Assembly (NCBI GenBank): GCA_024280995.1
Contig: JAMXLM010000036.1
Span: forward strand, 33,850 to 97,849
Direction: 5' to 3'
From: Candidatus Dormiibacterota bacterium
GTDB taxonomy: Bacteria > Chloroflexota > Dormibacteria > Dormibacterales > Dormibacteraceae
Length of the DNA stretch: 64,000 nt
Shown: piece after piece, positions 1 to 64,000 of the stretch
Layout: every line of letters begins with the position of its first letter
Numbering within the stretch: position 1 is the stretch's first letter
Position numbers and translations under genes: made by a program
Notes under the pieces: model-generated
Database searches by the model: none
Seen by the model: the letters and a program-made list of their open reading frames with translations, nothing else
Told to the model about the DNA's origin: nothing

Positions 1-2
1 CG

Positions 3-98
3 CTGAAGGCGGCGCTCCATGACTATGTGACCATCGGCGAATGCTGCCGCGTGCTGCGCGGCGTCTTCGGCGAATACCAACCTGGGGAGAACGTATGA
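3..98 (+). CDS. Partial CDS (C-terminus), probable methylmalonyl-CoA mutase large-subunit-like protein
   Basis: Frame 3 reads LKAALHDYVTIGECCRVLRGVFGEYQPGENV*, resembling the mutase C-terminal VTIGE..D.LR.VFGEY signature; TGA overlaps the next ATG (ATGA). Confidence 0.6.
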   Translation: MKAALHDYVTIGECCRVLRGVFGEYQPGENV

Positions 99-511
99 AC
101 CAACATCCCGCGGTCATCCCGATGATCGCCTACGAAAACGGTCCCGCGGCGATGGACTGGCTCATCGACGCATTCGGTTTTCGCGAGCGCGACCGCAGAG
201 TCGAGGACGGCCGGCTGACTCACGGCGATCTCGACACCGGCGGCGGCGGGATCGTGATGCTCGCCACCCCGTCCGTCCACTATCACGGACCCAAGCGGCA
301 CCGCGAGGAGTGCGAATCCGCGATGGCATGGCACGACGTCCCGTACATCATCGACGGCTACCTCGTCTACGTCGACGACGTCGACGCGCACTTCCAGAGG
401 GCGAAGGCCGCCGGGGCGACGATCCTCAGCGAGGTCGGCGGCGGAGAGAGCGGCAAGCGCTACCGAGCGGAAGACCTCGAAGGCCACCGCTGGATGTTCA
501 TCGAAAGGTGA
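95..511 (+). CDS. VOC (glyoxalase/PhnB-like) family protein
   Basis: MNQHPAVIPMIAYENGPAAMDWLIDAFGF..., typical VOC fold start and C-terminal EDLEGHRWMF motif. Confidence 0.8.
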   Translation: MNQHPAVIPMIAYENGPAAMDWLIDAFGFRERDRRVEDGRLTHGDLDTGGGGIVMLATPSVHYHGPKRHREECESAMAWHDVPYIIDGYLVYVDDVDAHFQRAKAAGATILSEVGGGESGKRYRAEDLEGHRWMFIER

Positions 512-2028
512 CCACCCGCAAAGTCGACCCGCTCAACGAGCTCCGCCAGCGCAAATACCAGGCCGGCCATGGCGACGCGGAGGCGTTCAAGCGCCAGCAC
601 GCGAAGGGCAAGCTGACCGCCCGCGAGCGGATCTCGCGCCTGGTCGACCGCAACTCGTTCGAGGAGCTCGACCTTTTCGCGCGCCACGAGGGCGGCGTCC
701 CCGGAGATGGTGTCGTCACCGGCATGGCGAAGATCGACGGCCGCGACGTGATGGTGTTCAGCCACGACGCCAGCGTCTTCGGCGGTTCGCTCGGTGAGGT
801 CTTCGCGGAAAAGGTGATCAAGGTCATGGACCTGGCCGTGAGGAACCGGATCCCGATCATCGGCATCAACGACTCCGGCGGCGCGCGCATCCAGGAGGGT
901 GTGGTCTCGCTCGCGGGATATGCCGAGATCTTCTGGCGCAACGTCCAGGCCAGCGGGGTCGTGCCGCAGCTGAGCCTGATCCTGGGACCGTGCACGGGCG
1001 GAGCCGTTTATTCGCCGGCGATCACCGACTTCACCTTCATGGTCCACGGCGTCGGCTACATGTTCATCACCGGGCCGGAGGTGATTCGCGTCACCACGGG
1101 CGAGTCGGTCACGTTCGACTCGCTGGGCGGCGCCGAGGTCCACAACGTCAAGTCGGGCGTGGCGCACTTCCTGGCCGAGAGCGAGGACGAGTGCTTCGAC
1201 CAGGTCAGAAGGCTCTTCAAGTTCATACCGCAGAGCTGCGAGGACCAGCCACTTTCGCGCGAGCCCTCTGACGATCCCGAGCGCGAAGCCCCCTCCCTCG
1301 CGACGGTCATACCGGACAACCCGAAAGAGCCGTATGACATCAAAGACGTCATCACCGCGGTCGTGGACCACGCCGATTTCTTCGAGGTCCAGCCGTTCTA
1401 CGCCATGAACATGGTCGTCGGGTTTGCGCACCTCGACGGCAGGCCGGTCGGCGTCGTCGCCAATCAGCCGAAGGTGATGGCGGGCGCGCTCGACATCAAC
1501 GCGTCGGACAAGGCAGCGCGGTTCGTGCGCTTCTGCGACGCCTTCAACATCCCGCTCGTCACCTTCGTCGACGTGCCGGGATTCCTGCCTGGGACCGCGC
1601 AGGAGTACGGCGGCATCATCAGGCACGGTGCCAAGCTCCTCTACGCATTCAGCGAGGCGACCGTGCCGAAGCTGACGGTGATCACGCGCAAGGCTTACGG
1701 CGGCGCGTACTGCGTCATGTGCTCCAAGCACATCAGAGCCGACTTCAACGTCGCGTGGCCGACGGCCGAGATCGCGGTGATGGGGCCCGAAGGCGCCGTC
1801 AACATCCTCTACCGCCGCGAGCTGGCCGCGGGCACCTCGCAGCGGGCCGAGCTGGTCGACGAGTACACCGAGCGGTTCGCCAACCCGTTCATCGCCGCCG
1901 AGCGAGGATACATCGACGACGTGATCGAGCCCGGGCGCACGCGGGGTGAGCTGATCCGCGCGCTTCGCATCGCGATGCGCAAGGAGCGGACACGGAGCCC
2001 ACGCTGGCACGGCAACATCCCGCTGTGA
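508..2028 (+). CDS. Acyl-CoA carboxylase (propionyl-CoA carboxylase type) beta subunit
   Basis: GTG start overlapping upstream TGA; carboxyltransferase motifs GGSLGEVFAEKV, INDSGGARIQEGV, GPCTGGAVYSPA, DVPGFLPGTAQEYGGIIRHGAKLLYA, RKAYGGAYCVM. Confidence 0.95.
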   Translation: MTTRKVDPLNELRQRKYQAGHGDAEAFKRQHAKGKLTARERISRLVDRNSFEELDLFARHEGGVPGDGVVTGMAKIDGRDVMVFSHDASVFGGSLGEVFAEKVIKVMDLAVRNRIPIIGINDSGGARIQEGVVSLAGYAEIFWRNVQASGVVPQLSLILGPCTGGAVYSPAITDFTFMVHGVGYMFITGPEVIRVTTGESVTFDSLGGAEVHNVKSGVAHFLAESEDECFDQVRRLFKFIPQSCEDQPLSREPSDDPEREAPSLATVIPDNPKEPYDIKDVITAVVDHADFFEVQPFYAMNMVVGFAHLDGRPVGVVANQPKVMAGALDINASDKAARFVRFCDAFNIPLVTFVDVPGFLPGTAQEYGGIIRHGAKLLYAFSEATVPKLTVITRKAYGGAYCVMCSKHIRADFNVAWPTAEIAVMGPEGAVNILYRRELAAGTSQRAELVDEYTERFANPFIAAERGYIDDVIEPGRTRGELIRALRIAMRKERTRSPRWHGNIPL

Positions 2029-2519
2029 TCGTTCTGCGGCAGTGGGCAGATGGGGACTGGCCGCTGCTGGTGCGGCTCAACGCGCCGGAGATGACTGAAC
2101 ACCTGGGTGGGCCCGAGTCCGAGGCTGCACTCAGCGCGCGCCACAAGCGGTACGTGGCGTCAGCCGAAAGCCCGCTCGTTCACTCGCTGGCCGCCGTGCT
2201 CGAGCCCGAGGGTGTTGCGGTAGGCAGCATCAGCCTGTGGGAGCGGGAGTGGCAGGGCATGCCCGTCTACGAGATGGGGTGGGCCATCCTGCCCGAGTAC
2301 CAGGGTCGGGGCCTCGCCACGGCCGCCGTGAAGGAGTGCGTCGAGCTGGCGCGCGGGCTGGGCCGGCGCAGCGAGGTGCACGCCTTTCCTTCGGTTGAGA
2401 ACGTCCCGTCCAACGCGATCTGCCGCAAGGCCGGATTCGAACTGATCGGCCCTGTCAATTTCGAGTACCCGAAGGGCCACTGGATGGACTGCAACGACTG
2501 GCGCCTGAGCCTCGGCTAA
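2025..2519 (+). CDS. GNAT family N-acetyltransferase
   Basis: AILPEYQGRGLATAAVKECVELA acetyl-CoA binding motif; GTGA overlap with upstream stop. Confidence 0.85.
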   Translation: MIVLRQWADGDWPLLVRLNAPEMTEHLGGPESEAALSARHKRYVASAESPLVHSLAAVLEPEGVAVGSISLWEREWQGMPVYEMGWAILPEYQGRGLATAAVKECVELARGLGRRSEVHAFPSVENVPSNAICRKAGFELIGPVNFEYPKGHWMDCNDWRLSLG

Positions 2520-2525
2520 TAGACT
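2520..2525 (+). promoter_or_regulatory. -10-like box TAGACT 11 nt before ATG 2537
   Basis: Exact TAGACT shared with four other gene starts in the window. Confidence 0.45.
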
Positions 2526-2536
2526 TGACGCTGTAA

Positions 2537-2821
2537 ATGCCGACACAAGACGCCCAGGGCCGCTGGATCTCCGACGACGGAACGCAGTACTGGGACGGGA
2601 CGGCCTGGCGGCCGACCGGCACGGCGCCGAGGCGCGGCGGCATATCGGCGGTGCCCGCGGTTCTGATCGGGTGCGGCTTCGCCCTCGTGATCGTGCTCGT
2701 GCTGGCGATTGGACTCGGAGTCTTCATCGTCACCAACGCGGACTTCCAGCGTGGGTTCTGCAACGGCTACACGAGCAGCGACCAGAACCTGACCTGCCCA
2801 TTCCACCCGTCCTCGCCCTGA
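2537..2821 (+). CDS. Small membrane protein with DUF2510-like N-terminus
   Basis: DAQGRWISDDGTQYWDGTAWRPTG followed by one hydrophobic helix. Confidence 0.6.
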   Translation: MPTQDAQGRWISDDGTQYWDGTAWRPTGTAPRRGGISAVPAVLIGCGFALVIVLVLAIGLGVFIVTNADFQRGFCNGYTSSDQNLTCPFHPSSP

Positions 2822-2822
2822 C

Positions 2823-3965
2823 GTGAAGCTGCTCGAGTACCAGGCCAAGGAGGTGCTCGCCTCCCTTGGGATCGCGATCCCGCCGGGCATGGTCGCCCGC
2901 ACGCCGGAGGAGGCCGCCCAGGCGTTCGAGAAGCTCGGGCCGATCGCCGTTAAGGCGCAGGTGCCTGTAGGCGGGCGCGGCAAAGCCGGCGGCATCAAGC
3001 TCGCGAAGTCGGCCGACGAGGCTCGCCACGCGGCCGAGCAGATCATCGGCATGGACATCAAGGGCTTCAAGGTGCCCCTTGTCTACTGCGAGGCGGCGCT
3101 CGACATCGGGCGCGAGATCTACCTCGGCTTCACGGTCGACCGCGACGCGCGCGCCAACATCCTGATGCTGTCCGCGAAGGGTGGGATGGAGATCGAGCAG
3201 GTCGCCGAGGAATCACCGGACTCGATCGCGCGCCTTTACCCGAACCCATGGCGCGGCCCCCTCGACTTCGAGCTCACGCAGCTCGTGTACGACGCGGAGC
3301 TGGCCGACATCGCCAGGCCGCTGTCGTCGCTGATCAGGAAGCTGTACCGCGCGATCCCCGATTACGACGCGCTCACCGCCGAGATCAACCCGCTGGTCGT
3401 CACCAGGAGCGGCGACGTCATCGCCGGCGACGCCAAGCTCGAGATCGACGACAACGCGATGTGGCGGCACAAACACCTCGAAGAGAGGTACGGCTCGGTG
3501 CTGGAGGGCGATCCCTACGAGGTCGAGGCGAAGAAGCGTCACCTCACCTACGTCTCGCTTGACGGCGACATCGGGATCATCGGCAACGGCGCGGGCCTGT
3601 GCATGGGCACGCTGGACCTGGTGCAGCGTGCCGGAGGCAAGCCGGCGAACTTCTGCGACATCGGCGGTGGGGCCAAGGCCGAGGTCGTCGAGAACGCGCT
3701 CGCGGTGATCCTCATGAACCCGAAGGTGAAGGGCGTGCTCATCAACGTGTTCGGGGGCATCACGCGTGGCGACGAGGTCGCTCGTGGGGTGGTCACGGCC
3801 CGCGACAACCTGAACATGAAGCTCCCGCTCGTCGTGCGAATGAGCGGCACGAACGAGGAGGAGGGACGCGAGATCCTCGAGCAGCACGGCATCGAGCCAG
3901 GCGTCAGCGGGTGGGAGGCGGCGAAGAAGATCGTGGAGCTGACCAAGGCTGGGGCGACGGCGTGA
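2823..3965 (+). CDS. sucC: Succinate-CoA ligase (ADP-forming) beta subunit
   Basis: MKLLEYQAKEVLASLGIAIPPG..., PVGGRGKAGGIKLAKS, NVFGGITRGDEVARGVV. Confidence 0.95.
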   Translation: MKLLEYQAKEVLASLGIAIPPGMVARTPEEAAQAFEKLGPIAVKAQVPVGGRGKAGGIKLAKSADEARHAAEQIIGMDIKGFKVPLVYCEAALDIGREIYLGFTVDRDARANILMLSAKGGMEIEQVAEESPDSIARLYPNPWRGPLDFELTQLVYDAELADIARPLSSLIRKLYRAIPDYDALTAEINPLVVTRSGDVIAGDAKLEIDDNAMWRHKHLEERYGSVLEGDPYEVEAKKRHLTYVSLDGDIGIIGNGAGLCMGTLDLVQRAGGKPANFCDIGGGAKAEVVENALAVILMNPKVKGVLINVFGGITRGDEVARGVVTARDNLNMKLPLVVRMSGTNEEEGREILEQHGIEPGVSGWEAAKKIVELTKAGATA

Positions 3966-4822
3966 GCATCCTTCTCGACCGCGACACGAAGGTGATCGTC
4001 CAGGGGATCACGGGCCGCGAAGGCGGTTTCCACACGGAGCAGATGCAGTCACTTGGCACCAACGTCGTGGGCGGCACCAGCCCGGGCAAGGGCGGGACCA
4101 CACACCTGGGTGTCCCGGTGTTCAACACGGTCGCGGACGCCGTGCAGGAGACCGGCGCGACAGCCACCGGAATCTTCGTCCCGGCCCCGTTTGCCGCCGA
4201 CGCGATCATGGAGGCGGCCGCCGCTGGAATCACGCTGATCGTCTGCATCACCGAGGGCATCCCGATCCAGGACATGATCCGGGTGAAGGACTTCCTTCGT
4301 GGGTACCCGCAGGCGCGCCTGATCGGAGCGAACTGCCCGGGCCTGATCACTCCCGGCCAGGCCAAGATCGGGATCATCCCGCAGCGCATCACGTCGTCGG
4401 GCCATGTCGGGCTTGTCTCCCGCAGCGGCACGCTGACCTACGAGGTGGCCTCGGCCCTCTCTGCCGCCGGAATGGGGCAGTCGACCATCGTCGGGATCGG
4501 CGGCGACCCCGTCCTCGGATTGACGTTCCGCGACGTCGTCGAGCTGTTCGAGAAGGACCACGACACTACTCACCTCGTCCTGATCGGTGAGATCGGCGGA
4601 AGCGACGAGGAGCACGCGGCCGAGCTGCTCGCGAAAGGCACGCGGCTCAAGGCGGTCGCATTCATCTCCGGGCGAACCGCCCCGGAAGGCAAGCGGATGG
4701 GTCACGCCGGCGCCATCATTTCGGGTAACCGTGGCACCGCCAAGAGCAAGGAAGAGGCGTTCCACAAGGCCGGCGTCCAGGTCGCCGAGACGACGGACGA
4801 CATCGTGGGGATGCTGAGTTGA
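3962..4822 (+). CDS. sucD: Succinate-CoA ligase alpha subunit
   Basis: SILLDRDTKVIVQGITGREGGFHTEQM, GANCPGLITPGQAKIGIIP, GRTAPEGKRMGHAGAIISG; GTGA overlap with sucC. Confidence 0.95.
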   Translation: MSILLDRDTKVIVQGITGREGGFHTEQMQSLGTNVVGGTSPGKGGTTHLGVPVFNTVADAVQETGATATGIFVPAPFAADAIMEAAAAGITLIVCITEGIPIQDMIRVKDFLRGYPQARLIGANCPGLITPGQAKIGIIPQRITSSGHVGLVSRSGTLTYEVASALSAAGMGQSTIVGIGGDPVLGLTFRDVVELFEKDHDTTHLVLIGEIGGSDEEHAAELLAKGTRLKAVAFISGRTAPEGKRMGHAGAIISGNRGTAKSKEEAFHKAGVQVAETTDDIVGMLS

Positions 4823-5250
4823 GCTACATGCCCATCGCGGTCCACCGGGCGATGCCCACCGACCGCTTGCGCGACGCAGGGATCTTCTTGTTCCTGGTCG
4901 GCTGGATGCTCTACACGCGGATCTATTTCATCCTCCACGCCGCACACATCGCCGCCCCGGTCTGCCCGTTCTACTTCATCACTGGCCACCCCTGCCCGTT
5001 CTGCGGCGGGACAAGGTCCTTCGCCTACATGTGGCAGGGCGACCTGTCGGACTCGGTGCGGCTGTTCCCCCTCGGACCGCTTTTCTTCGCGGGCACCGTC
5101 GCCGGCGCGACCGGGCTTGCGGCCGGTTCGATCACCGGCCGGACATGGACGCCAAGGCTGACTTCGAGGCAGTGGACGCTGCTCGGAATCTTCGTAGGCA
5201 GCGCGATCGCGATCAGCTGGGCGCTGAAGGTGTTCGTCCTCGGGAACTAG
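4819..5250 (+). CDS. DUF2752-family membrane protein
   Basis: CPFYFITGHPCPFCGGTRSFAYMWQGDLSDSVRLFPLGPLFF, the G.PCP.CG.TR.....GD motif of this family. Confidence 0.75.
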   Translation: MSYMPIAVHRAMPTDRLRDAGIFLFLVGWMLYTRIYFILHAAHIAAPVCPFYFITGHPCPFCGGTRSFAYMWQGDLSDSVRLFPLGPLFFAGTVAGATGLAAGSITGRTWTPRLTSRQWTLLGIFVGSAIAISWALKVFVLGN

Positions 5251-5251
5251 C

Positions 5252-5731
5252 GTCCGCCGTCTGGGGTCCGATGACTGGCAGCTCTACCGGCGCATCAGGC
5301 TCGCCGCACTCAAGGATGCTCCGTACGCCTACGGTTCGACCTACGAACGCGAAGCCGCCCAGGACGACCTGCTGTGGCGGCGACGGGTCACGGACCGGGT
5401 GCGTTTTCTGGCCGACGTCGACGGCGCCGCCGCGGGGACTGCAAGCGGCGGCGACGGTGAGTCGACCGGCGCGGCGGCATTGACCGCGATGTGGGTGGAT
5501 CCAGCGTTTCGACGCGCTGGCGTCGGCGACCTCCTCGTGAGGACGGTGGTCGAATGGGCGCGCGCCGAGGGCTACGACCGGCTGTTCCTATGGGTCACCG
5601 CCGTGAACCTCAACGCCGAGCGGCTCTACTCGCGGAACGGATTCCAGCGCGCCGGCGGCAGCCAGGAAGTGCGGCCGGGCGAGCTCGAGTTCGAGATGTC
5701 TCGGGCCCTTCACCCTAGGAGCCTTCGATGA
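5252..5731 (+). CDS. GNAT family N-acetyltransferase (5' end uncertain)
   Basis: VRRLGSDDWQLYRRIRLAALKDAPYAYGSTYEREA ... VDPAFRRAGVGDLLVRTVVEWARAEGYDRLFLWVTAVNLNAERLYSRNGFQ; no ATG/GTG/TTG upstream of 5399 in frame. Confidence 0.8.
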   Translation, partial: VRRLGSDDWQLYRRIRLAALKDAPYAYGSTYEREAAQDDLLWRRRVTDRVRFLADVDGAAAGTASGGDGESTGAAALTAMWVDPAFRRAGVGDLLVRTVVEWARAEGYDRLFLWVTAVNLNAERLYSRNGFQRAGGSQEVRPGELEFEMSRALHPRSLR

Positions 5732-6554
5732 ATCGGGCGATCGTCGGATAGACGTAGCCGGTCCTCGGCGCCGCGCTGCCCGGGTCGATCAGGTCGTGGG
5801 GCAGGCCGTCGGACTTCGGAAACTCGAAGGTCTCGACCTGCGTCCCGTGGGCGCGCCACGAATCGACGAGCCGGTACGTGAACCGGTTGTCGAGGCGCGG
5901 CTCGGCCGCGTTCGTGATGACGGCGATCGACCCCGCCCTGGGCGCCTGGAGGCGCGCGCTCCTCGTCAGGCGGCGGCCGCACTCGAACAGCGCCGCGTAG
6001 GCGTGAGTCGAGAAGCGTGGGTAGCCGTAAGGCGGGCCAAGCTTCTCTTTCAGGTTCCGGTTCCACCACATGTAGAAGTTCGGGAGTCGCTCCGCGCCCA
6101 GGCTCATTGCCGTCAGCGCCGGTCCGGGGATCGGCTTGAGGCCCAGCATCGGCGCGATCAGCACGGCGCGCTCGACGTCCGGACGCGACTGCGCGAGCAG
6201 GCCCGTCAGGATCGCGCCGAGTGACAGCCCGGCCACGGTGAGACTCTCACCCAACCCGGCGCCCACCTCCGCTGCCCGGTTGGCCACCGCCACCAGGTGA
6301 TCCGCGCGCAGCTCCGCGATCGACGTGTTCAGGCGGTCGGTGTAGCCGTGCCGTGGGTAGCGTGGAATGACGACGTTCCAGCCGCGTTCGAAGAACTCTT
6401 TGCCGAGGGCGTCCATCTGCTGAGGGCAGTTGGTGAACCCGTGGAGGAGCACCAGCGAGCGCGCCACCCGCCGGCCATGGGTGTACACACGCGTTCGGCA
6501 GAGCGGGTTGACGTTGGGCCCGTCGAGGTCCTGGATTCCCGCTGAAATCTGCAT
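5715..6554 (-). CDS. Alpha/beta hydrolase
   Basis: SLVLLHGFTNCPQQMDALGKEF, nucleophile elbow VAGLSLGAIL. Confidence 0.85.
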   Translation of the reverse strand: MQISAGIQDLDGPNVNPLCRTRVYTHGRRVARSLVLLHGFTNCPQQMDALGKEFFERGWNVVIPRYPRHGYTDRLNTSIAELRADHLVAVANRAAEVGAGLGESLTVAGLSLGAILTGLLAQSRPDVERAVLIAPMLGLKPIPGPALTAMSLGAERLPNFYMWWNRNLKEKLGPPYGYPRFSTHAYAALFECGRRLTRSARLQAPRAGSIAVITNAAEPRLDNRFTYRLVDSWRAHGTQVETFEFPKSDGLPHDLIDPGSAAPRTGYVYPTIARFIEGS

Positions 6555-6585
6555 CGCATCGGCGTAGTCCGGCACTATCTGTCCG

Positions 6586-7749
6586 ATGGATTTTGAACTG
6601 ACGCCGGAACAGGAGGCGATTCGGGACACCTGCCGCGACTTCGCGCGGGAGGTCATCGTCCCCGTCGCCGAAGGGCTGGACCGCGAGCACAGGTTCGGCT
6701 ACGACGTCGTCCGCCAGATGGGCGAGCTCGGCCTTTTCGGGCTGCCGTTCCCCGAGGAGGCGGGCGGTGCGGGCGGAGACTTTCTCTCCCTGTGCATCGC
6801 CATCGAGGAGATCTCGCGGGGCGACGCCGGGATCGGTATCACGCTCGAGGCGGCGGTGTCGCTGGGCTCGTCTCCCATCTATCAGTTCGGCACCAAAGAG
6901 CAGAAGGACCGCTGGCTGCCGGACCTCTTCGCCGGCCGCAAGCTCTGGTCGTTCGGCCTCACCGAGCCGGAGGCGGGCTCGGACGCCGGGGCGACGAAGA
7001 CCCGCGCGGAGCAGCGCGACGGCACGTGGGTCATCAACGGGGCGAAGCAGTTCATCACGAACTCCGGAACCGACATCTCGGCCGGAGTCACCGTCACCGC
7101 GGTTACCGGCCGGCAGAAAGACGGTGAGCCCGAGATAAGCGCCCTGATGGTCCCCTTCGGGACGAAGGGTTACCACGTCCTGCCGTCGTACCGGAAGCTC
7201 GGCTGGCATTCGTCCGACACCCATCCGCTTTCGTTCGACGACTGCGAGGTGCCGGCCGAGAACCTGCTGGGGGTGCGCGGTGGCGGCTACCGCCAGTTCC
7301 TGCACACGCTCACCGGAGGGCGCATCGCCATCGCGGCCCTCTCGGTTGGCGTGGCACAGGCATGCCTCGATGCGGCGCTCGCCTACGCGAAAGAGCGGCG
7401 GACGTTCGGCGAGCCTATCTCAAAGCACCAGGCGATCCAGTTCAAGCTCGCGGACATGGCGACGGAGACCGAGGTGGCCCGCACGATCGTCTATCGCGCG
7501 GCAGCCGCCTACGGCCAGGAAGGTGCCGAGACGAGCGACGAGGTGCGCCGGCTGGCGGCGATGTCCAAGCTCTACGCGTCCGAGGCGTCGAAACGGGCCG
7601 CGGACAATGCCTTGCAGATCCACGGGGGGTACGGCTTCATGGAGGACTATCCGGTTGCGCGCTACTGGCGCGACGTGAAGGTCAACGAGATCGGTGAGGG
7701 GACGTCCGAGGTGCAGCGGATGCTGATCGCTCGCCTCCTCGGGACCTGA
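6586..7749 (+). CDS. Acyl-CoA dehydrogenase
   Basis: FGLTEPEAGSDAGATKT, WVINGAKQFITNSG, YAKERRTFGEPISKHQAIQFKLADMATE, EGTSEVQRMLIARLL. Confidence 0.95.
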   Translation: MDFELTPEQEAIRDTCRDFAREVIVPVAEGLDREHRFGYDVVRQMGELGLFGLPFPEEAGGAGGDFLSLCIAIEEISRGDAGIGITLEAAVSLGSSPIYQFGTKEQKDRWLPDLFAGRKLWSFGLTEPEAGSDAGATKTRAEQRDGTWVINGAKQFITNSGTDISAGVTVTAVTGRQKDGEPEISALMVPFGTKGYHVLPSYRKLGWHSSDTHPLSFDDCEVPAENLLGVRGGGYRQFLHTLTGGRIAIAALSVGVAQACLDAALAYAKERRTFGEPISKHQAIQFKLADMATETEVARTIVYRAAAAYGQEGAETSDEVRRLAAMSKLYASEASKRAADNALQIHGGYGFMEDYPVARYWRDVKVNEIGEGTSEVQRMLIARLLGT

Positions 7750-8245
7750 CCCACTCGACGACCTCCGTCTCCGGCGGCCGCATTCCCTCGGTGGTGTCCA
7801 CGCGCAGCACGGGACCTGCTAACGGCGGGACCCCGTAAACGTCGTTTGCCACCCGCTCACGCAGGTCTGGCAGGGCGTCGAGGCCGCGATGTCCGGGGTG
7901 CCGCTGCCCTATCCGCTCGACATATCGGCGCTCTAGCACGTCGATCGGGCAGTGGAGCTCGACCGCGAAAGTTTCGGCCTGCTCCGCGAGGTCGACGATC
8001 TCGCGCTGGCGACGGAAGAATGCTCCCTCGAGGATCAGCGCGTTGCCGGTGCGGAGCAGCTCCCGAGCGATGGCGAACTGGACGGCGAAAGCCGCTTCTC
8101 CGGCGCCCGCCTGGTCGGGAAGCTGCTCCATCAGAGCTTCCTTGATCGCGTCCTTCGAGATCACAGGCAGCCCGAGTGCCTGACTGAGCGCGCCGGCAAG
8201 CGTCGTCTTGCCGGATGCCGGCGGACCGGCGACTACGACCAGCAG
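7682..8245 (-). CDS. P-loop AAA/kinase-like protein (start codon uncertain, CTG candidate)
   Basis: Upstream in-frame extension encodes a Walker A: PLLVVVAGPPASGKTTLAGALSQALGLPVISKDAIKEALME; track ORF from GTG 8164 lacks it. Confidence 0.7.
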   Translation of the reverse strand: MLVVVAGPPASGKTTLAGALSQALGLPVISKDAIKEALMEQLPDQAGAGEAAFAVQFAIARELLRTGNALILEGAFFRRQREIVDLAEQAETFAVELHCPIDVLERRYVERIGQRHPGHRGLDALPDLRERVANDVYGVPPLAGPVLRVDTTEGMRPPETEVVEWVRSRGGERSASAAPRTSPHRSR

Positions 8246-8249
8246 CGGT

Positions 8250-9482
8250 TTAACGGTATACGCCGTTATGGCCGAGGCTGTGCAGCCCGACGTTCGGGAA
8301 GTACGTGAGGCCGTGGTCCTGAACGCCGACCGGGATCTTGGCGATCACCTGGCCGGTGGTTGTGTCGAACACGTACACGGTCGAGTTGTAGCGCCCCGAC
8401 GCCCACAGCCGGGAACCGTCCGGGTTGAGCTGCAGCATGTCCGGGCTGCCGCCTCCAGGGATCCACCATTTCGCCGTCACCCTGCGCGTCGCGAAGTCGA
8501 TCACCGAGATCGAGCCTTCGAGCCGATTGGAAACATAGAGCGATTTCGTGTCGCGTGACACGTACAGGCCGTGCGCGCCTCGCCCGGTCGGGATGAACTG
8601 GATCTCCTTCATCGCCACCGGGTCGATCACCGACACGCCCATGCGACCCTGGTTGGTCACGTAGAAGAGGGTGCCGTCCGGCGACAGCCTGACGTCGATC
8701 GGCAAGCCGCCAACGGTGACGTAGCCCGTGAGCGCCATCTTGTTCACATCGACCTTCGCGACGACGCCTGAGTACTCGGTCGAGATCATCAAGTAAGAGC
8801 CGTCAGCGCTGAAGTCGAGGTGGTCGGCGCCCGGCCACGGGATCCCAACCGACTTCAACAGCTTCCACCCATGCCGCCAGTCGCGAAATTCGATGCGCTG
8901 CAACCTCTCGACGACGTCGATGGCCTTGGTGCCGTCTGGCGTGAAGTAGAGGTTGTACGGAAACGGGATGTTCACGATTCCCTTCGGCCTGCCCGTGCGG
9001 GGATCGAGCACGGTCAGGCTGCTCGAGCCTTCGTTGTCGACGAAGAGCTCGCTCATGTCCCACGCCGGCGCGATGTGGTGGGGGATCTGGCCCACGGCAA
9101 AGTGGTCGATGACCTTGTACGTGGTGGGGTCGATGACGTCGACCGTTCCGGCGCCGCTGTTCGGCACGTAAACGCGTTGCGGGATCTGGCAGAGCGGGCA
9201 CGGCACGACGCCGGACATCGTGTTGGCGTAGACGTTGAACGCCGGGTCGGGCAGGCTCGTCGGCTGGACGTCAGGAGGCGGCAGAAGGCGCGCGGGTTGC
9301 TGGTCCTGCGTCGTCGCGCCGGTGATCACCGACGGCGCCGTGAACACGACCGCGGCCACGACGGCCGCCGGGCTCAGGATCGCGAACGCGAAGACGAAGG
9401 CGAAGAAGATCCGAACCACCCGTGATCGCAGAGCCCTGCCCACGGGTCCGACCGTCCCTTTACTCGTCCGGAAGATCTTCAA
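8250..9482 (-). CDS. YVTN/NHL beta-propeller repeat protein, membrane anchored or secreted
   Basis: N-terminal hydrophobic helix then repeated YVPNSGAGTVDVIDPTTYKVI, LSPDGTLFYVTNQG, LYVSNRLEGSISVIDFATR, NPDGSRLWASGRYNSTVYVFDTTTGQV. Confidence 0.85.
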   Translation of the reverse strand: MKIFRTSKGTVGPVGRALRSRVVRIFFAFVFAFAILSPAAVVAAVVFTAPSVITGATTQDQQPARLLPPPDVQPTSLPDPAFNVYANTMSGVVPCPLCQIPQRVYVPNSGAGTVDVIDPTTYKVIDHFAVGQIPHHIAPAWDMSELFVDNEGSSSLTVLDPRTGRPKGIVNIPFPYNLYFTPDGTKAIDVVERLQRIEFRDWRHGWKLLKSVGIPWPGADHLDFSADGSYLMISTEYSGVVAKVDVNKMALTGYVTVGGLPIDVRLSPDGTLFYVTNQGRMGVSVIDPVAMKEIQFIPTGRGAHGLYVSRDTKSLYVSNRLEGSISVIDFATRRVTAKWWIPGGGSPDMLQLNPDGSRLWASGRYNSTVYVFDTTTGQVIAKIPVGVQDHGLTYFPNVGLHSLGHNGVYR

Positions 9483-9882
9483 GCTTGGGAGTCAGCTCGC
9501 AGACCCACCGGCCGTCGTCGAGGCGGCGGATGAAGCGGGAGTAGCCCTGGTTGCGAGCCACGTTGAGAAATTGTTCCTGGGTGATCAGCGTGCGAAGCCT
9601 GGCCAGGTCGGCGTACGTGCTGTCGCGCATGATTCCGCCGACGACGCCTGCCAGCTCGCGCCACTGCCCTTCCGAGAGCGGCTCACCGTAACCGGCGATC
9701 GTGACGAGCAAGGCTGCGGTGGCGCCCGTGATCGTCTCGGGAAGGATCTTTTCCGACTTCGCCCGGGCGATGATCTCGCGGCCCGTGCTGATTATGTCCG
9801 CGATCCGATCTCGCCGAACGCCGATTATGTCTCGGCCGCTTCCTACCGTCGTGCCTTCGAGGTATCTCGGCCCAGCTTCCAT
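9460..9882 (-). CDS. Hypothetical protein
   Basis: Intact ORF with ATG at 9882 (GTG alternative at 9894), divergent from 9915 ACAD; no recognised domain. Confidence 0.55.
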   Translation of the reverse strand: MEAGPRYLEGTTVGSGRDIIGVRRDRIADIISTGREIIARAKSEKILPETITGATAALLVTIAGYGEPLSEGQWRELAGVVGGIMRDSTYADLARLRTLITQEQFLNVARNQGYSRFIRRLDDGRWVCELTPKLEDLPDE

Positions 9883-9914
9883 TGTCAAGCCCACTATTCT
9901 AAGTAACGCCTCAG

Positions 9915-11039
9915 TTGGACCTCGAACTTACGCCCGATCACGCGGTCTTTCGCGCCTCGGTTCGGGAAATCGCCCAGGGCGTGGTCCAGCCTCTTGCCGC
10001 CGAGGTGGATCGGGACCACCGCTTCCCGATCGAAGCCATCGAGGCAGCGACCCAGGCCGGCCTCATGGGCGTCCTGATACCGCGCGAATTCGGCGGCGCG
10101 GGCCTCGACGCTCTCGCATTCACGATCTGCATCGAGGAGCTCGCCCAGGCATGCGCCTCGACCGCGGTGATCGTCGACGTGCACACCAGCGTCGGCACCG
10201 AGCCGATCTTGCTCTTCGGCGACGACGACCAGAAGCGGACGTGGCTTCCGCGCCTTGCCCGCGGTGAGCTCCTCGGCGCGTTCGCGTTGTCGGAACCGTC
10301 CTCGGGCTCGGATGCCGCGTCCCTGAAGACGACCGCCCGACGGGACCGCGACGGCTACGTCCTCAACGGAACGAAGGTGTTCATCACCAACATCGGTCAC
10401 GCGGGCCTGTACATCGTCTTCGCGCGCACCGGCGCCGAATCACGGGCGGCCGGGATCAGCGCTTTCATCGTCCCCGCCGAAACGAACGGCGTGCGCGTCG
10501 GGCAGGTCTTCCACAAGATGGGCCTGCACGGCTCGCCGACCGGGGAGCTCGTGCTCGAGGACGTGCGCGTCCCCGCCGCCAACCGGCTTGGCGCCGAAGG
10601 ACAGGGCTTCAGCGTGGCGATGCGTGCGCTGGACTCGGGGCGGATCGGCATCTCGGGCCAGGCGCTCGGCATCGGCCAGGCCGCGGTCGACGAAACACGC
10701 GCGTTGATGCGCGAGCGCGGCCACGACGAAGGCGACGACTTCACTCTTGCGGACATGGCGGCGCGGGTCGAATCGGCGCGGCTCCTTGCGTATCACGCCG
10801 CCTGGCGCTGCAGTCGCGGCATGCGCTTCACGCGCGAGGCTTCGATGTCGAAGCTGCACTGCACCGACACCGCGATGCAGGTGGCGATCGACGCGGTCCA
10901 GGTCGCGGGCGACGAGGGCACCCTCTCCGGCAGTCCCTTCGAGCGTCATGTGCGTGACGCCAAGGCGCTGCAGATCTACGAGGGCTCAAACCAGGTGCAG
11001 CGCGTCGTCATAGCGCGGGAGCTCCTCAGGGCCGGATAA
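9915..11039 (+). CDS. Acyl-CoA dehydrogenase family protein (shortened C-terminal domain region)
   Basis: FALSEPSSGSDAASLKT, YVLNGTKVFITNIG, IYEGSNQVQRVVIARELL; lacks the FG.PI..FQ segment. Confidence 0.9.
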   Translation: MDLELTPDHAVFRASVREIAQGVVQPLAAEVDRDHRFPIEAIEAATQAGLMGVLIPREFGGAGLDALAFTICIEELAQACASTAVIVDVHTSVGTEPILLFGDDDQKRTWLPRLARGELLGAFALSEPSSGSDAASLKTTARRDRDGYVLNGTKVFITNIGHAGLYIVFARTGAESRAAGISAFIVPAETNGVRVGQVFHKMGLHGSPTGELVLEDVRVPAANRLGAEGQGFSVAMRALDSGRIGISGQALGIGQAAVDETRALMRERGHDEGDDFTLADMAARVESARLLAYHAAWRCSRGMRFTREASMSKLHCTDTAMQVAIDAVQVAGDEGTLSGSPFERHVRDAKALQIYEGSNQVQRVVIARELLRAG

Positions 11040-11051
11040 TCCCAAGAGGAG

Positions 11052-12191
11052 ATGGATTTCGAGTTCACCGCGGAGCAGGTCGCGATCCGGGACACGATCC
11101 GCGAGCTCGTGCAGGATCGCGTCGCGCCGCGCGCTGCGGAGATCGACGAGAAGGCCGAATACCCGAAGGACATCGAGAAGCTCTTCGCCGACAACGGCAT
11201 CCTCGGCATCCCGTTCCCCGAGGAGTACGGCGGCATCTCCGGTTCCAGCCTCACGATCTGCATGGGCATCGAGGAGATCGCCAAAGCGTGCGCCAGCTCG
11301 TCGTTGATCCTGGCGGTGCAGGCGCTTGGGTCGTATCCGATCCTCGTCGCCGGAACCGAAGAGCAGAAGAAGCGGCTATGCCCTCCGCTCGCGTCGGGCG
11401 AGAAGGTCGCGGCCTACGCACTGTCCGAGCCAGGCAGCGGCTCAGACGCGGCGGCGATGAAGACGCGCGCCAAGCGCTACGGCAACGAGTACGTGCTGAA
11501 CGGCACCAAGCAGTTCATCACGCACGGCAGCGTCGCCGGCACGCTGGTGGTGTTCGCGCAAACCGACGGTGGCGACGATCACCGAGGCATCTCCGCATTC
11601 GTGCTCGAACGCGAGACGAGCCCGTGGACCGTCGCGAAGATCGAGCACAAGCTCGGCATTCGTGGATCACCGACCGCGCAGGTCGTCCTCGAGGACGTGA
11701 AGGTGCCGGTCGCCAACAGGCTTGGCGAGGAGGGAGCAGGCTTCAAGCTCGCGCTCGCGGTGCTCGACCGTTCGCGGCCCGGCATCGGCGCACAGGCTCT
11801 GGGGATCGCCGAGGGCGCGTTCGACTACGCGCTTGGATACGTCAAAGAGCGGCAGCAGTTCGGCCAGCCGATCTCGAGCTTCCAGGGCATCCAGTTCATG
11901 CTCGCCGACATCGCCACGCAGATCGAGGCCGCGCGCCACCTCGTGTACCTCTCGGCGACGAAGGTCGACGCCAAAGCGCCCGACCTCACCAAGACGGCTG
12001 CCATGGCCAAGCTTTTTGCCTCGGACATGGCGATGCGAGTGACCACCGATTGCGTCCAGCTGCTCGGCGGTTACGGATACATCACCGACTACCCAGTTGA
12101 GAGAATGATGCGAGATGCGAAGATCACGCAGATCTACGAAGGGACCAACCAGATCCAGCGAGTGGTGATCGCCCGGGCTCTGCTGCGTTGA
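11052..12191 (+). CDS. Acyl-CoA dehydrogenase
   Basis: YALSEPGSGSDAAAMKT, YVLNGTKQFITHG, YVKERQQFGQPISSFQGIQFMLADIATQIEAAR, IYEGTNQIQRVVIARALL. Confidence 0.95.
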   Translation: MDFEFTAEQVAIRDTIRELVQDRVAPRAAEIDEKAEYPKDIEKLFADNGILGIPFPEEYGGISGSSLTICMGIEEIAKACASSSLILAVQALGSYPILVAGTEEQKKRLCPPLASGEKVAAYALSEPGSGSDAAAMKTRAKRYGNEYVLNGTKQFITHGSVAGTLVVFAQTDGGDDHRGISAFVLERETSPWTVAKIEHKLGIRGSPTAQVVLEDVKVPVANRLGEEGAGFKLALAVLDRSRPGIGAQALGIAEGAFDYALGYVKERQQFGQPISSFQGIQFMLADIATQIEAARHLVYLSATKVDAKAPDLTKTAAMAKLFASDMAMRVTTDCVQLLGGYGYITDYPVERMMRDAKITQIYEGTNQIQRVVIARALLR

Positions 12192-12607
12192 GCTCGCCTG
12201 AGCCGCAGCGGCCGGTCCCGCCGCCACCGCCTCCTCCACCGCCGCCACCGCCGGTGCCGCCGCAGTCGATCCCGCGCTACTACGGGCAGCCGGCCCTGGT
12301 CGGACCGATGGGTGTGGCCCGACCGGTCCGCAGCGACAATCGCGGGCTGGTCTCACTGCTCGCGGGTCTCCTGGGACTGCTCCTCTCGTTTCTCGGCCTG
12401 CCCGGCCTGGTCCTCGGCCCGATCGCGTACTTCCTGGGCAAGTCCTCGATTCGTCGCATCGACGAGTCGAAAGGCGAGCTCGGCGGCCGCAGCACCGCGA
12501 TGGCGGGGTGGGTGATGGGCGTGGTCGCCACCGCGCTGGGAGCTCTGGCGTCGTTGATCGCACTCACCTGGTTCCTCGTCCAGGCGTACGGGCTGCCGCC
12601 GACGTAG
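12188..12607 (+). CDS. Proline-rich DUF4190-like membrane protein
   Basis: N-terminal PVPPPPPPPPPPPPVPPQ tract plus GLLLSFLGLPGLVLGPIAYFLGKSSIRRIDES two-helix module. Confidence 0.7.
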   Translation: MSSPEPQRPVPPPPPPPPPPPPVPPQSIPRYYGQPALVGPMGVARPVRSDNRGLVSLLAGLLGLLLSFLGLPGLVLGPIAYFLGKSSIRRIDESKGELGGRSTAMAGWVMGVVATALGALASLIALTWFLVQAYGLPPT

Positions 12608-12615
12608 CCACATCG

Positions 12616-13263
12616 ATGGAGCGAGTCGGCGACGCGTTCGTCTGGCCGTTCCGGGATCCCGAATGGATCGAGAAGATCCTGATCATCGGCTTGATCGGCT
12701 TGATCCCGATCGTCGGCGGCATGAACGCGGCGGGGTGGATGATGGCGACGATCCGCAAGCTGCGTGTGGGGGAGGAGCGGCTGCCGCCGGGAAACTTCGA
12801 CTACCTCTGGCCCGGTTTCCAGCTCTTTGTCGTCCTCCTCGTCTACTACGTGGTTCTTTTCGCGGTCGCGGCTTTGTTCTTCGTGCCGGGATTGCTTCTG
12901 ATCACGTCCGAGGCAAACGGCCGCGGCAGCTTTCCGCTCGTGCTCGCCGGCCTCGCCCTCGTCCTGGTCGCGTTCGGCGTCACGCTGCTGGGCTCACTGG
13001 CCGCGTACTGCGTCACGCCGGCGGTCACCCTTGGAGTGCTCGACGGCGGAATCGGCGGGGGATTTGCGCTTCCAACCATCCTGCGCAGGACGACGCGGAG
13101 CACGGCCAATACGTTGCTGGCCGGGCTTATGCTTCTCGCCGCCGGATTCATCGGCGGGTTGGGGGTCTATGTGTTCGTTGTCGGCATCGTGATCACGTCC
13201 CCCTACGCGTTGGCGATGGAGGCGTGGATCATCCGAAGTTTCGAGGAGGCTTCCAGTGTCTGA
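12616..13263 (+). CDS. DUF4013-like multi-pass membrane protein
   Basis: MERVGDAFVWPFRDPEWIEKILIIGLIGLIPIVGGMNAAGWMMATIRKL... Confidence 0.7.
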   Translation: MERVGDAFVWPFRDPEWIEKILIIGLIGLIPIVGGMNAAGWMMATIRKLRVGEERLPPGNFDYLWPGFQLFVVLLVYYVVLFAVAALFFVPGLLLITSEANGRGSFPLVLAGLALVLVAFGVTLLGSLAAYCVTPAVTLGVLDGGIGGGFALPTILRRTTRSTANTLLAGLMLLAAGFIGGLGVYVFVVGIVITSPYALAMEAWIIRSFEEASSV

Positions 13264-13744
13264 CGTACCACCTCCGCCGCCACCGCCACCACCTCCCGGA
13301 GGCGGTTACGACCCGACGCCGCCATCGCCGCCTCAGCCACCTCCGCCGCCGACCGGCGGAGGCTACGTACCGCCGCCCCCACCGGGTGGCGGGTTCTCAG
13401 GTGGGTACGTGCCACCACCGCCGACGCCAGGCTACGGCGGCGGTTACGCCGGGTACGCGGGTCAGCGCACCGACGGCCTCGCCGTCGCCGCGCTCGTCAT
13501 CGGCATCGTCTCCATCGTCTGCTCGATCGCATGCCTGGGCGTCGTCCTCGGCCCGACCGCGGCGATCATGGGCTTCATCTCTCGCCAGCGCATCGCCTCC
13601 AGCGGTGGGGCGCTTGGAGGAGGGACGCTCGCGATAGTCGGCCTGATCCTCGGCATCATCGGATTCGTCGCCGGCGTGGGCGCGTTCTTCTTCTGGATCT
13701 ACGCCAGCTCGCTCAGCAACACGACCGCCTCGCCGACGGGCTAG
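13256..13744 (+). CDS. Proline-rich DUF4190-like membrane protein
   Basis: SDVPPPPPPPPPPGGGYDPTPPSPPQPPPPPTGGGYVPPPPPGGG then ALVIGIVSIVCSIACLGVVLGPTAAIMGFISRQRI. Confidence 0.75.
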   Translation: MSDVPPPPPPPPPPGGGYDPTPPSPPQPPPPPTGGGYVPPPPPGGGFSGGYVPPPPTPGYGGGYAGYAGQRTDGLAVAALVIGIVSIVCSIACLGVVLGPTAAIMGFISRQRIASSGGALGGGTLAIVGLILGIIGFVAGVGAFFFWIYASSLSNTTASPTG

Positions 13745-13794
13745 CGCCTCGTAACCGTCGGCCGCTGTACACCGTTGTTAAAATCCCGGTGCTC

Positions 13795-15246
13795 ATGTCC
13801 CGGGCCAGGCCGAGGAAGGCCAGGCGTTCCCGCTACCGCGTCTCCTATCGCCTGACGAGGTCCGTACCTGCGGCGATCGTCGCTGTCTTCCTTGTCGGCG
13901 TCATCATCGCGGCCACGCTCACCTACAAGCGCCTCGACGACTTCGTTACCGCCACGACAGGCCATCACATCAACCCGGTCGGTGAGGTGGTGCAGGCGGT
14001 CGATCCGCAGCCGGGCACGCTGGCCTACAAGCTGAAGCACGGACAGCGCGTGAACGTCCTTCTTCTCGGCCGCGGCGGCTACGAGAACGACGCGCCGTAC
14101 CTCACCGACTCGATCATGGCCGTGAGCATCGACCCGACCACGGACCGGGTGATGCTGATGTCCGTCCCCCGCGACCTCGTCGTCCACATGAACCTCCAGT
14201 CCGATCCCAACCGAACGTGGACGAGCAAGATCAACGCGGCTTACGAGGTCCCCTACACCAACATCATCTGCTGCGTCGCCAAGCAGTACACCGGTGCGAA
14301 CGGTGGCGGTTTTGCGGCCGAGCACGAGGTCGGGAAGGTGACGGGGCTCACGTTCGACCGCTACATCGCCGTCGACTTCGTCGCGTTCCGCGACATGGTC
14401 GACGCGCTCGGCGGAGTCGACGTATGCCTGAGCACCAACCTCGACGACGAGTCCTATCCCGACTACTACAACGGTTACAAGCCGATCCACTTCAAAGCCG
14501 GATGCCAGCAGCTGAACGGCGAGCAGGCGCTCGAGATCGCGCGGTCGCGGCACGCGGACGAGCCGCAGCAGGCCTCGGACTTCGGTCGAGCCAAGAGGCA
14601 GCAGGACATCATGGTGGCGATCAAGCAGAAGGCGACGACGGTGAACGGTTTCGCCAAGGCGCCCGCCCTGCTCAACGCGCTGCAGAAGTACATCAACACC
14701 GACATGACGCTCACGGACATGAAGGCCATCTACGACTGGGGCAAGAACATCCCGGACAGCTCGATCATCCACGTCGCCCTGACCGCGCCTTCCGGCAGCG
14801 CCGACGGCAACCTGCTCGATTCCTACAACTGCGGGCTCGGGCCGTACGTGTCGCAGCTGTGCGCCGACGACCAGTCGTACACGATGATCCACAAGTACGT
14901 TGCGTCGATCTTCATCGACCCGCACACGCTGGGCGAGAAGGCCCCGGTGCAGTTCGCCAACGGCACGAACAACTTCTACGACCTCGACAGCCGGGTGACG
15001 AGCATGTTCGACCCGACAGGTCTGCAGCTCAACGATCCGGTGGCGCACCGGCCTTCGAACCAGACGATCATCCTCGACTACTCGGGAGGCAAGTTCCCAC
15101 TGACGGCGAAGTACCTGCAGGCTTTCTTCGGCGGCACTGTCGTGACCGCCACGCCGACCAGCCCGGCGCCGGCCAGGGGACAGCAGACCTACGGCCTGGT
15201 GGTGATCCTGGGCCACGACTTCGCCCTACGCTGGTTGGGCGAATAA
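13795..15246 (+). CDS. LytR-CpsA-Psr (LCP) family cell-wall polymer transferase
   Basis: N-terminal TM; VNVLLLGRGGYENDAPYLTDSIMAVSIDPTTDRVMLMSVPRDLVV; LNGEQALEIARSRHADEPQQASDFGRAKRQQ. Confidence 0.9.
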   Translation: MSRARPRKARRSRYRVSYRLTRSVPAAIVAVFLVGVIIAATLTYKRLDDFVTATTGHHINPVGEVVQAVDPQPGTLAYKLKHGQRVNVLLLGRGGYENDAPYLTDSIMAVSIDPTTDRVMLMSVPRDLVVHMNLQSDPNRTWTSKINAAYEVPYTNIICCVAKQYTGANGGGFAAEHEVGKVTGLTFDRYIAVDFVAFRDMVDALGGVDVCLSTNLDDESYPDYYNGYKPIHFKAGCQQLNGEQALEIARSRHADEPQQASDFGRAKRQQDIMVAIKQKATTVNGFAKAPALLNALQKYINTDMTLTDMKAIYDWGKNIPDSSIIHVALTAPSGSADGNLLDSYNCGLGPYVSQLCADDQSYTMIHKYVASIFIDPHTLGEKAPVQFANGTNNFYDLDSRVTSMFDPTGLQLNDPVAHRPSNQTIILDYSGGKFPLTAKYLQAFFGGTVVTATPTSPAPARGQQTYGLVVILGHDFALRWLGE

Positions 15247-15262
15247 CTTCGACAGCGATCTA

Positions 15263-16174
15263 CTGACGAGATTCCGAGCCGGCGACGTCCGCGCGCTCGC
15301 GCGCGCGATCACGCTGGTCGAGCGTCGCGACCCGTCGGTTCGCGACCTCGAGGACTCGCTCCGCGTCGACGGCAAGACGCCAGGCGTCGCCGGCTTCACG
15401 GGCGCTCCCGGGACGGGCAAGTCGACCCTGGTCGACGCGACCATCTCCTACCTGCGCAAGCAGGGCTCGTCGGTGGCGGTGCTTGCGACCGATCCCAACT
15501 CGCCGTTCACCGGCGGCGCGATTCTCGGCGACCGCATCCGTATGCAGCGGCACGCGCTCGACGAGAAGGTCTTCATCCGCAGCATGGGCGCGCGCGGGCA
15601 CCTGGGCGGGCTGTCGCTGGCCGCGCGCGAGGCGATCCGGTTGCTCGGCGCTTTCGGGTTCGACCAGGTCATCCTCGAGACCGTCGGGGTCGGCCAGTCG
15701 GAGCTGGAGGTCGCGGCGGTGGCGGACACCACCGTCGTCGTGCTCACCCCGAATCTCGGCGACAGCGTGCAGATGATCAAGGCCGGGATCCTCGAGATCG
15801 CCGACGTGTTCGCCGTCAACAAGGCGGACATCGACGGCTACGCGCGGGTCGTGACCGAGCTGCGGACCATGATCAACATGGCGCCCAAGACAAACTGGCG
15901 GCCGCCCATCGTGCCGACGATCGCGACCCGCGGCGATGGCATCGACAAGCTGTGGGAGGCCGTGCTCGGGCACCGCGAGCACCTCGAATCGAGCGGCCGG
16001 GCCAGGGAGCTGCTGGAGAGGCGGCTCCGCGACGAGACCGCGGAGGTGGCCGCCGAGATCGCCCGGGAGCGCACCCGGCGAGCGCTGGAGGGCGACCCGG
16101 AGCTTGCCGAGCGCCTGCTCGCCGACGGAACTCCCTACCGAACGGCGGAGGAGATCCTGGACCGAAAGCGATAA
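15263..16174 (+). CDS. meaB: MeaB/ArgK-type GTPase, methylmalonyl-CoA mutase chaperone (start uncertain, CTG candidate)
   Basis: Frame extends upstream of 15473: LLTRFRAGDVRALARAITLVERRDPSVRDLEDSL...GVAGFTGAPGTGKSTLVDATISYLRKQGSSVAVLATDPNSPFTGGAILGDRIRM; followed by mutase genes. Confidence 0.9.
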   Translation: MTRFRAGDVRALARAITLVERRDPSVRDLEDSLRVDGKTPGVAGFTGAPGTGKSTLVDATISYLRKQGSSVAVLATDPNSPFTGGAILGDRIRMQRHALDEKVFIRSMGARGHLGGLSLAAREAIRLLGAFGFDQVILETVGVGQSELEVAAVADTTVVVLTPNLGDSVQMIKAGILEIADVFAVNKADIDGYARVVTELRTMINMAPKTNWRPPIVPTIATRGDGIDKLWEAVLGHREHLESSGRARELLERRLRDETAEVAAEIARERTRRALEGDPELAERLLADGTPYRTAEEILDRKR

Positions 16175-16192
16175 TCGATTGAAAGGAAAGCA

Positions 16193-17836
16193 ATGAAGGT
16201 CAGGGCACGCGAAGCCGAGGAGCTGTGGAAGGAGGAGTTCGAGAAGAGCCCCTCGCGCGAGGACGGCCTCGAGACCTCGACGATCTCCGGCATCCCGCTG
16301 AAGCCGCTCTACACGACCGGCGACCGGCCGACGCGCGAACAGGAGTTCCCCGGTCAGTACCCGTACACCCGCGGGATCCACGCCAGTGGCTATCGCGGCC
16401 GCCTCTGGACCATGCGCCAGTTCTCGGGTTACGCCACCGCGGCGGAGACCAACCGGCGCTACAAGTACCTGCTGGCGAACGGTCAGACGGGACTGTCCGT
16501 CGCCTTCGACATGCCCACCCTCATGGGCCAGGACTCCGACGCCCCCACCAGCCGCGGCGAGGTTGGCCACTGCGGGGTCGCCATCGATTCCCTCGCCGAC
16601 ATGGAGACGCTCTTCGAGGGCATCCCGCTCGGCGAGATCACCACCTCGATGACCATCAACTCACCGGCGGCGATCCTGCTGTGCATGTACATCGCCGTCG
16701 CGGAGAAGCAGGGCGTCCCGGCGTCGCGGCTTGGCGGCACGCTGCAGAACGACATCCTCAAGGAGTTCATCGCGCAGAAGGAGTTCATCTTTCCGCCGGC
16801 GCCGTCGATGCGACTCGTCGTGGATTCGATCGAGTACTGCGCGCGCGAAGTGCCACGGTGGAACACGATCTCAATCTCCGGCTATCACATCCGTGAGGCC
16901 GGCTCGACCGCGGCGCAGGAGCTCGCCTTCACCCTTGCGGACGGCATGGCCTACGTCGACGCCTGCCTCGAGCGCGGCATGCACATCGACGACTTCGCGT
17001 CGCGACTGTCGTTCTTCTTCGACGCTCACATCGACTTCTTCGAGGAGATCGCGAAGTTCCGCGCCGCTCGTCGGATATGGGCGCGCTGGATGCGCGAGCG
17101 CTACGGAGCGCAGCAGGAGCGTTCGTGGAAGCTGCGCTTCCACACCCAGACGGCGGGCGTCTCGCTCACGGCGCAGCAGCCCGAGCTCAACATCGCCCGC
17201 ACCGCGGTCGAGGCCCTGGCCGCCGTGCTGGGCGGCACGCAATCGCTTCACACCAACGCGATGGACGAGGTGCTGGCGCTGCCGACCGACAGGGCCGCCC
17301 GGATCGCGCTGCGGACGCAGCAGCTCCTGGCCTACGAGACCGGCGTAGCGAACACGATCGACCCGCTGGGCGGCAGCTACTTCATGGAATCGCTGACCGA
17401 CGAGATGGAGCGACAGGCGGAGGCTTATTTCAAACGAATCGACGAAATGGGCGGCGTGATCCCGGCGATCGAGGCCGGCTTCTTCCAGAAGGAGATCGCC
17501 GACTCGGCGTTCCGGTATCAGAAGGAGCTGGAGCAGAGGCGGCGGGTCATGGTCGGGGTCAACGACTTCACGGTCGATGAGGAGGAGCCGATCGAGATTC
17601 TGCGCATCGACCCGAAGCTCGAGGCCGAGCAGGCTGAGCGCGTGCGCGAGATTCGGCGGAAGCGTGACCAGGCGCGGTGCAAGAACGCGTTGAACCGGTT
17701 GCGCAAGGCGGCGGCGGGCACCGACAACCTGATGCCGTACATACTCGACGCGGTGCGCGAGTATGCGACCGAAGGCGAGATCATGCAGGCGATGATCGAG
17801 GTGTTCGGCACCTACACGGAGACCGCTGTCGTATAG
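16193..17836 (+). CDS. Methylmalonyl-CoA mutase large (catalytic) subunit, lacking B12 domain
   Basis: [94 protein letters not shown]. Confidence 0.95.
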
Positions 17837-18031
17837 GTGTCGCAGCCCCGAGAGTCCTCGCATCTTCGCGTCCTAAGCGGCCGGGCGCCTGCGGCGCTGA
17901 AGCCGGCGTCTAGGGGCCCGGCGCTGACTCGTCACGCACCAACGGGTGCGCTCCTCGTCGCGCCACCCTATCCTTGGCTCCGGCCGCCTATGCCGCGAAA
18001 TATGCGTCGGACTCCGGGTCAGCGACACCCT
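17837..18031 (+). repeat. Copy A of a dispersed palindromic intergenic element
   Basis: Terminal inverted arms GGTGTCGC...GCGACACC, internal blocks shared with copies B and C (GCATCTTCGCG, CGGCCGGGCGC, GCGCTGAAGCCGGCGTC, CTCGTCGCGCCACCC, CCTTGGCTCCGGCCG). Confidence 0.8.
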
Positions 18032-18033
18032 TA

Positions 18034-18453
18034 ATGGCGACCGCGACAAAGCCCGTCCGAATCGTCGTCGCAAAAGTCGGTCTCGACGGCCACGACCGCG
18101 GGGTCAAGGTGGTCGCGCGAGCCCTGCGAGACGCCGGTTACGAGGTCATCTACACCGGTCTGCGCCAGACGCCCGAGATGGTCGTCGACGCGGCGCTCCA
18201 GGAGGACGCTCAGGTGATCGGGCTTTCGATCCACTCGGGCGCGCACATGACGCTCTTCCCGGCGGTGGTCGACGAGCTGAAGCGACGCAAGGCGACCGAC
18301 ATCGTCGTGTTCGGCGGCGGGATCATCCCGGACGACGACATCACGGCGCTGAAAAAGCGCGGCGTGGCGGAGATCTTCACGCCGGGCACGCCTCTCCAGA
18401 GCATCGTCGACTGGCTGCGAAATCGTTTTCCGGAGCAGGCCAAGAAGCCTTAA
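18034..18453 (+). CDS. Cobalamin-binding small subunit of methylmalonyl-CoA mutase
   Basis: [47 protein letters not shown] (DxHxxG B12 motif), [10 protein letters not shown]. Confidence 0.95.
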
Positions 18454-18465
18454 CATTCCGCGGCG

Positions 18466-18999
18466 ATGTCGACGGAGCCGCCCGACCAGGGTCCACCCCC
18501 GCCTCCGTCGTCACCACCGCCCCCTCCGCCGTCACCACCACCGCCGCCCCCGCCGGCTGCCGGGCCTCCACCTCCGCCTCCCTCGTCCGGCGGCGGCTCG
18601 ATGGTTCCGCCACCGCCTGGGTTCACTCCGCAGCCCGCCGGCTACGGCGCCGTGCCGCCGTTCGTCCTGCCGGACGCCCCCGGGGCCATGCCGTCGATGA
18701 TCCTCGGCATCATCGGCCTCGTCGTGCTCCCGCTCGGCTGCTGCTGTGGAGTCGGCAGCCTGGCGTCGGTAGTGCTGGGCATCCTCGCGATCGTCTTCGG
18801 GGTTTCGGCCCGCAACCGGGTCAGGGCCTCGGGCGGCACGCTCGGCGGCGACGGCAAGGCGCTGGCCGGGATCATCACAGGCGGGATTGCGGTGGGCATC
18901 GCGGCCATCGTCTTCATCCTCGTCCTGGTGGTCGGTATCGGCAGCGGCGCTTTCCTGAACGCGATCAACAACGCGATCCAGACGCCCTCACCGGGCTAG
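18466..18999 (+). CDS. Proline-rich DUF4190-like membrane protein
   Basis: Long PPPP-rich N-terminus, then GIIGLVVLPLGCCCGVGSLASVVLGILAIVFGVSARNRVRASGG. Confidence 0.75.
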   Translation: MSTEPPDQGPPPPPSSPPPPPPSPPPPPPPAAGPPPPPPSSGGGSMVPPPPGFTPQPAGYGAVPPFVLPDAPGAMPSMILGIIGLVVLPLGCCCGVGSLASVVLGILAIVFGVSARNRVRASGGTLGGDGKALAGIITGGIAVGIAAIVFILVLVVGIGSGAFLNAINNAIQTPSPG

Positions 19000-19015
19000 C
19001 GAAAGGCTCCCCTCA

Positions 19016-19081
19016 GGCGGATAGCCCGGACCAACCGACGTTTTTCGGCCTGCAAGGCGCCGATTTGTCCGGACTATCGCC
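19016..19081. terminator. Long imperfect hairpin between convergent genes, candidate bidirectional terminator
   Basis: GGCGGATAGCCCGGACCAACCG...CGCCGATTTGTCCGGACTATCGCC pairs over about 20 bp with few mismatches. Confidence 0.6.
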
Positions 19082-19094
19082 CAGAGGCGAAAGC

Positions 19095-19625
19095 TCAGGA
19101 AGTGGTGACGATCGTCCCCGCGACCTTGTCGTGAATCGCCTGCTTCTCGGGGTCCCACAGCTGCCAGAGCCAACCGATCGCCCCGATGATGCAGATCGTG
19201 AACGCGACCTCGAGCCACCAGATGAAGCCGCGCAGGACGGCCTTGCCGGTGCTCGGGAACTGACCGGTGACCTTGTCGCGAACCCTGAACCCGAAAACCA
19301 TCATGCCGACGGTCTGTCCGCGCGTGCTCCAGAAGTAGCCGAAGTAACCAAGGGTGAGAATCAGGTTGATGAGGCCGGCGAGGCTGTTGTTTCCCGCACC
19401 CTTGAAAATGGCGTCGACGATGGCGAAAACGACGAGAAGGATGATCACGTCGATCAATCCGCCCACGATGCGGAGACCCGGGCTGGCGAGATTCGACGCC
19501 GGGGCGGCCATCGCGCCGCCGTAGCTCGGCGGCATGGCCGGGGGCTGACCGGGCGGGACCATCGGCGGCGGACCGGACGGCGGGCCGGACGGCGGCGGAG
19601 GTGGGGGAGGAGGAGGGTTTTGCAT
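19095..19625 (-). CDS. RDD family membrane protein with proline-rich N-terminus
   Basis: MQNPPPPPPPPPSGPPSGPPP...; LASPGLRIVGGLIDVIILLVV, WSTRGQTVGMMVFGFRVRDK, ATG preceded by TATGAT at 9 nt. Confidence 0.85.
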   Translation of the reverse strand: MQNPPPPPPPPPSGPPSGPPPMVPPGQPPAMPPSYGGAMAAPASNLASPGLRIVGGLIDVIILLVVFAIVDAIFKGAGNNSLAGLINLILTLGYFGYFWSTRGQTVGMMVFGFRVRDKVTGQFPSTGKAVLRGFIWWLEVAFTICIIGAIGWLWQLWDPEKQAIHDKVAGTIVTTS

Positions 19626-19705
19626 GTTCCGCGTATCATATTCGGGCCTCTCCAACCTGGGGAGCCAACATGGGCGGCCAGGCCGCGTAAGGAACTGATT
19701 TTTCT

Positions 19706-20368
19706 GTGCAACTGAAAGCAACCCCACGCCAACCCCTCGGTAAGCGCTCGCGCCGCCTGGCGCGAGAGGGCAAGCTGCCCGCGATCGTCTACGGGCACAA
19801 CACCCAGGCGACGCCGATCACACTCGACCGGCTCGAGTTCCAGAAGGTATTCGTCAAGTCAGGCCGGACGCACCTGGTCGACCTCGTGATGGACGGCGAC
19901 CGCACCGAGAAGGTGCTCGTGCGCGAGATCCAGACCCACCCGCGCCGCCAGGGCCCGATCCACGTCGACTTCTACCAGGTCAACCTGCAGGAAAAGATCG
20001 AGGTCGAGGTCCCCATCCACGTCGTCGGCGAGTCGCCGGTGGTCAAGCAGGGGGACGCGGACGTCCTTCAGCCGGTTCACTCGATCCGGGTGGAGTGTCT
20101 TCCGACCGAGATCCCCGAGGACTTCGAGGTCGACATAACGCCTCTGGAAGAGATCGGCGCCGAGCTCCGTGTCTCGGATCTCAAGGTCCGCTCCGGGGTG
20201 ACCGTGCTGGACGACCCCGAGGACCTGATCGTCAAGATCGTGCCCAAGCGCGAGCTGAAGGTCGAAGAGGAGATCCCCGCCGCCGAGGCAGGTGTTCCGG
20301 CCGAGGGCGAGGCCGCCGAGGGCGAGGCCGCAGCCGAGGGCGAAGCCGAAGCCGAGACGGAAGAATGA
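19706..20368 (+). CDS. rplY: 50S ribosomal protein L25/general stress protein Ctc
   Basis: MQLKATPRQPLGKRSRRLAREGKLPAIVYGHNTQATPITLDRLEFQKV..., acidic EGEAAEGEAAAEGEAEAETEE tail. Confidence 0.92.
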   Translation: MQLKATPRQPLGKRSRRLAREGKLPAIVYGHNTQATPITLDRLEFQKVFVKSGRTHLVDLVMDGDRTEKVLVREIQTHPRRQGPIHVDFYQVNLQEKIEVEVPIHVVGESPVVKQGDADVLQPVHSIRVECLPTEIPEDFEVDITPLEEIGAELRVSDLKVRSGVTVLDDPEDLIVKIVPKRELKVEEEIPAAEAGVPAEGEAAEGEAAAEGEAEAETEE

Positions 20369-20916
20369 TCGCGGCCGCCTCCTCGGGCGGCTTCATCAAC
20401 TTCAGCGACTACTCGGCGGCGATCTTCCTGATCATCGGGCTGTGCGTCTTCGTCCTCGCGGTCCTCGCGTCGCGCCCGCTGTCCCGGATCGCAGCCAATC
20501 AGCTGCAGACGCGCTACGTCCGTCCGGAAACGATCGTCGTGGTTCGGCGCGTGGTCACATTCATCGTGATCGGCATCGGGCTGATCGCAGCTCTCGCCTT
20601 TGCGCTCGAGAGCGCCAACGTCGCCCTGTTCGGCCTTGTCCTCGCCACCATCGTGGCAGCGCTAGGTGTGCAGGACCTGCTGAGGGACTACGTCTCCGGC
20701 TACTACCTGCTGTTCGAGCGCCATCTCCGCGTCGGCGACCACATTCGGTTCAACGGGTACTCGGGAACGATCAGCGAGGTCCGCCTCCGCGTGACCCTCA
20801 TACGCAACGACGAAGGCGACGTGGTGATCGTCCCGAACTCGGAGCTCTTCAACAAACCGGTGACGATCAACAACACGACGCCTGAAGACGAGGCTAAGAA
20901 AGCGCCCCCAGCGTGA
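20365..20916 (+). CDS. Short mechanosensitive ion channel (MscS-like)
   Basis: ALGVQDLLRDYVSGYYLLFERHLRVGDHIRFNGYSGTISEVRLRVTLIRNDEGDVVIVPNS. Confidence 0.9.
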   Translation: MIAAASSGGFINFSDYSAAIFLIIGLCVFVLAVLASRPLSRIAANQLQTRYVRPETIVVVRRVVTFIVIGIGLIAALAFALESANVALFGLVLATIVAALGVQDLLRDYVSGYYLLFERHLRVGDHIRFNGYSGTISEVRLRVTLIRNDEGDVVIVPNSELFNKPVTINNTTPEDEAKKAPPA

Positions 20917-21514
20917 TCCGGCAGAGGGCCTCGTAGTCCTCGCCGGCGAGCTCGGTCTCCTGCGCGAGCAGCTGCCGAATCATCTCCGACGCCGATCCGA
21001 CGTGGATTCCGGCCGCGACCTGCGTGGCCAGCGAGCGCAGGTGGTACGTGTGGTCCGGTTTGTGGCTGCTCGTACCGAGGTCGACCTTCACCTGGTCGAG
21101 CTGCACGTGCTCTGCCCAACGCTTCACCTCCGACTCTCCGGTCTCGGGTGCATCGGAGAGATGCAGGCAGTTGAGGCCGCCGAAGATGCCGTAGCGCTCG
21201 CGCAGCGACCCAGGCCGCGATTTGGCGATCTGAGTCTCGCCGAGGTCGTAGCGCATGACCCCCAGAGCCTGGGGCGAGGCGGTGATCCGGCCGACGATCA
21301 CGGGAAGGGCGCTCATGAAGTCGACAAGCCACGGGAAGAACGGCCTTTCCTGCAGAAAGTCGTAGTGGCTCCGGATCAGCGATGCTGGCGGTTGGAACCA
21401 GTCAAGCGACTCGATCTTCCAGTCGCGCTCGGACGACAGCCAGCCCCAGATGCCGGCGCGCGGGGCGAGGCGGTATGCAGAGTCAGGCTTGAAGATGAGG
21501 AGGGCGTCGGCCAC
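20894..21514 (-). CDS. Divergent nucleoside diphosphate kinase-like protein with C-terminal extension
   Basis: ADALLIFKPDSAYR..., PFFPWLVDFMSALPVIVGRI, RYDLGETQIAKSRPGSLRERYGIFGGLNCLHLSDAPETGESEVKRW (NxxHxSD). Confidence 0.75.
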   Translation of the reverse strand: MADALLIFKPDSAYRLAPRAGIWGWLSSERDWKIESLDWFQPPASLIRSHYDFLQERPFFPWLVDFMSALPVIVGRITASPQALGVMRYDLGETQIAKSRPGSLRERYGIFGGLNCLHLSDAPETGESEVKRWAEHVQLDQVKVDLGTSSHKPDHTYHLRSLATQVAAGIHVGSASEMIRQLLAQETELAGEDYEALCRITLGALS

Positions 21515-21527
21515 AGCGGAGCTAATC

Positions 21528-22778
21528 CTATTTCGACGGATTGCGGTCGCGCGGGTTACGCGTATACACCTTGCGAGCTTTGAGATTCTCGGGCATGTGC
21601 ACCTGGCTCTTCGCGACGCCGTCGTCATAGTCGTGCGCGTACTGGTATCCCTGGCCATAGCCCATCGACTTCATTAATCCGGTCGGAGCATTGCGCAGGT
21701 GCATCGGCACCGGTTCGTTCCCCGTCTCCTGTATGAGCTCGCGCGCGGCGCCGTAGGAAGTCAGAGCCGAGTTGGACTTGGGTGCCAGCGCCAGGTAGAG
21801 GGCCGCCTCGGTCAGGGGTAATACCGCCTCCGGCATGCCGACGAAGTGTGCCGCCTGCTGAGCCGCGATGGCAACGCCAAGGGCTTGCGGATCCGCGAGC
21901 CCGATGTCCTCTGCGGCGAGGATCACGAGCCTGCGTGCAACGAACATCACGTCTTCGCCGGCCTCCAGCATCCGCGCCATCCAGTAGACGGCCGCGTCGG
22001 GATCGCTGCCGCGCACGCTTTTGATGAGCGCCGACACGATGTCGTAGTGCTGGTCGCCGGCGCGGTCGTACAGCAGGTGCCGTTCCTGCAGCGCGCGCTC
22101 GACGTGCTCGAGCCGGATTGCATTCTCACCGCCGAGCGCCGCCGCGGCCTCCAGTCCGTTCAACGCCACACGAGCGTCACCGCGGGCAATCTCGAGCAGG
22201 GCATCCATCGCGTCGGGCTCGATCGTGGCCTTGATCTGTTCAAGCCCGCGCTCGACCACCTGCTTCAGCTCCTCGCGTGTCAGCTGCTCCAGACGAAAGA
22301 CGCGGCTGCGCGACAGCAGCGGCGCGATGACCTCGAACGACGGGTTCTCGGTCGTGGCGCCGATCAACGTCACCGTCCCGTCTTCGACGTGGGGCAGGAT
22401 GGCGTCCTGCTGGGCTTTGTTGAAGCGGTGGATCTCGTCGATGAAGAGCACGGTCCGAAGCCCCGCCCGCCGGTGGACCCTGGCCTCGGCAACGGCCTTG
22501 CGCAGGTCCGCGACTCCGGCCGTGACGGCCGACATGGAGACCATCCGCGCGCTGGTCTCGCTGGCGAGCAGCCCGGCGAGGGTGGTCTTGCCGCTGCCCG
22601 GAGGGCCCCAGAGGATGATGCTGGGCAGGTTGCCGCTCTGCGTCAGGCGGCGGAGGACGTCGACGATCCTCTTCTGGCCCACGAGCTGGTCGAACTTCCG
22701 GGGTCGCAGCCGTGTCGCCAGCGGTGCCAGGGGCTCGGATCCAGCGGGCATGGGAAAGAGCTCTCCCTGGTCGCTCAT
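21528..22778 (-). CDS. rarA: Replication-associated recombination protein A (AAA ATPase)
   Basis: PLATRLRPRKFDQLVGQKRIV, IILWGPPGSGKTTLAGLLA, FIDEIHRFNKAQQDAILPHVEDGTVTLIGATTENPSFEV. Confidence 0.95.
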   Translation of the reverse strand: MSDQGELFPMPAGSEPLAPLATRLRPRKFDQLVGQKRIVDVLRRLTQSGNLPSIILWGPPGSGKTTLAGLLASETSARMVSMSAVTAGVADLRKAVAEARVHRRAGLRTVLFIDEIHRFNKAQQDAILPHVEDGTVTLIGATTENPSFEVIAPLLSRSRVFRLEQLTREELKQVVERGLEQIKATIEPDAMDALLEIARGDARVALNGLEAAAALGGENAIRLEHVERALQERHLLYDRAGDQHYDIVSALIKSVRGSDPDAAVYWMARMLEAGEDVMFVARRLVILAAEDIGLADPQALGVAIAAQQAAHFVGMPEAVLPLTEAALYLALAPKSNSALTSYGAARELIQETGNEPVPMHLRNAPTGLMKSMGYGQGYQYAHDYDDGVAKSQVHMPENLKARKVYTRNPRDRNPSK

Positions 22779-22969
22779 CTGTCAGGCCCATCCTAGGTGG
22801 CCGCAGGCCCCACCTTCGTGGCGGTGGTCAGCGAACCGGGCTCGGCGCGAAAGCCGGCAGCTCGCGCCTCCGTGGAAGCGGCGAGGGCAAAAGCCGCACG
22901 CCGTAGTTGACGACCGTGAACCCGAACTGAGCGCGAATTGCGGCGCCCCGGTCCTACAATTCGCCGGTC

Positions 22970-23614
22970 ATGGCGACCTGCTGGTACTGCAGCTCGGACG
23001 TCCCGGAGACGTCCCAGTACTGCCCGAGCTGCGGACACAGCCAGCTCGACCGAACCTCGAGCCCGCTTTTCGGCGTCGTCGACTCGACGACGGGCATCTG
23101 GAACTCGAAGTTCTTGTACGCCCTGGTCGGCCAGGAGGCGAACCGCTCCGTGCGCTACCACCGCCCTCTCTCGGTGCTGGTGGTCGAGCTCGACCACGCC
23201 GAGCACATCCACAACGAGCTCGAGCCGGTGCAGGTCGAGGCGTTGCTCCGGGAGATGGCGGAGCGGCTGGGTCAGGCCGTCCGCGACACCGACACGGTCG
23301 GGTTTCTCGACGTGGACGGGCCGCCGCACTTCGGGATCGTACTGCCCGAGACCGATGAGCAAGGCGCGGCGCTGGCGGCAGACAAGATCCGGCGCAGCAT
23401 CGCCTCTCACGACTTCGGCAGCGGCGCCTGGAGGCGGATCACCGTGAGCTGCGGGGCCGCGACGATCGACGCTCACTACCGACCCGACGACGAGGCGGGC
23501 GTCATGAACCGGCGCGAGTACACAGGCGACCTTCTGCGCGAGGCTTACCAGGCGCTCGACTTCGGCCGCTCGGCCGGGACCAACCGGACGACAGTCGGCG
23601 CTTACAGACGCTAG
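22970..23614 (+). CDS. Zinc-ribbon plus degenerate GGDEF-like domain protein
   Basis: CWYCSSDVPETSQYCPSCGHSQ (two CxxC), then GGDEF-fold-like sequence with DVDGPPHFGIVLPET at the signature position. Confidence 0.65.
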   Translation: MATCWYCSSDVPETSQYCPSCGHSQLDRTSSPLFGVVDSTTGIWNSKFLYALVGQEANRSVRYHRPLSVLVVELDHAEHIHNELEPVQVEALLREMAERLGQAVRDTDTVGFLDVDGPPHFGIVLPETDEQGAALAADKIRRSIASHDFGSGAWRRITVSCGAATIDAHYRPDDEAGVMNRREYTGDLLREAYQALDFGRSAGTNRTTVGAYRR

Positions 23615-23806
23615 GGTCGCGGGCCTCGGAGATCCGCCGCAGATTCGCGAGCGCAGACGGCCGGAGCCAAGGAAGGGGTGGCGCGACGAGGAACGCATCG
23701 TTGATGCGTGACGCTGACGCGACAGGTCCCCTGACGCCGGCTTCAGCGCGACAGCGCCCGGCCGTATGAGCCGCGAAGATGCAAGGATGCTCCGGGACCG
23801 CGGCCC
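23612..23806 (-). repeat. Copy B of the dispersed palindromic element, inverted relative to A and C
   Basis: Reverse complement aligns to A along its length: GCATCTTCGCG..CGGCCGGGCGC..GCGCTGAAGCCGGCGTC..CGTCACGCATCAACGATGCG..CTCGTCGCGCCACCCC.TCCTTGGCTCCGGCCG. Confidence 0.8.
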
Positions 23807-24440
23807 TCACAGCAGGATCTTTCTAGTCCGGCATGCGGAGGTCGAGAACCCTCATCGGGTCCTTTACGGCCACCTGTCCGGCTTCCGGCTGAGCGAGCTC
23901 GGGCGAGCACAGTCGGCGGCTGTGGGGCGGCGCCTGCAGGCTGAGGGTATCGGCCTGATCGTCCATAGCCCGCTCGAGCGCGCGAAGGAGACGGCCGAGA
24001 TAATCGCGGCCGAGCTGACGCCCGAACCGGCGCTCGAGGTCGATCCCAGGCTGGTCGAGGCGGAGTTCTCGCGCTACCTGCAGGGCGTGCCCTACTGGCA
24101 GATCCCGGTGAGGCGTCCGCTGTGGGTCGTGCACAAGGCGCGGCGGGGCATGCTGCCCGGCGACGAGACGATCGAGGTCATGGGCAAGCGGGTGCTCGAG
24201 GTCGTGCGTCGGGTCGCGATCGAGCACCCTGGTGACGCGGCCGCGCTCGTCAGCCACGCCGACCCGCTGAACGCGGCCTGGATTCTGCTCGACGGCCGGC
24301 CCCAGCACGAGCGCGAGATGCACCGCAAGGCGATCGGCAAGGCGGGGATGCTGCAGATCGATATGGACGGCGATACTCCGCGGTCATGGGAGTACATCCC
24401 TCCGCCGAAGATCGACAAGCCGGCGAGCGCGGCCGCCTAG
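23787..24440 (+). CDS. Histidine phosphatase (phosphoglycerate mutase-like)
   Basis: RIFLVRHAEVENPHRVLYGHLSGFRLSELG (RHG motif), ALVSHADPL; ATG alternatives 23766 and 23787 both lie in repeat B. Confidence 0.88.
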   Translation: MLRDRGPHSRIFLVRHAEVENPHRVLYGHLSGFRLSELGRAQSAAVGRRLQAEGIGLIVHSPLERAKETAEIIAAELTPEPALEVDPRLVEAEFSRYLQGVPYWQIPVRRPLWVVHKARRGMLPGDETIEVMGKRVLEVVRRVAIEHPGDAAALVSHADPLNAAWILLDGRPQHEREMHRKAIGKAGMLQIDMDGDTPRSWEYIPPPKIDKPASAAA

Positions 24441-24442
24441 CG

Positions 24443-25666
24443 GTGAAGCGATTCCCCAAGGGTTTTCTCTGGGGAACCTCGAGCGCGGCTCACCAGGTCG
24501 AGGGCGACAACCGCAACAACGACTGGTGGGAGTGGGAGCAAACGCCGGGCCATATCGCCAACGGCGATTCCTCCGCCGTCGCATGCGATTTCTACCACCG
24601 GTATCGCGAGGACTTCGCGATGCTGCGGGACCTGGCGCAGAACTCGCATCGGCTTTCCATCGAGTGGTCGCGGATCGAGCCGTCCGAAGGCGAGTTCGAC
24701 CAGCGGCAGATGCGCCACTACCGAGACGTCCTCGGCGAGATGCGCGAGCAGGGCCTGTTGCCGATGGTCACGCTGCACCACTTCACGAGCCCGCTCTGGT
24801 TCGTGCGCAAGGGCGGCTGGACGTCGCCCGATTCACCGCGAGCGTTCCTTCCATTCGTGCAGCGCGTGGTCGACGAGCTCGGCGACCTCGCGGGGATGTG
24901 GTGCACGATCAACGAGCCGACGATCTATGGCGTCAACGGTTGGGTCACCGGCGAGTTTCCGCCTGGCCGCCGCGGCGACCTCATCGCCAACTACCGCGTC
25001 ACGCGCCACCTTCGTCGCGCGCATGAGCTCGCCTACGCGGCGATCAAGCGGCGCCGGCCCGAATCCCAGGTCGGGTTGTCGCATCACAAGTTCCTGTTGA
25101 TGCCGGCGTCGGATTCCCCGCTCGACCGGATGGCTGCGTCGGGCGCGCAGGCGCTCACCGATCGGTGGCCGGCAGGCGCCGCGATCGAGAAGGTGATCGC
25201 GGCGCAGTCCGACTTCATCGGCATAGCCCACTACTGGGGCCAGCTGTGCGCCTTCGATCCGCGACGGCCCCAGGACCAGTTTGTGCGCAGGTTCAACCCG
25301 CCTGACGCGACGATGACCGAGATGGGATGGGCCTCGAACCCGGTGTGGATACGGCAGGTTCTGAACGAGCTCAAGCCGTTCGGGAAGCCCGTCTACGTCA
25401 CCGAGAACGGGATCGCCACCCACGACGATTCACTGCGCGAGCGCTACCTGACCGACGTGCTCGCCAACGTCCAGGCTGCGATCGAAGACGGAGTCGACGT
25501 CCGCGGCTACTTCCACTGGACGAACATGGACAACTTCGAATGGGCGCGGGGCTACCAGGCGCGGTTCGGCCTGATCGCGGTCGATCGCAAGACGCTCGAG
25601 CGGACGGTGAAGCCGAGCGCGCGGCTCTACGCCAGGATCGCGACCGCGAATGCGCTACCCGTCTAA
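24443..25666 (+). CDS. Glycoside hydrolase family 1 (beta-glucosidase-like)
   Basis: KRFPKGFLWGTSSAAHQVEGDNRNNDWWEWE, MWCTINEPTIYG, VYVTENGIAT. Confidence 0.93.
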   Translation: MKRFPKGFLWGTSSAAHQVEGDNRNNDWWEWEQTPGHIANGDSSAVACDFYHRYREDFAMLRDLAQNSHRLSIEWSRIEPSEGEFDQRQMRHYRDVLGEMREQGLLPMVTLHHFTSPLWFVRKGGWTSPDSPRAFLPFVQRVVDELGDLAGMWCTINEPTIYGVNGWVTGEFPPGRRGDLIANYRVTRHLRRAHELAYAAIKRRRPESQVGLSHHKFLLMPASDSPLDRMAASGAQALTDRWPAGAAIEKVIAAQSDFIGIAHYWGQLCAFDPRRPQDQFVRRFNPPDATMTEMGWASNPVWIRQVLNELKPFGKPVYVTENGIATHDDSLRERYLTDVLANVQAAIEDGVDVRGYFHWTNMDNFEWARGYQARFGLIAVDRKTLERTVKPSARLYARIATANALPV

Positions 25667-25667
25667 T

Positions 25668-25673
25668 TAGACT
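25668..25673 (+). promoter_or_regulatory. -10-like box TAGACT 6 nt before ccmG GTG
   Basis: TAGACT-CAGGCG-GTG. Confidence 0.5.
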
Positions 25674-25679
25674 CAGGCG

Positions 25680-26195
25680 GTGACACGCCGGTCGGTCGCG
25701 ATCGGGGCCGTAAGCATCGTCCTGGCCTCGGTCCTGATGCTCTCCCTCGCCTGGGGCTTGGGCCACGCCGCCCTCTCCAACCCGGCGGTCCTGGGCAAGC
25801 CGGCGCCGCGACTCGCGATCCAGCCCCAGTCGGGAGGCGAGGTCCGCGTCTGGGAGCTGCAGGGCAAGCCGGTGGTCTTGAACTTCTGGGCATCCTGGTG
25901 CGGGCCGTGCGTCGCAGAGGGCGGCGTGCTCGCCGACGGCGCGAGCAAGCATCCGGACGTCGCATTCGTCGGCGCCGACAACCAGGACACGACGGCAGGG
26001 TTCAGCGCCTACGAGCAAAACCATCCGCACGCCTATCCGGCGGGACCGATCGTCGCCGGGAGCTACCAGTCGTACGGAGTGGCGGGCCTGCCGGCGACGT
26101 TTTTCATCGACTCGCAGGGAGACGTCGTGGCGTCGTTCACCGGCCCGCTCGACGCGAGCACTCTCGACCACTACCTCGGACTGGTCGGCGCATGA
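25680..26195 (+). CDS. ccmG: TlpA/ResA/CcmG-like thiol-disulfide oxidoreductase
   Basis: VVLNFWASWCGPCVAEGGVL; first gene of the Ccm cluster. Confidence 0.85.
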   Translation: MTRRSVAIGAVSIVLASVLMLSLAWGLGHAALSNPAVLGKPAPRLAIQPQSGGEVRVWELQGKPVVLNFWASWCGPCVAEGGVLADGASKHPDVAFVGADNQDTTAGFSAYEQNHPHAYPAGPIVAGSYQSYGVAGLPATFFIDSQGDVVASFTGPLDASTLDHYLGLVGA

Positions 26196-26584
26196 CCCTC
26201 GCCGTCAAGTGGGGGATCCCGGTCGCGCTCGTCGCCGCGTGTGTCGGATATCTCATCTACACGACCTCAGGCGGCACGAGCGAGTACTACCTGACGGTGG
26301 CGGAGCTGCAATCGCACGCGCAGGCTCAGTCCGGAGACGTGCGCGTCGCGGGCGTCGTCCAGGACGACGTCGTGAAGTCGGACGGCGGGCTGACGGTGCG
26401 ATTCACCGAAGAGGACGGCACGGCGGCGATGCCGGTCGAGTATTCGGGCACTCTGCCGGATATCTTCAAGCCGGGGATCACGGTCGTCGCCGAAGGGCGG
26501 CTGGGCAGCGACGGCGTCTTCCACGCGAAGACGCTGCTCGCGAAGTGCCCGTCGCGCTTCTCGACCCAGCCTTACACCTCTTGA
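26192..26584 (+). CDS. ccmE: Cytochrome c maturation heme chaperone CcmE (Cys variant)
   Basis: EYYLTVAELQSHAQAQSGDVRVAGVVQDDVVKS...VVAEGRLGSDGVFHAKTLLAKCPSRFS; heme-binding His position is Cys. Confidence 0.9.
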   Translation: MTLAVKWGIPVALVAACVGYLIYTTSGGTSEYYLTVAELQSHAQAQSGDVRVAGVVQDDVVKSDGGLTVRFTEEDGTAAMPVEYSGTLPDIFKPGITVVAEGRLGSDGVFHAKTLLAKCPSRFSTQPYTS

Positions 26585-26588
26585 TTCC

Positions 26589-28526
26589 GTGATCCTGGGA
26601 TACCTCGGCGCCGGAGCGCTTCTGGCCGGCCTCGTGCTCGGCGGGTTCTCGGCGCTGCTGTCCTTCTGGGCAGGTGCGCGCGAAAGCGCGGTCTTCATCC
26701 AGGTCGGCCGGCGCGCCTTCTACGCCGCCACGGCGATGACGCTGCTGGCCGCGGTGCTGCTCGAGACGGGCCTGCTGACTCACGACTTCTCGCTGGCCTA
26801 CGTCGCCGAGCACACGGACCTGAGCACGCCCATCGCGCTCGTCGCGGCCGGCTTCTACGGCGGGCAGGAGGGATCGCTCCTCTACTGGACGCTGATCCTG
26901 GGTCTGCTCGGAAGCGCCTCGCTCGTGGCGAGCGCGGTGTTGGGCGGCAGGGTGGCCGCGTACGCGACCGGGATACTGGCCACCCTCCTGACCTTCTTCC
27001 TCTTCGTGCTCGCGGTCGTCGCCAGCCCGTTCGAGCTGCTGTCGGTGACGCCGCCCGACGGCCTTGGTCTCAACCCGGTGCTCCGCGACGGCGGGATGCT
27101 GATCCACCCGCCCGTCGTGCTCGCCGGCTTTGCCGCCTTCGCGATCCCGTTCGCGTTTGCGTGCGCCGCATTGCTCGCGGGGCGAGCCGACAGCGCATGG
27201 ATCGCCCACACGCGGCGTTTTGCGCTGCTCGCGTGGGGACTCCAGACATCGGGCCTGCTGCTCGGCATGTGGTGGGCGTACCACGTGCTCGGATGGGGCG
27301 GCTACTGGGGCTGGGACCCCGTCGAGAACGTCGCCTTGATGCCGTGGCTGGCGACCACCGCGTATCTGCATTCCGCGCAGGTCCAGGAGAAGCGCGGCCG
27401 CCTGCGAGCCTGGAACTTCGGCCTCGTGATCCTCGCCTTCCTGCTGGTCGTGTTCGGCACGTTCATCGTCCGGAGCGGCGTCGTTCCGTCCGTTCACACG
27501 TTTGCGATCAGCGCCATCGGCCCGTGGTTCCTCGCGTTCCTCGGCGTGTGCATCGCGTTCTCCGCCGTCCTGCTGGGGACCAGGGCGAGCTCGCTCGGGA
27601 CCGCCTCCGGCCGGCCCGCCGAGGCTGTTTCGCGTGAAGGCGCCTTCGTGCTCCAGAACGTGCTCCTGATCGGGGTGATAGCCGTCGTGTTCTGGGGCAC
27701 CGTGCTGCCGCTGGTCTCGGGGATGTTCGGTCTCGAGCGCGTCGTCAGCGCGCCGTACTACGAGCGGGCGGCGGCGCCGCTGCTCGCCGCCGTCCTTGCC
27801 TTGATGGCGATCGGTCCTTTGCTGCCGTGGCGGCATGCGGGACGGCCCACGCTCCGTGCCCTGCGCTGGCCGGGCGCGGCTCTTGCGCTGACTCTCGTGA
27901 TGATGCTCGGGGCGGGGGTCAGGTCGGTAGCGGCCCTCATCGCGCTGCCGCTGGCCGCGGCGGCGGCTGCCACGGTGTTCACCGAGTACGGGCGCGCGCT
28001 GATGCGCAAGCCGGAGGCAATCCTCCGCGGCCGCCGGCGTTATGGCGCCTATCTCGCGCACCTGGGCCTGGTCGTGGTCGCGGTCGGGCTCGCCGCGTCG
28101 CACGTCGCTCAGCAGGAGAAGGACGTGACCCTCACCCCGGGCCAGCAGGTGAGCGTCGCCGGCTACACGCTCACCTACACCGGCTCGGAGCAGCGCCAGG
28201 ACGGCGACCACACCGACTTCATCGCGGGCATGAGGTTCGGCGATCAGACCCTGGAACCGTCGCGTGCGACGTATGCGGGTCTCGGCGGTCAGGCCCTTAC
28301 CCACGTCGCCATCTCGACGACACCGGTGGCCGACGTCTACGTCGTGCTGGCGGACACGGGCTCCGACGGGTCGGCGTCGTTCCGGGTCTTCGTCAACCCA
28401 TTGGTGACCTGGATCTGGGCGGGCGGCGCGGTGATCATCCTGGGCGTCTTGCTCGGCAACGCCGGCGCGCCCAGCCTGCAGCCGGAGTTGGCAAGACGCC
28501 GCGTCGCGGCTACTCTCAGTCTCTAG
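26589..28526 (+). CDS. ccmF: Cytochrome c maturation heme lyase CcmF
   Basis: GGQEGSLLYWTLIL, WWAYHVLGWGGYWGWDPVENVALMPWLATTAYLHS (WWD motif). Confidence 0.95.
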   Translation: MILGYLGAGALLAGLVLGGFSALLSFWAGARESAVFIQVGRRAFYAATAMTLLAAVLLETGLLTHDFSLAYVAEHTDLSTPIALVAAGFYGGQEGSLLYWTLILGLLGSASLVASAVLGGRVAAYATGILATLLTFFLFVLAVVASPFELLSVTPPDGLGLNPVLRDGGMLIHPPVVLAGFAAFAIPFAFACAALLAGRADSAWIAHTRRFALLAWGLQTSGLLLGMWWAYHVLGWGGYWGWDPVENVALMPWLATTAYLHSAQVQEKRGRLRAWNFGLVILAFLLVVFGTFIVRSGVVPSVHTFAISAIGPWFLAFLGVCIAFSAVLLGTRASSLGTASGRPAEAVSREGAFVLQNVLLIGVIAVVFWGTVLPLVSGMFGLERVVSAPYYERAAAPLLAAVLALMAIGPLLPWRHAGRPTLRALRWPGAALALTLVMMLGAGVRSVAALIALPLAAAAAATVFTEYGRALMRKPEAILRGRRRYGAYLAHLGLVVVAVGLAASHVAQQEKDVTLTPGQQVSVAGYTLTYTGSEQRQDGDHTDFIAGMRFGDQTLEPSRATYAGLGGQALTHVAISTTPVADVYVVLADTGSDGSASFRVFVNPLVTWIWAGGAVIILGVLLGNAGAPSLQPELARRRVAATLSL

Positions 28527-28528
28527 CG

Positions 28529-28618
28529 ATGGCGATCATCGTCGCGACCCTGCTGCTGTTCCTGGTGGGGCCGTTTGTGCTCTGGCCCCTGCTGAAGACC
28601 CCGCCGGAGCAACCGTGA
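28529..28618 (+). CDS. 29-aa single-TM ORF between ccmF and ccmA
   Basis: MAIIVATLLLFLVGPFVLWPLLKTPPEQP; TGA overlaps ccmA GTG (GTGA). Confidence 0.5.
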   Translation: MAIIVATLLLFLVGPFVLWPLLKTPPEQP

Positions 28619-29259
28619 GCCTGGTCGTCGGCAACGGCATCACGCATTGGTTCGGCCGGGAGCTGGCCCTCGAAGGAGTCGACCTCGTCATCGACACAGG
28701 CGAGCACATGGCGGTCCTCGGCGACAACGGGGCCGGCAAGACCACCTTGCTGCGGATCCTATCCACGATGCTCAGGCCCACGTCCGGCCGGCTGCAGATC
28801 GCCGGGCTCGACGCCGTGAAGGAGCGGCGCCGCTTGCGCCATTACCTCGGCTACGTCGCGCATGCGACCGGCCTTTACCCGGCCCTCACGGCGGCCGAGA
28901 ACCTCGAGTTCTTTTGCGACCTCCAGGAGGTCGCCAGGACGCGTGTCGAGGAAGCGCTCGACGTGGTCGGCCTCGTGCCCATGGCCAAGCGACGTGCAGG
29001 CGAGCTTTCGCGCGGGATGCAGCAACGCCTCGCGATCGCGCGCGCGATCCTGCACGAGCCTCGGCTGCTCATTCTCGACGAGCCCGACACGAGCCTCGGC
29101 GACGACGCCGCCGATCTTCTGACCCGTGTCATGCGCGACAAGACGGTCGTCATGGCGACGCACGACCACGCCCTCGCCAACCGCCTGTGCCAGCGCACCC
29201 TCATCCTGCGACACGGCCGGTCGCACGGCACCGCAAGCCGCCTCCACGTGGTGAAGTGA
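28615..29259 (+). CDS. ccmA: Heme exporter ATP-binding protein CcmA
   Basis: AVLGDNGAGKTTLLRILSTMLRPTSG, ELSRGMQQRLAIARAILHEPRLLILDEPDTSL. Confidence 0.92.
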   Translation: MSLVVGNGITHWFGRELALEGVDLVIDTGEHMAVLGDNGAGKTTLLRILSTMLRPTSGRLQIAGLDAVKERRRLRHYLGYVAHATGLYPALTAAENLEFFCDLQEVARTRVEEALDVVGLVPMAKRRAGELSRGMQQRLAIARAILHEPRLLILDEPDTSLGDDAADLLTRVMRDKTVVMATHDHALANRLCQRTLILRHGRSHGTASRLHVVK

Positions 29260-29918
29260 ACCCGGTCCGCGTGGCCTTCGCGGTCTTTCGCAAGGACGTG
29301 AGGTCCGAGTGGCGCACGCGCGAGATCGTGCCTGCGCTGGCTCAGTTCATCGTGCTTGCCCTGCTGATCGGCAATTTCGGTTTCGTGATCGACAGGACGA
29401 ATGCCGCGAACATCGCACCCGGCATCTTGTGGCTCGCGCTGGTGTTCGCCGGCCTCGTCGCGTTTGGGCGTACCTTCGCCGCGGAGCGTGAGCAGGCGTC
29501 GCTGGACGCGATGCTCATGACCCCCGCATCGCCGGTGGCGATCTTCGCCGGCAAGGCGTTGGCCGCCACCGCCCTGCTCATCGTCTGCGAGGCTGTTCTG
29601 CTTCCCGCGCTCGCGATCTTCTTCGGGACACCGCTCAGCGCAGACGTGGTCTTCGCGGTGCTCCTTGCGACCATCGGGATGGCGGCACTCGGCGTGATGT
29701 TCGCCGCGATCGTGGCCAGGGTCCGCGCGCGCGAGCTCATGCTGCCCCTGCTGACGCTTCCGCTCTGGATTCCGTTCGTCATCGCCGGTGGCACGGCGGT
29801 GCAGTCCGCGATGGGGCTGCCGGGCAACTACCAGGAGGCCATCGGCCTGCTCATCGACTTCGACATACTGTTCGTCGTGCTCACGTCGTTGGCCGCTCGC
29901 TTCGTGCTCGATGAATAG
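29256..29918 (+). CDS. ccmB: Heme exporter membrane protein CcmB
   Basis: FAVFRKDVRSEWRTREIVPALAQFIVLALLIGNFGF..., six hydrophobic segments; between ccmA and ccmC. Confidence 0.92.
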   Translation: MNPVRVAFAVFRKDVRSEWRTREIVPALAQFIVLALLIGNFGFVIDRTNAANIAPGILWLALVFAGLVAFGRTFAAEREQASLDAMLMTPASPVAIFAGKALAATALLIVCEAVLLPALAIFFGTPLSADVVFAVLLATIGMAALGVMFAAIVARVRARELMLPLLTLPLWIPFVIAGGTAVQSAMGLPGNYQEAIGLLIDFDILFVVLTSLAARFVLDE

Positions 29919-30606
29919 GTACGAAAAATGGGCGGCGGGGGCCGTCGCTCTGATGCTCGTCGCGGGCGCGGCGATCTTCTTCTACGCCCCGACCGACTAC
30001 CTGCAGGGACCGGTTCAGCGGATCTTTTACCTGCACGTCAGCTCGGCGATCGCGGCTTATGGCTGCTTTGCCGTGGTGCTGCTCGGCGGGTTGATCTACC
30101 TGCGCAACGAGAACGCTGTCGCCGACCGCTTCGCCCGCGCGGGCGCGCTGGTAGGAGTGATCTTCACCACGATCACCCTCGTGATGGGGATGCTCTGGGC
30201 CAAACCCATCTGGGGCACCTTCTGGACCTGGGACGCACGCCTGACCTCGACGCTCGTGCTGTGGATCATCTACGTGGGCTACCTGCTCGTGCGCCGGCTC
30301 GCTGAGCCGGGCCGCCAGGCCGCGCGGCTCGCGGCCGTCGTCGGCATCTTCGGTTTCATCGACGTGCCGATCGTGCACTTCAGCGTCACGTGGTGGCGGA
30401 CGCAGCACCCGGGACCGGTCATCGTCAACGACGCGCTGCCGGCGGCGATGCTGGGCACGTTCCTCTTCACCATGGCCTGCACGCTCGTGCTGGCGGGCGT
30501 GATGGTGTGGATCCGCTACCGTATCGAAACCCTTCAGGACGAGAAGCTCCACCTCGCGGAACCGGTGCAGGTCGTGACCGCTCGAGAGCCGGAGCCCGTG
30601 CCGTGA
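29911..30606 (+). CDS. ccmC: Heme exporter protein CcmC
   Basis: QRIFYLHVSSAIAAY, WGTFWTWDARLTSTLVLWIIYVGYL (WWD-type motif). Confidence 0.95.
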   Translation: MNRYEKWAAGAVALMLVAGAAIFFYAPTDYLQGPVQRIFYLHVSSAIAAYGCFAVVLLGGLIYLRNENAVADRFARAGALVGVIFTTITLVMGMLWAKPIWGTFWTWDARLTSTLVLWIIYVGYLLVRRLAEPGRQAARLAAVVGIFGFIDVPIVHFSVTWWRTQHPGPVIVNDALPAAMLGTFLFTMACTLVLAGVMVWIRYRIETLQDEKLHLAEPVQVVTAREPEPVP

Positions 30607-30716
30607 GCTACCTCATTCCGGCGTACGTGTTCGCCGTCGTGGTGCTGGGCGGCTACCTCCTCTATTCCCTCCGCAAGCTCAGGGAGCTGGAACGGCCGAC
30701 ACAGACGAAGCGGTAA
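30603..30716 (+). CDS. ccmD: CcmD-like small membrane protein
   Basis: SYLIPAYVFAVVVLGGYLLYSLRKLRELERPTQTKR directly after ccmC with GTGA overlap. Confidence 0.8.
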   Translation: MSYLIPAYVFAVVVLGGYLLYSLRKLRELERPTQTKR

Positions 30717-31828
30717 TCGTCGGAGCCGGCCCGGCCGGCGACGCGGTTGCGGCCGGCCTTCGGGACGGCGGGTTCGCGGGCAAGATCTCGCTCATAGGGG
30801 CGGAGCTGGAGCGTCCCTACGAGCGGCCCTACCTGAGCAAGGAGTTCCTGCTCGGCAAGGTCGGGCGAGACGGGTTGCCGCTCCGACCGAAAGCGCAGTA
30901 CGAGCAGCTGGCCATCGACCTCGAGCTGGGGCGCAAGGTCGTCGACCTCGGCCTCGAGGATCGGCGGGTGCTGCTCGAAGACGGCGGCACGATCGGCTGG
31001 GACATCCTGTGCCTCGCGACCGGCTCGGACTCGCGCAGGCTCCCGGGATTCGAGGACGCGCTCTACCTCCGCGACCTGGACCAGGCCGTGCGGCTGAAGG
31101 AGCGACTCGACGAAGGTGGTGCGCTCGACATCCTCGGCGCGGGGTTCATCGGCTGTGAGGTGGCCGCGGCCGCGGCGCAGAAGGGCCTCAGGGTCCGCGT
31201 CTTCGAGGCGCTGGCTCAGCCGCTCGTCCGCGTCCTCGGGCCCGAGCTCGGCGCGTACCTCGCCGGGGCGCATCGGGAGCACGGCGTGGAAATGCGCCTC
31301 AACACAACGACCTCGACCGCCGACCTGGTCGCGGTCGGTTCAGTGCCCCGAACCATGGACGGACCCGAGCTCGACAACGGGATCGCCGTCGACCAGTCGG
31401 GCAGGACCTCCATCCCGAGCGTGTTCGCCGCCGGCGACGTGACGCGGTTCTTCCACCCGCTCTATCAGTCGCGCATTCGCGTCGAGCACTTCCAGACCTC
31501 GGAGCGCCAGGGGTTCGCGGTGGGAAGGACGATGGCGGGCGCTCCGACTGACTACACCGAGGTCCCGTGGTTCTGGTCCGACCAGTACGACCTCAACATC
31601 CAGTACGTGGGCGCGGGGCTCGCCTGGGATTCAACCGTCACCCGCGGCGACTTCGGCAAGCCGCCCTTCACGGTCTTCTACCTGGCCGGCGGCGCGCTGA
31701 TCGCGGCGACCGGGATCAATGATCACCACACCATCGCGCGCGTGCGCCGGGTCATGGAGGCCCGGAAGAGCGTCACGACTCAGCAGCTGGAAGATCCGTC
31801 GTTCGACCTGCGGCGAGCGCTTGCCTGA
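30713..31828 (+). CDS. FAD/NAD(P)-dependent oxidoreductase, ferredoxin-reductase type (5' end unresolved)
   Basis: VIVGAGPAGDAVAAGLRDGGFAGKISLIGAELERPYERPYLSKEFLLG, LDILGAGFIGCEVAAAAA, SVFAAGDVTRF. Confidence 0.85.
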   Translation, partial: VIVGAGPAGDAVAAGLRDGGFAGKISLIGAELERPYERPYLSKEFLLGKVGRDGLPLRPKAQYEQLAIDLELGRKVVDLGLEDRRVLLEDGGTIGWDILCLATGSDSRRLPGFEDALYLRDLDQAVRLKERLDEGGALDILGAGFIGCEVAAAAAQKGLRVRVFEALAQPLVRVLGPELGAYLAGAHREHGVEMRLNTTTSTADLVAVGSVPRTMDGPELDNGIAVDQSGRTSIPSVFAAGDVTRFFHPLYQSRIRVEHFQTSERQGFAVGRTMAGAPTDYTEVPWFWSDQYDLNIQYVGAGLAWDSTVTRGDFGKPPFTVFYLAGGALIAATGINDHHTIARVRRVMEARKSVTTQQLEDPSFDLRRALA

Positions 31829-32372
31829 GCCGCGGGGCCAGGCCGTAGACGATCCGTTCCGTCAGTCCCCAGACCACGCTCCGCTCATGGGCGAGGTAGC
31901 GAAACCGCCAGGTCCCGTCGGAAACCTGCCACTCCGCGTCGTCCAGCAACCGGTCGAGCGGGATCGCCAGCACGCCTTCGAGCTCGCGCGGATCGTGCAC
32001 GAACGACTCGACCGGATCGGGCAGGTGCGCGATGAAGGGCACCACGGAGAAGTTGGTGACGGCTGCGTAGATGGGATCACCGGCGCCCAGCGGCTCGAGC
32101 CGTCCGACCGGCACCCCGATCTCCTCCGCCACCTCGCGCTGCGCCGCCTGCCACGCCGACTCGCCCTCCTCGACCCCGCCTCCCGGCAGCGCGACCTGGC
32201 CGGGATGGTCGCGGAGGTCGGCGCGGCGGCGCACGAACGGTACCGTCCAGCGCCCCGCGGCCCGGTAGAGGACGAACGTCACGGCGGCGTGCCGGGCGCC
32301 CTTTCTGAACTCGCCCCACCCGTCGACGGGCTTGAACAGGTGTTCGATCTGTAGCAGAAAACGGTCGTTCAT
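31773..32372 (-). CDS. NUDIX hydrolase (CoA pyrophosphatase-like)
   Basis: GGGVEEGESAWQAAQREVAEEIGV Nudix box. Confidence 0.9.
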   Translation of the reverse strand: MNDRFLLQIEHLFKPVDGWGEFRKGARHAAVTFVLYRAAGRWTVPFVRRRADLRDHPGQVALPGGGVEEGESAWQAAQREVAEEIGVPVGRLEPLGAGDPIYAAVTNFSVVPFIAHLPDPVESFVHDPRELEGVLAIPLDRLLDDAEWQVSDGTWRFRYLAHERSVVWGLTERIVYGLAPRLRQALAAGRTTDLPAAES

Positions 32373-32413
32373 GAGGCTTTCGGCAGCGGGTAAGCTAGGA
32401 GACGAACCCCCCG

Positions 32414-32764
32414 ATGATCGATCACACAAGCAGCCGCATCGAGCAGCAGTTGAGCGCGACGATCCGGAACAACCGCCGTCGTTACGCCTTCCACACCATG
32501 CTCAAAGCCACCGACCGAATCCTATGGCTCCTCGAGGAGATGAACCGAGACGGGGTCAAGACCGTTCCCAAGCGGGTCCGGGCTGACATCCAGCGGACCG
32601 TCGAGGACATGCCCGAGAACATCCGGGAGCCGTTCCGCGACACCACCGTCGTGCAGCAGACGCTCGACAACCTGTTCGAGATCCAGGAGCGCCTTTTCCG
32701 GTGGCGCTACCCGGACTGGCACGACTGGGACCCTGACCCGGAGATGGAGACCGCGGCCAGCTAG
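32414..32764 (+). CDS. Hypothetical protein
   Basis: Intact ORF MIDHTSSRIEQQLSATIRNNRRRYAFHTML...; no recognised domain. Confidence 0.6.
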   Translation: MIDHTSSRIEQQLSATIRNNRRRYAFHTMLKATDRILWLLEEMNRDGVKTVPKRVRADIQRTVEDMPENIREPFRDTTVVQQTLDNLFEIQERLFRWRYPDWHDWDPDPEMETAAS

Positions 32765-32770
32765 GTCCCG

Positions 32771-33553
32771 CTAGGACCCGGTCAGGACCGTCAGGAAAAG
32801 GTCGGTCGCGTAGGCGGTCAGGAAGCCCAGGAGCAAGCCCCATGCGAAGTTCTGCGGGGTGCTGATCCGCCGCCCGAGGTTGAACAGCTCGTTCAGGACG
32901 TAGAGCAGGGCGCCGGCGGCGACCGCCAGGAACGCGATCGAGAAGTAGCTCGACGTCGCCAGGTAGCCGATCCACGTGCCGATGAACGTGGGCCCGCCGC
33001 CGATCAGGCCGGCGAGGAGGAGGAAGCTCCACGGCGCGGGTCGCTGCTCCGTCGTCATCGGGGCGGCGATGCCGAAGCCTTCGGTGATGTTGTGGAGCGC
33101 AAACCCGATCGCCAGCACGCCGGTGAACGCGATGGCGCCGACGTGTGCGGACTCTCCGATCGCCAGGCCTTCGGAGAGGTTGTGGAGGCCGAGGCCGGTG
33201 GCGATGGCGAGCGTCAGCGACTGCGCCGACGGGTTGGCGGTGCCGTGGCGGAGGTGGCTGAAGACGCTGCGGTTGAAGTACACCAGGCCGAGCAGCCCGA
33301 CGCCGATGCCGAGCGCGAAGATCACGGCCATGATCGCGAAGGTGGTTCGTTTCCCGTCCAGCGCCGCGGCCTCGACCGGCCCGCCCGCGTGGCTCAGGAT
33401 GTCCCACAGCAGGAAGACGAGGATGCCGGTCGCGAACGCGGTGAGAAACCCCTGGACAGGCTTCGGAAGGCCGCGCATGCGCGCGACGGGAAGCCCGATG
33501 AAGACGCTTCCGCCGGCGACGGCTCCGAGTAAGACGGCGCCCCACTGGGTCAT
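32771..33553 (-). CDS. ZIP family metal transporter
   Basis: ATGLGLHNLSEGLAIG and GFALHNITEGFGIA (HN.xEG motifs in TM4/TM5). Confidence 0.9.
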   Translation of the reverse strand: MTQWGAVLLGAVAGGSVFIGLPVARMRGLPKPVQGFLTAFATGILVFLLWDILSHAGGPVEAAALDGKRTTFAIMAVIFALGIGVGLLGLVYFNRSVFSHLRHGTANPSAQSLTLAIATGLGLHNLSEGLAIGESAHVGAIAFTGVLAIGFALHNITEGFGIAAPMTTEQRPAPWSFLLLAGLIGGGPTFIGTWIGYLATSSYFSIAFLAVAAGALLYVLNELFNLGRRISTPQNFAWGLLLGFLTAYATDLFLTVLTGS

Positions 33554-33584
33554 AGTTGTCTCACGAGGTTAGTACGCTCAAAAG

Positions 33585-34313
33585 ATGCAGTTAGATCAGT
33601 CTAACGGCGCCGGCAAGGAGCCCTCCGAGGTCGTCTCTCGCTATCTCGAGGCGATCTACTACATGTGGTCGGAGAAGGAGCCCCTTCGAAGCTCGCGCCT
33701 TGCCGACTGGCTCAGCGTCAGCCGGCCCACCGTCGCGGTGGGGCTGAGGCGGATGACACGGGACGGCCTGGTCCGCATGAACAGCCGCAAGGAGATCGAG
33801 CTCACCGACGCCGGAATGCGGTCCGCGGAGGCAATCGTGCGACGCCACCGGATCATGGAGCGCTGGCTGACGGACGCCCTGGGCCTGGACTGGGTGACCG
33901 CCGACGCCGAGGCGGCGCGCCTGGAGCACGCGGTCTCCGATGTCGTCGAGCGGCGACTCTACGAGGTGCTCGGGCGGCCGAAGACCTGCCCTCACGGCAA
34001 TCCCATCCCCGGCTACACCGAGCCCGTGGAGCGTGAGGTCCGGCTCTCGTCGCTGCGCGAGGGCGACCGAGCGTCCATCACGAGGGTCTCGGAGGTGGCG
34101 GAACGAGAGGCGCCACCGCTGCTCGCTTACCTCCATCAGCGTGACCTGACGCCCGGGCGGGAGATCGTCGTCAAGGAAACCGACGAGGTGGGAAAGACAC
34201 TGGCGGTGAACGTCGCAGGCAGGGTCGTCACCCTGAGTGACGCGACGGCGTCAAAAGTGTGGGCGGTTCCGGCGCCAGGCCGAAGAGGAGGACGCGATGC
34301 ACGCGTCAGATGA
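33585..34313 (+). CDS. DtxR/MntR-family metal-dependent transcriptional regulator
   Basis: VVSRYLEAIYYMWSEKEPLRSSRLADWLSVSRPTVAVGLRRMTRDGLV, DDA-type HAVSDVVERRL, CPHGNPIPG, C-terminal FeoA-like domain. Confidence 0.92.
   Translation: MQLDQSNGAGKEPSEVVSRYLEAIYYMWSEKEPLRSSRLADWLSVSRPTVAVGLRRMTRDGLVRMNSRKEIELTDAGMRSAEAIVRRHRIMERWLTDALGLDWVTADAEAARLEHAVSDVVERRLYEVLGRPKTCPHGNPIPGYTEPVEREVRLSSLREGDRASITRVSEVAEREAPPLLAYLHQRDLTPGREIVVKETDEVGKTLAVNVAGRVVTLSDATASKVWAVPAPGRRGGRDARVR
33590..33605. promoter_or_regulatory. Candidate DtxR/MntR-type operator
   Basis: Inverted repeat GTTAGA-TCAG-TCTAAC inside codons 2-7 of the regulator and next to the divergent ZIP promoter. Confidence 0.6.
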
Positions 34314-34554
34314 CACACCGCTTTCCGAGTTCCTGATCGACACCGCGATCGTCCGCGGGACCATCAACGGCAGCAACGACGAAAGCTTCGTGCGCGGCCG
34401 GATCGCGACCTTCGTTTCGGTGCTCGGCATGTTCGTCATCGCCTACGTCGCGGCGGCGTCGCAACTCCTGGTGCTGCTGTTCGCCGTCCCCGTCCTGTGG
34501 ATCGGCGCCTGGCTCTACGCCGAACGTCCGGGCTTCATGTTCAGCAAACGCTAG
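34297..34554 (+). CDS. Small hypothetical membrane protein
   Basis: MHASDDTPLSEFLIDTAIVRGTINGSNDESF... two hydrophobic helices. Confidence 0.6.
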   Translation: MHASDDTPLSEFLIDTAIVRGTINGSNDESFVRGRIATFVSVLGMFVIAYVAAASQLLVLLFAVPVLWIGAWLYAERPGFMFSKR

Positions 34555-34952
34555 GCCGTCTGCGGTGACGTGCAGAAGGCGCACTTGCGAGCGTCGATCG
34601 GGATCTCGCTGAGGCACTCCGGGCACTTCTTGGTCGTCGGGTCGGCGGGCGGCTCCTTGCGCGAGCGTTCGATGAGCGCCGTGTATGGGACTACGACGAA
34701 GAAGTAGATCACCGCGGCGATGATCACGAACGCGATGACGACGTTGATGAAGTCGCCATACAGGAACTTGCTGTTGTTGACCGTGAAGTAGAGGTTCGAG
34801 AAGTCGGGCTTGCCGCCGAGGGCGGCGATCAGCGGCGTCACCAGGTCCTTCACAAACGACGTCACGACAGCACCGAACGCGACGCCGATGACGACCGCGA
34901 TGGCGAGGTCGACAACGTTGCCGCGCAACAGGAACGCCTTGAATCCCCGCAT
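34551..34952 (-). CDS. mscL: Large-conductance mechanosensitive channel
   Basis: MRGFKAFLLRGNVVDLAIAVVIGVAFGAVVTSFVKDLVTPLIAALGGKPDF, CPECLSEIPIDARKCAFC tail. Confidence 0.95.
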   Translation of the reverse strand: MRGFKAFLLRGNVVDLAIAVVIGVAFGAVVTSFVKDLVTPLIAALGGKPDFSNLYFTVNNSKFLYGDFINVVIAFVIIAAVIYFFVVVPYTALIERSRKEPPADPTTKKCPECLSEIPIDARKCAFCTSPQTA

Positions 34953-34969
34953 CGAGCTTCCTCTCCTTA

Positions 34970-35995
34970 TTACGAGACCGAAACGACGACTTTGCCGAAC
35001 TGCTCCGCGCCGTCGAGGCGCTTCAGCGCTGCCTGCACATCATCCAACGGATGGACCTCGTCCACCACCGGCCGCATCCCCTCGTCGATCGCCTTCAACA
35101 CCGCCTCGAACTCCCCCGCGTTGCCCATGGTCGAGCCAAGAAGGTCGAGCTGACCCCAGAACAGCCGCGGCATGCCGATCTCGGCTTTGACGCCGGTGGT
35201 CGAGCCACAGACCACGATGCGACCTCCCTGGGAGACCGCGCGCATCGACTCGCCGAGCGTCGCGGGCCCGACGGACTCGATCACGACGTCGACTCCGCCG
35301 CCGCTCGCCCCGCGCACCGCCTTGCTGAACTCCGTGGAGTCGAAGGCCGCCTCGGCGCCGATCTCGAGAGCCCGTTGCTGCTTCGCGTGTGAGCGGCTCG
35401 TGGCGAAGACACGCGCGCCGAGGTGCTTGGCGATGACGATCGCGGCGACGGCCACGCCGCCGCCCGCGCCGACGACCAGCACCTTCTCGCCCGGTCGCAG
35501 TCGTCCCCTCGTCGTCAGCATCCGCCACGCCGTCAGGAACGTGAGCGGAAAGGCCGCCGCTTCATCCCAGGTGAGCCCCTTCGGCTTCGGGTAGAGGTTG
35601 CGCCCGTCGACGTGGAACAGCTCGCAGGCGGTTCCGTCCGAATGCTCGCCGATGACCCCGAAGTGCGGGCACCGGACCTGCTCGCCGCGCCGGCACCAAT
35701 CGCACTCCCAGTCGCAGACCACCGGGTAGATGACGACCTCGTCGCCGGCCTTCCAGCTCGGATCGGCAGAGGCGTGAACGACGCCGGCGCCGTCGGCGGC
35801 GATCACGCGCGGCGGCGGCACCCGCTGCGCACCGTGGACGAGCCACAGGTCGAGATGGTTGATCGAGGCCGCCCTGATGGACACGGCCACCATGCCCGGC
35901 GCCGGCTCGGTCCGAGGCCGGTCGCGGACGTGGACCCCGGTCGGGCCTACCGGCTCTTCGAATACGGCCGCGCGTCCTTGACTGAGTGGGGCCAT
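34970..35995 (-). CDS. Zinc-dependent alcohol dehydrogenase (MDR superfamily)
   Basis: GDEVVIYPVVCDWECDWCRRGEQVRCPHFGVIGEHSDG, VLVVGAGGGVAVAAIVIAKHLGARV. Confidence 0.92.
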   Translation of the reverse strand: MAPLSQGRAAVFEEPVGPTGVHVRDRPRTEPAPGMVAVSIRAASINHLDLWLVHGAQRVPPPRVIAADGAGVVHASADPSWKAGDEVVIYPVVCDWECDWCRRGEQVRCPHFGVIGEHSDGTACELFHVDGRNLYPKPKGLTWDEAAAFPLTFLTAWRMLTTRGRLRPGEKVLVVGAGGGVAVAAIVIAKHLGARVFATSRSHAKQQRALEIGAEAAFDSTEFSKAVRGASGGGVDVVIESVGPATLGESMRAVSQGGRIVVCGSTTGVKAEIGMPRLFWGQLDLLGSTMGNAGEFEAVLKAIDEGMRPVVDEVHPLDDVQAALKRLDGAEQFGKVVVSVS

Positions 35996-36046
35996 TTGCG
36001 AAACTTAACCAAATCCCAGCCGGCCTGTTTGGAGCGCAACCCTAGG

Positions 36047-37144
36047 GTGAGCAATCTCGTTTCCAAGGCCATGCGGGTCGTACTCCTCTTTCTCGCCCTC
36101 GGTTCGTTGCTTTTGTCTGCGCTTCCCGCGGAGGCGCATTCCGCCCTGCCGCCCGGCAACCCGCCGGGCAGGTACACGCGCTGGTCGTACCCGAGCCAGA
36201 TCACATACGGACCGATCGAGGACGGCACGGCCAACATCGGCGAGGCGCCGGCAGCCGGCGCGTTCCTGACGCTGCCGTTCATGGGCCCGCACTACATCAC
36301 CTCGCTCTTCGACCACTGCGGCCCGAACTACAACGTCACCGGCCATGTTTGCCGCTACGACGGCGTCGTCGCCTCGGCGAAGGTGGGGGGGCCTGACCCG
36401 GGCTTCGACGCCGGCTACGCTCAGACGCCGGGCGGCCACGACTACCTCTACTACTCGGGCCACGATGGCTACGACTACGGCCTCTACTACGAGCCCGTCG
36501 CCGCGGCCGCGGGAGGGCGCGTCATGCTCGCGAACTGGCTGGTGCCCGGCTGCCACACGTGCCTCAGCGGACAGACGGTTGAGATCGACCACGGCAACGG
36601 CCTGATGACCTTCTACGGCCACCTGTCGCGCATCCTGGTCAGCAAGGGCCAGTACGTCTCGCGTGGCCAGGTGATCGCGATCTCCGGAATGACCGGCACC
36701 GCCACCGGCCCACACCTGCACTTCGGCGTGTACTTCATCAACGGCAACGGCCCGGTCGACCCGTACGGCTGGTCGGGCTCCTACGCCGACCCGTACCCGC
36801 GCGACATCGGTGACCTGTGGATCGGCGGCTCGCCCCGGTTCGCGCCGATCACCATGCCCAACGTGACCATCAATGCGATCGCCTCGCCCGACGACCCCAC
36901 GCGCGTGGCGGTGTCGTGGTGGAGCCCCGGCAACATGCGGTTCAACGTCTACCTGGTGACCCAGGACGGCGCGATGTGGACCTGGCGGAGCAACCAGGTC
37001 AACGCCTCGGCGACGTTCGTCGGCAAGCCTGGGCAGGCGTACTGGTTCTGGGCGTCCGCCACGTCCGGGCTGGGCTGGACGAGCGGCGCCGGCTCACTCG
37101 TCGTCCAGGTTCCACACCTGAACCACGGAGAACGCTGGAACTAG
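36047..37144 (+). CDS. Secreted M23-family metallopeptidase
   Basis: Signal peptide MRVVLLFLALGSLLLSALPAEA (ATG 36071); GHDGYDYGLYYEPVAAAAGGRV, VEIDHGNGLMTFYGHLSRI, TGTATGPHLHFGVY. Confidence 0.92.
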   Translation: MSNLVSKAMRVVLLFLALGSLLLSALPAEAHSALPPGNPPGRYTRWSYPSQITYGPIEDGTANIGEAPAAGAFLTLPFMGPHYITSLFDHCGPNYNVTGHVCRYDGVVASAKVGGPDPGFDAGYAQTPGGHDYLYYSGHDGYDYGLYYEPVAAAAGGRVMLANWLVPGCHTCLSGQTVEIDHGNGLMTFYGHLSRILVSKGQYVSRGQVIAISGMTGTATGPHLHFGVYFINGNGPVDPYGWSGSYADPYPRDIGDLWIGGSPRFAPITMPNVTINAIASPDDPTRVAVSWWSPGNMRFNVYLVTQDGAMWTWRSNQVNASATFVGKPGQAYWFWASATSGLGWTSGAGSLVVQVPHLNHGERWN

Positions 37145-37147
37145 ACT
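37142..37147 (+). promoter_or_regulatory. -10-like box TAGACT overlapping upstream stop TAG, 7 nt before GTG 37155
   Basis: AAC-TAG-ACT-TCGTTCG-GTG. Confidence 0.5.
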
Positions 37148-37154
37148 TCGTTCG

Positions 37155-39515
37155 GTGATCGCCGACGCCCTCAGGGGCAAGACGATTCTGATCACCGGCA
37201 GCACCGGCTTCCTCGGCAAGTCGCTGGTCGAGAAGTGCCTCCGCTCGATCCGCGACATCGCCCGGATCAACCTGGCGATTCGCTCGAGCGCCCGCCGCGC
37301 GGCTTCCGACCGGCTCGAGCGCGAGGTCCTGTCGAGCCCTGCCTTCAAGCGTCTCAAGGAAGAGCTCGGCGAGGAGAGGTTCGCGGCGCTCGCGGCGGAG
37401 AAGCTCGCGGTCGTCGAGATCGATCTCGGGCGCGATGGGCTCGGGCTGAGCGAGGCGTCGCGCGAGCAGCTGCGCGCGAGCGACGTCGTGATTCACTCGG
37501 CCGCGGCGGTCGAGTTCGACAATCCCGCCGACCTTTCGGCGCAGACCAACCTTCTCGGCGCCGCCAGGTTGGTCGAGGCACTGCGTACCAGCGGTGCGCG
37601 ACCGCACCTCGTCCACGTGTCGACCGCTTACGTAGGCGGGATGCTTCGCGGGCTGGTCCGCGAGGAGCCGCCGCTCGACCCGGGCCTCAACTGGCGGCAT
37701 GAGGCCGAGGTGCTGTCGAACCTCCGCGCACCGGTCGAAGAGGAATCGCGCCGGCCGGAGATCTTGAACAAGCTGCGCCGCGAGGCGCGATCGCGGATGG
37801 GGCCGGCCGGGACGCCGGCGGTTGCGCGCGCCACCGAGAGGCTGCGCGAACGCTGGGTCAAAGATCGCCTCGTCGAGCGTGGCCGGGTTCACGCAAACGC
37901 GATGGGCTTCTCCGACATCTATTCCTTCACCAAGGCGATGGCCGAGCACGCAGTGGTCGAGCTGCACGGCGACATCCCGCTTTCGATCGTCCGGCCGTCG
38001 ATCATCGAGAGCGCGCTCGCCGAGCCGTTCCCGGGATGGCTCGAGGGCTTCCGCATGGCGGAGCCGCTGATCCTCGCCTTCGGGCGCAACATCCTCCGCG
38101 ATTTCTCAGGCCTGCCTGATTCGCTGCTGGACATCATCCCGGCGGACTTCGTCGTCAACACCGTGCTCGCGGTGGCGGCGGACCCGCCGCCCGACGACAA
38201 GCCTCGCGTCTACCACGCCGCCTCGGGCAGCCGGAACCCACTCCGCCTTCGCCGGCTCGAGGAGGAGGCGCGTGACTACTTCACCAAGAATCCCCTGCGT
38301 GACCGCTACGGCCAGGCCATCGGCACTCCGTCGTGGACCTTTCCGACGCGGCAGGAGATCGCGACTCAGGCGCGCATCGCGCTTCGGGCGGTAGAGGCGG
38401 CGCAGTGGTTCATCGAGCGACTGCCGCTCGGCGCGACGGTCGCGTCGGTCTCCGACGACCTGAACGCGGAGCGGGAGCGCCTTGATCGCGGCCTCAACCT
38501 AATCCAGCTCTACGGCGTCTACACGGAGGTCGACTGCATCTTCGACACGCGCAACGTGATGACCCTGTGGGACAGGGTCCCGGCCGACGAGCGCAAGACG
38601 TTTCCGCTCGATCCGGCGCTCTACGACTGGACACGCTACTTCCAGGACGTTCACTTTCCGACGGTTGTTCGGATGTCGCGGGCCGAGACGATCGCGCGCA
38701 AGGGCAAGCAGCCGAGCGGCAGCACCGCGCCCAAACCGGAGTCGAGCTCGGTGCGTTCTGCGATCGAGCGCCGCGCCGGCCGCGCCGACGTGCTGGCGGT
38801 GTTCGACGTCGACGGCACGCTCGTCGAGACAAACGTGGTCGAGTACTTCCTCTGGATGCGCCTCCGCGCGCAGCCGCTCGAAGACTGGCCCGCGTTCATG
38901 GCCAGGATGCTGCACCAGGCGCCGCGTTGGCTCTACCTCGAGCGCCGCTCTCGTGCGGAGTTCCAGCGCAGCTTTTACCGCGAATACGATGGGCTCGATC
39001 CCGAGGTGATGAAGCGTCTTGGTCGCGAGGCCCTCGACGCGGTGACGCTGCGCCGCATCTACCCGGAGGGCATGAGACGGATTCGGGAGCACAAGCGGGC
39101 CGGTCATCGAGTCCTCCTGCTGACAGGAGCGATCGACGTCGTGGTCGAACCACTGGCGGAGCTGCTCGACGTCGAGGTCGATTGCGCCCATCTTCTCCTC
39201 AAGCACGGGCGGCTCACGGGCGATCTGCAGTCGCCGCCTCCCGCCGGCGAGGCGCGTGCCGCGCTGCTCGAGGAGTACGCGACCAGGAACGGCCTCGCGC
39301 TTGCCGACAGCTTTGCTTACGCCGACTCGCTGTCCGACCTGCCGATGATGGAGCTGGTCGGCACGCCCGTCGCCGTCAACCCGGACGCGCGGCTGTCGCA
39401 GGTTGCGGGGCAGCGCGGATGGCGGATCGAGCGCTGGCGGATGGCCCCCGGCAACTGGCGGCTGCCGATGCCGGATCCCCGCTCGCCCGAGTACCTGGAG
39501 GCTGTCCGACGCTAG
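37155..39515 (+). CDS. Fusion: NAD-binding_4 (fatty acyl-CoA reductase/SDR-like) + HAD-IB hydrolase
   Basis: N-term KTILITGSTGFLGKSLVEKCLRSI..., YSFTKAMAEH; C-term VLAVFDVDGTLVETNVVEYFLW ... LLTGAIDVVVEPLAELLDVE ... AYADSLSDLPMMELVGTPVAVNPD. Confidence 0.9.
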   Translation: MIADALRGKTILITGSTGFLGKSLVEKCLRSIRDIARINLAIRSSARRAASDRLEREVLSSPAFKRLKEELGEERFAALAAEKLAVVEIDLGRDGLGLSEASREQLRASDVVIHSAAAVEFDNPADLSAQTNLLGAARLVEALRTSGARPHLVHVSTAYVGGMLRGLVREEPPLDPGLNWRHEAEVLSNLRAPVEEESRRPEILNKLRREARSRMGPAGTPAVARATERLRERWVKDRLVERGRVHANAMGFSDIYSFTKAMAEHAVVELHGDIPLSIVRPSIIESALAEPFPGWLEGFRMAEPLILAFGRNILRDFSGLPDSLLDIIPADFVVNTVLAVAADPPPDDKPRVYHAASGSRNPLRLRRLEEEARDYFTKNPLRDRYGQAIGTPSWTFPTRQEIATQARIALRAVEAAQWFIERLPLGATVASVSDDLNAERERLDRGLNLIQLYGVYTEVDCIFDTRNVMTLWDRVPADERKTFPLDPALYDWTRYFQDVHFPTVVRMSRAETIARKGKQPSGSTAPKPESSSVRSAIERRAGRADVLAVFDVDGTLVETNVVEYFLWMRLRAQPLEDWPAFMARMLHQAPRWLYLERRSRAEFQRSFYREYDGLDPEVMKRLGREALDAVTLRRIYPEGMRRIREHKRAGHRVLLLTGAIDVVVEPLAELLDVEVDCAHLLLKHGRLTGDLQSPPPAGEARAALLEEYATRNGLALADSFAYADSLSDLPMMELVGTPVAVNPDARLSQVAGQRGWRIERWRMAPGNWRLPMPDPRSPEYLEAVRR

Positions 39516-39526
39516 CCCTGCAGTAC

Positions 39527-40690
39527 GTGCGCTCCATCCCGTCTTTCGCCGTGGTCAAGGCCGCCGGAGGGCGCCCGGACGTCGCGACCAGCTCGTTGTC
39601 GATGCTGAAGCTGGGCGACGTCCCCGAGCCGGTTCTCCCGGCGAGCAACTGGATGCGCGTGATGCCGAGCCTGAGCGGCATATGTGGGTCGGACCTGGCC
39701 GCCATCGGCGGTCACGTCTCCCTCTACCTCGATCCCCTCACGAGTTACCCGTTCGTGCCGGGCCACGAGGTCGTGGGCGTGCTCGACGACGGCTCGCGCG
39801 TCGTCATCGAGCCCGCGCTCGGCTGCATCGTGCGCGGCATCGATCCGCCCTGCCCGCGGTGCGCGGAGGGCCGGCCGGGGCTTTGCTACAACGTCACCGA
39901 CGGGCCGATCGAGGTCGGACTGCAGACCGGTTACTGCGCCGACACGGGGGGCGGCTGGGGCGAGGTGCTGGTCGCGCACCCTTCGCAGATCCATGCCGTG
40001 CCCGAAACGCTGAGCGACGAAGCGGCTGTCCTGATCGAGCCGTTTGCTTGCTGCATCCATGCGGCGCTGCGAGGGGGCGCGACGAAGGACGACATCGTCG
40101 TCGTCTCGGGTGCGGGCACGATCGGCCTGCTGACGATCGCGGCGGTGAAGCTCTTCACTCCGCCGAAGCGATTGATCGCGATCGCCAAGCACCCCACCCA
40201 GCGCGACCTGGCGCGCAAGCTGGGCGCCGACCAGGTGGTTTCGCCGGCGGAGGTGTTTCAGCGCGTGCGGTTCGCCACCGGGGCGCGGCGCCTGGACGGT
40301 ATGAACCGATCCCTGCTCCTCGGCGGCGCCGACGTGACCTTTGAATGTGTCGGCCGCGCGGACAGCCTCAACGACGCGGTGCGGTTCACGCGCGAGGGCG
40401 GAACGGTCGTGGCGGTCGGCATGCCGGGCGAGGAGAAGGTCGACTGGGCGCCGATCTGGCAGCGCGAGCTGAGCGTGATGGGGGCGTATGCGTACGGCGC
40501 CGAGCCGAAGCGCAAGGGCCGCAAGACTTTCGAGCTCGCCCTCGAGGCTGCTCCCGAGATGGACCTCGCGGATCTGACGGGACCGGTCTTCAGCCTCGGC
40601 GAGTATCGCGACGCGATCACGTACGCAATGAGTGTGGGCCGGTTGGGCGCGGTGAAGGTCGCGTTCGACCTGCGAGGATTACGTGGTTAG
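39527..40690 (+). CDS. Zinc-binding dehydrogenase (MDR superfamily); CTG 39518 alternative start
   Basis: GICGSDLAAIGGHVS, FVPGHEVVGVL, CPRCAEGRPGLCYN, VVSGAGTIGLLTIAAVK. Confidence 0.9.
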   Translation: MRSIPSFAVVKAAGGRPDVATSSLSMLKLGDVPEPVLPASNWMRVMPSLSGICGSDLAAIGGHVSLYLDPLTSYPFVPGHEVVGVLDDGSRVVIEPALGCIVRGIDPPCPRCAEGRPGLCYNVTDGPIEVGLQTGYCADTGGGWGEVLVAHPSQIHAVPETLSDEAAVLIEPFACCIHAALRGGATKDDIVVVSGAGTIGLLTIAAVKLFTPPKRLIAIAKHPTQRDLARKLGADQVVSPAEVFQRVRFATGARRLDGMNRSLLLGGADVTFECVGRADSLNDAVRFTREGGTVVAVGMPGEEKVDWAPIWQRELSVMGAYAYGAEPKRKGRKTFELALEAAPEMDLADLTGPVFSLGEYRDAITYAMSVGRLGAVKVAFDLRGLRG

Positions 40691-40794
40691 TGGCGCGCCC
40701 CGGAAGTTCCTTGCATCTGCGCCGGCCTAGGCGGCCGGGCGCCTCCGGCGCTGAAGCCGCACATATGCTCCGGCCCTCCGGAGCCCGCCACTAG
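40688..40794 (+). repeat. Copy C of the palindromic element, internally shortened
   Basis: TAGTGGCG...CGCCACTA arms; core TTGCATCTGCGC.GGCCTAGGCGGCCGGGCGCCTCCGGCGCTGAAGCCG matches A and B. Confidence 0.8.
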
Positions 40795-42372
40795 ATGCCG
40801 AGACCAGGTGCGGTTATCGAGGTCGATCGCAACACCCCGCCGGTGCTCTACCACTTCGGCGAGGGGATCAGGCTCGAGAAGCTTCCGCTCGGCGCGCGAA
40901 TCATCTACCCGCCGGACCCGCTCGAGCCGATCGCCCACCCCGAACGCGCCATCAAACGCGCGCTGGCCAAGCCCCTCGAAGACGACCCGCTCAAGTCGCT
41001 GCTGCGCCGCGGGATGAAGCTGACGATCGCCTTCGACGACCTTTCGCTTCCTCTGCCGCCGATGGCGGCGCCGGACGTCCGCCAGCTGGTGATGGAGGAG
41101 GTCATCGACATGGCGGCAGAGGCCGGCATCGAAGACCTGCACATCATCGCCGCGCTCGGTCTGCACCGGCGCATGACCGAGGACGAGCTGCGCCACATCG
41201 TCGGCGATCGAATCTTCACCACGTTCCATCCCGACCGCCTGTATCAGCACGACGGCGAGGACCCGGAGAACAACGTGTACATCGGGAAGACATCGGCCGG
41301 CGAGGACGTGACCCTCAACCGGCGCGCCGCCGAGTCGGACCTCGTGATCTACGTCAACCTCACCCTGGTGCCGATGGACGGCGGGCACAAGTCGATGTCC
41401 ACCGGGCTCGCCTCGTACCGCGGCATCCGGGCGCACCACAACGTCAAGACGTTGCTGGGCTCGCGCTCCTACATGAACCCGCCAGATTCGGCGCTGCACC
41501 ACTCGTGCATCCGTCAGGGGCAGCTCATCGAGGACACGGTGCGCGTCTTCCACATCGAGACGACGGTCAACAACCACGCCTTTCCGGCCATCGCCAACTT
41601 CATGCAGAAGCGCGAGACGGACTGGACCGCGCAGGACCAGGCGATGTTCCTCGCCACCAAGCAGATGACCGACATCGCGCCCCCCGCCTTCAAGCGCAAT
41701 GTCTTCCACGCCATGCGTGCGCCATACGGGCTGACCGCCGTCCACGCCGGACAGGTCGACGCGGTTCACGACAAGACGCTCGACGCGGTCAACCGCCAGA
41801 TCGCGGTGCGCGTCGAGGGCCAGACGGACATCGTGACCATCGGCGTCCCGTACCTCGGGCCCTACAACGTCAACGCCCCGATGAACCCGGTGCTCGTCCT
41901 CTGCATGGGGGCCGGCTACCTTTTCAACTTCTACCGCAACAAGCCGGTGCTGAGAAAGGGTGGCGTCTTGATCCTCACGCATCCGACCCGCTACGAGTTC
42001 GACGCGGTGCAGCACCCGAGCTACATCGACTTCTACGACGAGGTCCTCTCCGACACCAAGGACCCGGCCGAGATCGAGAGCAAGTACGAGCTGCGCTTTG
42101 CCGAAGACCCGTGGTTCAGGCAGCTTTACCGGAAATCACACGCGTACCACGGCGCTCACCCGTTCTACGCGCTTTACTGGGCCGCCCACGCGATGGAGCA
42201 TGCCGGCGACATCATCATCGTCGGTGGTGACCGAGAGGTCGTCCATCACCTGGGTCTGAAATGCGCGACCACCCTCGAGGACGCGTTCGAGATGGCTGAG
42301 CAGACAGTCGGGCGCTACCCGAGCGTTACTCACTTGAGAACGCCGCCCATCATGCTCTGCGAGGTCGAGTAG
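40795..42372 (+). CDS. Lactate racemase (LarA/DUF2088)-domain protein
   Basis: MKLTIAFDDLSLPLPPMAAPDVRQLVMEEVIDMAAEAGIEDLHIIAALGLHRRMTEDELRHIVG. Confidence 0.85.
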   Translation: MPRPGAVIEVDRNTPPVLYHFGEGIRLEKLPLGARIIYPPDPLEPIAHPERAIKRALAKPLEDDPLKSLLRRGMKLTIAFDDLSLPLPPMAAPDVRQLVMEEVIDMAAEAGIEDLHIIAALGLHRRMTEDELRHIVGDRIFTTFHPDRLYQHDGEDPENNVYIGKTSAGEDVTLNRRAAESDLVIYVNLTLVPMDGGHKSMSTGLASYRGIRAHHNVKTLLGSRSYMNPPDSALHHSCIRQGQLIEDTVRVFHIETTVNNHAFPAIANFMQKRETDWTAQDQAMFLATKQMTDIAPPAFKRNVFHAMRAPYGLTAVHAGQVDAVHDKTLDAVNRQIAVRVEGQTDIVTIGVPYLGPYNVNAPMNPVLVLCMGAGYLFNFYRNKPVLRKGGVLILTHPTRYEFDAVQHPSYIDFYDEVLSDTKDPAEIESKYELRFAEDPWFRQLYRKSHAYHGAHPFYALYWAAHAMEHAGDIIIVGGDREVVHHLGLKCATTLEDAFEMAEQTVGRYPSVTHLRTPPIMLCEVE

Positions 42373-42376
42373 AAAG

Positions 42377-43009
42377 GTGAACCGCCTGGCCGTCCTGGGT
42401 TTCGTGCTGCTCCTGGGCGCGTGCGGGGGCTCAGCCGGCAGCGGCAACCAGCAGACGTCCGCGCAGACCGTGGCGTCGAGCTCCGGCGACTTCACCGGCC
42501 TGCAGAAATGCGCCGAGAGCGGGAGCTGGGATCACTACCTCGCAGCGGAGCAGTCCAAGGACCCTGGCCAGTACGCAACCGACAAGCAGAACTTCGACGC
42601 GGCCAAGTCGGCCGGCGCGAACGACACGTACGTCGCCGTCTACGCGGCCGACCCGTCGGCCTGTGGAACGTTCTCCAGCGCGACTCCGACCGGTAAGGAG
42701 GCGCAGGTTTACGCGATTCGTTTCAAGGACTCGGCCGCGGCTTCGGCGAACTTCAAGTCCCAGCTGAGCCAGTTCAACCTCAGCGACGCCGACATCGAGA
42801 ACGTCAAGTCCGCCGGCGGAACTGTGAAGCAGGGAAGCCAGACGGGGTTGGGCGACAACTCGACTGTCATCGAGGTGACCCTGGGACCGGTTTCGGTTTA
42901 CGCCGCCGCCTGGCAGAACAAACAGTTCGAGGTCGCGCTCCTGGCGATCGACATCCCGGTCACCGACGGCGAGTCCGCGGCCACGAAGATCAACGGCCGC
43001 ATCAAATAG
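42377..43009 (+). CDS. Putative lipoprotein
   Basis: NRLAVLGFVLLLGACGGSAGSGN lipobox LGAC. Confidence 0.8.
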   Translation: MNRLAVLGFVLLLGACGGSAGSGNQQTSAQTVASSSGDFTGLQKCAESGSWDHYLAAEQSKDPGQYATDKQNFDAAKSAGANDTYVAVYAADPSACGTFSSATPTGKEAQVYAIRFKDSAAASANFKSQLSQFNLSDADIENVKSAGGTVKQGSQTGLGDNSTVIEVTLGPVSVYAAAWQNKQFEVALLAIDIPVTDGESAATKINGRIK

Positions 43010-43894
43010 ATGCCCTGGTACTCAGAAGGGCCGCTGACCCGGTTGGGCGACCTCGCCGGCGCCGCGCTGGACGACGTGTCGCGTGTCCGCAAGGGCTGGC
43101 ACTGGAGCTCCCCCCGCCCGCACACGTGGCCCGAGCAGGGCGCCGTGGTGCCGCCTCCTCCCAGCGACCTCGGCTGGGCCCGCGTCGAGCCTGTGCGCTC
43201 GATCCGCTGGCTGATCCAGCGCGCGCTGCTCCTGCCGTTCACCGAGGTGATGGTTCATCCGAAGGTCGAGGGCAGGGAGTGGGTGAAGCAGCTGAAGCGA
43301 CCGGCGATCTTCGCCGCCAACCACTCGAGCCACGCAGACACCTCGCTGATCCTCTACTCGCTCACCGACGCCGCCCGCGACAGGACCGTCGTCGCTGCCG
43401 CGGCCGACTACTGGTTCAAGCACCCGGTCCTCGGCAACGTCGTAAGCCTGTTCCTGAATACGTTCCCGTTCTCCCGCACGGGCGGCGCGCAGGGACAGCT
43501 GCACAGCTCGAGCGAGCTCTTGAAGTCGGGTTGGAACCTGGTCCTGTTTCCCGAGGGCAGTCGCTCCCCAGACGGGCGCATCCAGGAGTTCAAGCCCGGG
43601 GTCGGCTTCCTGGCCAGGGAGACCGGCGCACCCGTGGTGCCGCTTCACATCCAGGGCGCATTCCAGGTGATGCCGCGACACCAGAGGCTCCCCGTGCCGT
43701 ACCCGGTCAGGGTCCGCATCGGCAGGCCCATGACGCCCGAGCCAAAGGAGGACACGCGCACGTTCACCGCCAGGGTCGAGAAGGCGGTGAGGACCCTGGA
43801 AGCGGAGCCGCGCAAAACCGAGCTACAAGGCACGTGGATCGAGCGATGGCGGGCGTCAACACCACGCGAGCTGCGATACGGAGATGCCCGCTGA
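43010..43894 (+). CDS. Lysophospholipid/1-acylglycerol-3-phosphate acyltransferase (PlsC family)
   Basis: [16 protein letters not shown] (NHxxxxD), [36 protein letters not shown]. Confidence 0.92.
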
Positions 43895-45491
43895 CCTGAC
43901 CCGCGGCCGCGCAGCATTCCTCGAGCAAGACTGGCCCGAGGCTTACGCCAACCTTCGAGGCGCCCAAGACGCGGAAGACATCTACATGTTCTCGGCCGCG
44001 GCCCAGCTCACCGGACACGAGGTCGAAGCGCTCGAGCAGCTGCAGAAGGCGCACTCCGCGTTCCTGAAACGCGGCGACGTCGAGCCCGCGGTCCGGGCCG
44101 CGGCGAACATGACCATGAGCCTCGTGAACCGCGGGGAGGTCGCGAAGGCCGCAGGCTGGATCGCGCGCTGCCGGCGGCTGCTCGAGGGGCGTCCGGATTG
44201 CGTTGAGGCCGGTTACGTGATCATGCCGGCCGCGCTGATGACGTTGAGGAGCGGAGACCTCGTCCGAGCCGCTGAGATGTTCGACAACGCGATCGAGATC
44301 GCCGAGCGATTCGGCGATGCGGACCTGCTGGCCATGGGAAGGCTCGGTCGCGCACAGTCGCTGATCGCACTGGGAGAGATCTCCGCAGGTCAGGAGCTCT
44401 TCGACGAGAACATGGTCGCGGTCACGAACGGTGAGCTCTTCCCGGTCATCGCCGGGATCGTCTACTGCTCGGTGATCAACGGCTGCCGCTCGATCTACGA
44501 CCTGCGTAGGGCGGGAGAGTGGACCGAGGCCCTCGACCAGTGGTGTGAGTCGCAGTCCGGAATGGTTCCTTTTCGAGGTGACTGCCTGGTGTTCCGGTCC
44601 GAGATCCTGCAGCTGCACGGCGCCTGGGAAGATGCGGTGGCCGAGGCCGAAAAGGCTTGCGTCCTACTCACCCAGCCACGCATGCAGGCTGCCGCCGGCG
44701 ATGCCTTCTATCAGCTCGGTGAGCTGCACCGAGTCCGCGGCGACTACGCAAAGGCCGAGGAAGCGTACCGGCGGGCCAGCGAGGCCGGTCGGTCGCCGCA
44801 GCCTGGCCTGGCCCTGATCAGGCTCGCGAAAGGACAGGTCGAAGCCGCCGCGACTGCTCTGCAACGGGAGCGTGACGAAGCCCGCGGGCCGTCGAGCAAA
44901 TGCGCGGTCCTGCCGGCATTTGTCGAGGTCATGCTGGCCCGCGGCGAAATCGATGCGGCCGGCTCCGCCGCGGAGGAGCTCGAGGCGACAGCCGAGAGCC
45001 TTGGAGCGCCATACGTGCGGGCCCGGGCGAACGCCGCGACCGGTTCGGTGCTCGTCGCGTCGGGACGGGCCGACGAAGCGCTGGCTCTGCTCCGGGCGGC
45101 CTTGCGTCAATGGCAGGAGCTCGGCGCCCCTTACGAGGCCGCCAGGACCAGGCTCCAGATCGGCCTGGCGTGCCGGGCGCTCGGGGACCGGGACGCGGCC
45201 GACCTCGAGGTAGCGGCGGCGCGGAAGACGTTCGCCGAGCTCGGCGCCGCGCCCGACGCCGCGAAGCTGGAGGTCAAGACCGCGGCGGGTGGGTTGTCGG
45301 CGCGGGAGGTCGAGGTCGTCCGGCTGGTGGCGTCTGGCAAGTCGAACCGCGACATCGCCAATCAGCTGTTCATCAGCGAGAAGACGGTTGCCCGTCACGT
45401 CAGCAACATCTTCTCCAAGCTCGGTGTGTCGACCAGGGCGGCTGCGACCGCCTACGTCTACGAGCACGGGCTTCAGGCGGGCCGTACATAG
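43884..45491 (+). CDS. TPR-containing LuxR-type transcriptional regulator
   Basis: [59 protein letters not shown] at C-terminus; helical repeats N-terminal. Confidence 0.9.
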
Positions 45492-45598
45492 AACTACCCA
45501 TGTGCGGGGAGCAAGCAAATTGCGCATTTCGCTCGATGCCGGGCGTGGCCTTCCGCCGATAGCTTCCCTCTCGACATCAAACGTCGAGGAGGCAAGCG

Positions 45599-46717
45599 AT
45601 GGAGCGGTTCGAGACGGTGATCATCGGCGGAGGCCAGGCGGGGCTTGCCGCCGGCTACCACCTCAAGCGACAGGGCAGGCAGTTCGTGATCCTCGATGCG
45701 CACCCGCGGGTCGGCGACGCATGGCGGACGCGGTGGGATTCGCTTCGTGTTTTCTCCCCGGCGAAGTACGACGGGCTGCCGGGCTTCCGCTTCCCCGCAC
45801 CGGCCCTTTCGTTTCCGACGAAGGATGAGATGGCGGACTACATGGAGGCTTACGCGAGGCGGTTCGAGCTGCCCATGCGCACAGGCGTGATGGTCGGAAG
45901 CGTCACGCGCGAAGGCTCGAGGCTGCGCATCACCACAAACGCCGGCGGGTTCGAGTCCGACAACGTCGTCGTCGCAACCGGTGGGCACCGCACTCCAAGG
46001 GTGCCCGAGTTCGCGTCGGCGCTGAGCGACGGCATCACCCAGCTGCACTCGAGCGCGTACAGGAATCCGGCTCACCTTCGAGAGGGCGCCGTGCTCGTCG
46101 TCGGCCTTGGTAACTCGGGTGCCGAGATCGCCTGGGATGTTCGGGTGGGGCGCAAGGTCTACGTGTCGGGCTCGCCTGTGGCGCAGGTCCCCGTCAAGCA
46201 CGGGGGTGTTGCCTCACTGGCGATATGGCTGCCCCTCATCCAGTTCATGGGCAAGCACGTGCTCACCGTCGACACGCCGATCGGCCGGAGGGTGCTTCCG
46301 AAGATGAAAGGCGTGCCGCTCATCCGCATCAAGACCAAAGACCTCGAGGCCGCAGGCGCTCGACGCGTCGCCCGCGTGACCGGCGCGCGCGAAGGCTTAC
46401 CTCTGCTGGCGGACGGAAGCACGCTCGACGTGGCGAACGTCATCTGGTGCACCGGGTTCCGCAACGACCTCAGCTGGATCCGGCTGCCGAACCTCTTCGC
46501 GCCCGACGGCCATCTCGCTCAGCACCGCGGCGTCGCCACGTCGGAGCCCGGCCTCTACTTCGTTGGCATGCCGCACCAGTACTCCGCGGCGTCGGAGCTT
46601 CTGCCCGGCGTCGGCCGTGACGCCGCCTACGTCGCTCGAAAGCTAGGCGCTCGTCTCGACGCGAAAGACGGGGTGGTCAGGAGCGATGCGGCGGAGGTCG
46701 TCAGCGTTGGTCCCTAG
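45599..46717 (+). CDS. Flavin-dependent monooxygenase-like FAD/NAD(P) oxidoreductase
   Basis: FETVIIGGGQAGLAAGYHLKRQGRQFVILDA, VLVVGLGNSGAEIAWDV, WCTGFRNDLSWI. Confidence 0.9.
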   Translation: MERFETVIIGGGQAGLAAGYHLKRQGRQFVILDAHPRVGDAWRTRWDSLRVFSPAKYDGLPGFRFPAPALSFPTKDEMADYMEAYARRFELPMRTGVMVGSVTREGSRLRITTNAGGFESDNVVVATGGHRTPRVPEFASALSDGITQLHSSAYRNPAHLREGAVLVVGLGNSGAEIAWDVRVGRKVYVSGSPVAQVPVKHGGVASLAIWLPLIQFMGKHVLTVDTPIGRRVLPKMKGVPLIRIKTKDLEAAGARRVARVTGAREGLPLLADGSTLDVANVIWCTGFRNDLSWIRLPNLFAPDGHLAQHRGVATSEPGLYFVGMPHQYSAASELLPGVGRDAAYVARKLGARLDAKDGVVRSDAAEVVSVGP

Positions 46718-46983
46718 CTTCCGCGACACCAGAGAAACCTGTTGATACCTGCTGATTGGAGGTCCCGACGTGAGCAGCAACTACGTGTTCTATGTGCAGA
46801 AGATGGTCGAGCTGAAGCTGCGCCGTGAGCGGACGAGACCGCTGCGTCCGCAGCTGGTCGAGCTGCTCGATGGGTGCGTCAATGTGAGGCACGATGGAGC
46901 GCTGATCGCACGCAGCTGCCGCGATTCGAACGCGGCACGCCGCCGACTGCGAGCTGCGAACGCTAGCCGGGCGCCGCGAAAGC

Positions 46984-47433
46984 CTAGCTAATGGAGCCGA
47001 CGCGGAAGACGGGATGGTCGGGCGCGATGCGCCGGAGCTCGCCGTCAGGTGACCTGTCGCTGACGCCGCCGAAGAACATCCCGACCTCGAACTTCCAGCG
47101 CTTCAGGTAGTCGCGAAGGATCGGCACCTTCTGCTCATCCGGAACCTCGATCGCCTTGAAGCGCTGGACCTTGCTGCCCAGCACCAGCTCACCTTCGCCC
47201 GCGACCCTGATGTTGCGCACCCACTGCGTGTGCCCGCGCGGGGCGACCAGGTACGGTTGCCCCTCGTAGGTCAGCAGGTTGACGGGGTGGCTGTGCCATT
47301 CCCCAGACTTCCGTCCGCGGACGCGAAGGATGCGCGACCCCCACACGCTGAAGCCCATTCGCGTGAATGCACGCACCACGCGGTTGAAGACATTGCGCGT
47401 GAACCAGTCGGGCTTGATGTAGCGGTCGCTCAT
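46984..47433 (-). CDS. Deazaflavin (F420)-dependent nitroreductase-like (Ddn family)
   Basis: RILRVRGRKSGEWHSHPVNLLTYEGQPYLVAPRGHTQWVRNIRVAGEGEL. Confidence 0.8.
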   Translation of the reverse strand: MSDRYIKPDWFTRNVFNRVVRAFTRMGFSVWGSRILRVRGRKSGEWHSHPVNLLTYEGQPYLVAPRGHTQWVRNIRVAGEGELVLGSKVQRFKAIEVPDEQKVPILRDYLKRWKFEVGMFFGGVSDRSPDGELRRIAPDHPVFRVGSIS

Positions 47434-47457
47434 CGCGATTTACGATAGCTGGCGACC

Positions 47458-48372
47458 TTGACCTACTCGATAGTTGCGCGCGACAAGGAGACCGGCGAGT
47501 TCGGAGTCGCCGTGCAGTCGCACTACTTCCAGGTCGGGCCGGTGGTTCCGTGGGCCCTCGCAGGCGTCGGCGCCGTGGCGACCCAGTCGATGGTCAACAT
47601 CAGCTTCGGCCCCCTCGGCCTCGACTACATGCGCGCGGGCTACACGGCGCAGCAGGCGCTGAAGGCGCTGCTCGCGGGCGACACCGAGGTCGAGTCACGC
47701 CAGGTCGCGCTCGTGGACGCGTCCGGCAACGTGGCCGCGCACACGGGCCCGAAGTGCATCCCGGCGGCCGGGCACAAGACCGGCGATGGGTTCAGCGTCC
47801 AGGCGAACCTGATGGAGAGAGACACTGTGTGGGGCGCCATGCATGCGGCTTACGTCGCGTCGTCGGAGCCGCTCGCGGAAAGGATGATGGCCGCCCTCGA
47901 AGCCGCGGAGGCCGAAGGCGGCGACATCCGCGGCAAGCAGTCGGCGGCCATGCTCGTCGTCTCGGGCAAACCGACGGGAAGATCGTGGGAGGACCGCGTC
48001 ATCGACCTCCGCGTCGAGGATGCGCCAGAGCCGCTTCCCGAGCTGCGGCGGCTGCTCCGCATCAAACGCGCGTACATGGCGCTTGGCGATTCGGAGACGG
48101 CCGCGCAAGGTTCCGACCAGGCCGCTTCCGCGGCCAAGCTGCAGGAAGCGCTGCGTCTCGCACCCGACATGGTGGAGATCTCGTTCTGGGGTGGGCTCGA
48201 GATGGCTCAAGCCGGAAACCTCGACGAGGGCTGTGAGCTGATGATGACCGCGGTGCGCAAGGACCGCCGGTGGATCGAGACGCTCAACCGGCTTGTCGCC
48301 TCCGACAGACTCTCGAGAGACCTCGCCGATCAGGTCATCGCCAAACTGACGGCCGGCGCAGGGCGCCAGTAG
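47458..48372 (+). CDS. DUF1028 (Ntn-hydrolase-like) protein with C-terminal helical extension
   Basis: TYSIVARDKETGEFGVAVQSHYFQVGPVVPWALAGVGAVATQSMVN. Confidence 0.88.
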   Translation: MTYSIVARDKETGEFGVAVQSHYFQVGPVVPWALAGVGAVATQSMVNISFGPLGLDYMRAGYTAQQALKALLAGDTEVESRQVALVDASGNVAAHTGPKCIPAAGHKTGDGFSVQANLMERDTVWGAMHAAYVASSEPLAERMMAALEAAEAEGGDIRGKQSAAMLVVSGKPTGRSWEDRVIDLRVEDAPEPLPELRRLLRIKRAYMALGDSETAAQGSDQAASAAKLQEALRLAPDMVEISFWGGLEMAQAGNLDEGCELMMTAVRKDRRWIETLNRLVASDRLSRDLADQVIAKLTAGAGRQ

Positions 48373-48375
48373 ACT
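48370..48375 (+). promoter_or_regulatory. -10-like box TAGACT overlapping upstream stop TAG, 9 nt before infA TTG
   Basis: CAG-TAG-ACT-TTCCGAGTC-TTG. Confidence 0.5.
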
Positions 48376-48384
48376 TTCCGAGTC

Positions 48385-48678
48385 TTGGGCAAAAACAAAG
48401 GTCGACGAGCGCCTCGCCGCCCCGACAAGGCGCGCAAGGCCGAGCGTGACGACGGCGACCAGAAGGAGCCGGCGGTCGTGATGGACGCGGTCGTGTCGCA
48501 GGCGCTCCCGAACGCGATGTTCGAGGTCGAGGTGGAGGGCGGGCACAAGCTCATCGCCTACGCCGCGGGCCGCATGCGTCGCTACTTCATCCGCATCACG
48601 CCGGGAGACCGCATCCGGGTCGAGCTCTCCCCGTACGACCTGACCCGGGGCCGGATCGTCTACCGCTACAGGGACTAG
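48385..48678 (+). CDS. infA: Translation initiation factor IF-1-like protein with basic N-terminal extension
   Basis: [61 protein letters not shown]. Confidence 0.88.
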
Positions 48679-48679
48679 G

Positions 48680-49450
48680 TTGCCGCCGCTTCTCGAGGAC
48701 GTCGAGAAAGCGCGCGTCTTCGACCTCGAGCAGCTCCGGTACGCGGGCGCGCCGTCACACCCGGCGCACGCGCCGGGATTCAACTACTTCCTGCACCGGC
48801 ATCACGCGCGCGGCGCGCCGGAGGCACGCACCGGAGCGTCGGGGATCATCGTCACGCCTGAGCATTCAGGCACGCACATCGACGCGCTGTCGCACCAGGC
48901 GGAAAACCTGACCCTCCACGGCGGGATCCACGTCGACGAGGGGGTGCAGACGTCGGTCGGCTTCAGGAGGCTCGGAATCGAGACGATGGCCCCGATCGTC
49001 GCGCGTGGGGTGCTGATCGACGTTCCAAGCGAGGAGGGGCACGCGATCACGGCCGAGGATCTGGAGCGAGCCAACCGCTCCGAGATCCGGGCCGGCGACG
49101 TGGTCCTGGTCCGGACCGGCTGGGGCAAGTACTGGTCAGAGCCCGAGCGGTACCTCAAGGCGCCGGGCGTGACCGCCGGGGGCTCGAGGTGGCTAATCGA
49201 GCGCAAGGTAGGTGCCGTAGGCGCCGACAACGTCGCTTTCGACGAGCTGAGCTCGACGCCGGACCCCGAGCTAGGGGTGACGCTTCCCGGCCACATCCTC
49301 CTCCTGGTCCGCGCCGGCATCCCGATCATCGAGAACCTGAACCTGGAGGAGCTGGCGGCGGCCGGGGTCCACGAGTTCCTCTTCGTCTGCCTGCCGCTCA
49401 AGATGCGCGGCGCCACGGGCTCGCCGGTCAGGCCGATAGCGATCGCCTAG
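48680..49450 (+). CDS. Cyclase family protein (kynurenine formamidase-like)
   Basis: HSGTHIDALSHQ metal motif; GDVVLVRTGWGKYW. Confidence 0.85.
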   Translation: MPPLLEDVEKARVFDLEQLRYAGAPSHPAHAPGFNYFLHRHHARGAPEARTGASGIIVTPEHSGTHIDALSHQAENLTLHGGIHVDEGVQTSVGFRRLGIETMAPIVARGVLIDVPSEEGHAITAEDLERANRSEIRAGDVVLVRTGWGKYWSEPERYLKAPGVTAGGSRWLIERKVGAVGADNVAFDELSSTPDPELGVTLPGHILLLVRAGIPIIENLNLEELAAAGVHEFLFVCLPLKMRGATGSPVRPIAIA

Positions 49451-49455
49451 CGGGC

Positions 49456-49488
49456 AAAAAAAAGCGGCCGAGTCGAAACCCGGCCGCG
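49456..49488 (-). terminator. Rho-independent terminator for the 49510-49800 gene
   Basis: On minus strand GCGGCCGGGTTTCGACTCGGCCGC followed by eight T. Confidence 0.85.
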
Positions 49489-49509
49489 AGAGAAGGAATC
49501 AGGCCTCTG

Positions 49510-49800
49510 CTAGCGGCGGCCCACCGTCTGGAAGCAGTCCAGGCAGTACACCGGCCGCGCCCCGGTCGGAACGAACGGCACCTGCGTCGGCTTGCCGCAG
49601 TTGGAGCAGACCACGTCGTGCATCACGCGCGCCCGGCCGTTGCCATCGGCCTGGCGCCGCGCCGCCCTGCATTCGGGGCAGCGCCGGGGCTCGTTCTGGA
49701 GTCCCCGCGACTGGTAGAACTCCTGCTCCCCCGCCGTAAACAAAAACTCACGTCCGCAGTCGCGACAGGTCAAAGTCCGATCCACGAAGCTCACGGTCAC
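49510..49800 (-). CDS. Zinc-ribbon (CxxC-rich) protein
   Basis: LTCRDCGREFLFTAGEQEFYQSRGLQNEPRRCPECRAARR...VCSNCGKPTQVPFVPTGARPVYCLDCF. Confidence 0.88.
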   Translation of the reverse strand: MTVSFVDRTLTCRDCGREFLFTAGEQEFYQSRGLQNEPRRCPECRAARRQADGNGRARVMHDVVCSNCGKPTQVPFVPTGARPVYCLDCFQTVGRR

Positions 49801-49965
49801 CGTACAGGCCTCCCCTTGTAAATCGCGCCGAGGCCCGTCCGTTGGCGGCCGGAGCCGAGCGTGCGGTGGCGATTCTAACTCGCCCGCCGAATGTTTGGAG
49901 GCATCTCCTTACAAGCCTTAACCCGCTCGCCCCGAACGTTTGCGGAAGGCTATTCTCGGGGCGAC

Positions 49966-50928
49966 GTGATCGTCGACGCCCATCTGGACATCGGCTGGAA
50001 CGCGATCTCTGCCGGCCGCGGTTTCCTCCAGCCGCCGGCCCAGGGCTACCTCGTCAGCCGGTCGTCGCTGGTCGCGGCCGAGGTGGGACTGGTCTTCGCG
50101 ACCCTCTACACGGCGCCGGCCCGCGCGCGGCGCTCGATGAGGACGAGCTTCGTCTACGAGAGCCCCCACGAGGCGCACATCATGGCTACGGCCCAGGTGA
50201 ACTACTACCGTGCTTGCGCCCTACAGATGATCGGAACACGGTCCGAGCTGGCGGCCTACGGCCGCGGCTGGCGCAAGGGCCGGATCGCTGCCGTGATGCT
50301 GATGGAGGGTGCCGACCCGATCGAGACGCCGGCCCAGCTGGGCGCCTGGACCGAGCGCGGCGTCCGCATCATCGGCCCGGCGTGGGGAAGGACGCGCTAC
50401 AGCGGCGGCACCCGGGCTCCTGGCGGCCTGACCGAGCTCGGCCATCAGCTCCTCAAGGCGATGCGCCGGAAGAAGGTGATCCTCGACCTGAGCCACATGG
50501 CGCAGAGGTCGGTCGAGGACGCGTTCGAGGTTTGGCGCGGACCGATCATGGCTTCGCACAGCAACGCTCGCGAGCTCGTGCCGGGCGACCGCCAGGTGGC
50601 AGCCGCCACGGTGGCGGAGATCGCCAGGCGCGGGGGCGTCGTCGGAATCAGCTTCTACGCCCACCACCTGCGGGCCAAGGGCACCGCCACGCTCGAGGAC
50701 GTGGTCGAGCACATCGTCCATCACGCGCGCGCCGCGGGGTCTCCGGAGCACGTCGGCCTGGGCACGGATCTCGACGGGGGATTTGGCGCCCGCTATGCGC
50801 CTTTCGACAGCCTCGCGAAGCTCAAGGAGCTGCCCCCCAGGCTGCGGCTGCACTTCAACCGTTCGCAGGTCGAAGGGATCATGGGCGGGAACTGGCTCGA
50901 CTTCCTCGGGCGAAGCCTGCCCGCGTAG
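49966..50928 (+). CDS. Membrane dipeptidase-like (peptidase M19)
   Basis: VIVDAHLDIGWN, AVMLMEGADPIE, VILDLSHMAQRSVEDAF, MASHSNARELV, VGLGTDLDGGFG. Confidence 0.92.
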   Translation: MIVDAHLDIGWNAISAGRGFLQPPAQGYLVSRSSLVAAEVGLVFATLYTAPARARRSMRTSFVYESPHEAHIMATAQVNYYRACALQMIGTRSELAAYGRGWRKGRIAAVMLMEGADPIETPAQLGAWTERGVRIIGPAWGRTRYSGGTRAPGGLTELGHQLLKAMRRKKVILDLSHMAQRSVEDAFEVWRGPIMASHSNARELVPGDRQVAAATVAEIARRGGVVGISFYAHHLRAKGTATLEDVVEHIVHHARAAGSPEHVGLGTDLDGGFGARYAPFDSLAKLKELPPRLRLHFNRSQVEGIMGGNWLDFLGRSLPA

Positions 50929-50946
50929 GCGCCCTGCAGCCGGTCG

Positions 50947-52014
50947 TCAGACGGCTTCCGCCACCTGCTTCGCGGTCATGAACGCGAATGCCATTCCGTG
51001 GCCGGTGAAACCGGCGCACAGGTAGACGTTCGGCATCCCCTCCACCGCACCCGAGAGCGGAAGACCCGTTTCCGTGAAGCCCATCGTGCCCGCCCATCGG
51101 TGCGTGACGCGTGCGTTCACCCGCAGGTCGTCGAGCGCGCGGTCGAGTTGCGACTGAATCTCGGCGGTCGGCTCATCGTCGTACGTGTTCTCGGTCTCGA
51201 ACGACGTGTCGCGCCAACCGCCGAGCAGCACCTCGCCGGTTGCGAGCTGCCGCCAGTACCGGTAGCCGAAGTTCGAATACACCGGGACGGGCGCGACGAC
51301 GGTCGTCTCGGGCGCTGTCGCCACCATCTGCGCTCGCGTGGGCTGGATCTTCACGCTCGGCACGAGCTGTGGCGTGTAGGCGTTGGTGGCCAGGATGACC
51401 ACGCCGGCGTCGCATTCTGCTTCCCCGGCGCGTACGAGCACGCTGCGCCGGCGGGGTACCACCGCTGTGACGCGCACCCCTTCCCGAATCGCCTGGCCTT
51501 TCGCCTGCAGCGCCAGGGCGGCGACCATCTTCGAGGGGTCGAGCTCTCCGTCGCGCGGATTGAGCAATCGCGATCCGTCCCAGCGAACCTCGAAGCCGTC
51601 GTCGCGAAGGAGCTGCTCGGACTCGATCAGCCGGTCGCGCTCCTCATCACCAGCCGGCAGGATCGAGCTGCCGAGGCGGCGGTGGCCGATGTCCATACCT
51701 CGCGCGGCCTCGACCATCCGGTCGTGGTTCTCGCTCGTGATCTCCCACACCTGGCGGGCCTTCTCACGGCCGTACCTCTGGATGGCCTCGGAGTAGCTCG
51801 ACGCCACGCCGGCGAGCAGGAATCCCGCGTTCCGGCCGCTCGCGCCCCACGCGAGGTGGTGCTGCTCGACCAGGACCGCGTCGATGCGCCGCCTTGCCAG
51901 GTGCCAGAGCAGCGAGGTTCCCGCGATCCCGCCCCCGATGATCAGCACGTCGGCCTTGTCGGGTAGCTCCCCGGGGTGTCTCTCGGGCGGCGGGGCCCAG
52001 AACGGCGTACTCAC
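50947..52014 (-). CDS. DAO-family FAD-dependent oxidoreductase
   Basis: KADVLIIGGGIAGTSLLWHLARRRIDAVLVEQHHLAWGASGRNAGF. Confidence 0.9.
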   Translation of the reverse strand: MSTPFWAPPPERHPGELPDKADVLIIGGGIAGTSLLWHLARRRIDAVLVEQHHLAWGASGRNAGFLLAGVASSYSEAIQRYGREKARQVWEITSENHDRMVEAARGMDIGHRRLGSSILPAGDEERDRLIESEQLLRDDGFEVRWDGSRLLNPRDGELDPSKMVAALALQAKGQAIREGVRVTAVVPRRRSVLVRAGEAECDAGVVILATNAYTPQLVPSVKIQPTRAQMVATAPETTVVAPVPVYSNFGYRYWRQLATGEVLLGGWRDTSFETENTYDDEPTAEIQSQLDRALDDLRVNARVTHRWAGTMGFTETGLPLSGAVEGMPNVYLCAGFTGHGMAFAFMTAKQVAEAV

Positions 52015-52039
52015 AGCACCAAATAGAATCAAAACGCAA

Positions 52040-53752
52040 GTGGACTTCGAGAGCTATGACGTCCTGGTCGTCGGCGGGGGGCTCGCAGGCATCAGGGCAG
52101 CCATAGCCGCCGTCGAGGCCAACCCGAACGTTCGGGTCGGCATGGTCTCGAAGGTTTACCCGATGCGCAGTCACACCGTCTCGGCCGAAGGCGGCGCGGC
52201 GGCCGCGCTCGGTCCGGGCGACTCGTTTGAGACCCACGCCTTCGACACCATCAAGGGCTCCGACTACCTGGCCGACCAGGACGTGGTCGAGGCCTTCGTC
52301 CGCGAGGCCCCCGTCGAGATCATCCAGATGGAGCACTGGGGCTGTCCCTGGAGCCGCAACCCCGACGGCACCATCGCGGTCCGGCCGTTCGGGGGCATGT
52401 CCACCTGGCGGACGTGCTTTGCCGCCGACAAGACCGGCTTCCACATGCTTCACGCGGTCTTCCAGACCTCTCTGAAGTACCCCCAGATCATTCGCCACGA
52501 CGAGGCGTTCGTCACCAAGCTGTTGATCGAGGACAGCCGATGTGTCGGCGTGGTCGCGCTCGACATCAAGACCGGACGATTCGACGCCATCACCGCGAAG
52601 TCGGTGATCCTGGCCACGGGCGGAGTCGGTCGCGTCTATGCCTTCACCACCAACGGCAACATCTGCACGGGCGACGGCATGGCGCTTGCCTACCGCGCCG
52701 GCGCCGGCCTCAAGGACATGGAGATGGTGCAGTTCCACCCGACGGGCCTGCCCTTCACCGGCATCCTGATCACCGAGGCCGTTCGCGGCGAAGGCGGGTA
52801 CCTCCTCAACAAGGACGGCGAGCGCTTCCTGAAGCGCTACGTGCCCAACAAGATGGAGCTTGGGCCGCGCGACATCATCTCCCGGGCGATGGTCACGGAG
52901 TTCGAGGAAGGCCGGGGGTTCGAAGGCCCGCACGGCAAGTACATGCATCTCGACGTCCGCCACCTCGGCGAGAAGGTGATCGACCGAAAGCTTCCGTTCA
53001 TGCGCGAGCTGGGCCGCGAGTACGTCGGCATCGACATCGTCAAGGAGCCGATCCCGGTGCGTCCGGTGCAGCACTATGAGATGGGCGGCGTCGACGCCAA
53101 CATTTCCGGCGAGACCGAGATCCTCGGCCTCTACGCCGCCGGCGAGTGCGCGAACGTGGGTCTCAACGGCGGCAATCGCCTCGGCTCCAACTCGCTGCCC
53201 GAGTGCCTCGTGTTCGGCGCCGCCGCGGGGCGAGCTGCCGCGCACTACGCCGCCACCGCCAAGCCGGCGACCGCGAACCCTGTTGACGCGATGCTCTGGG
53301 ACGAGGCTCGCCGGGTGGAGTCCGACTACCTCGAGAAGAAGGGCGGCAACGAGCGCATCGGCCCGATCCGCGAAGAGATGCAGCACGAGATGGACGCGGG
53401 CGCGGGCGTGTTTCGCAACAAGGAGGGCCTTTCTCGTCTTGCGCGCAACCTCGGTGGCTTGCGTGAGCGGTTCGAGAAGGTCAAAGTCGACGACACGAGC
53501 CGGACCTTCAACACCGAGATCATCGCCGCGCTCGAGCTCGACTTCATGCTCGAGGTCGCATCGGTGATTGTCTTCTCGGGGTTGGCGCGCGAGGAATCGC
53601 GCGGCGCGCACGCCCGTCGCGACTTCCCCGAGCGGGACGACGAGCATTTCCTCAAGCACACGGTCGCGTACCACACCAACACGCTGGCGCCGCGGCTCGA
53701 GTACCGCGACGTCCACATCACCGAATACCAGCCACAGGCGAGGTCTTACTGA
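52040..53752 (+). CDS. frdA: Fumarate reductase/succinate dehydrogenase flavoprotein subunit
   Basis: DVLVVGGGLAGIRAAIAA, VYPMRSHTVSAEGGAAAAL, HPTGLPFTGILITEAVRGEGGYLLNKDGERF, LGSNSLPECLVFGAAAGR. Confidence 0.93.
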   Translation: MDFESYDVLVVGGGLAGIRAAIAAVEANPNVRVGMVSKVYPMRSHTVSAEGGAAAALGPGDSFETHAFDTIKGSDYLADQDVVEAFVREAPVEIIQMEHWGCPWSRNPDGTIAVRPFGGMSTWRTCFAADKTGFHMLHAVFQTSLKYPQIIRHDEAFVTKLLIEDSRCVGVVALDIKTGRFDAITAKSVILATGGVGRVYAFTTNGNICTGDGMALAYRAGAGLKDMEMVQFHPTGLPFTGILITEAVRGEGGYLLNKDGERFLKRYVPNKMELGPRDIISRAMVTEFEEGRGFEGPHGKYMHLDVRHLGEKVIDRKLPFMRELGREYVGIDIVKEPIPVRPVQHYEMGGVDANISGETEILGLYAAGECANVGLNGGNRLGSNSLPECLVFGAAAGRAAAHYAATAKPATANPVDAMLWDEARRVESDYLEKKGGNERIGPIREEMQHEMDAGAGVFRNKEGLSRLARNLGGLRERFEKVKVDDTSRTFNTEIIAALELDFMLEVASVIVFSGLAREESRGAHARRDFPERDDEHFLKHTVAYHTNTLAPRLEYRDVHITEYQPQARSY

Positions 53753-54492
53753 TGGCCGACAAGACGATCACCGTTCGCGCAGCCCGCTTCGACCCGGAGC
53801 ACGACAAGGAGCCGAGATTGCAGTCGTACGAGGTCCCCTTCTACGACGAGAGCATGGTCGTGCTCGACGCGCTCAACCACATCAAGAACCACATCGACGG
53901 CAGCCTCAGCTACCGGTGGTCGTGTCGCATGGGCATCTGCGGCAGCTGCGGAATGATGGTGAACGGGACGCCGAAGCTGACGTGCAACGCGTTCCTGCGC
54001 GACTACTGGCCGCGCCCGGTCGTGGTCCAGCCGCTGAACAACTTTCCCCTCATCCGCGACCTCGTCATCGACATGGACGACTTCATGCACAAGCTGAAGT
54101 CCATCAAGCCCTGGATCATCCGCAAGCAGGAGCTGCCGCTCGGGGCGGGCGAGCACCGGCAGACCAACGAGCAGATCGACGACTTCCGCCAGTTCAGCGA
54201 ATGCATCAACTGCATGCTCTGCTACGCCGCTTGCCCGATCTACGGGCTCAACGAAGAGTTTCTCGGCCCCGCCGCGACCGCGCTTGCTCGGCGCTATAAC
54301 CTGGATTCGCGCGACGAGGGGCTGAAGGACAGGTTGCCCGTAGTCGCCGAGGCGGAAGGCATCTGGGAGTGCAGCTTCGTCGGCGAATGCTCGGTGGTCT
54401 GCCCGAAGGGGGTCGACCCGGCCAAGGCGATCCAGCAGACCAAGCTCGACACGACTATGCGATTCGTCCTTCCGTACGGCAACCGCGAGTGA
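53752..54492 (+). CDS. frdB: Fumarate reductase/succinate dehydrogenase iron-sulfur subunit
   Basis: SCRMGICGSCGMMVNGTPKLTC, CINCMLCYAACPIYG, CSFVGECSVVCPKGVDP. Confidence 0.95.
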   Translation: MADKTITVRAARFDPEHDKEPRLQSYEVPFYDESMVVLDALNHIKNHIDGSLSYRWSCRMGICGSCGMMVNGTPKLTCNAFLRDYWPRPVVVQPLNNFPLIRDLVIDMDDFMHKLKSIKPWIIRKQELPLGAGEHRQTNEQIDDFRQFSECINCMLCYAACPIYGLNEEFLGPAATALARRYNLDSRDEGLKDRLPVVAEAEGIWECSFVGECSVVCPKGVDPAKAIQQTKLDTTMRFVLPYGNRE

Positions 54493-54890
54493 GCACAGAA
54501 GCCCAGGCCGCGCCCCGGGAATTCGGGTGGCGCATGCCGCTCAACTGGTGGACGCGCCAGCGCCACTACTTCCTCTATATGCTGCGCGAGTTCACGGCGC
54601 TGCCGATGGCGCTGTGGCTCATCTGGCTGCTGTACGAGATCAGCGGTTTGCGGAGCGGCGCCCATGGCTACACCCCGCCGCGCTCTGGGCTGTTCGTCGC
54701 GTTCAGCGTCGTCGTCCTGCTGTTCTCGCTCTATCACAGCTACACGTTCCTGAAGCTGGCCGGGGTGATCATGCGGATCAAGGTGCTGGATCGGCAGATC
54801 CCCTCGCGGGTGATCGTGTTCACGATGTTCGGCGCGTGGGCGGTCGCGTCCGCGGTGATCGCCTTCGTCCTCATCTGGTTCGCGCGATGA
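54489..54890 (+). CDS. frdC: Fumarate reductase membrane subunit C
   Basis: NWWTRQRHYFLYMLREFTALPMALWLIWLLYEI, FrdC-like; in cluster. Confidence 0.85.
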   Translation: MSTEAQAAPREFGWRMPLNWWTRQRHYFLYMLREFTALPMALWLIWLLYEISGLRSGAHGYTPPRSGLFVAFSVVVLLFSLYHSYTFLKLAGVIMRIKVLDRQIPSRVIVFTMFGAWAVASAVIAFVLIWFAR

Positions 54891-55279
54891 ACGCTGAGCA
54901 CAGGCCCCGGACCGCGATCGACCATCTCTTCTTCTGGTTCATGTTCGCCAACGGCGGCGTGATCACCGCGCTGCTCATGCCCGTGCACGTGCTGGTGCAG
55001 GGCATCCTCGGCCCGCTCGGGGTGGTGCCTGTCGTCGACCAGCACTACGACACCTACGCCAACGTGATCGGCAACCCGCTGGTCAAGCTCTACCTGCTTG
55101 TGCTGATCGGCTTCGCCTTCTTCCATTTCGCGCACCGGCTGCGCTACCTGCTGGCGGATTTCGGCGTCCCGGCTGCGAAAAGCCTTCCCGCCCAGGTGAT
55201 CTTCTACGGAGGCGCGGTTGTGGTGATACTCGTCACCATCTGGATTCTCCTTACGACCATCCCGATCTCCTTCGGCTAG
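54887..55279 (+). CDS. frdD: Fumarate reductase membrane subunit D
   Basis: HLFFWFMFANGGVITALLMPVHVLVQGILGPLG..., FrdD-like; in cluster. Confidence 0.85.
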   Translation: MNAEHRPRTAIDHLFFWFMFANGGVITALLMPVHVLVQGILGPLGVVPVVDQHYDTYANVIGNPLVKLYLLVLIGFAFFHFAHRLRYLLADFGVPAAKSLPAQVIFYGGAVVVILVTIWILLTTIPISFG

Positions 55280-55283
55280 CGCC

Positions 55284-56627
55284 GTGTTCAAGGTCGAGGT
55301 CGTCCGGGCCGGGGAGCTCGGCAACGCGAGCTTTGTCGTGTCCGATCCGGAGCGTGGGGTCGGTCTTGTCATCGATCCCATCCGTGACATTGAGCGCTAC
55401 CTGACGATCGCCCACGGCCAGGACGTCCGCCTGACGCACGCCCTCGACACGCACCTCCACAACGATTACGTCTCGGGGCGCGGGGAGCTGGCGGCCGAGG
55501 TCGGCGCGAAAGTCGACGAGCTTGTCGCCGGTGATGACCTTCCGCTGGGAAGCGTCACCATCCGCGCGCTCCACACGCCCGGCCACACTCCCGACCACAA
55601 GAGCTATCTGCTGCTCGACGGCGGCAGGCCGCGTGTACTGTTCTCGGGCGGCGCGGTGATGCTGGGCGCCATCGCGCGAACCGACCTGTTCGGTCCGCAC
55701 CTCGCCGTGCACCTCGCGCTCGAAGCGTTGACCACGCTGCAGGTCCGCCTGCGCGGATTGCCCGACGACGTCGGTGTTTACCCGACGCACGGCGGCGGTT
55801 CGTTCTGCGGGACGGGTGGCCGCAGTGGCTTCGCCACGACGCTCGGGGTCGAGCGCGAGTCGAACCCCTTCTTCCAGACCACCGAGGTGATGCCCTTCCT
55901 CGCCCGGGCGCTCAACCAGCCGCGGTACCCGACGTACTACCGCGATATGGCCGCGATCAACCGCGGAGGCGCCCCGCTGATCGGCATCACGCTGCCGGCC
56001 CTCGCGAGGCTTACCCCGGACGAGGTCGCGCGGATGATGGACGAGGGCGCCGCTGTGGTTGACGTCCGCGTGGGCCGCGAGTACGACGGCGCGCACATCC
56101 CGGGCAGCTACAACATCGGCATCGACGGACCCGTGAGCGCCTGGGTGGGATGGTTGATCGCGCGAGGGCGGCCGATCGTGCTGGCGGGTGCGAGCGAGGT
56201 CGAGCATCGCAAGGCCCAGCGCCAGCTGCTTCGCATCGGATTCGACACGATCGCGGGAGAGCTGGGCGGCGGCATGGACGCGTGGAGCTCCAGCGGCCGC
56301 GAGCTGACGAGCTTCGAGACGGTCGACGTCGAGGACCTGGCCCATTGGGTCCTCAGCGCGGAGCCGATGACCGTGGTCGACGTGCGCGACGAGCACGAGT
56401 GGACGGAGGGTCACGTGCCCGGTGCCGTCCACATATACGTGCCGGACGTGCCGGCCCGAGCAGATGAGATTCCGCGCGACGCACCGGTCGCCGTGCACTG
56501 CGCGTCGGGTTATCGCGCCGGCATCGCGGCGAGCGTCCTGGAGCAGGCCGGCCTGCACCGCATCATCCACGTGCACGGCGAGTACTCCGACTGGGATCGC
56601 CTGCATCTCGCCGAGTCGCGACCTTAA
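55284..56627 (+). CDS. MBL-fold (persulfide dioxygenase-like) protein with two rhodanese domains
   Basis: LTHALDTHLHNDYVSGRGELA (HxHxDH-like), LHTPGHTPDHKSYLLL; VVDVRVGREYDGAHIPGSYNI and VVDVRDEHEWTEGHVPGAVHI...VAVHCASGYRAG. Confidence 0.88.
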   Translation: MFKVEVVRAGELGNASFVVSDPERGVGLVIDPIRDIERYLTIAHGQDVRLTHALDTHLHNDYVSGRGELAAEVGAKVDELVAGDDLPLGSVTIRALHTPGHTPDHKSYLLLDGGRPRVLFSGGAVMLGAIARTDLFGPHLAVHLALEALTTLQVRLRGLPDDVGVYPTHGGGSFCGTGGRSGFATTLGVERESNPFFQTTEVMPFLARALNQPRYPTYYRDMAAINRGGAPLIGITLPALARLTPDEVARMMDEGAAVVDVRVGREYDGAHIPGSYNIGIDGPVSAWVGWLIARGRPIVLAGASEVEHRKAQRQLLRIGFDTIAGELGGGMDAWSSSGRELTSFETVDVEDLAHWVLSAEPMTVVDVRDEHEWTEGHVPGAVHIYVPDVPARADEIPRDAPVAVHCASGYRAGIAASVLEQAGLHRIIHVHGEYSDWDRLHLAESRP

Positions 56628-56672
56628 CGAGGGCCGCCAAATAGCGAAGTTTCCATCTTCGCGGTGACCTTC

Positions 56673-56678
56673 TAGACT
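56673..56678 (+). promoter_or_regulatory. -10-like box TAGACT upstream of the 56698 hydrolase
   Basis: TAGACT then CCCGGCGGAGGTGGCTGTG-ATG. Confidence 0.45.
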
Positions 56679-56697
56679 CCCGGCGGAGGTGGCTGTG

Positions 56698-58062
56698 ATG
56701 AGGATGAGATTCTTTGTCGCGCTTGTCGGCGCGGTCGTCGCGTTGTGCACGGTACCGGTGGCGGCATCCGCCGCGACCAACACGATCACCGGCGCGCTGC
56801 CCGACGGAGCGACCTATCTGATCGAGGCTCCGGGCAACTGGAACGGCACCGTGCTCCTGTACAGCCACGGCTACGTCACGCCAGGGTCGCCAAACCCGGC
56901 GCGAGACGTCGGTGACCCCGCCACGCGCCTGTTCCTGCTGAACGCCGGCTATGCGCTCGCGGGGTCCTCGTACGCGCACGCCGGGTGGGCGCTGCAGGAG
57001 GCGATCCCGGACCAGATCGCGACCCTCGACATCTTTGACGCGCAGGTGGGCCGGCCCACGCGCACCATCGCCTGGGGCCACTCATTGGGCGGCATCATCA
57101 CCGCCGGTCTGCTGCAGACGCATCCAGGACGATTCGACGCCGCGCTGCCGATGTGCGGCGTGGTCGCCGGAGGCGTGGCGGTCTGGAACGAAGGCCTCGA
57201 TGGCGAGTTCGCTCTCAAGACGCTGCTGGCCCCGACCTCGAACCTGCAGCTCGTCCGGATCTCGAACCCCGGCGCAAACTTTGTCCTCTCAGAGCAGATC
57301 CTGGGAGCCGCCCAGGCGACTCCACAGGGACGGGCTCGAATAGCTCTGGCCGCGGCCGTCGGCGACCTTCCCGGCTGGTTCGATCCGGCGTCACCCGAAC
57401 CGGCGGCGACCGATTTCTCGAGCCAGGAGACCAACCAGTTCAAATGGCTGTCCCAGGTGGATGGGCCGTTCCTCTTCTTCCTGCGGGCCGAGCTCGAGGC
57501 GCGCGCGGGCGGCAACCCGTCCTGGAACACCGGTGTCAACTACGAGAAGCAGCTGGCCAATTCGATCGACGACATCGAGGTTCAGGCGCTGTACCAGCAG
57601 GCCGGTCTAAGCCTGAGCGACGACCTGGCTGCCCTGGGGGCGGCACCTCGCGTCACCGCGGACCAGAGCGCCGTCGACTACCTGACCCAGAACATCGTTT
57701 TCAACGGGGACCTTGGCGGCAAGCCGGTCCTTACCATCCACACGACCGGCGACGGCCTGGTGCTCAACTCCGACGAGCAGGCTTACCGATCGGTCGCGCA
57801 GGATGCCAAGGACAGCCAGCTGCTGCGCCAGGCGTTCGTACATCGAGCCGGCCACTGCACGTTCACCCCGGCAGAGACCGTGGCGGCGCTGCAGGCGCTC
57901 GTGACCCGGCTGAACACTGGACAGTGGACCAGCCTTGCCGACCCGGCCAACCTGGACGCCGCGGCGGCGGCGCTGGGTCCCGGGCTCAACATCGCGCCAC
58001 CGTCCTACATCGCGTTCGAGCCGGCGCCGTTCCTGCGCCCGTTCGACACGGGTCCCCAGTGA
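56698..58062 (+). CDS. Secreted alpha/beta hydrolase
   Basis: Signal peptide RFFVALVGAVVALCTVPVAASAA; TVLLYSHGYV, IAWGHSLGGIITAGLLQ; GTG 56689 alternative start. Confidence 0.88.
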   Translation: MRMRFFVALVGAVVALCTVPVAASAATNTITGALPDGATYLIEAPGNWNGTVLLYSHGYVTPGSPNPARDVGDPATRLFLLNAGYALAGSSYAHAGWALQEAIPDQIATLDIFDAQVGRPTRTIAWGHSLGGIITAGLLQTHPGRFDAALPMCGVVAGGVAVWNEGLDGEFALKTLLAPTSNLQLVRISNPGANFVLSEQILGAAQATPQGRARIALAAAVGDLPGWFDPASPEPAATDFSSQETNQFKWLSQVDGPFLFFLRAELEARAGGNPSWNTGVNYEKQLANSIDDIEVQALYQQAGLSLSDDLAALGAAPRVTADQSAVDYLTQNIVFNGDLGGKPVLTIHTTGDGLVLNSDEQAYRSVAQDAKDSQLLRQAFVHRAGHCTFTPAETVAALQALVTRLNTGQWTSLADPANLDAAAAALGPGLNIAPPSYIAFEPAPFLRPFDTGPQ

Positions 58063-58066
58063 CGTC

Positions 58067-58888
58067 CTAGCTCTTTCGAGCTCGACCGGCTGTCTGTCGT
58101 TTGGCGGGCCTGGCCTTCCGGGCCCGCCAGATCTCTTCGGAAGGCCACTGGCTTGCCCATTCCGCCGTCACGTACTGGTAGTAGGGATGGTCCTTGGCGC
58201 CCTCAGGCGCGTACAGCTCTCGGAAGTCGAGCACCTCGAACCCGGCCCGTACCAGGATCTGGAACAGCTCCGAATGGCTGACGTGAAACTCGGTGCTCGC
58301 TCCGACCTCGTCGTCGGTCCAGTCGAGGCGGTGCATCCCCTTCAGCGGCCGGACGAGCTGCCGGCCGATCCGCTCGTTGTCGGCCGAGCAAACCATCTCC
58401 AGGTCCGTCGAGCGCATGAACACCAGCTCACCGCCCGGGCGGAGGAGCCGTGCCGCCTCGGGGATCCACTTGTCGGGATCGCACCACAACGAGGCGCCGT
58501 ACTCCGAGAAGGCCAGGTCGAATGACTGGTCGGGCAGCGGCACAGCCTCGGCGTTGGCCTGCAGGAATTCGAGCCCGAGCCCGAACCTCTCGTTCATCTC
58601 GCGCGCGGTGTCGAGCTGCGCCGGCGTGATGTCGACCCCAAGCACGCGTTTGGCGCCGTGCCGCTTGAGCCAGGCGCCGAAGTAGGCGGTCCCGCATCCG
58701 AGCTCGATGACCTCCAGGCCGCGAAGCTTGGGAAGCACCTTGATCTCCGATTCGGGCGTGTGCCACTTCCCCCAGGTGATCTCCTTCTCGGCCCATGCCT
58801 CCGCGGCGTTGGCGGCCGTGAAGTTCGCGTTGGAGACGGTCCACACCTCGCGGTTGCGGATGGCGTAGTCGGGAAGGCGTCCAGGCAT
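58067..58888 (-). CDS. Class I SAM-dependent methyltransferase
   Basis: GLEVIELGCGTAYFGAWLKRHGAKRVLGVDITPAQL. Confidence 0.92.
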   Translation of the reverse strand: MPGRLPDYAIRNREVWTVSNANFTAANAAEAWAEKEITWGKWHTPESEIKVLPKLRGLEVIELGCGTAYFGAWLKRHGAKRVLGVDITPAQLDTAREMNERFGLGLEFLQANAEAVPLPDQSFDLAFSEYGASLWCDPDKWIPEAARLLRPGGELVFMRSTDLEMVCSADNERIGRQLVRPLKGMHRLDWTDDEVGASTEFHVSHSELFQILVRAGFEVLDFRELYAPEGAKDHPYYQYVTAEWASQWPSEEIWRARKARPAKRQTAGRARKS

Positions 58889-58937
58889 CGCCTAAGAGAC
58901 GCGCCTGTAAAGGCGCCAGAGGTTGGTCGTGTCGGTG

Positions 58938-60227
58938 TCAAGCATCCGTGGTCGCCGCCTCCAGCAGCGCCGCGAATTTGCGCCGTGCCGCCTCTCGCCG
59001 TGTGGGGACGTGCTCGCGCGGCCACATCCCTTCTGGCGCGCGGTAGCCCGCGAGGAACTGACGGGCCACGGAGACGCGGTGCACCTCGTCAGGGCCGTCG
59101 TAGATCCGCGCCGCGCGGGCGTGGCGGTACATCTCCTCGAGAGGAAGGTCCGACGAGTAGCCCAGCGAGCCGTGGATCTGGATGGCGCGGTCGATGACGT
59201 CGTGCAGCACCTTCGCGCCGAAGAACTTGATCATCGAGATCTCTTTACGCGCGGCCGGCGCGCCCTGCGTGTCGATGACCCATGCCGCATGCAGGGTCAT
59301 CAGGCGTGCGGCCTGCATCTCGGCCGCCGAGTCGGCGATCCAGTTCTGTACCGTCTCGTGGCTCGCGAGCTTCTTGCCGAATGCCTCGCGCTGCAGCGCG
59401 CGCTCGCACAGCATGTCGAACGCGCGGCGCGCCTGCCCAAGCCAGCGCATGCAGTGGTGGATGCGCCCCGGACCGAGGCGCGCCTGGGCGATGAGAAAGC
59501 CCTGGCCGCGCTCGCCGAGCACGTTGTCGGCGGGCACGCGGACGTTGTCGTAGATCACCTCGGCGTGGCCGTAACCGAATCGCTCGTGCTCGCCCGCGAG
59601 AGTCGGGATGTTGCGGAGGCGCTTCAATCCCGGCGAATCGCTGGGGACGATCAACATCGACGCCCGCTCGTACGCGTCGGCCTTCAGTTCGGTCACGACC
59701 ATGGCGATCAAGAAGTCCGCGATCATGCCGTTCGACGTGAACCACTTGTGGCCGTTGATGACCCACTCGTCACCGTCGAGCTCCGCGGTCGTGGACAGCG
59801 TCGTGGGATCCGAGCCCGCGGTGTTGGGCTCGGTCATCGAGAACGCTGAGCGGATCCTGCCGTCGAGCAGGGGATAGAGCCAGCGCTCCTTCTGCTCGGG
59901 CGTGCCGAAGTGGGCGAGGATCTCGGAGTTGCCCGAGTCCGGCGCCTGGTTGCCGAAGACGATCGGGCCCCACACCGAAGCGCCTTCGATCTCGTGCATG
60001 AGACCGAGCTTCACCTGGCCGTAACCCTGGCCGCCGAGCTCCGGCGGGAGGTGGGTCGCCCACAGCTTCTGCCGCTTGACCTCCTCCTGGAGCGGCCGGA
60101 TGGCATTGCGGAAGCCGCGCTCGTCGACGTCGAGGACCTCGAGCGGATAGACCTCGTCGTGCATGAAGCGGCGCATCCACTCGAGCTTCTTCTCGAAATC
60201 GGGCTCGGTCGAGAAATCCCAGCTCAC
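58938..60227 (-). CDS. Acyl-CoA dehydrogenase (ACAD10/11-like)
   Basis: FSMTEPNTAGSDPTTLSTTA, WVINGHKWFTSNG, CERALQREAFGKKLASHETVQNWIADSAAEMQAAR, YDGPDEVHRVSVARQFL. Confidence 0.92.
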   Translation of the reverse strand: MSWDFSTEPDFEKKLEWMRRFMHDEVYPLEVLDVDERGFRNAIRPLQEEVKRQKLWATHLPPELGGQGYGQVKLGLMHEIEGASVWGPIVFGNQAPDSGNSEILAHFGTPEQKERWLYPLLDGRIRSAFSMTEPNTAGSDPTTLSTTAELDGDEWVINGHKWFTSNGMIADFLIAMVVTELKADAYERASMLIVPSDSPGLKRLRNIPTLAGEHERFGYGHAEVIYDNVRVPADNVLGERGQGFLIAQARLGPGRIHHCMRWLGQARRAFDMLCERALQREAFGKKLASHETVQNWIADSAAEMQAARLMTLHAAWVIDTQGAPAARKEISMIKFFGAKVLHDVIDRAIQIHGSLGYSSDLPLEEMYRHARAARIYDGPDEVHRVSVARQFLAGYRAPEGMWPREHVPTRREAARRKFAALLEAATTDA

Positions 60228-61135
60228 AGCAGCTCAATCCCTGAGTCGATCATGCCGACGATCGTATCCGTCAACCCTTCGTACATGGGGTCGGGACGAC
60301 GGCCCTTCCGGTGGAGCATGAGGTTGTAGCCGAAGATCGACGCGTACTTGTAGAGCGACATCGCGATGTACCAGCGCATCTCCGACTCCTCCACACCGTA
60401 GAGCTGCATGAGCTCGCTTTGCGGCACCGCGGGCCAGTCGCCCGGGTGGTGTCCGGCGACGATGCACAGCGCGCCGAGGTCGAGCAGGGGCTGGCCGATC
60501 TGCCCGATCTCCCAATCCAGCACGGTCGTGACCCGGGGGCCGGTGAACAGCATGTTCCCGTAGTGGTAGTCGCCGTGGACGAGCGTCGGCGGTCGCTCGG
60601 TGGGCACGTGCGCGGCCAGCAGGCCACCGAGCTCGCCCGCCCGCTGCGTGAGCTCCTCCGGCGCGCGCTGCATGAGCGCTCCCCAGCGCATCATCTCGGC
60701 CTCCAGCGGCATGGCCTCCTCGTCCCCGATCCCGGTCTCGGCGACCGGCAGCGCCTGCAGCCTCTTGAGCACCTCCACCGCGCTCGCTCCGATGTCTCGC
60801 GGAGTCTGCTCGCGGGCGGTCTGCTCGATGCGCACACCTGGCGCTCGCTCCATGAGGATGAACGGGCGGCCGTCGATCACCGGGTCGCTGCTCATCTTCT
60901 CGATCGCGGGCGCGGGCAGGCCGGCGCGGTGCAGCGCGGCCATGATGCGTCCCTGCCGGACGACGTCCGCCGGGCCGGCGATGCGTGTCCCCGGCGGTGG
61001 GATCCGCAGCACGAACCGGCCGCGCTCGGTGTCGACGAAATAGGTGAAACCGGAATGGCCGTCCGGTATCGGTGCGATCCCGTCGACACGAAAGCCGAGC
61101 ACCGCCTGGAGGTCGGATCGAATCGTCTCGGTCAT
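60224..61135 (-). CDS. APH-type phosphotransferase (ACAD10/11 kinase-like)
   Basis: FVLRIPPPGTRI, LVHGDYHYGNMLFTGPRVTTVLDWEIGQIGQPLLDLG. Confidence 0.92.
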   Translation of the reverse strand: MTETIRSDLQAVLGFRVDGIAPIPDGHSGFTYFVDTERGRFVLRIPPPGTRIAGPADVVRQGRIMAALHRAGLPAPAIEKMSSDPVIDGRPFILMERAPGVRIEQTAREQTPRDIGASAVEVLKRLQALPVAETGIGDEEAMPLEAEMMRWGALMQRAPEELTQRAGELGGLLAAHVPTERPPTLVHGDYHYGNMLFTGPRVTTVLDWEIGQIGQPLLDLGALCIVAGHHPGDWPAVPQSELMQLYGVEESEMRWYIAMSLYKYASIFGYNLMLHRKGRRPDPMYEGLTDTIVGMIDSGIELL

Positions 61136-61716
61136 TCGAGGTGCGCCACGTCGCCCAGCGATCCGACCATACGGCGATCGCCGAGCACGCGAATCGTGCT
61201 GATGCTCGTGTAGTACGGCAGCAGGCGCAGGCTACCCGGCTCGAGGTGAAGCGTGTCGGTAAGGCAGGCGAGTATCGACGCGGCGTGGCTTACGAGCACG
61301 ACTCGCCCGCCCTCGTGCTTCGCGACGACGTCGTCGATCACCGCGCGCATTCGCGCCACCGCCGACTCCGGTGTCTCCTGGAAGTCGAGTCTTCCGTCTT
61401 CGGTGATCACCAGCGGCATCTCGACCAGGCGCCGGTCGACCTGCGCATCCTCGGTGATCGCGCGCGCAGTCTCCATCGCTCGCCTGTATGGACTTGTGTA
61501 AACGGCGGCCGGCTGACTATTGCGGATGCGGCGGCCGACGCGTTCTGCCTGGTCGCGACCCAGCGTGCTCAGCGGCGGATCGTCGGCCTCCTGCATCTCG
61601 CGGTAGCAATCGGCGTGGCGCACGAGCCAGATCTCGCTTGTGCCTTCGACGTCGATCAGGAATGCCTTCTCGAGCGCCAGCATCGCCTTCGTCACGTGCT
61701 CGACCTGGGTGGCCAC
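61132..61716 (-). CDS. Histidine phosphatase family protein
   Basis: EIWLVRHADCYREMQEADDPPLSTLGRDQAERVG, VYTSPYRRAMETARAI, VVLVSHAASILACL. Confidence 0.9.
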   Translation of the reverse strand: MATQVEHVTKAMLALEKAFLIDVEGTSEIWLVRHADCYREMQEADDPPLSTLGRDQAERVGRRIRNSQPAAVYTSPYRRAMETARAITEDAQVDRRLVEMPLVITEDGRLDFQETPESAVARMRAVIDDVVAKHEGGRVVLVSHAASILACLTDTLHLEPGSLRLLPYYTSISTIRVLGDRRMVGSLGDVAHLE

Positions 61717-61733
61717 GGGTAAGATTCGACCAC

Positions 61734-62243
61734 ATGCTCCGGTTGGCGGGCATCGTCGCCCTCTTCGTCCTAGCAGCCTGTGGCCAGTCAAGCGTCAGCT
61801 CTGGACCGTCGCCATCGCCTGTGATCGCGGCGGGGAACTGGAACGAGAACCTGAAGCTCAGCGGCGATGTGCCGGGGCAGATCACAGGCGTAGTGCCGGA
61901 CCAGGGCTCGCAGCAGACGTTCTGCTCGGGTACGAAGGTGCGCGACGGCGACATCTGGTCGGACAGCTTCTATGCGGTGGTCGACACGAGCGGAAACGAG
62001 TGGCAGCTGAACATCCTGGTCGAGAACTTCCGGGGCCCCGGCACGTACGGCAACCGCGACGTGAAGATCTCCCTGCAGTCGCCGGACAACTCGCGCGCCT
62101 GGCTCAACCAGGACACGGACAAGGTGACGTTCACCATCGACCGCACGTTTCAGTCCGGCACGCTCGACGCGTTCCTGACCAACGCCTCCTCGGGCAAGGG
62201 CGCCGCCGAGCACATCACCGGCAGCTGGAACTGTCGCGGGTAA
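61734..62243 (+). CDS. Putative lipoprotein
   Basis: MLRLAGIVALFVLAACGQSS lipobox LAAC. Confidence 0.82.
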   Translation: MLRLAGIVALFVLAACGQSSVSSGPSPSPVIAAGNWNENLKLSGDVPGQITGVVPDQGSQQTFCSGTKVRDGDIWSDSFYAVVDTSGNEWQLNILVENFRGPGTYGNRDVKISLQSPDNSRAWLNQDTDKVTFTIDRTFQSGTLDAFLTNASSGKGAAEHITGSWNCRG

Positions 62244-62665
62244 TGGAGGTTCACTTCGATGGTCACTGCTTCGGCTGCGGCCCGCTGAACCCGGACGGCC
62301 TGCAGCTCAAGTTCGAACCGTTGGAGGGCGGCACGACGGTCGCCTACTACGAGGTACCGGCGCGATTTCAGTCGTGGGCGGGGATGGCCCACGGCGGCAT
62401 CGTCTCCCTGATGCTGGACGAGGCGGTCGGATGGGCCGCCTGGCACGCCGGGCACCCTGGCGTGACCGGGCGCCTGCAGGTGTCGCTGAGGCGGCCCTTG
62501 AAGCTGGGGGAGAGGGTGCGGATCGTCGGCCAGGTCGAAAACGTCCGCCGGACCCTGGTCTACGTCAGCGCCTTCGTCGAGAACGCCGAGGACGGTTCGC
62601 GCGTCGCCGACGCCACCGCAACCCTGATGGAAGTGAAGACGGTAGTCGAGTCCATCGAGCGGTAG
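62243..62665 (+). CDS. PaaI-like hotdog thioesterase
   Basis: CFGCGPLNPDGLQLKFEP, SWAGMAHGGIVSLMLDEAVGWAA. Confidence 0.9.
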   Translation: MEVHFDGHCFGCGPLNPDGLQLKFEPLEGGTTVAYYEVPARFQSWAGMAHGGIVSLMLDEAVGWAAWHAGHPGVTGRLQVSLRRPLKLGERVRIVGQVENVRRTLVYVSAFVENAEDGSRVADATATLMEVKTVVESIER

Positions 62666-62685
62666 TCACAATTCGTCCTGTGGGC

Positions 62686-63516
62686 ATGTCGGAGGTCTTG
62701 AGTCCCTGGGGGAGGCGCCTGCTGAGCTCGTTCCGATCGGGGCGGGCGCTTCAAATCGCGATCGGGGCGCTGATCGCGCTGGTGATCCTGATCGTGATCG
62801 CGCTCCTGTACGGCGACCTGCCCGAGTTCCTGAACCCGCTGGGAAGGGAGCTGCGGCAGGTCGTGCGGCACCAGCAGTACCTGCCCGGATATGGCGCCCT
62901 TTACCTGGAGGAGAGCGGCGTGCCGCTGCCGGCGCCGGGCGACGTGTTCGTCATGTTCGTAGGCGCGCACGTGCCGCGTCACTGGGCGGCGTGGATCGGA
63001 GCGTGGCTGGGCCTGATCTTCGTGGTGGTCCTGGGCGCCACCAATCTCTTTTTCATCTCGCGGCGCTATGGCCGGCGGCTCGCGACGAGCTCGCTGGCCG
63101 AGTACATCCACCTCAACCACGAGCGCATGGAGCGCGCCGAGGTCTGGTTCAAGCGCTACGGGGTGCTGGCGATCATCTTCGGGCGCCACATCCCTGGGTT
63201 CCGGATCCCGATCACGGTGGCGTGCGGCGTATTCGAGATCCGGTACCGCGTCTTCGCGCCGAGCGTTGCCGTGTCGACGGCGGTGTGGGCGGGGGTGATG
63301 TTGTTCATCGGTGTGAGGTTCGGGCCCCGGCTGGGCCAGCTGCTGGAGGCGCACACGTTTGTCTACTTCGCCTGGGCGGCGATCGTCGTGGCCCTGTTTG
63401 GGAGCATCTTCGTCCGGCAGCAGCTGCGGGCGCGACGGGCGCGCCTGGCGGCGGCGATGGCGGCGCGGGCGAGGGCGGGGCCGCCGGTAGAATCACCGGG
63501 TCCGTCGGAGTCGTAG
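62686..63516 (+). CDS. DedA/SNARE-associated family membrane protein
   Basis: LEESGVPLPAPGDVFVMFVGAHV, YGVLAIIFGRHIPGFRIPITVACG. Confidence 0.9.
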   Translation: MSEVLSPWGRRLLSSFRSGRALQIAIGALIALVILIVIALLYGDLPEFLNPLGRELRQVVRHQQYLPGYGALYLEESGVPLPAPGDVFVMFVGAHVPRHWAAWIGAWLGLIFVVVLGATNLFFISRRYGRRLATSSLAEYIHLNHERMERAEVWFKRYGVLAIIFGRHIPGFRIPITVACGVFEIRYRVFAPSVAVSTAVWAGVMLFIGVRFGPRLGQLLEAHTFVYFAWAAIVVALFGSIFVRQQLRARRARLAAAMAARARAGPPVESPGPSES

Positions 63517-63985
63517 AGGCTCTTATTCCTACAGTCGGGGGCTGGCGCAGTTTGGCAGCGCGCACGGTTCGGGACCGTGAGGCCCCGGGTTCAAATCCCG
63601 GGCCCCCGACCAAACATCCCTTATTTGAACTTCCCCATAAGAAAAGGCCGTGGAACGGCCGCTTCAGCTCGACTCCTTCGAGCTGCCCGCCCTTGATCGT
63701 GATCCGCTCGATCAGGGTCCGGTTCCAGAGCCGCTTTACGTACGGGTCCGCTTGCGCGTAGCTGCGCTGGGCGTCTCGCATGTAGGTGAGAGACCTCTCC
63801 AGCATCTGGCGGTACGGGCTATCGGTCGTCTCGGCTTCGGCGATCTCTGCCTGTGCACTGTCGATTTCCTTGGCGATACGGGTCTGCTCACGCTTGAACA
63901 CTTCAAGGGGAAGCGCGTCTGCGAAATAGGCTTGAAGCAGCTTTTCCCTCTCGTGCTCCGCGTGGGCCAGTCCCCGCCGCGCCAT
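63305..63985 (-). CDS. C-terminal part of a large serine recombinase; frame reads through the tRNA-Pro antisense strand (partial at window edge)
   Basis: HEREKLLQAYFADALPLEVFKREQTRIAKEIDSAQAEIAEAE coiled-coil and LWNRTLIERITIKGGQLEGVELKRPF terminal domain; then GGPGFEPGASRSRTV, the antisense of tRNA-Pro. Confidence 0.75.
   Translation of the reverse strand: MARRGLAHAEHEREKLLQAYFADALPLEVFKREQTRIAKEIDSAQAEIAEAETTDSPYRQMLERSLTYMRDAQRSYAQADPYVKRLWNRTLIERITIKGGQLEGVELKRPFHGLFLWGSSNKGCLVGGPGFEPGASRSRTVRAAKLRQPPTVGIRASTTPTDPVILPAAPPSPAPPSPPPGAPVAPAAAAGRRCSQTGPRRSPPRRSRQTCAPPAAGPAGARTSHR
63536..63612 (+). tRNA. tRNA-Pro(CGG) with encoded CCA
   Basis: CGGGGGC/GCCCCCG acceptor, GCGC/GCGC D-stem, CACGG-TTCGGGA-CCGTG anticodon arm (CGG), CCGGG-TTCAAAT-CCCGG T-arm, A-CCA. 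Confidence 0.95.
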
Positions 63986-64000
63986 TGCGACTTTCTCGGC

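Follow-up and report, generated by a model that had tools for sequence, protein, structure and literature searches.

Bacterial MITEs are elements of 100–200 bp, mostly with TA termini, that form stable stem-loops (PMC2229807). Among them, RUP has the best-supported partner, IS630-Spn1, with TA sites (PMC2229807, PMC3049150). The family described here resembles RUP in being short and non-coding, and in occurring as many intergenic copies with IS630-like inverted repeats; RUP inserts at TA. By contrast, RUP is 107 bp long, belongs to Streptococcus and was described with one repeat type, whereas the Dormibacterota family is ~195 bp long and GC-rich, combines a conserved core that covaries with exchangeable modules and several types of repeat, and has no partner transposase found in the source genome, G000. 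The Correia (NEMIS) elements of Neisseria, likened here by description, are foldback MITEs of 100–200 bp with TA ends and a mostly intergenic location, and are associated with RNase III and promoter effects (PMC2229807, PMC2649163, PMC10969869). ERIC/IRU and YPAL (RU-1, RU-2) are intercistronic palindromic mobile repeats of 127–168 bp from enterobacteria (PMC2229807, PMC2759123). The Dormibacterota family differs from these in phylum and sequence, and by its long arms, which are similar to terminal inverted repeats, and TA/YTAR boundaries like IS630-type ends. REP/REPIN sequences with RAYT are likewise palindromic, dispersed and non-autonomous (PMC3116915), whereas nearly all Dormibacterota carriers lack the Y1 transposase. 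A narrow literature search found no earlier description of dispersed mobile repeats in Ca. Dormibacterota.

Three copies (A, B and C) are found in the window, the whole stretch of 64,000 nucleotides analyzed here. They are probably members of a large, RUP-like family of IS630-type MITEs in Ca. Dormibacterota; the elements are non-coding and non-autonomous, and their transposase would act in trans.

Three copies and a dispersed family

The copies and their parts are organized as follows.

17834–18032, + strand: copy A, full-length element with apical hairpin type 1 (covariance model R1, 201.7 bits, E=6e-46)
17835–17855, + strand: left outer arm of copy A, AGGTGTCGCAGCCCCGAGAGT, starting within the stop codon of the upstream gene (17834–17836)
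17856–18010, + strand: core of copy A, a long imperfect hairpin with the side hairpin GGGCGCC TGC GGCGC and the apical hairpin CGCACC AACG GGTGCG
18011–18031, + strand: right outer arm of copy A, ACTCCGGGTCAGCGACACCCT; the next gene starts with its ATG at 18034
23612–23807, - strand: copy B, full-length element (R1, 158.6 bits, E=8e-36); the relative L084 has an empty site here
40687–40795, + strand: copy C, internally deleted element (R1, 61 bits, E=7e-13)

The R1 covariance model was built from 55 copies and run on the window, where it finds exactly these three; the next-best match has E=0.09. In agreement with the earlier note, copy A can be aligned from end to end with the reverse complement of 23612–23806 (78.8% identity over 184 positions, E=3e-34). 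The partial match to copy C is borne out as such (84.5% over 71 positions, E=2e-14); the right half of the core is missing in copy C, which is flanked by TTAG (40687–40690) and CTAG (40791–40794).

The expectation of many copies genome-wide was correct. G000 is a MAG of 3.02 Mb in 46 contigs, 94% complete, and contains 40 BLAST matches to copy A; outside the window it has at least 37 further copies. A second, related subfamily with a core of ~140 bp and arms of its own (GGAGACCATC/GATGGTCTCC) has many more copies in G000 and other genomes, an example being the rpsS/rplV element on contig C45 (L040:1459-1654), with others elsewhere in G000. Because this subfamily adds many copies, the true copy number in G000 exceeds 40.

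BLAST detects the family in 30 of 61 relatives, and the covariance model finds it in 46 of 110 genomes from the class, across three families; up to 22 copies per genome were scored, so that counts per genome are lower bounds. The compared genomes are, or may be, MAGs. All 54 core-pattern matches in named genomes fall in MAGs labelled Chloroflexi or Ca. Dormibacterota, labels taken here as one group. G027, a relative without the family, is the only one with many Y1 transposases (11 matches). In total, 131 distinct copies were collected, with cores of 148–216 bp and no transposase gene inside. A search of Rfam returned nothing at the gathering score across the window, and nothing credible for copy A up to E 10. 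Viral contigs scanned for the exact core pattern gave 0 matches, which rules out phage cargo as far as the exact pattern goes. Short arm-like palindromes without a core, which may be solo-arm remnants, are seen at G018:C75:18912-18967 (L349), in L155 near rplT and in L080 near 4.5 kb.

Occupied and empty sites at gene junctions

The family is mobile, as comparison of orthologous junctions reveals (genes are named from the flanking reading frames). The rpsS/rplV element is present in G000 only, and ~29 relatives with readable junctions are empty; the two genes are 249 bases apart in G000 vs 31–56 in those relatives. The rpmI/rplT site is filled in G024 and empty in ~20 relatives, and the dppC/D-like (L002) and atpD/atpC (L033) junctions are empty in at least eight. 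Conversely, two sites are empty in G000.

26186–26187, no strand: empty site in G000; the relative (L041/L084) has a full element exactly there
28466–28538, no strand: empty site in G000, counterpart of the element in L104

Two further observations concern ribosomal-protein genes of G000. On contig C2, elements flank rplT on both sides (L035:945-1083 and 1467-1662), and most relatives have neither. The rpsS product has a C-terminal extension, GPAKAGPAPAA, that is encoded by a small palindrome beside the inserted element (L040, ~1640–1700) and that the relatives lack.

Element ends are usually no more than 3 bases from a stop codon or a few from a start codon. Gene orientation was called by a simple codon score. 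Among the 80 copies with clear neighbours, both neighbours are on the element strand for 43 and on the opposite strand for 15; the neighbours diverge for 19 and converge for 3. Copies are located inside the essential operons rpsS-rplV, rpmI-rplT and atpD-atpC. A role as transcription terminator was rejected, since copies sit within such essential co-directional operons.

Element ends and IS630-family transposons

A TA dinucleotide is present in the 7-base boundary window at 53% of left and 41% of right ends of the 131 copies, vs 5–6% elsewhere, and YTAR at 38% and 34%, respectively, vs 0.23%. Both ends show TA/YTAR in 25% of copies, and ~30% have TA at neither end. In a single copy a TA duplication is inseparable from the palindromic arms, and it therefore rests on these statistics. 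The recent copies of G046 end in TAGTGTCCCGG...CCGGGACACTA and those of G034/G025 in YT/AGTGGACTGTAACGG...CCGTTACAGTCCACT/AG, and both fit the arrangement YT/AG...CT/AG. Copies in G018 have the ends TAGCAGGCTGCTGAAAAAG...CCTGCTA.

Transposases of the IS630 family (DDE_3) are found in 12 of the 61 genomes. Three transposons have inverted ends that start with TAG, with CT and AG as the flanking bases; DDE_3 is confirmed in L353 and L357.

L353: transposon of 1118 bp, TAGTTGCCTGTACC..., DDE_3 4.5e-26
L357: transposon of 1156 bp, CTAG TGGTCCG..., DDE_3 6e-22
L356: transposon with ends TAGTGGAACGTCTC..., within the set of 1118–1156 bp

The arm of element L315 matches the L353 repeat at 13/14 positions. 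The G034 arms match one end of the L355 transposon at 12/14, an example that is less secure because the two ends of L355 agree weakly with each other (14/24). Scored as the best of eight transposon ends, for elements and controls alike, 30% of element ends reach at least 10/14, vs 3% of control TAs. The G018 subfamily (GCAGGCTGCTGAAAAA) reaches only 7/14 and may for this reason use another transposase. The ends (YTAR/TA, TAGTG...) thus place the element among IS630-type MITEs, which qualifies the earlier proposal of a new dispersed palindromic family; this proposal holds for the many copies, the covarying stems, the absence of an Rfam match and the fact that no named MITE was identified.

The search for DDE_3 found none in G000 and none in most carriers. 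That the mobiliser was not found alongside the copies is the weakest link of the MITE reading. Binning of MAGs often loses transposons, and because these MAGs are incomplete the missing DDE_3 is weak evidence. It weakens the case for a known partner and leaves the IS630-like character of the ends untouched. A transposon-length pair with the arms of the recent subfamilies was sought in G018, G034 and G025, and none was found; an autonomous parent with the G018/G034 arms was consequently rejected, as the arm pairs are merely 56–246 bp apart. In L353 (G020:C34), a complete element (~2498–2754) abuts the transposon (1382–2499), and CTAG is common to the junction. The idea that the core is part of an IS630 transposon was discarded, since the L353 element adjoins the transposon and does not lie inside it.

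In the MITE reading, a full copy of ~195 bp would consist of two ~20 bp arms acting as terminal inverted repeats and a foldback core of ~155 bp. A DDE_3 transposase supplied in trans would recognise the arms and insert the element at the TA of a CTAG-like site, with duplication of the TA. TA and CTAG are depleted in the GC-rich genome (33 CTAG are observed in the window vs 194 expected). Those that remain would be found chiefly at stop codons and gene junctions, and this would account for the position of copies between stop and start codons. The arms would covary because both ends must suit one transposase and travel together.

Fold, arms and competing explanations

The + strand of copies A and B is predicted to fold into one long imperfect hairpin (-110 and -107 kcal/mol, respectively). 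The RNAalifold consensus of 55 copies has 51 pairs, and 94.5% of the 2800 pair cells are paired. Changes on both sides are found in 32 of the 51 pairs vs 16.3 in shuffles, and the covariation foreseen by the earlier note is strong (0.243 vs 0.079 in shuffled and ~0.05 in slid alignments). The compensatory change it described in the apical hairpin (CGCACC..GGTGCG in copy A, CGCATC..GATGCG in copy B) is real and recurrent, the pair being U-A in 38, G-C in 8 and C-G in 7 of the 55 copies.

The core occurs with different internal modules. Its apical hairpin may be short or long, its side hairpin short or extended, and there is an alternative form of the distal stem. These modules vary at one and the same site. 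In the orthologous pair L044/L203 the arms are identical and the flanks near-identical, and the apical hairpin is swapped; in L017/L298 the arms are 95% identical and the side-hairpin module differs. The flanks of these two pairs are 88–93% identical. At one orthologous intergenic site with homologous flanks, several species carry elements with differing arms and internal types (L230, L300, L057 and L053), which suggests repeated insertion or conversion of the whole element.

The conservation of the core exceeds the needs of a passive MITE, and this is a point against the MITE reading. Our best guess is that the core is kept as a folded DNA structure that aids movement or tolerance in operons. 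A more radical version, possible but rather unlikely, takes the foldback core as an independent mobile module joined to the repeats of several transposases (TAGTGTCC, TAGTGGACTGTAAC, TAGTTGCCTGTGCC and GCAGGCTGCTGAAAAA types), kept by selection on folded DNA or RNA and with hairpins swapped by conversion.

Base-pair covariation across the whole core is also what one would look for in a functional structured RNA carried in mRNAs, an intercistronic regulator or processing site that spread by transposition and was kept as useful. The location in the rpsS-rplV, rpmI-rplT and atpD-atpC operons speaks for it as well, as does the orientation of tandem genes, which in a larger copy set run with the element strand in 56 cases and against it in 21 (p=8e-5). 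Selection on a + strand RNA is, however, not supported, because G-T cells should then exceed A-C cells, and the + strand shows 32 G-T vs 53 A-C. The A-C excess is slight (p=0.03) and corresponds to wobble on the - strand, too weak to build on; the counts are compatible with a constraint at the DNA level, or with symmetry from a transposase binding both ends. Moreover, the occupied sites differ between lineages and many orthologous sites are empty, Rfam has no match, and arm changes between orthologues, few and not decisive, are mainly one-sided and pair-breaking. We regard the structured RNA as improbable. Of the structure under selection suggested in the earlier note, the conserved and covarying pairing stands, and the RNA version is not supported by the G-T and A-C counts.

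The two outer arms of a copy complement each other far more than expected by chance, as had been claimed, with one mismatch in the arms of copy B as written. Among 93 copies, the arm score averages 12.4 within a copy vs 6.5 for arms paired across copies, and reaches at least 10 in 87% vs 7%; these controls preserve composition, not relatedness. Where close orthologues differ in their arms (small numbers), the changes are mostly one-sided and break pairs, which fits arms that matter for movement and not in place; short divergence predicts the same.

Paralogues with cores 95–97% identical have arms just 43–81% identical. Such a pattern could arise if arms were not inherited and instead were rebuilt from target DNA at insertion (snap-back copying) or by template switching at quasi-palindromes. 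The arms of L041, L104 and L106 match adjacent host sequence, and symmetric double changes in L340 and L321/L338 point the same way. The L002 arm resembles a host gene start in relatives, a likeness that may be chance because copy A has the same arm. Against this explanation, host-like arms resembling adjacent DNA, as a direct repeat, are found in only ~4 of 40 tandem copies, and recent arm changes are mostly one-sided. Recent copies also inherit their arms: identity is 100% in L283/L288, 95% in L260/L262 and in L055/L281, and 20/21 for the left arm of L001/L002. Snap-back rebuilding was dropped as a rule on account of this inheritance and the ~4/40 host-like arms, and we find the explanation as a whole quite improbable. 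Conversion of cores between copies would account for like cores with unlike arms. In the MITE reading, ectopic gene conversion between copies would spread core modules, and would thus produce both similar cores with different arms and same arms with swapped modules.

A foldback, short, high-copy and intergenic element could also be spread in the manner of REP/REPIN, by a Y1 (HUH) RAYT acting on folded single-stranded DNA, or as RNA copied by a reverse transcriptase, but this is very improbable and largely refuted: PF01797 (Y1) is absent in 59 of 61 genomes, all well-populated carriers included, PF00078 (reverse transcriptase) is absent in G000 and most carriers, and the TA boundaries suit DDE transposition better.

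Ca. Dormibacterota are little-known soil bacteria, met here as metagenome-assembled genomes only. Three features of their element family are seemingly unusual for MITEs: a conserved core that covaries, several terminal-repeat types per core, and the exchange of modules in place. Strong covariation in a dispersed repeat, as in this case, need not imply a functional RNA. The insertions within ribosomal-protein and ATP synthase operons, a few bases from start codons, provide a natural test of how far an operon tolerates a long hairpin at its junctions.
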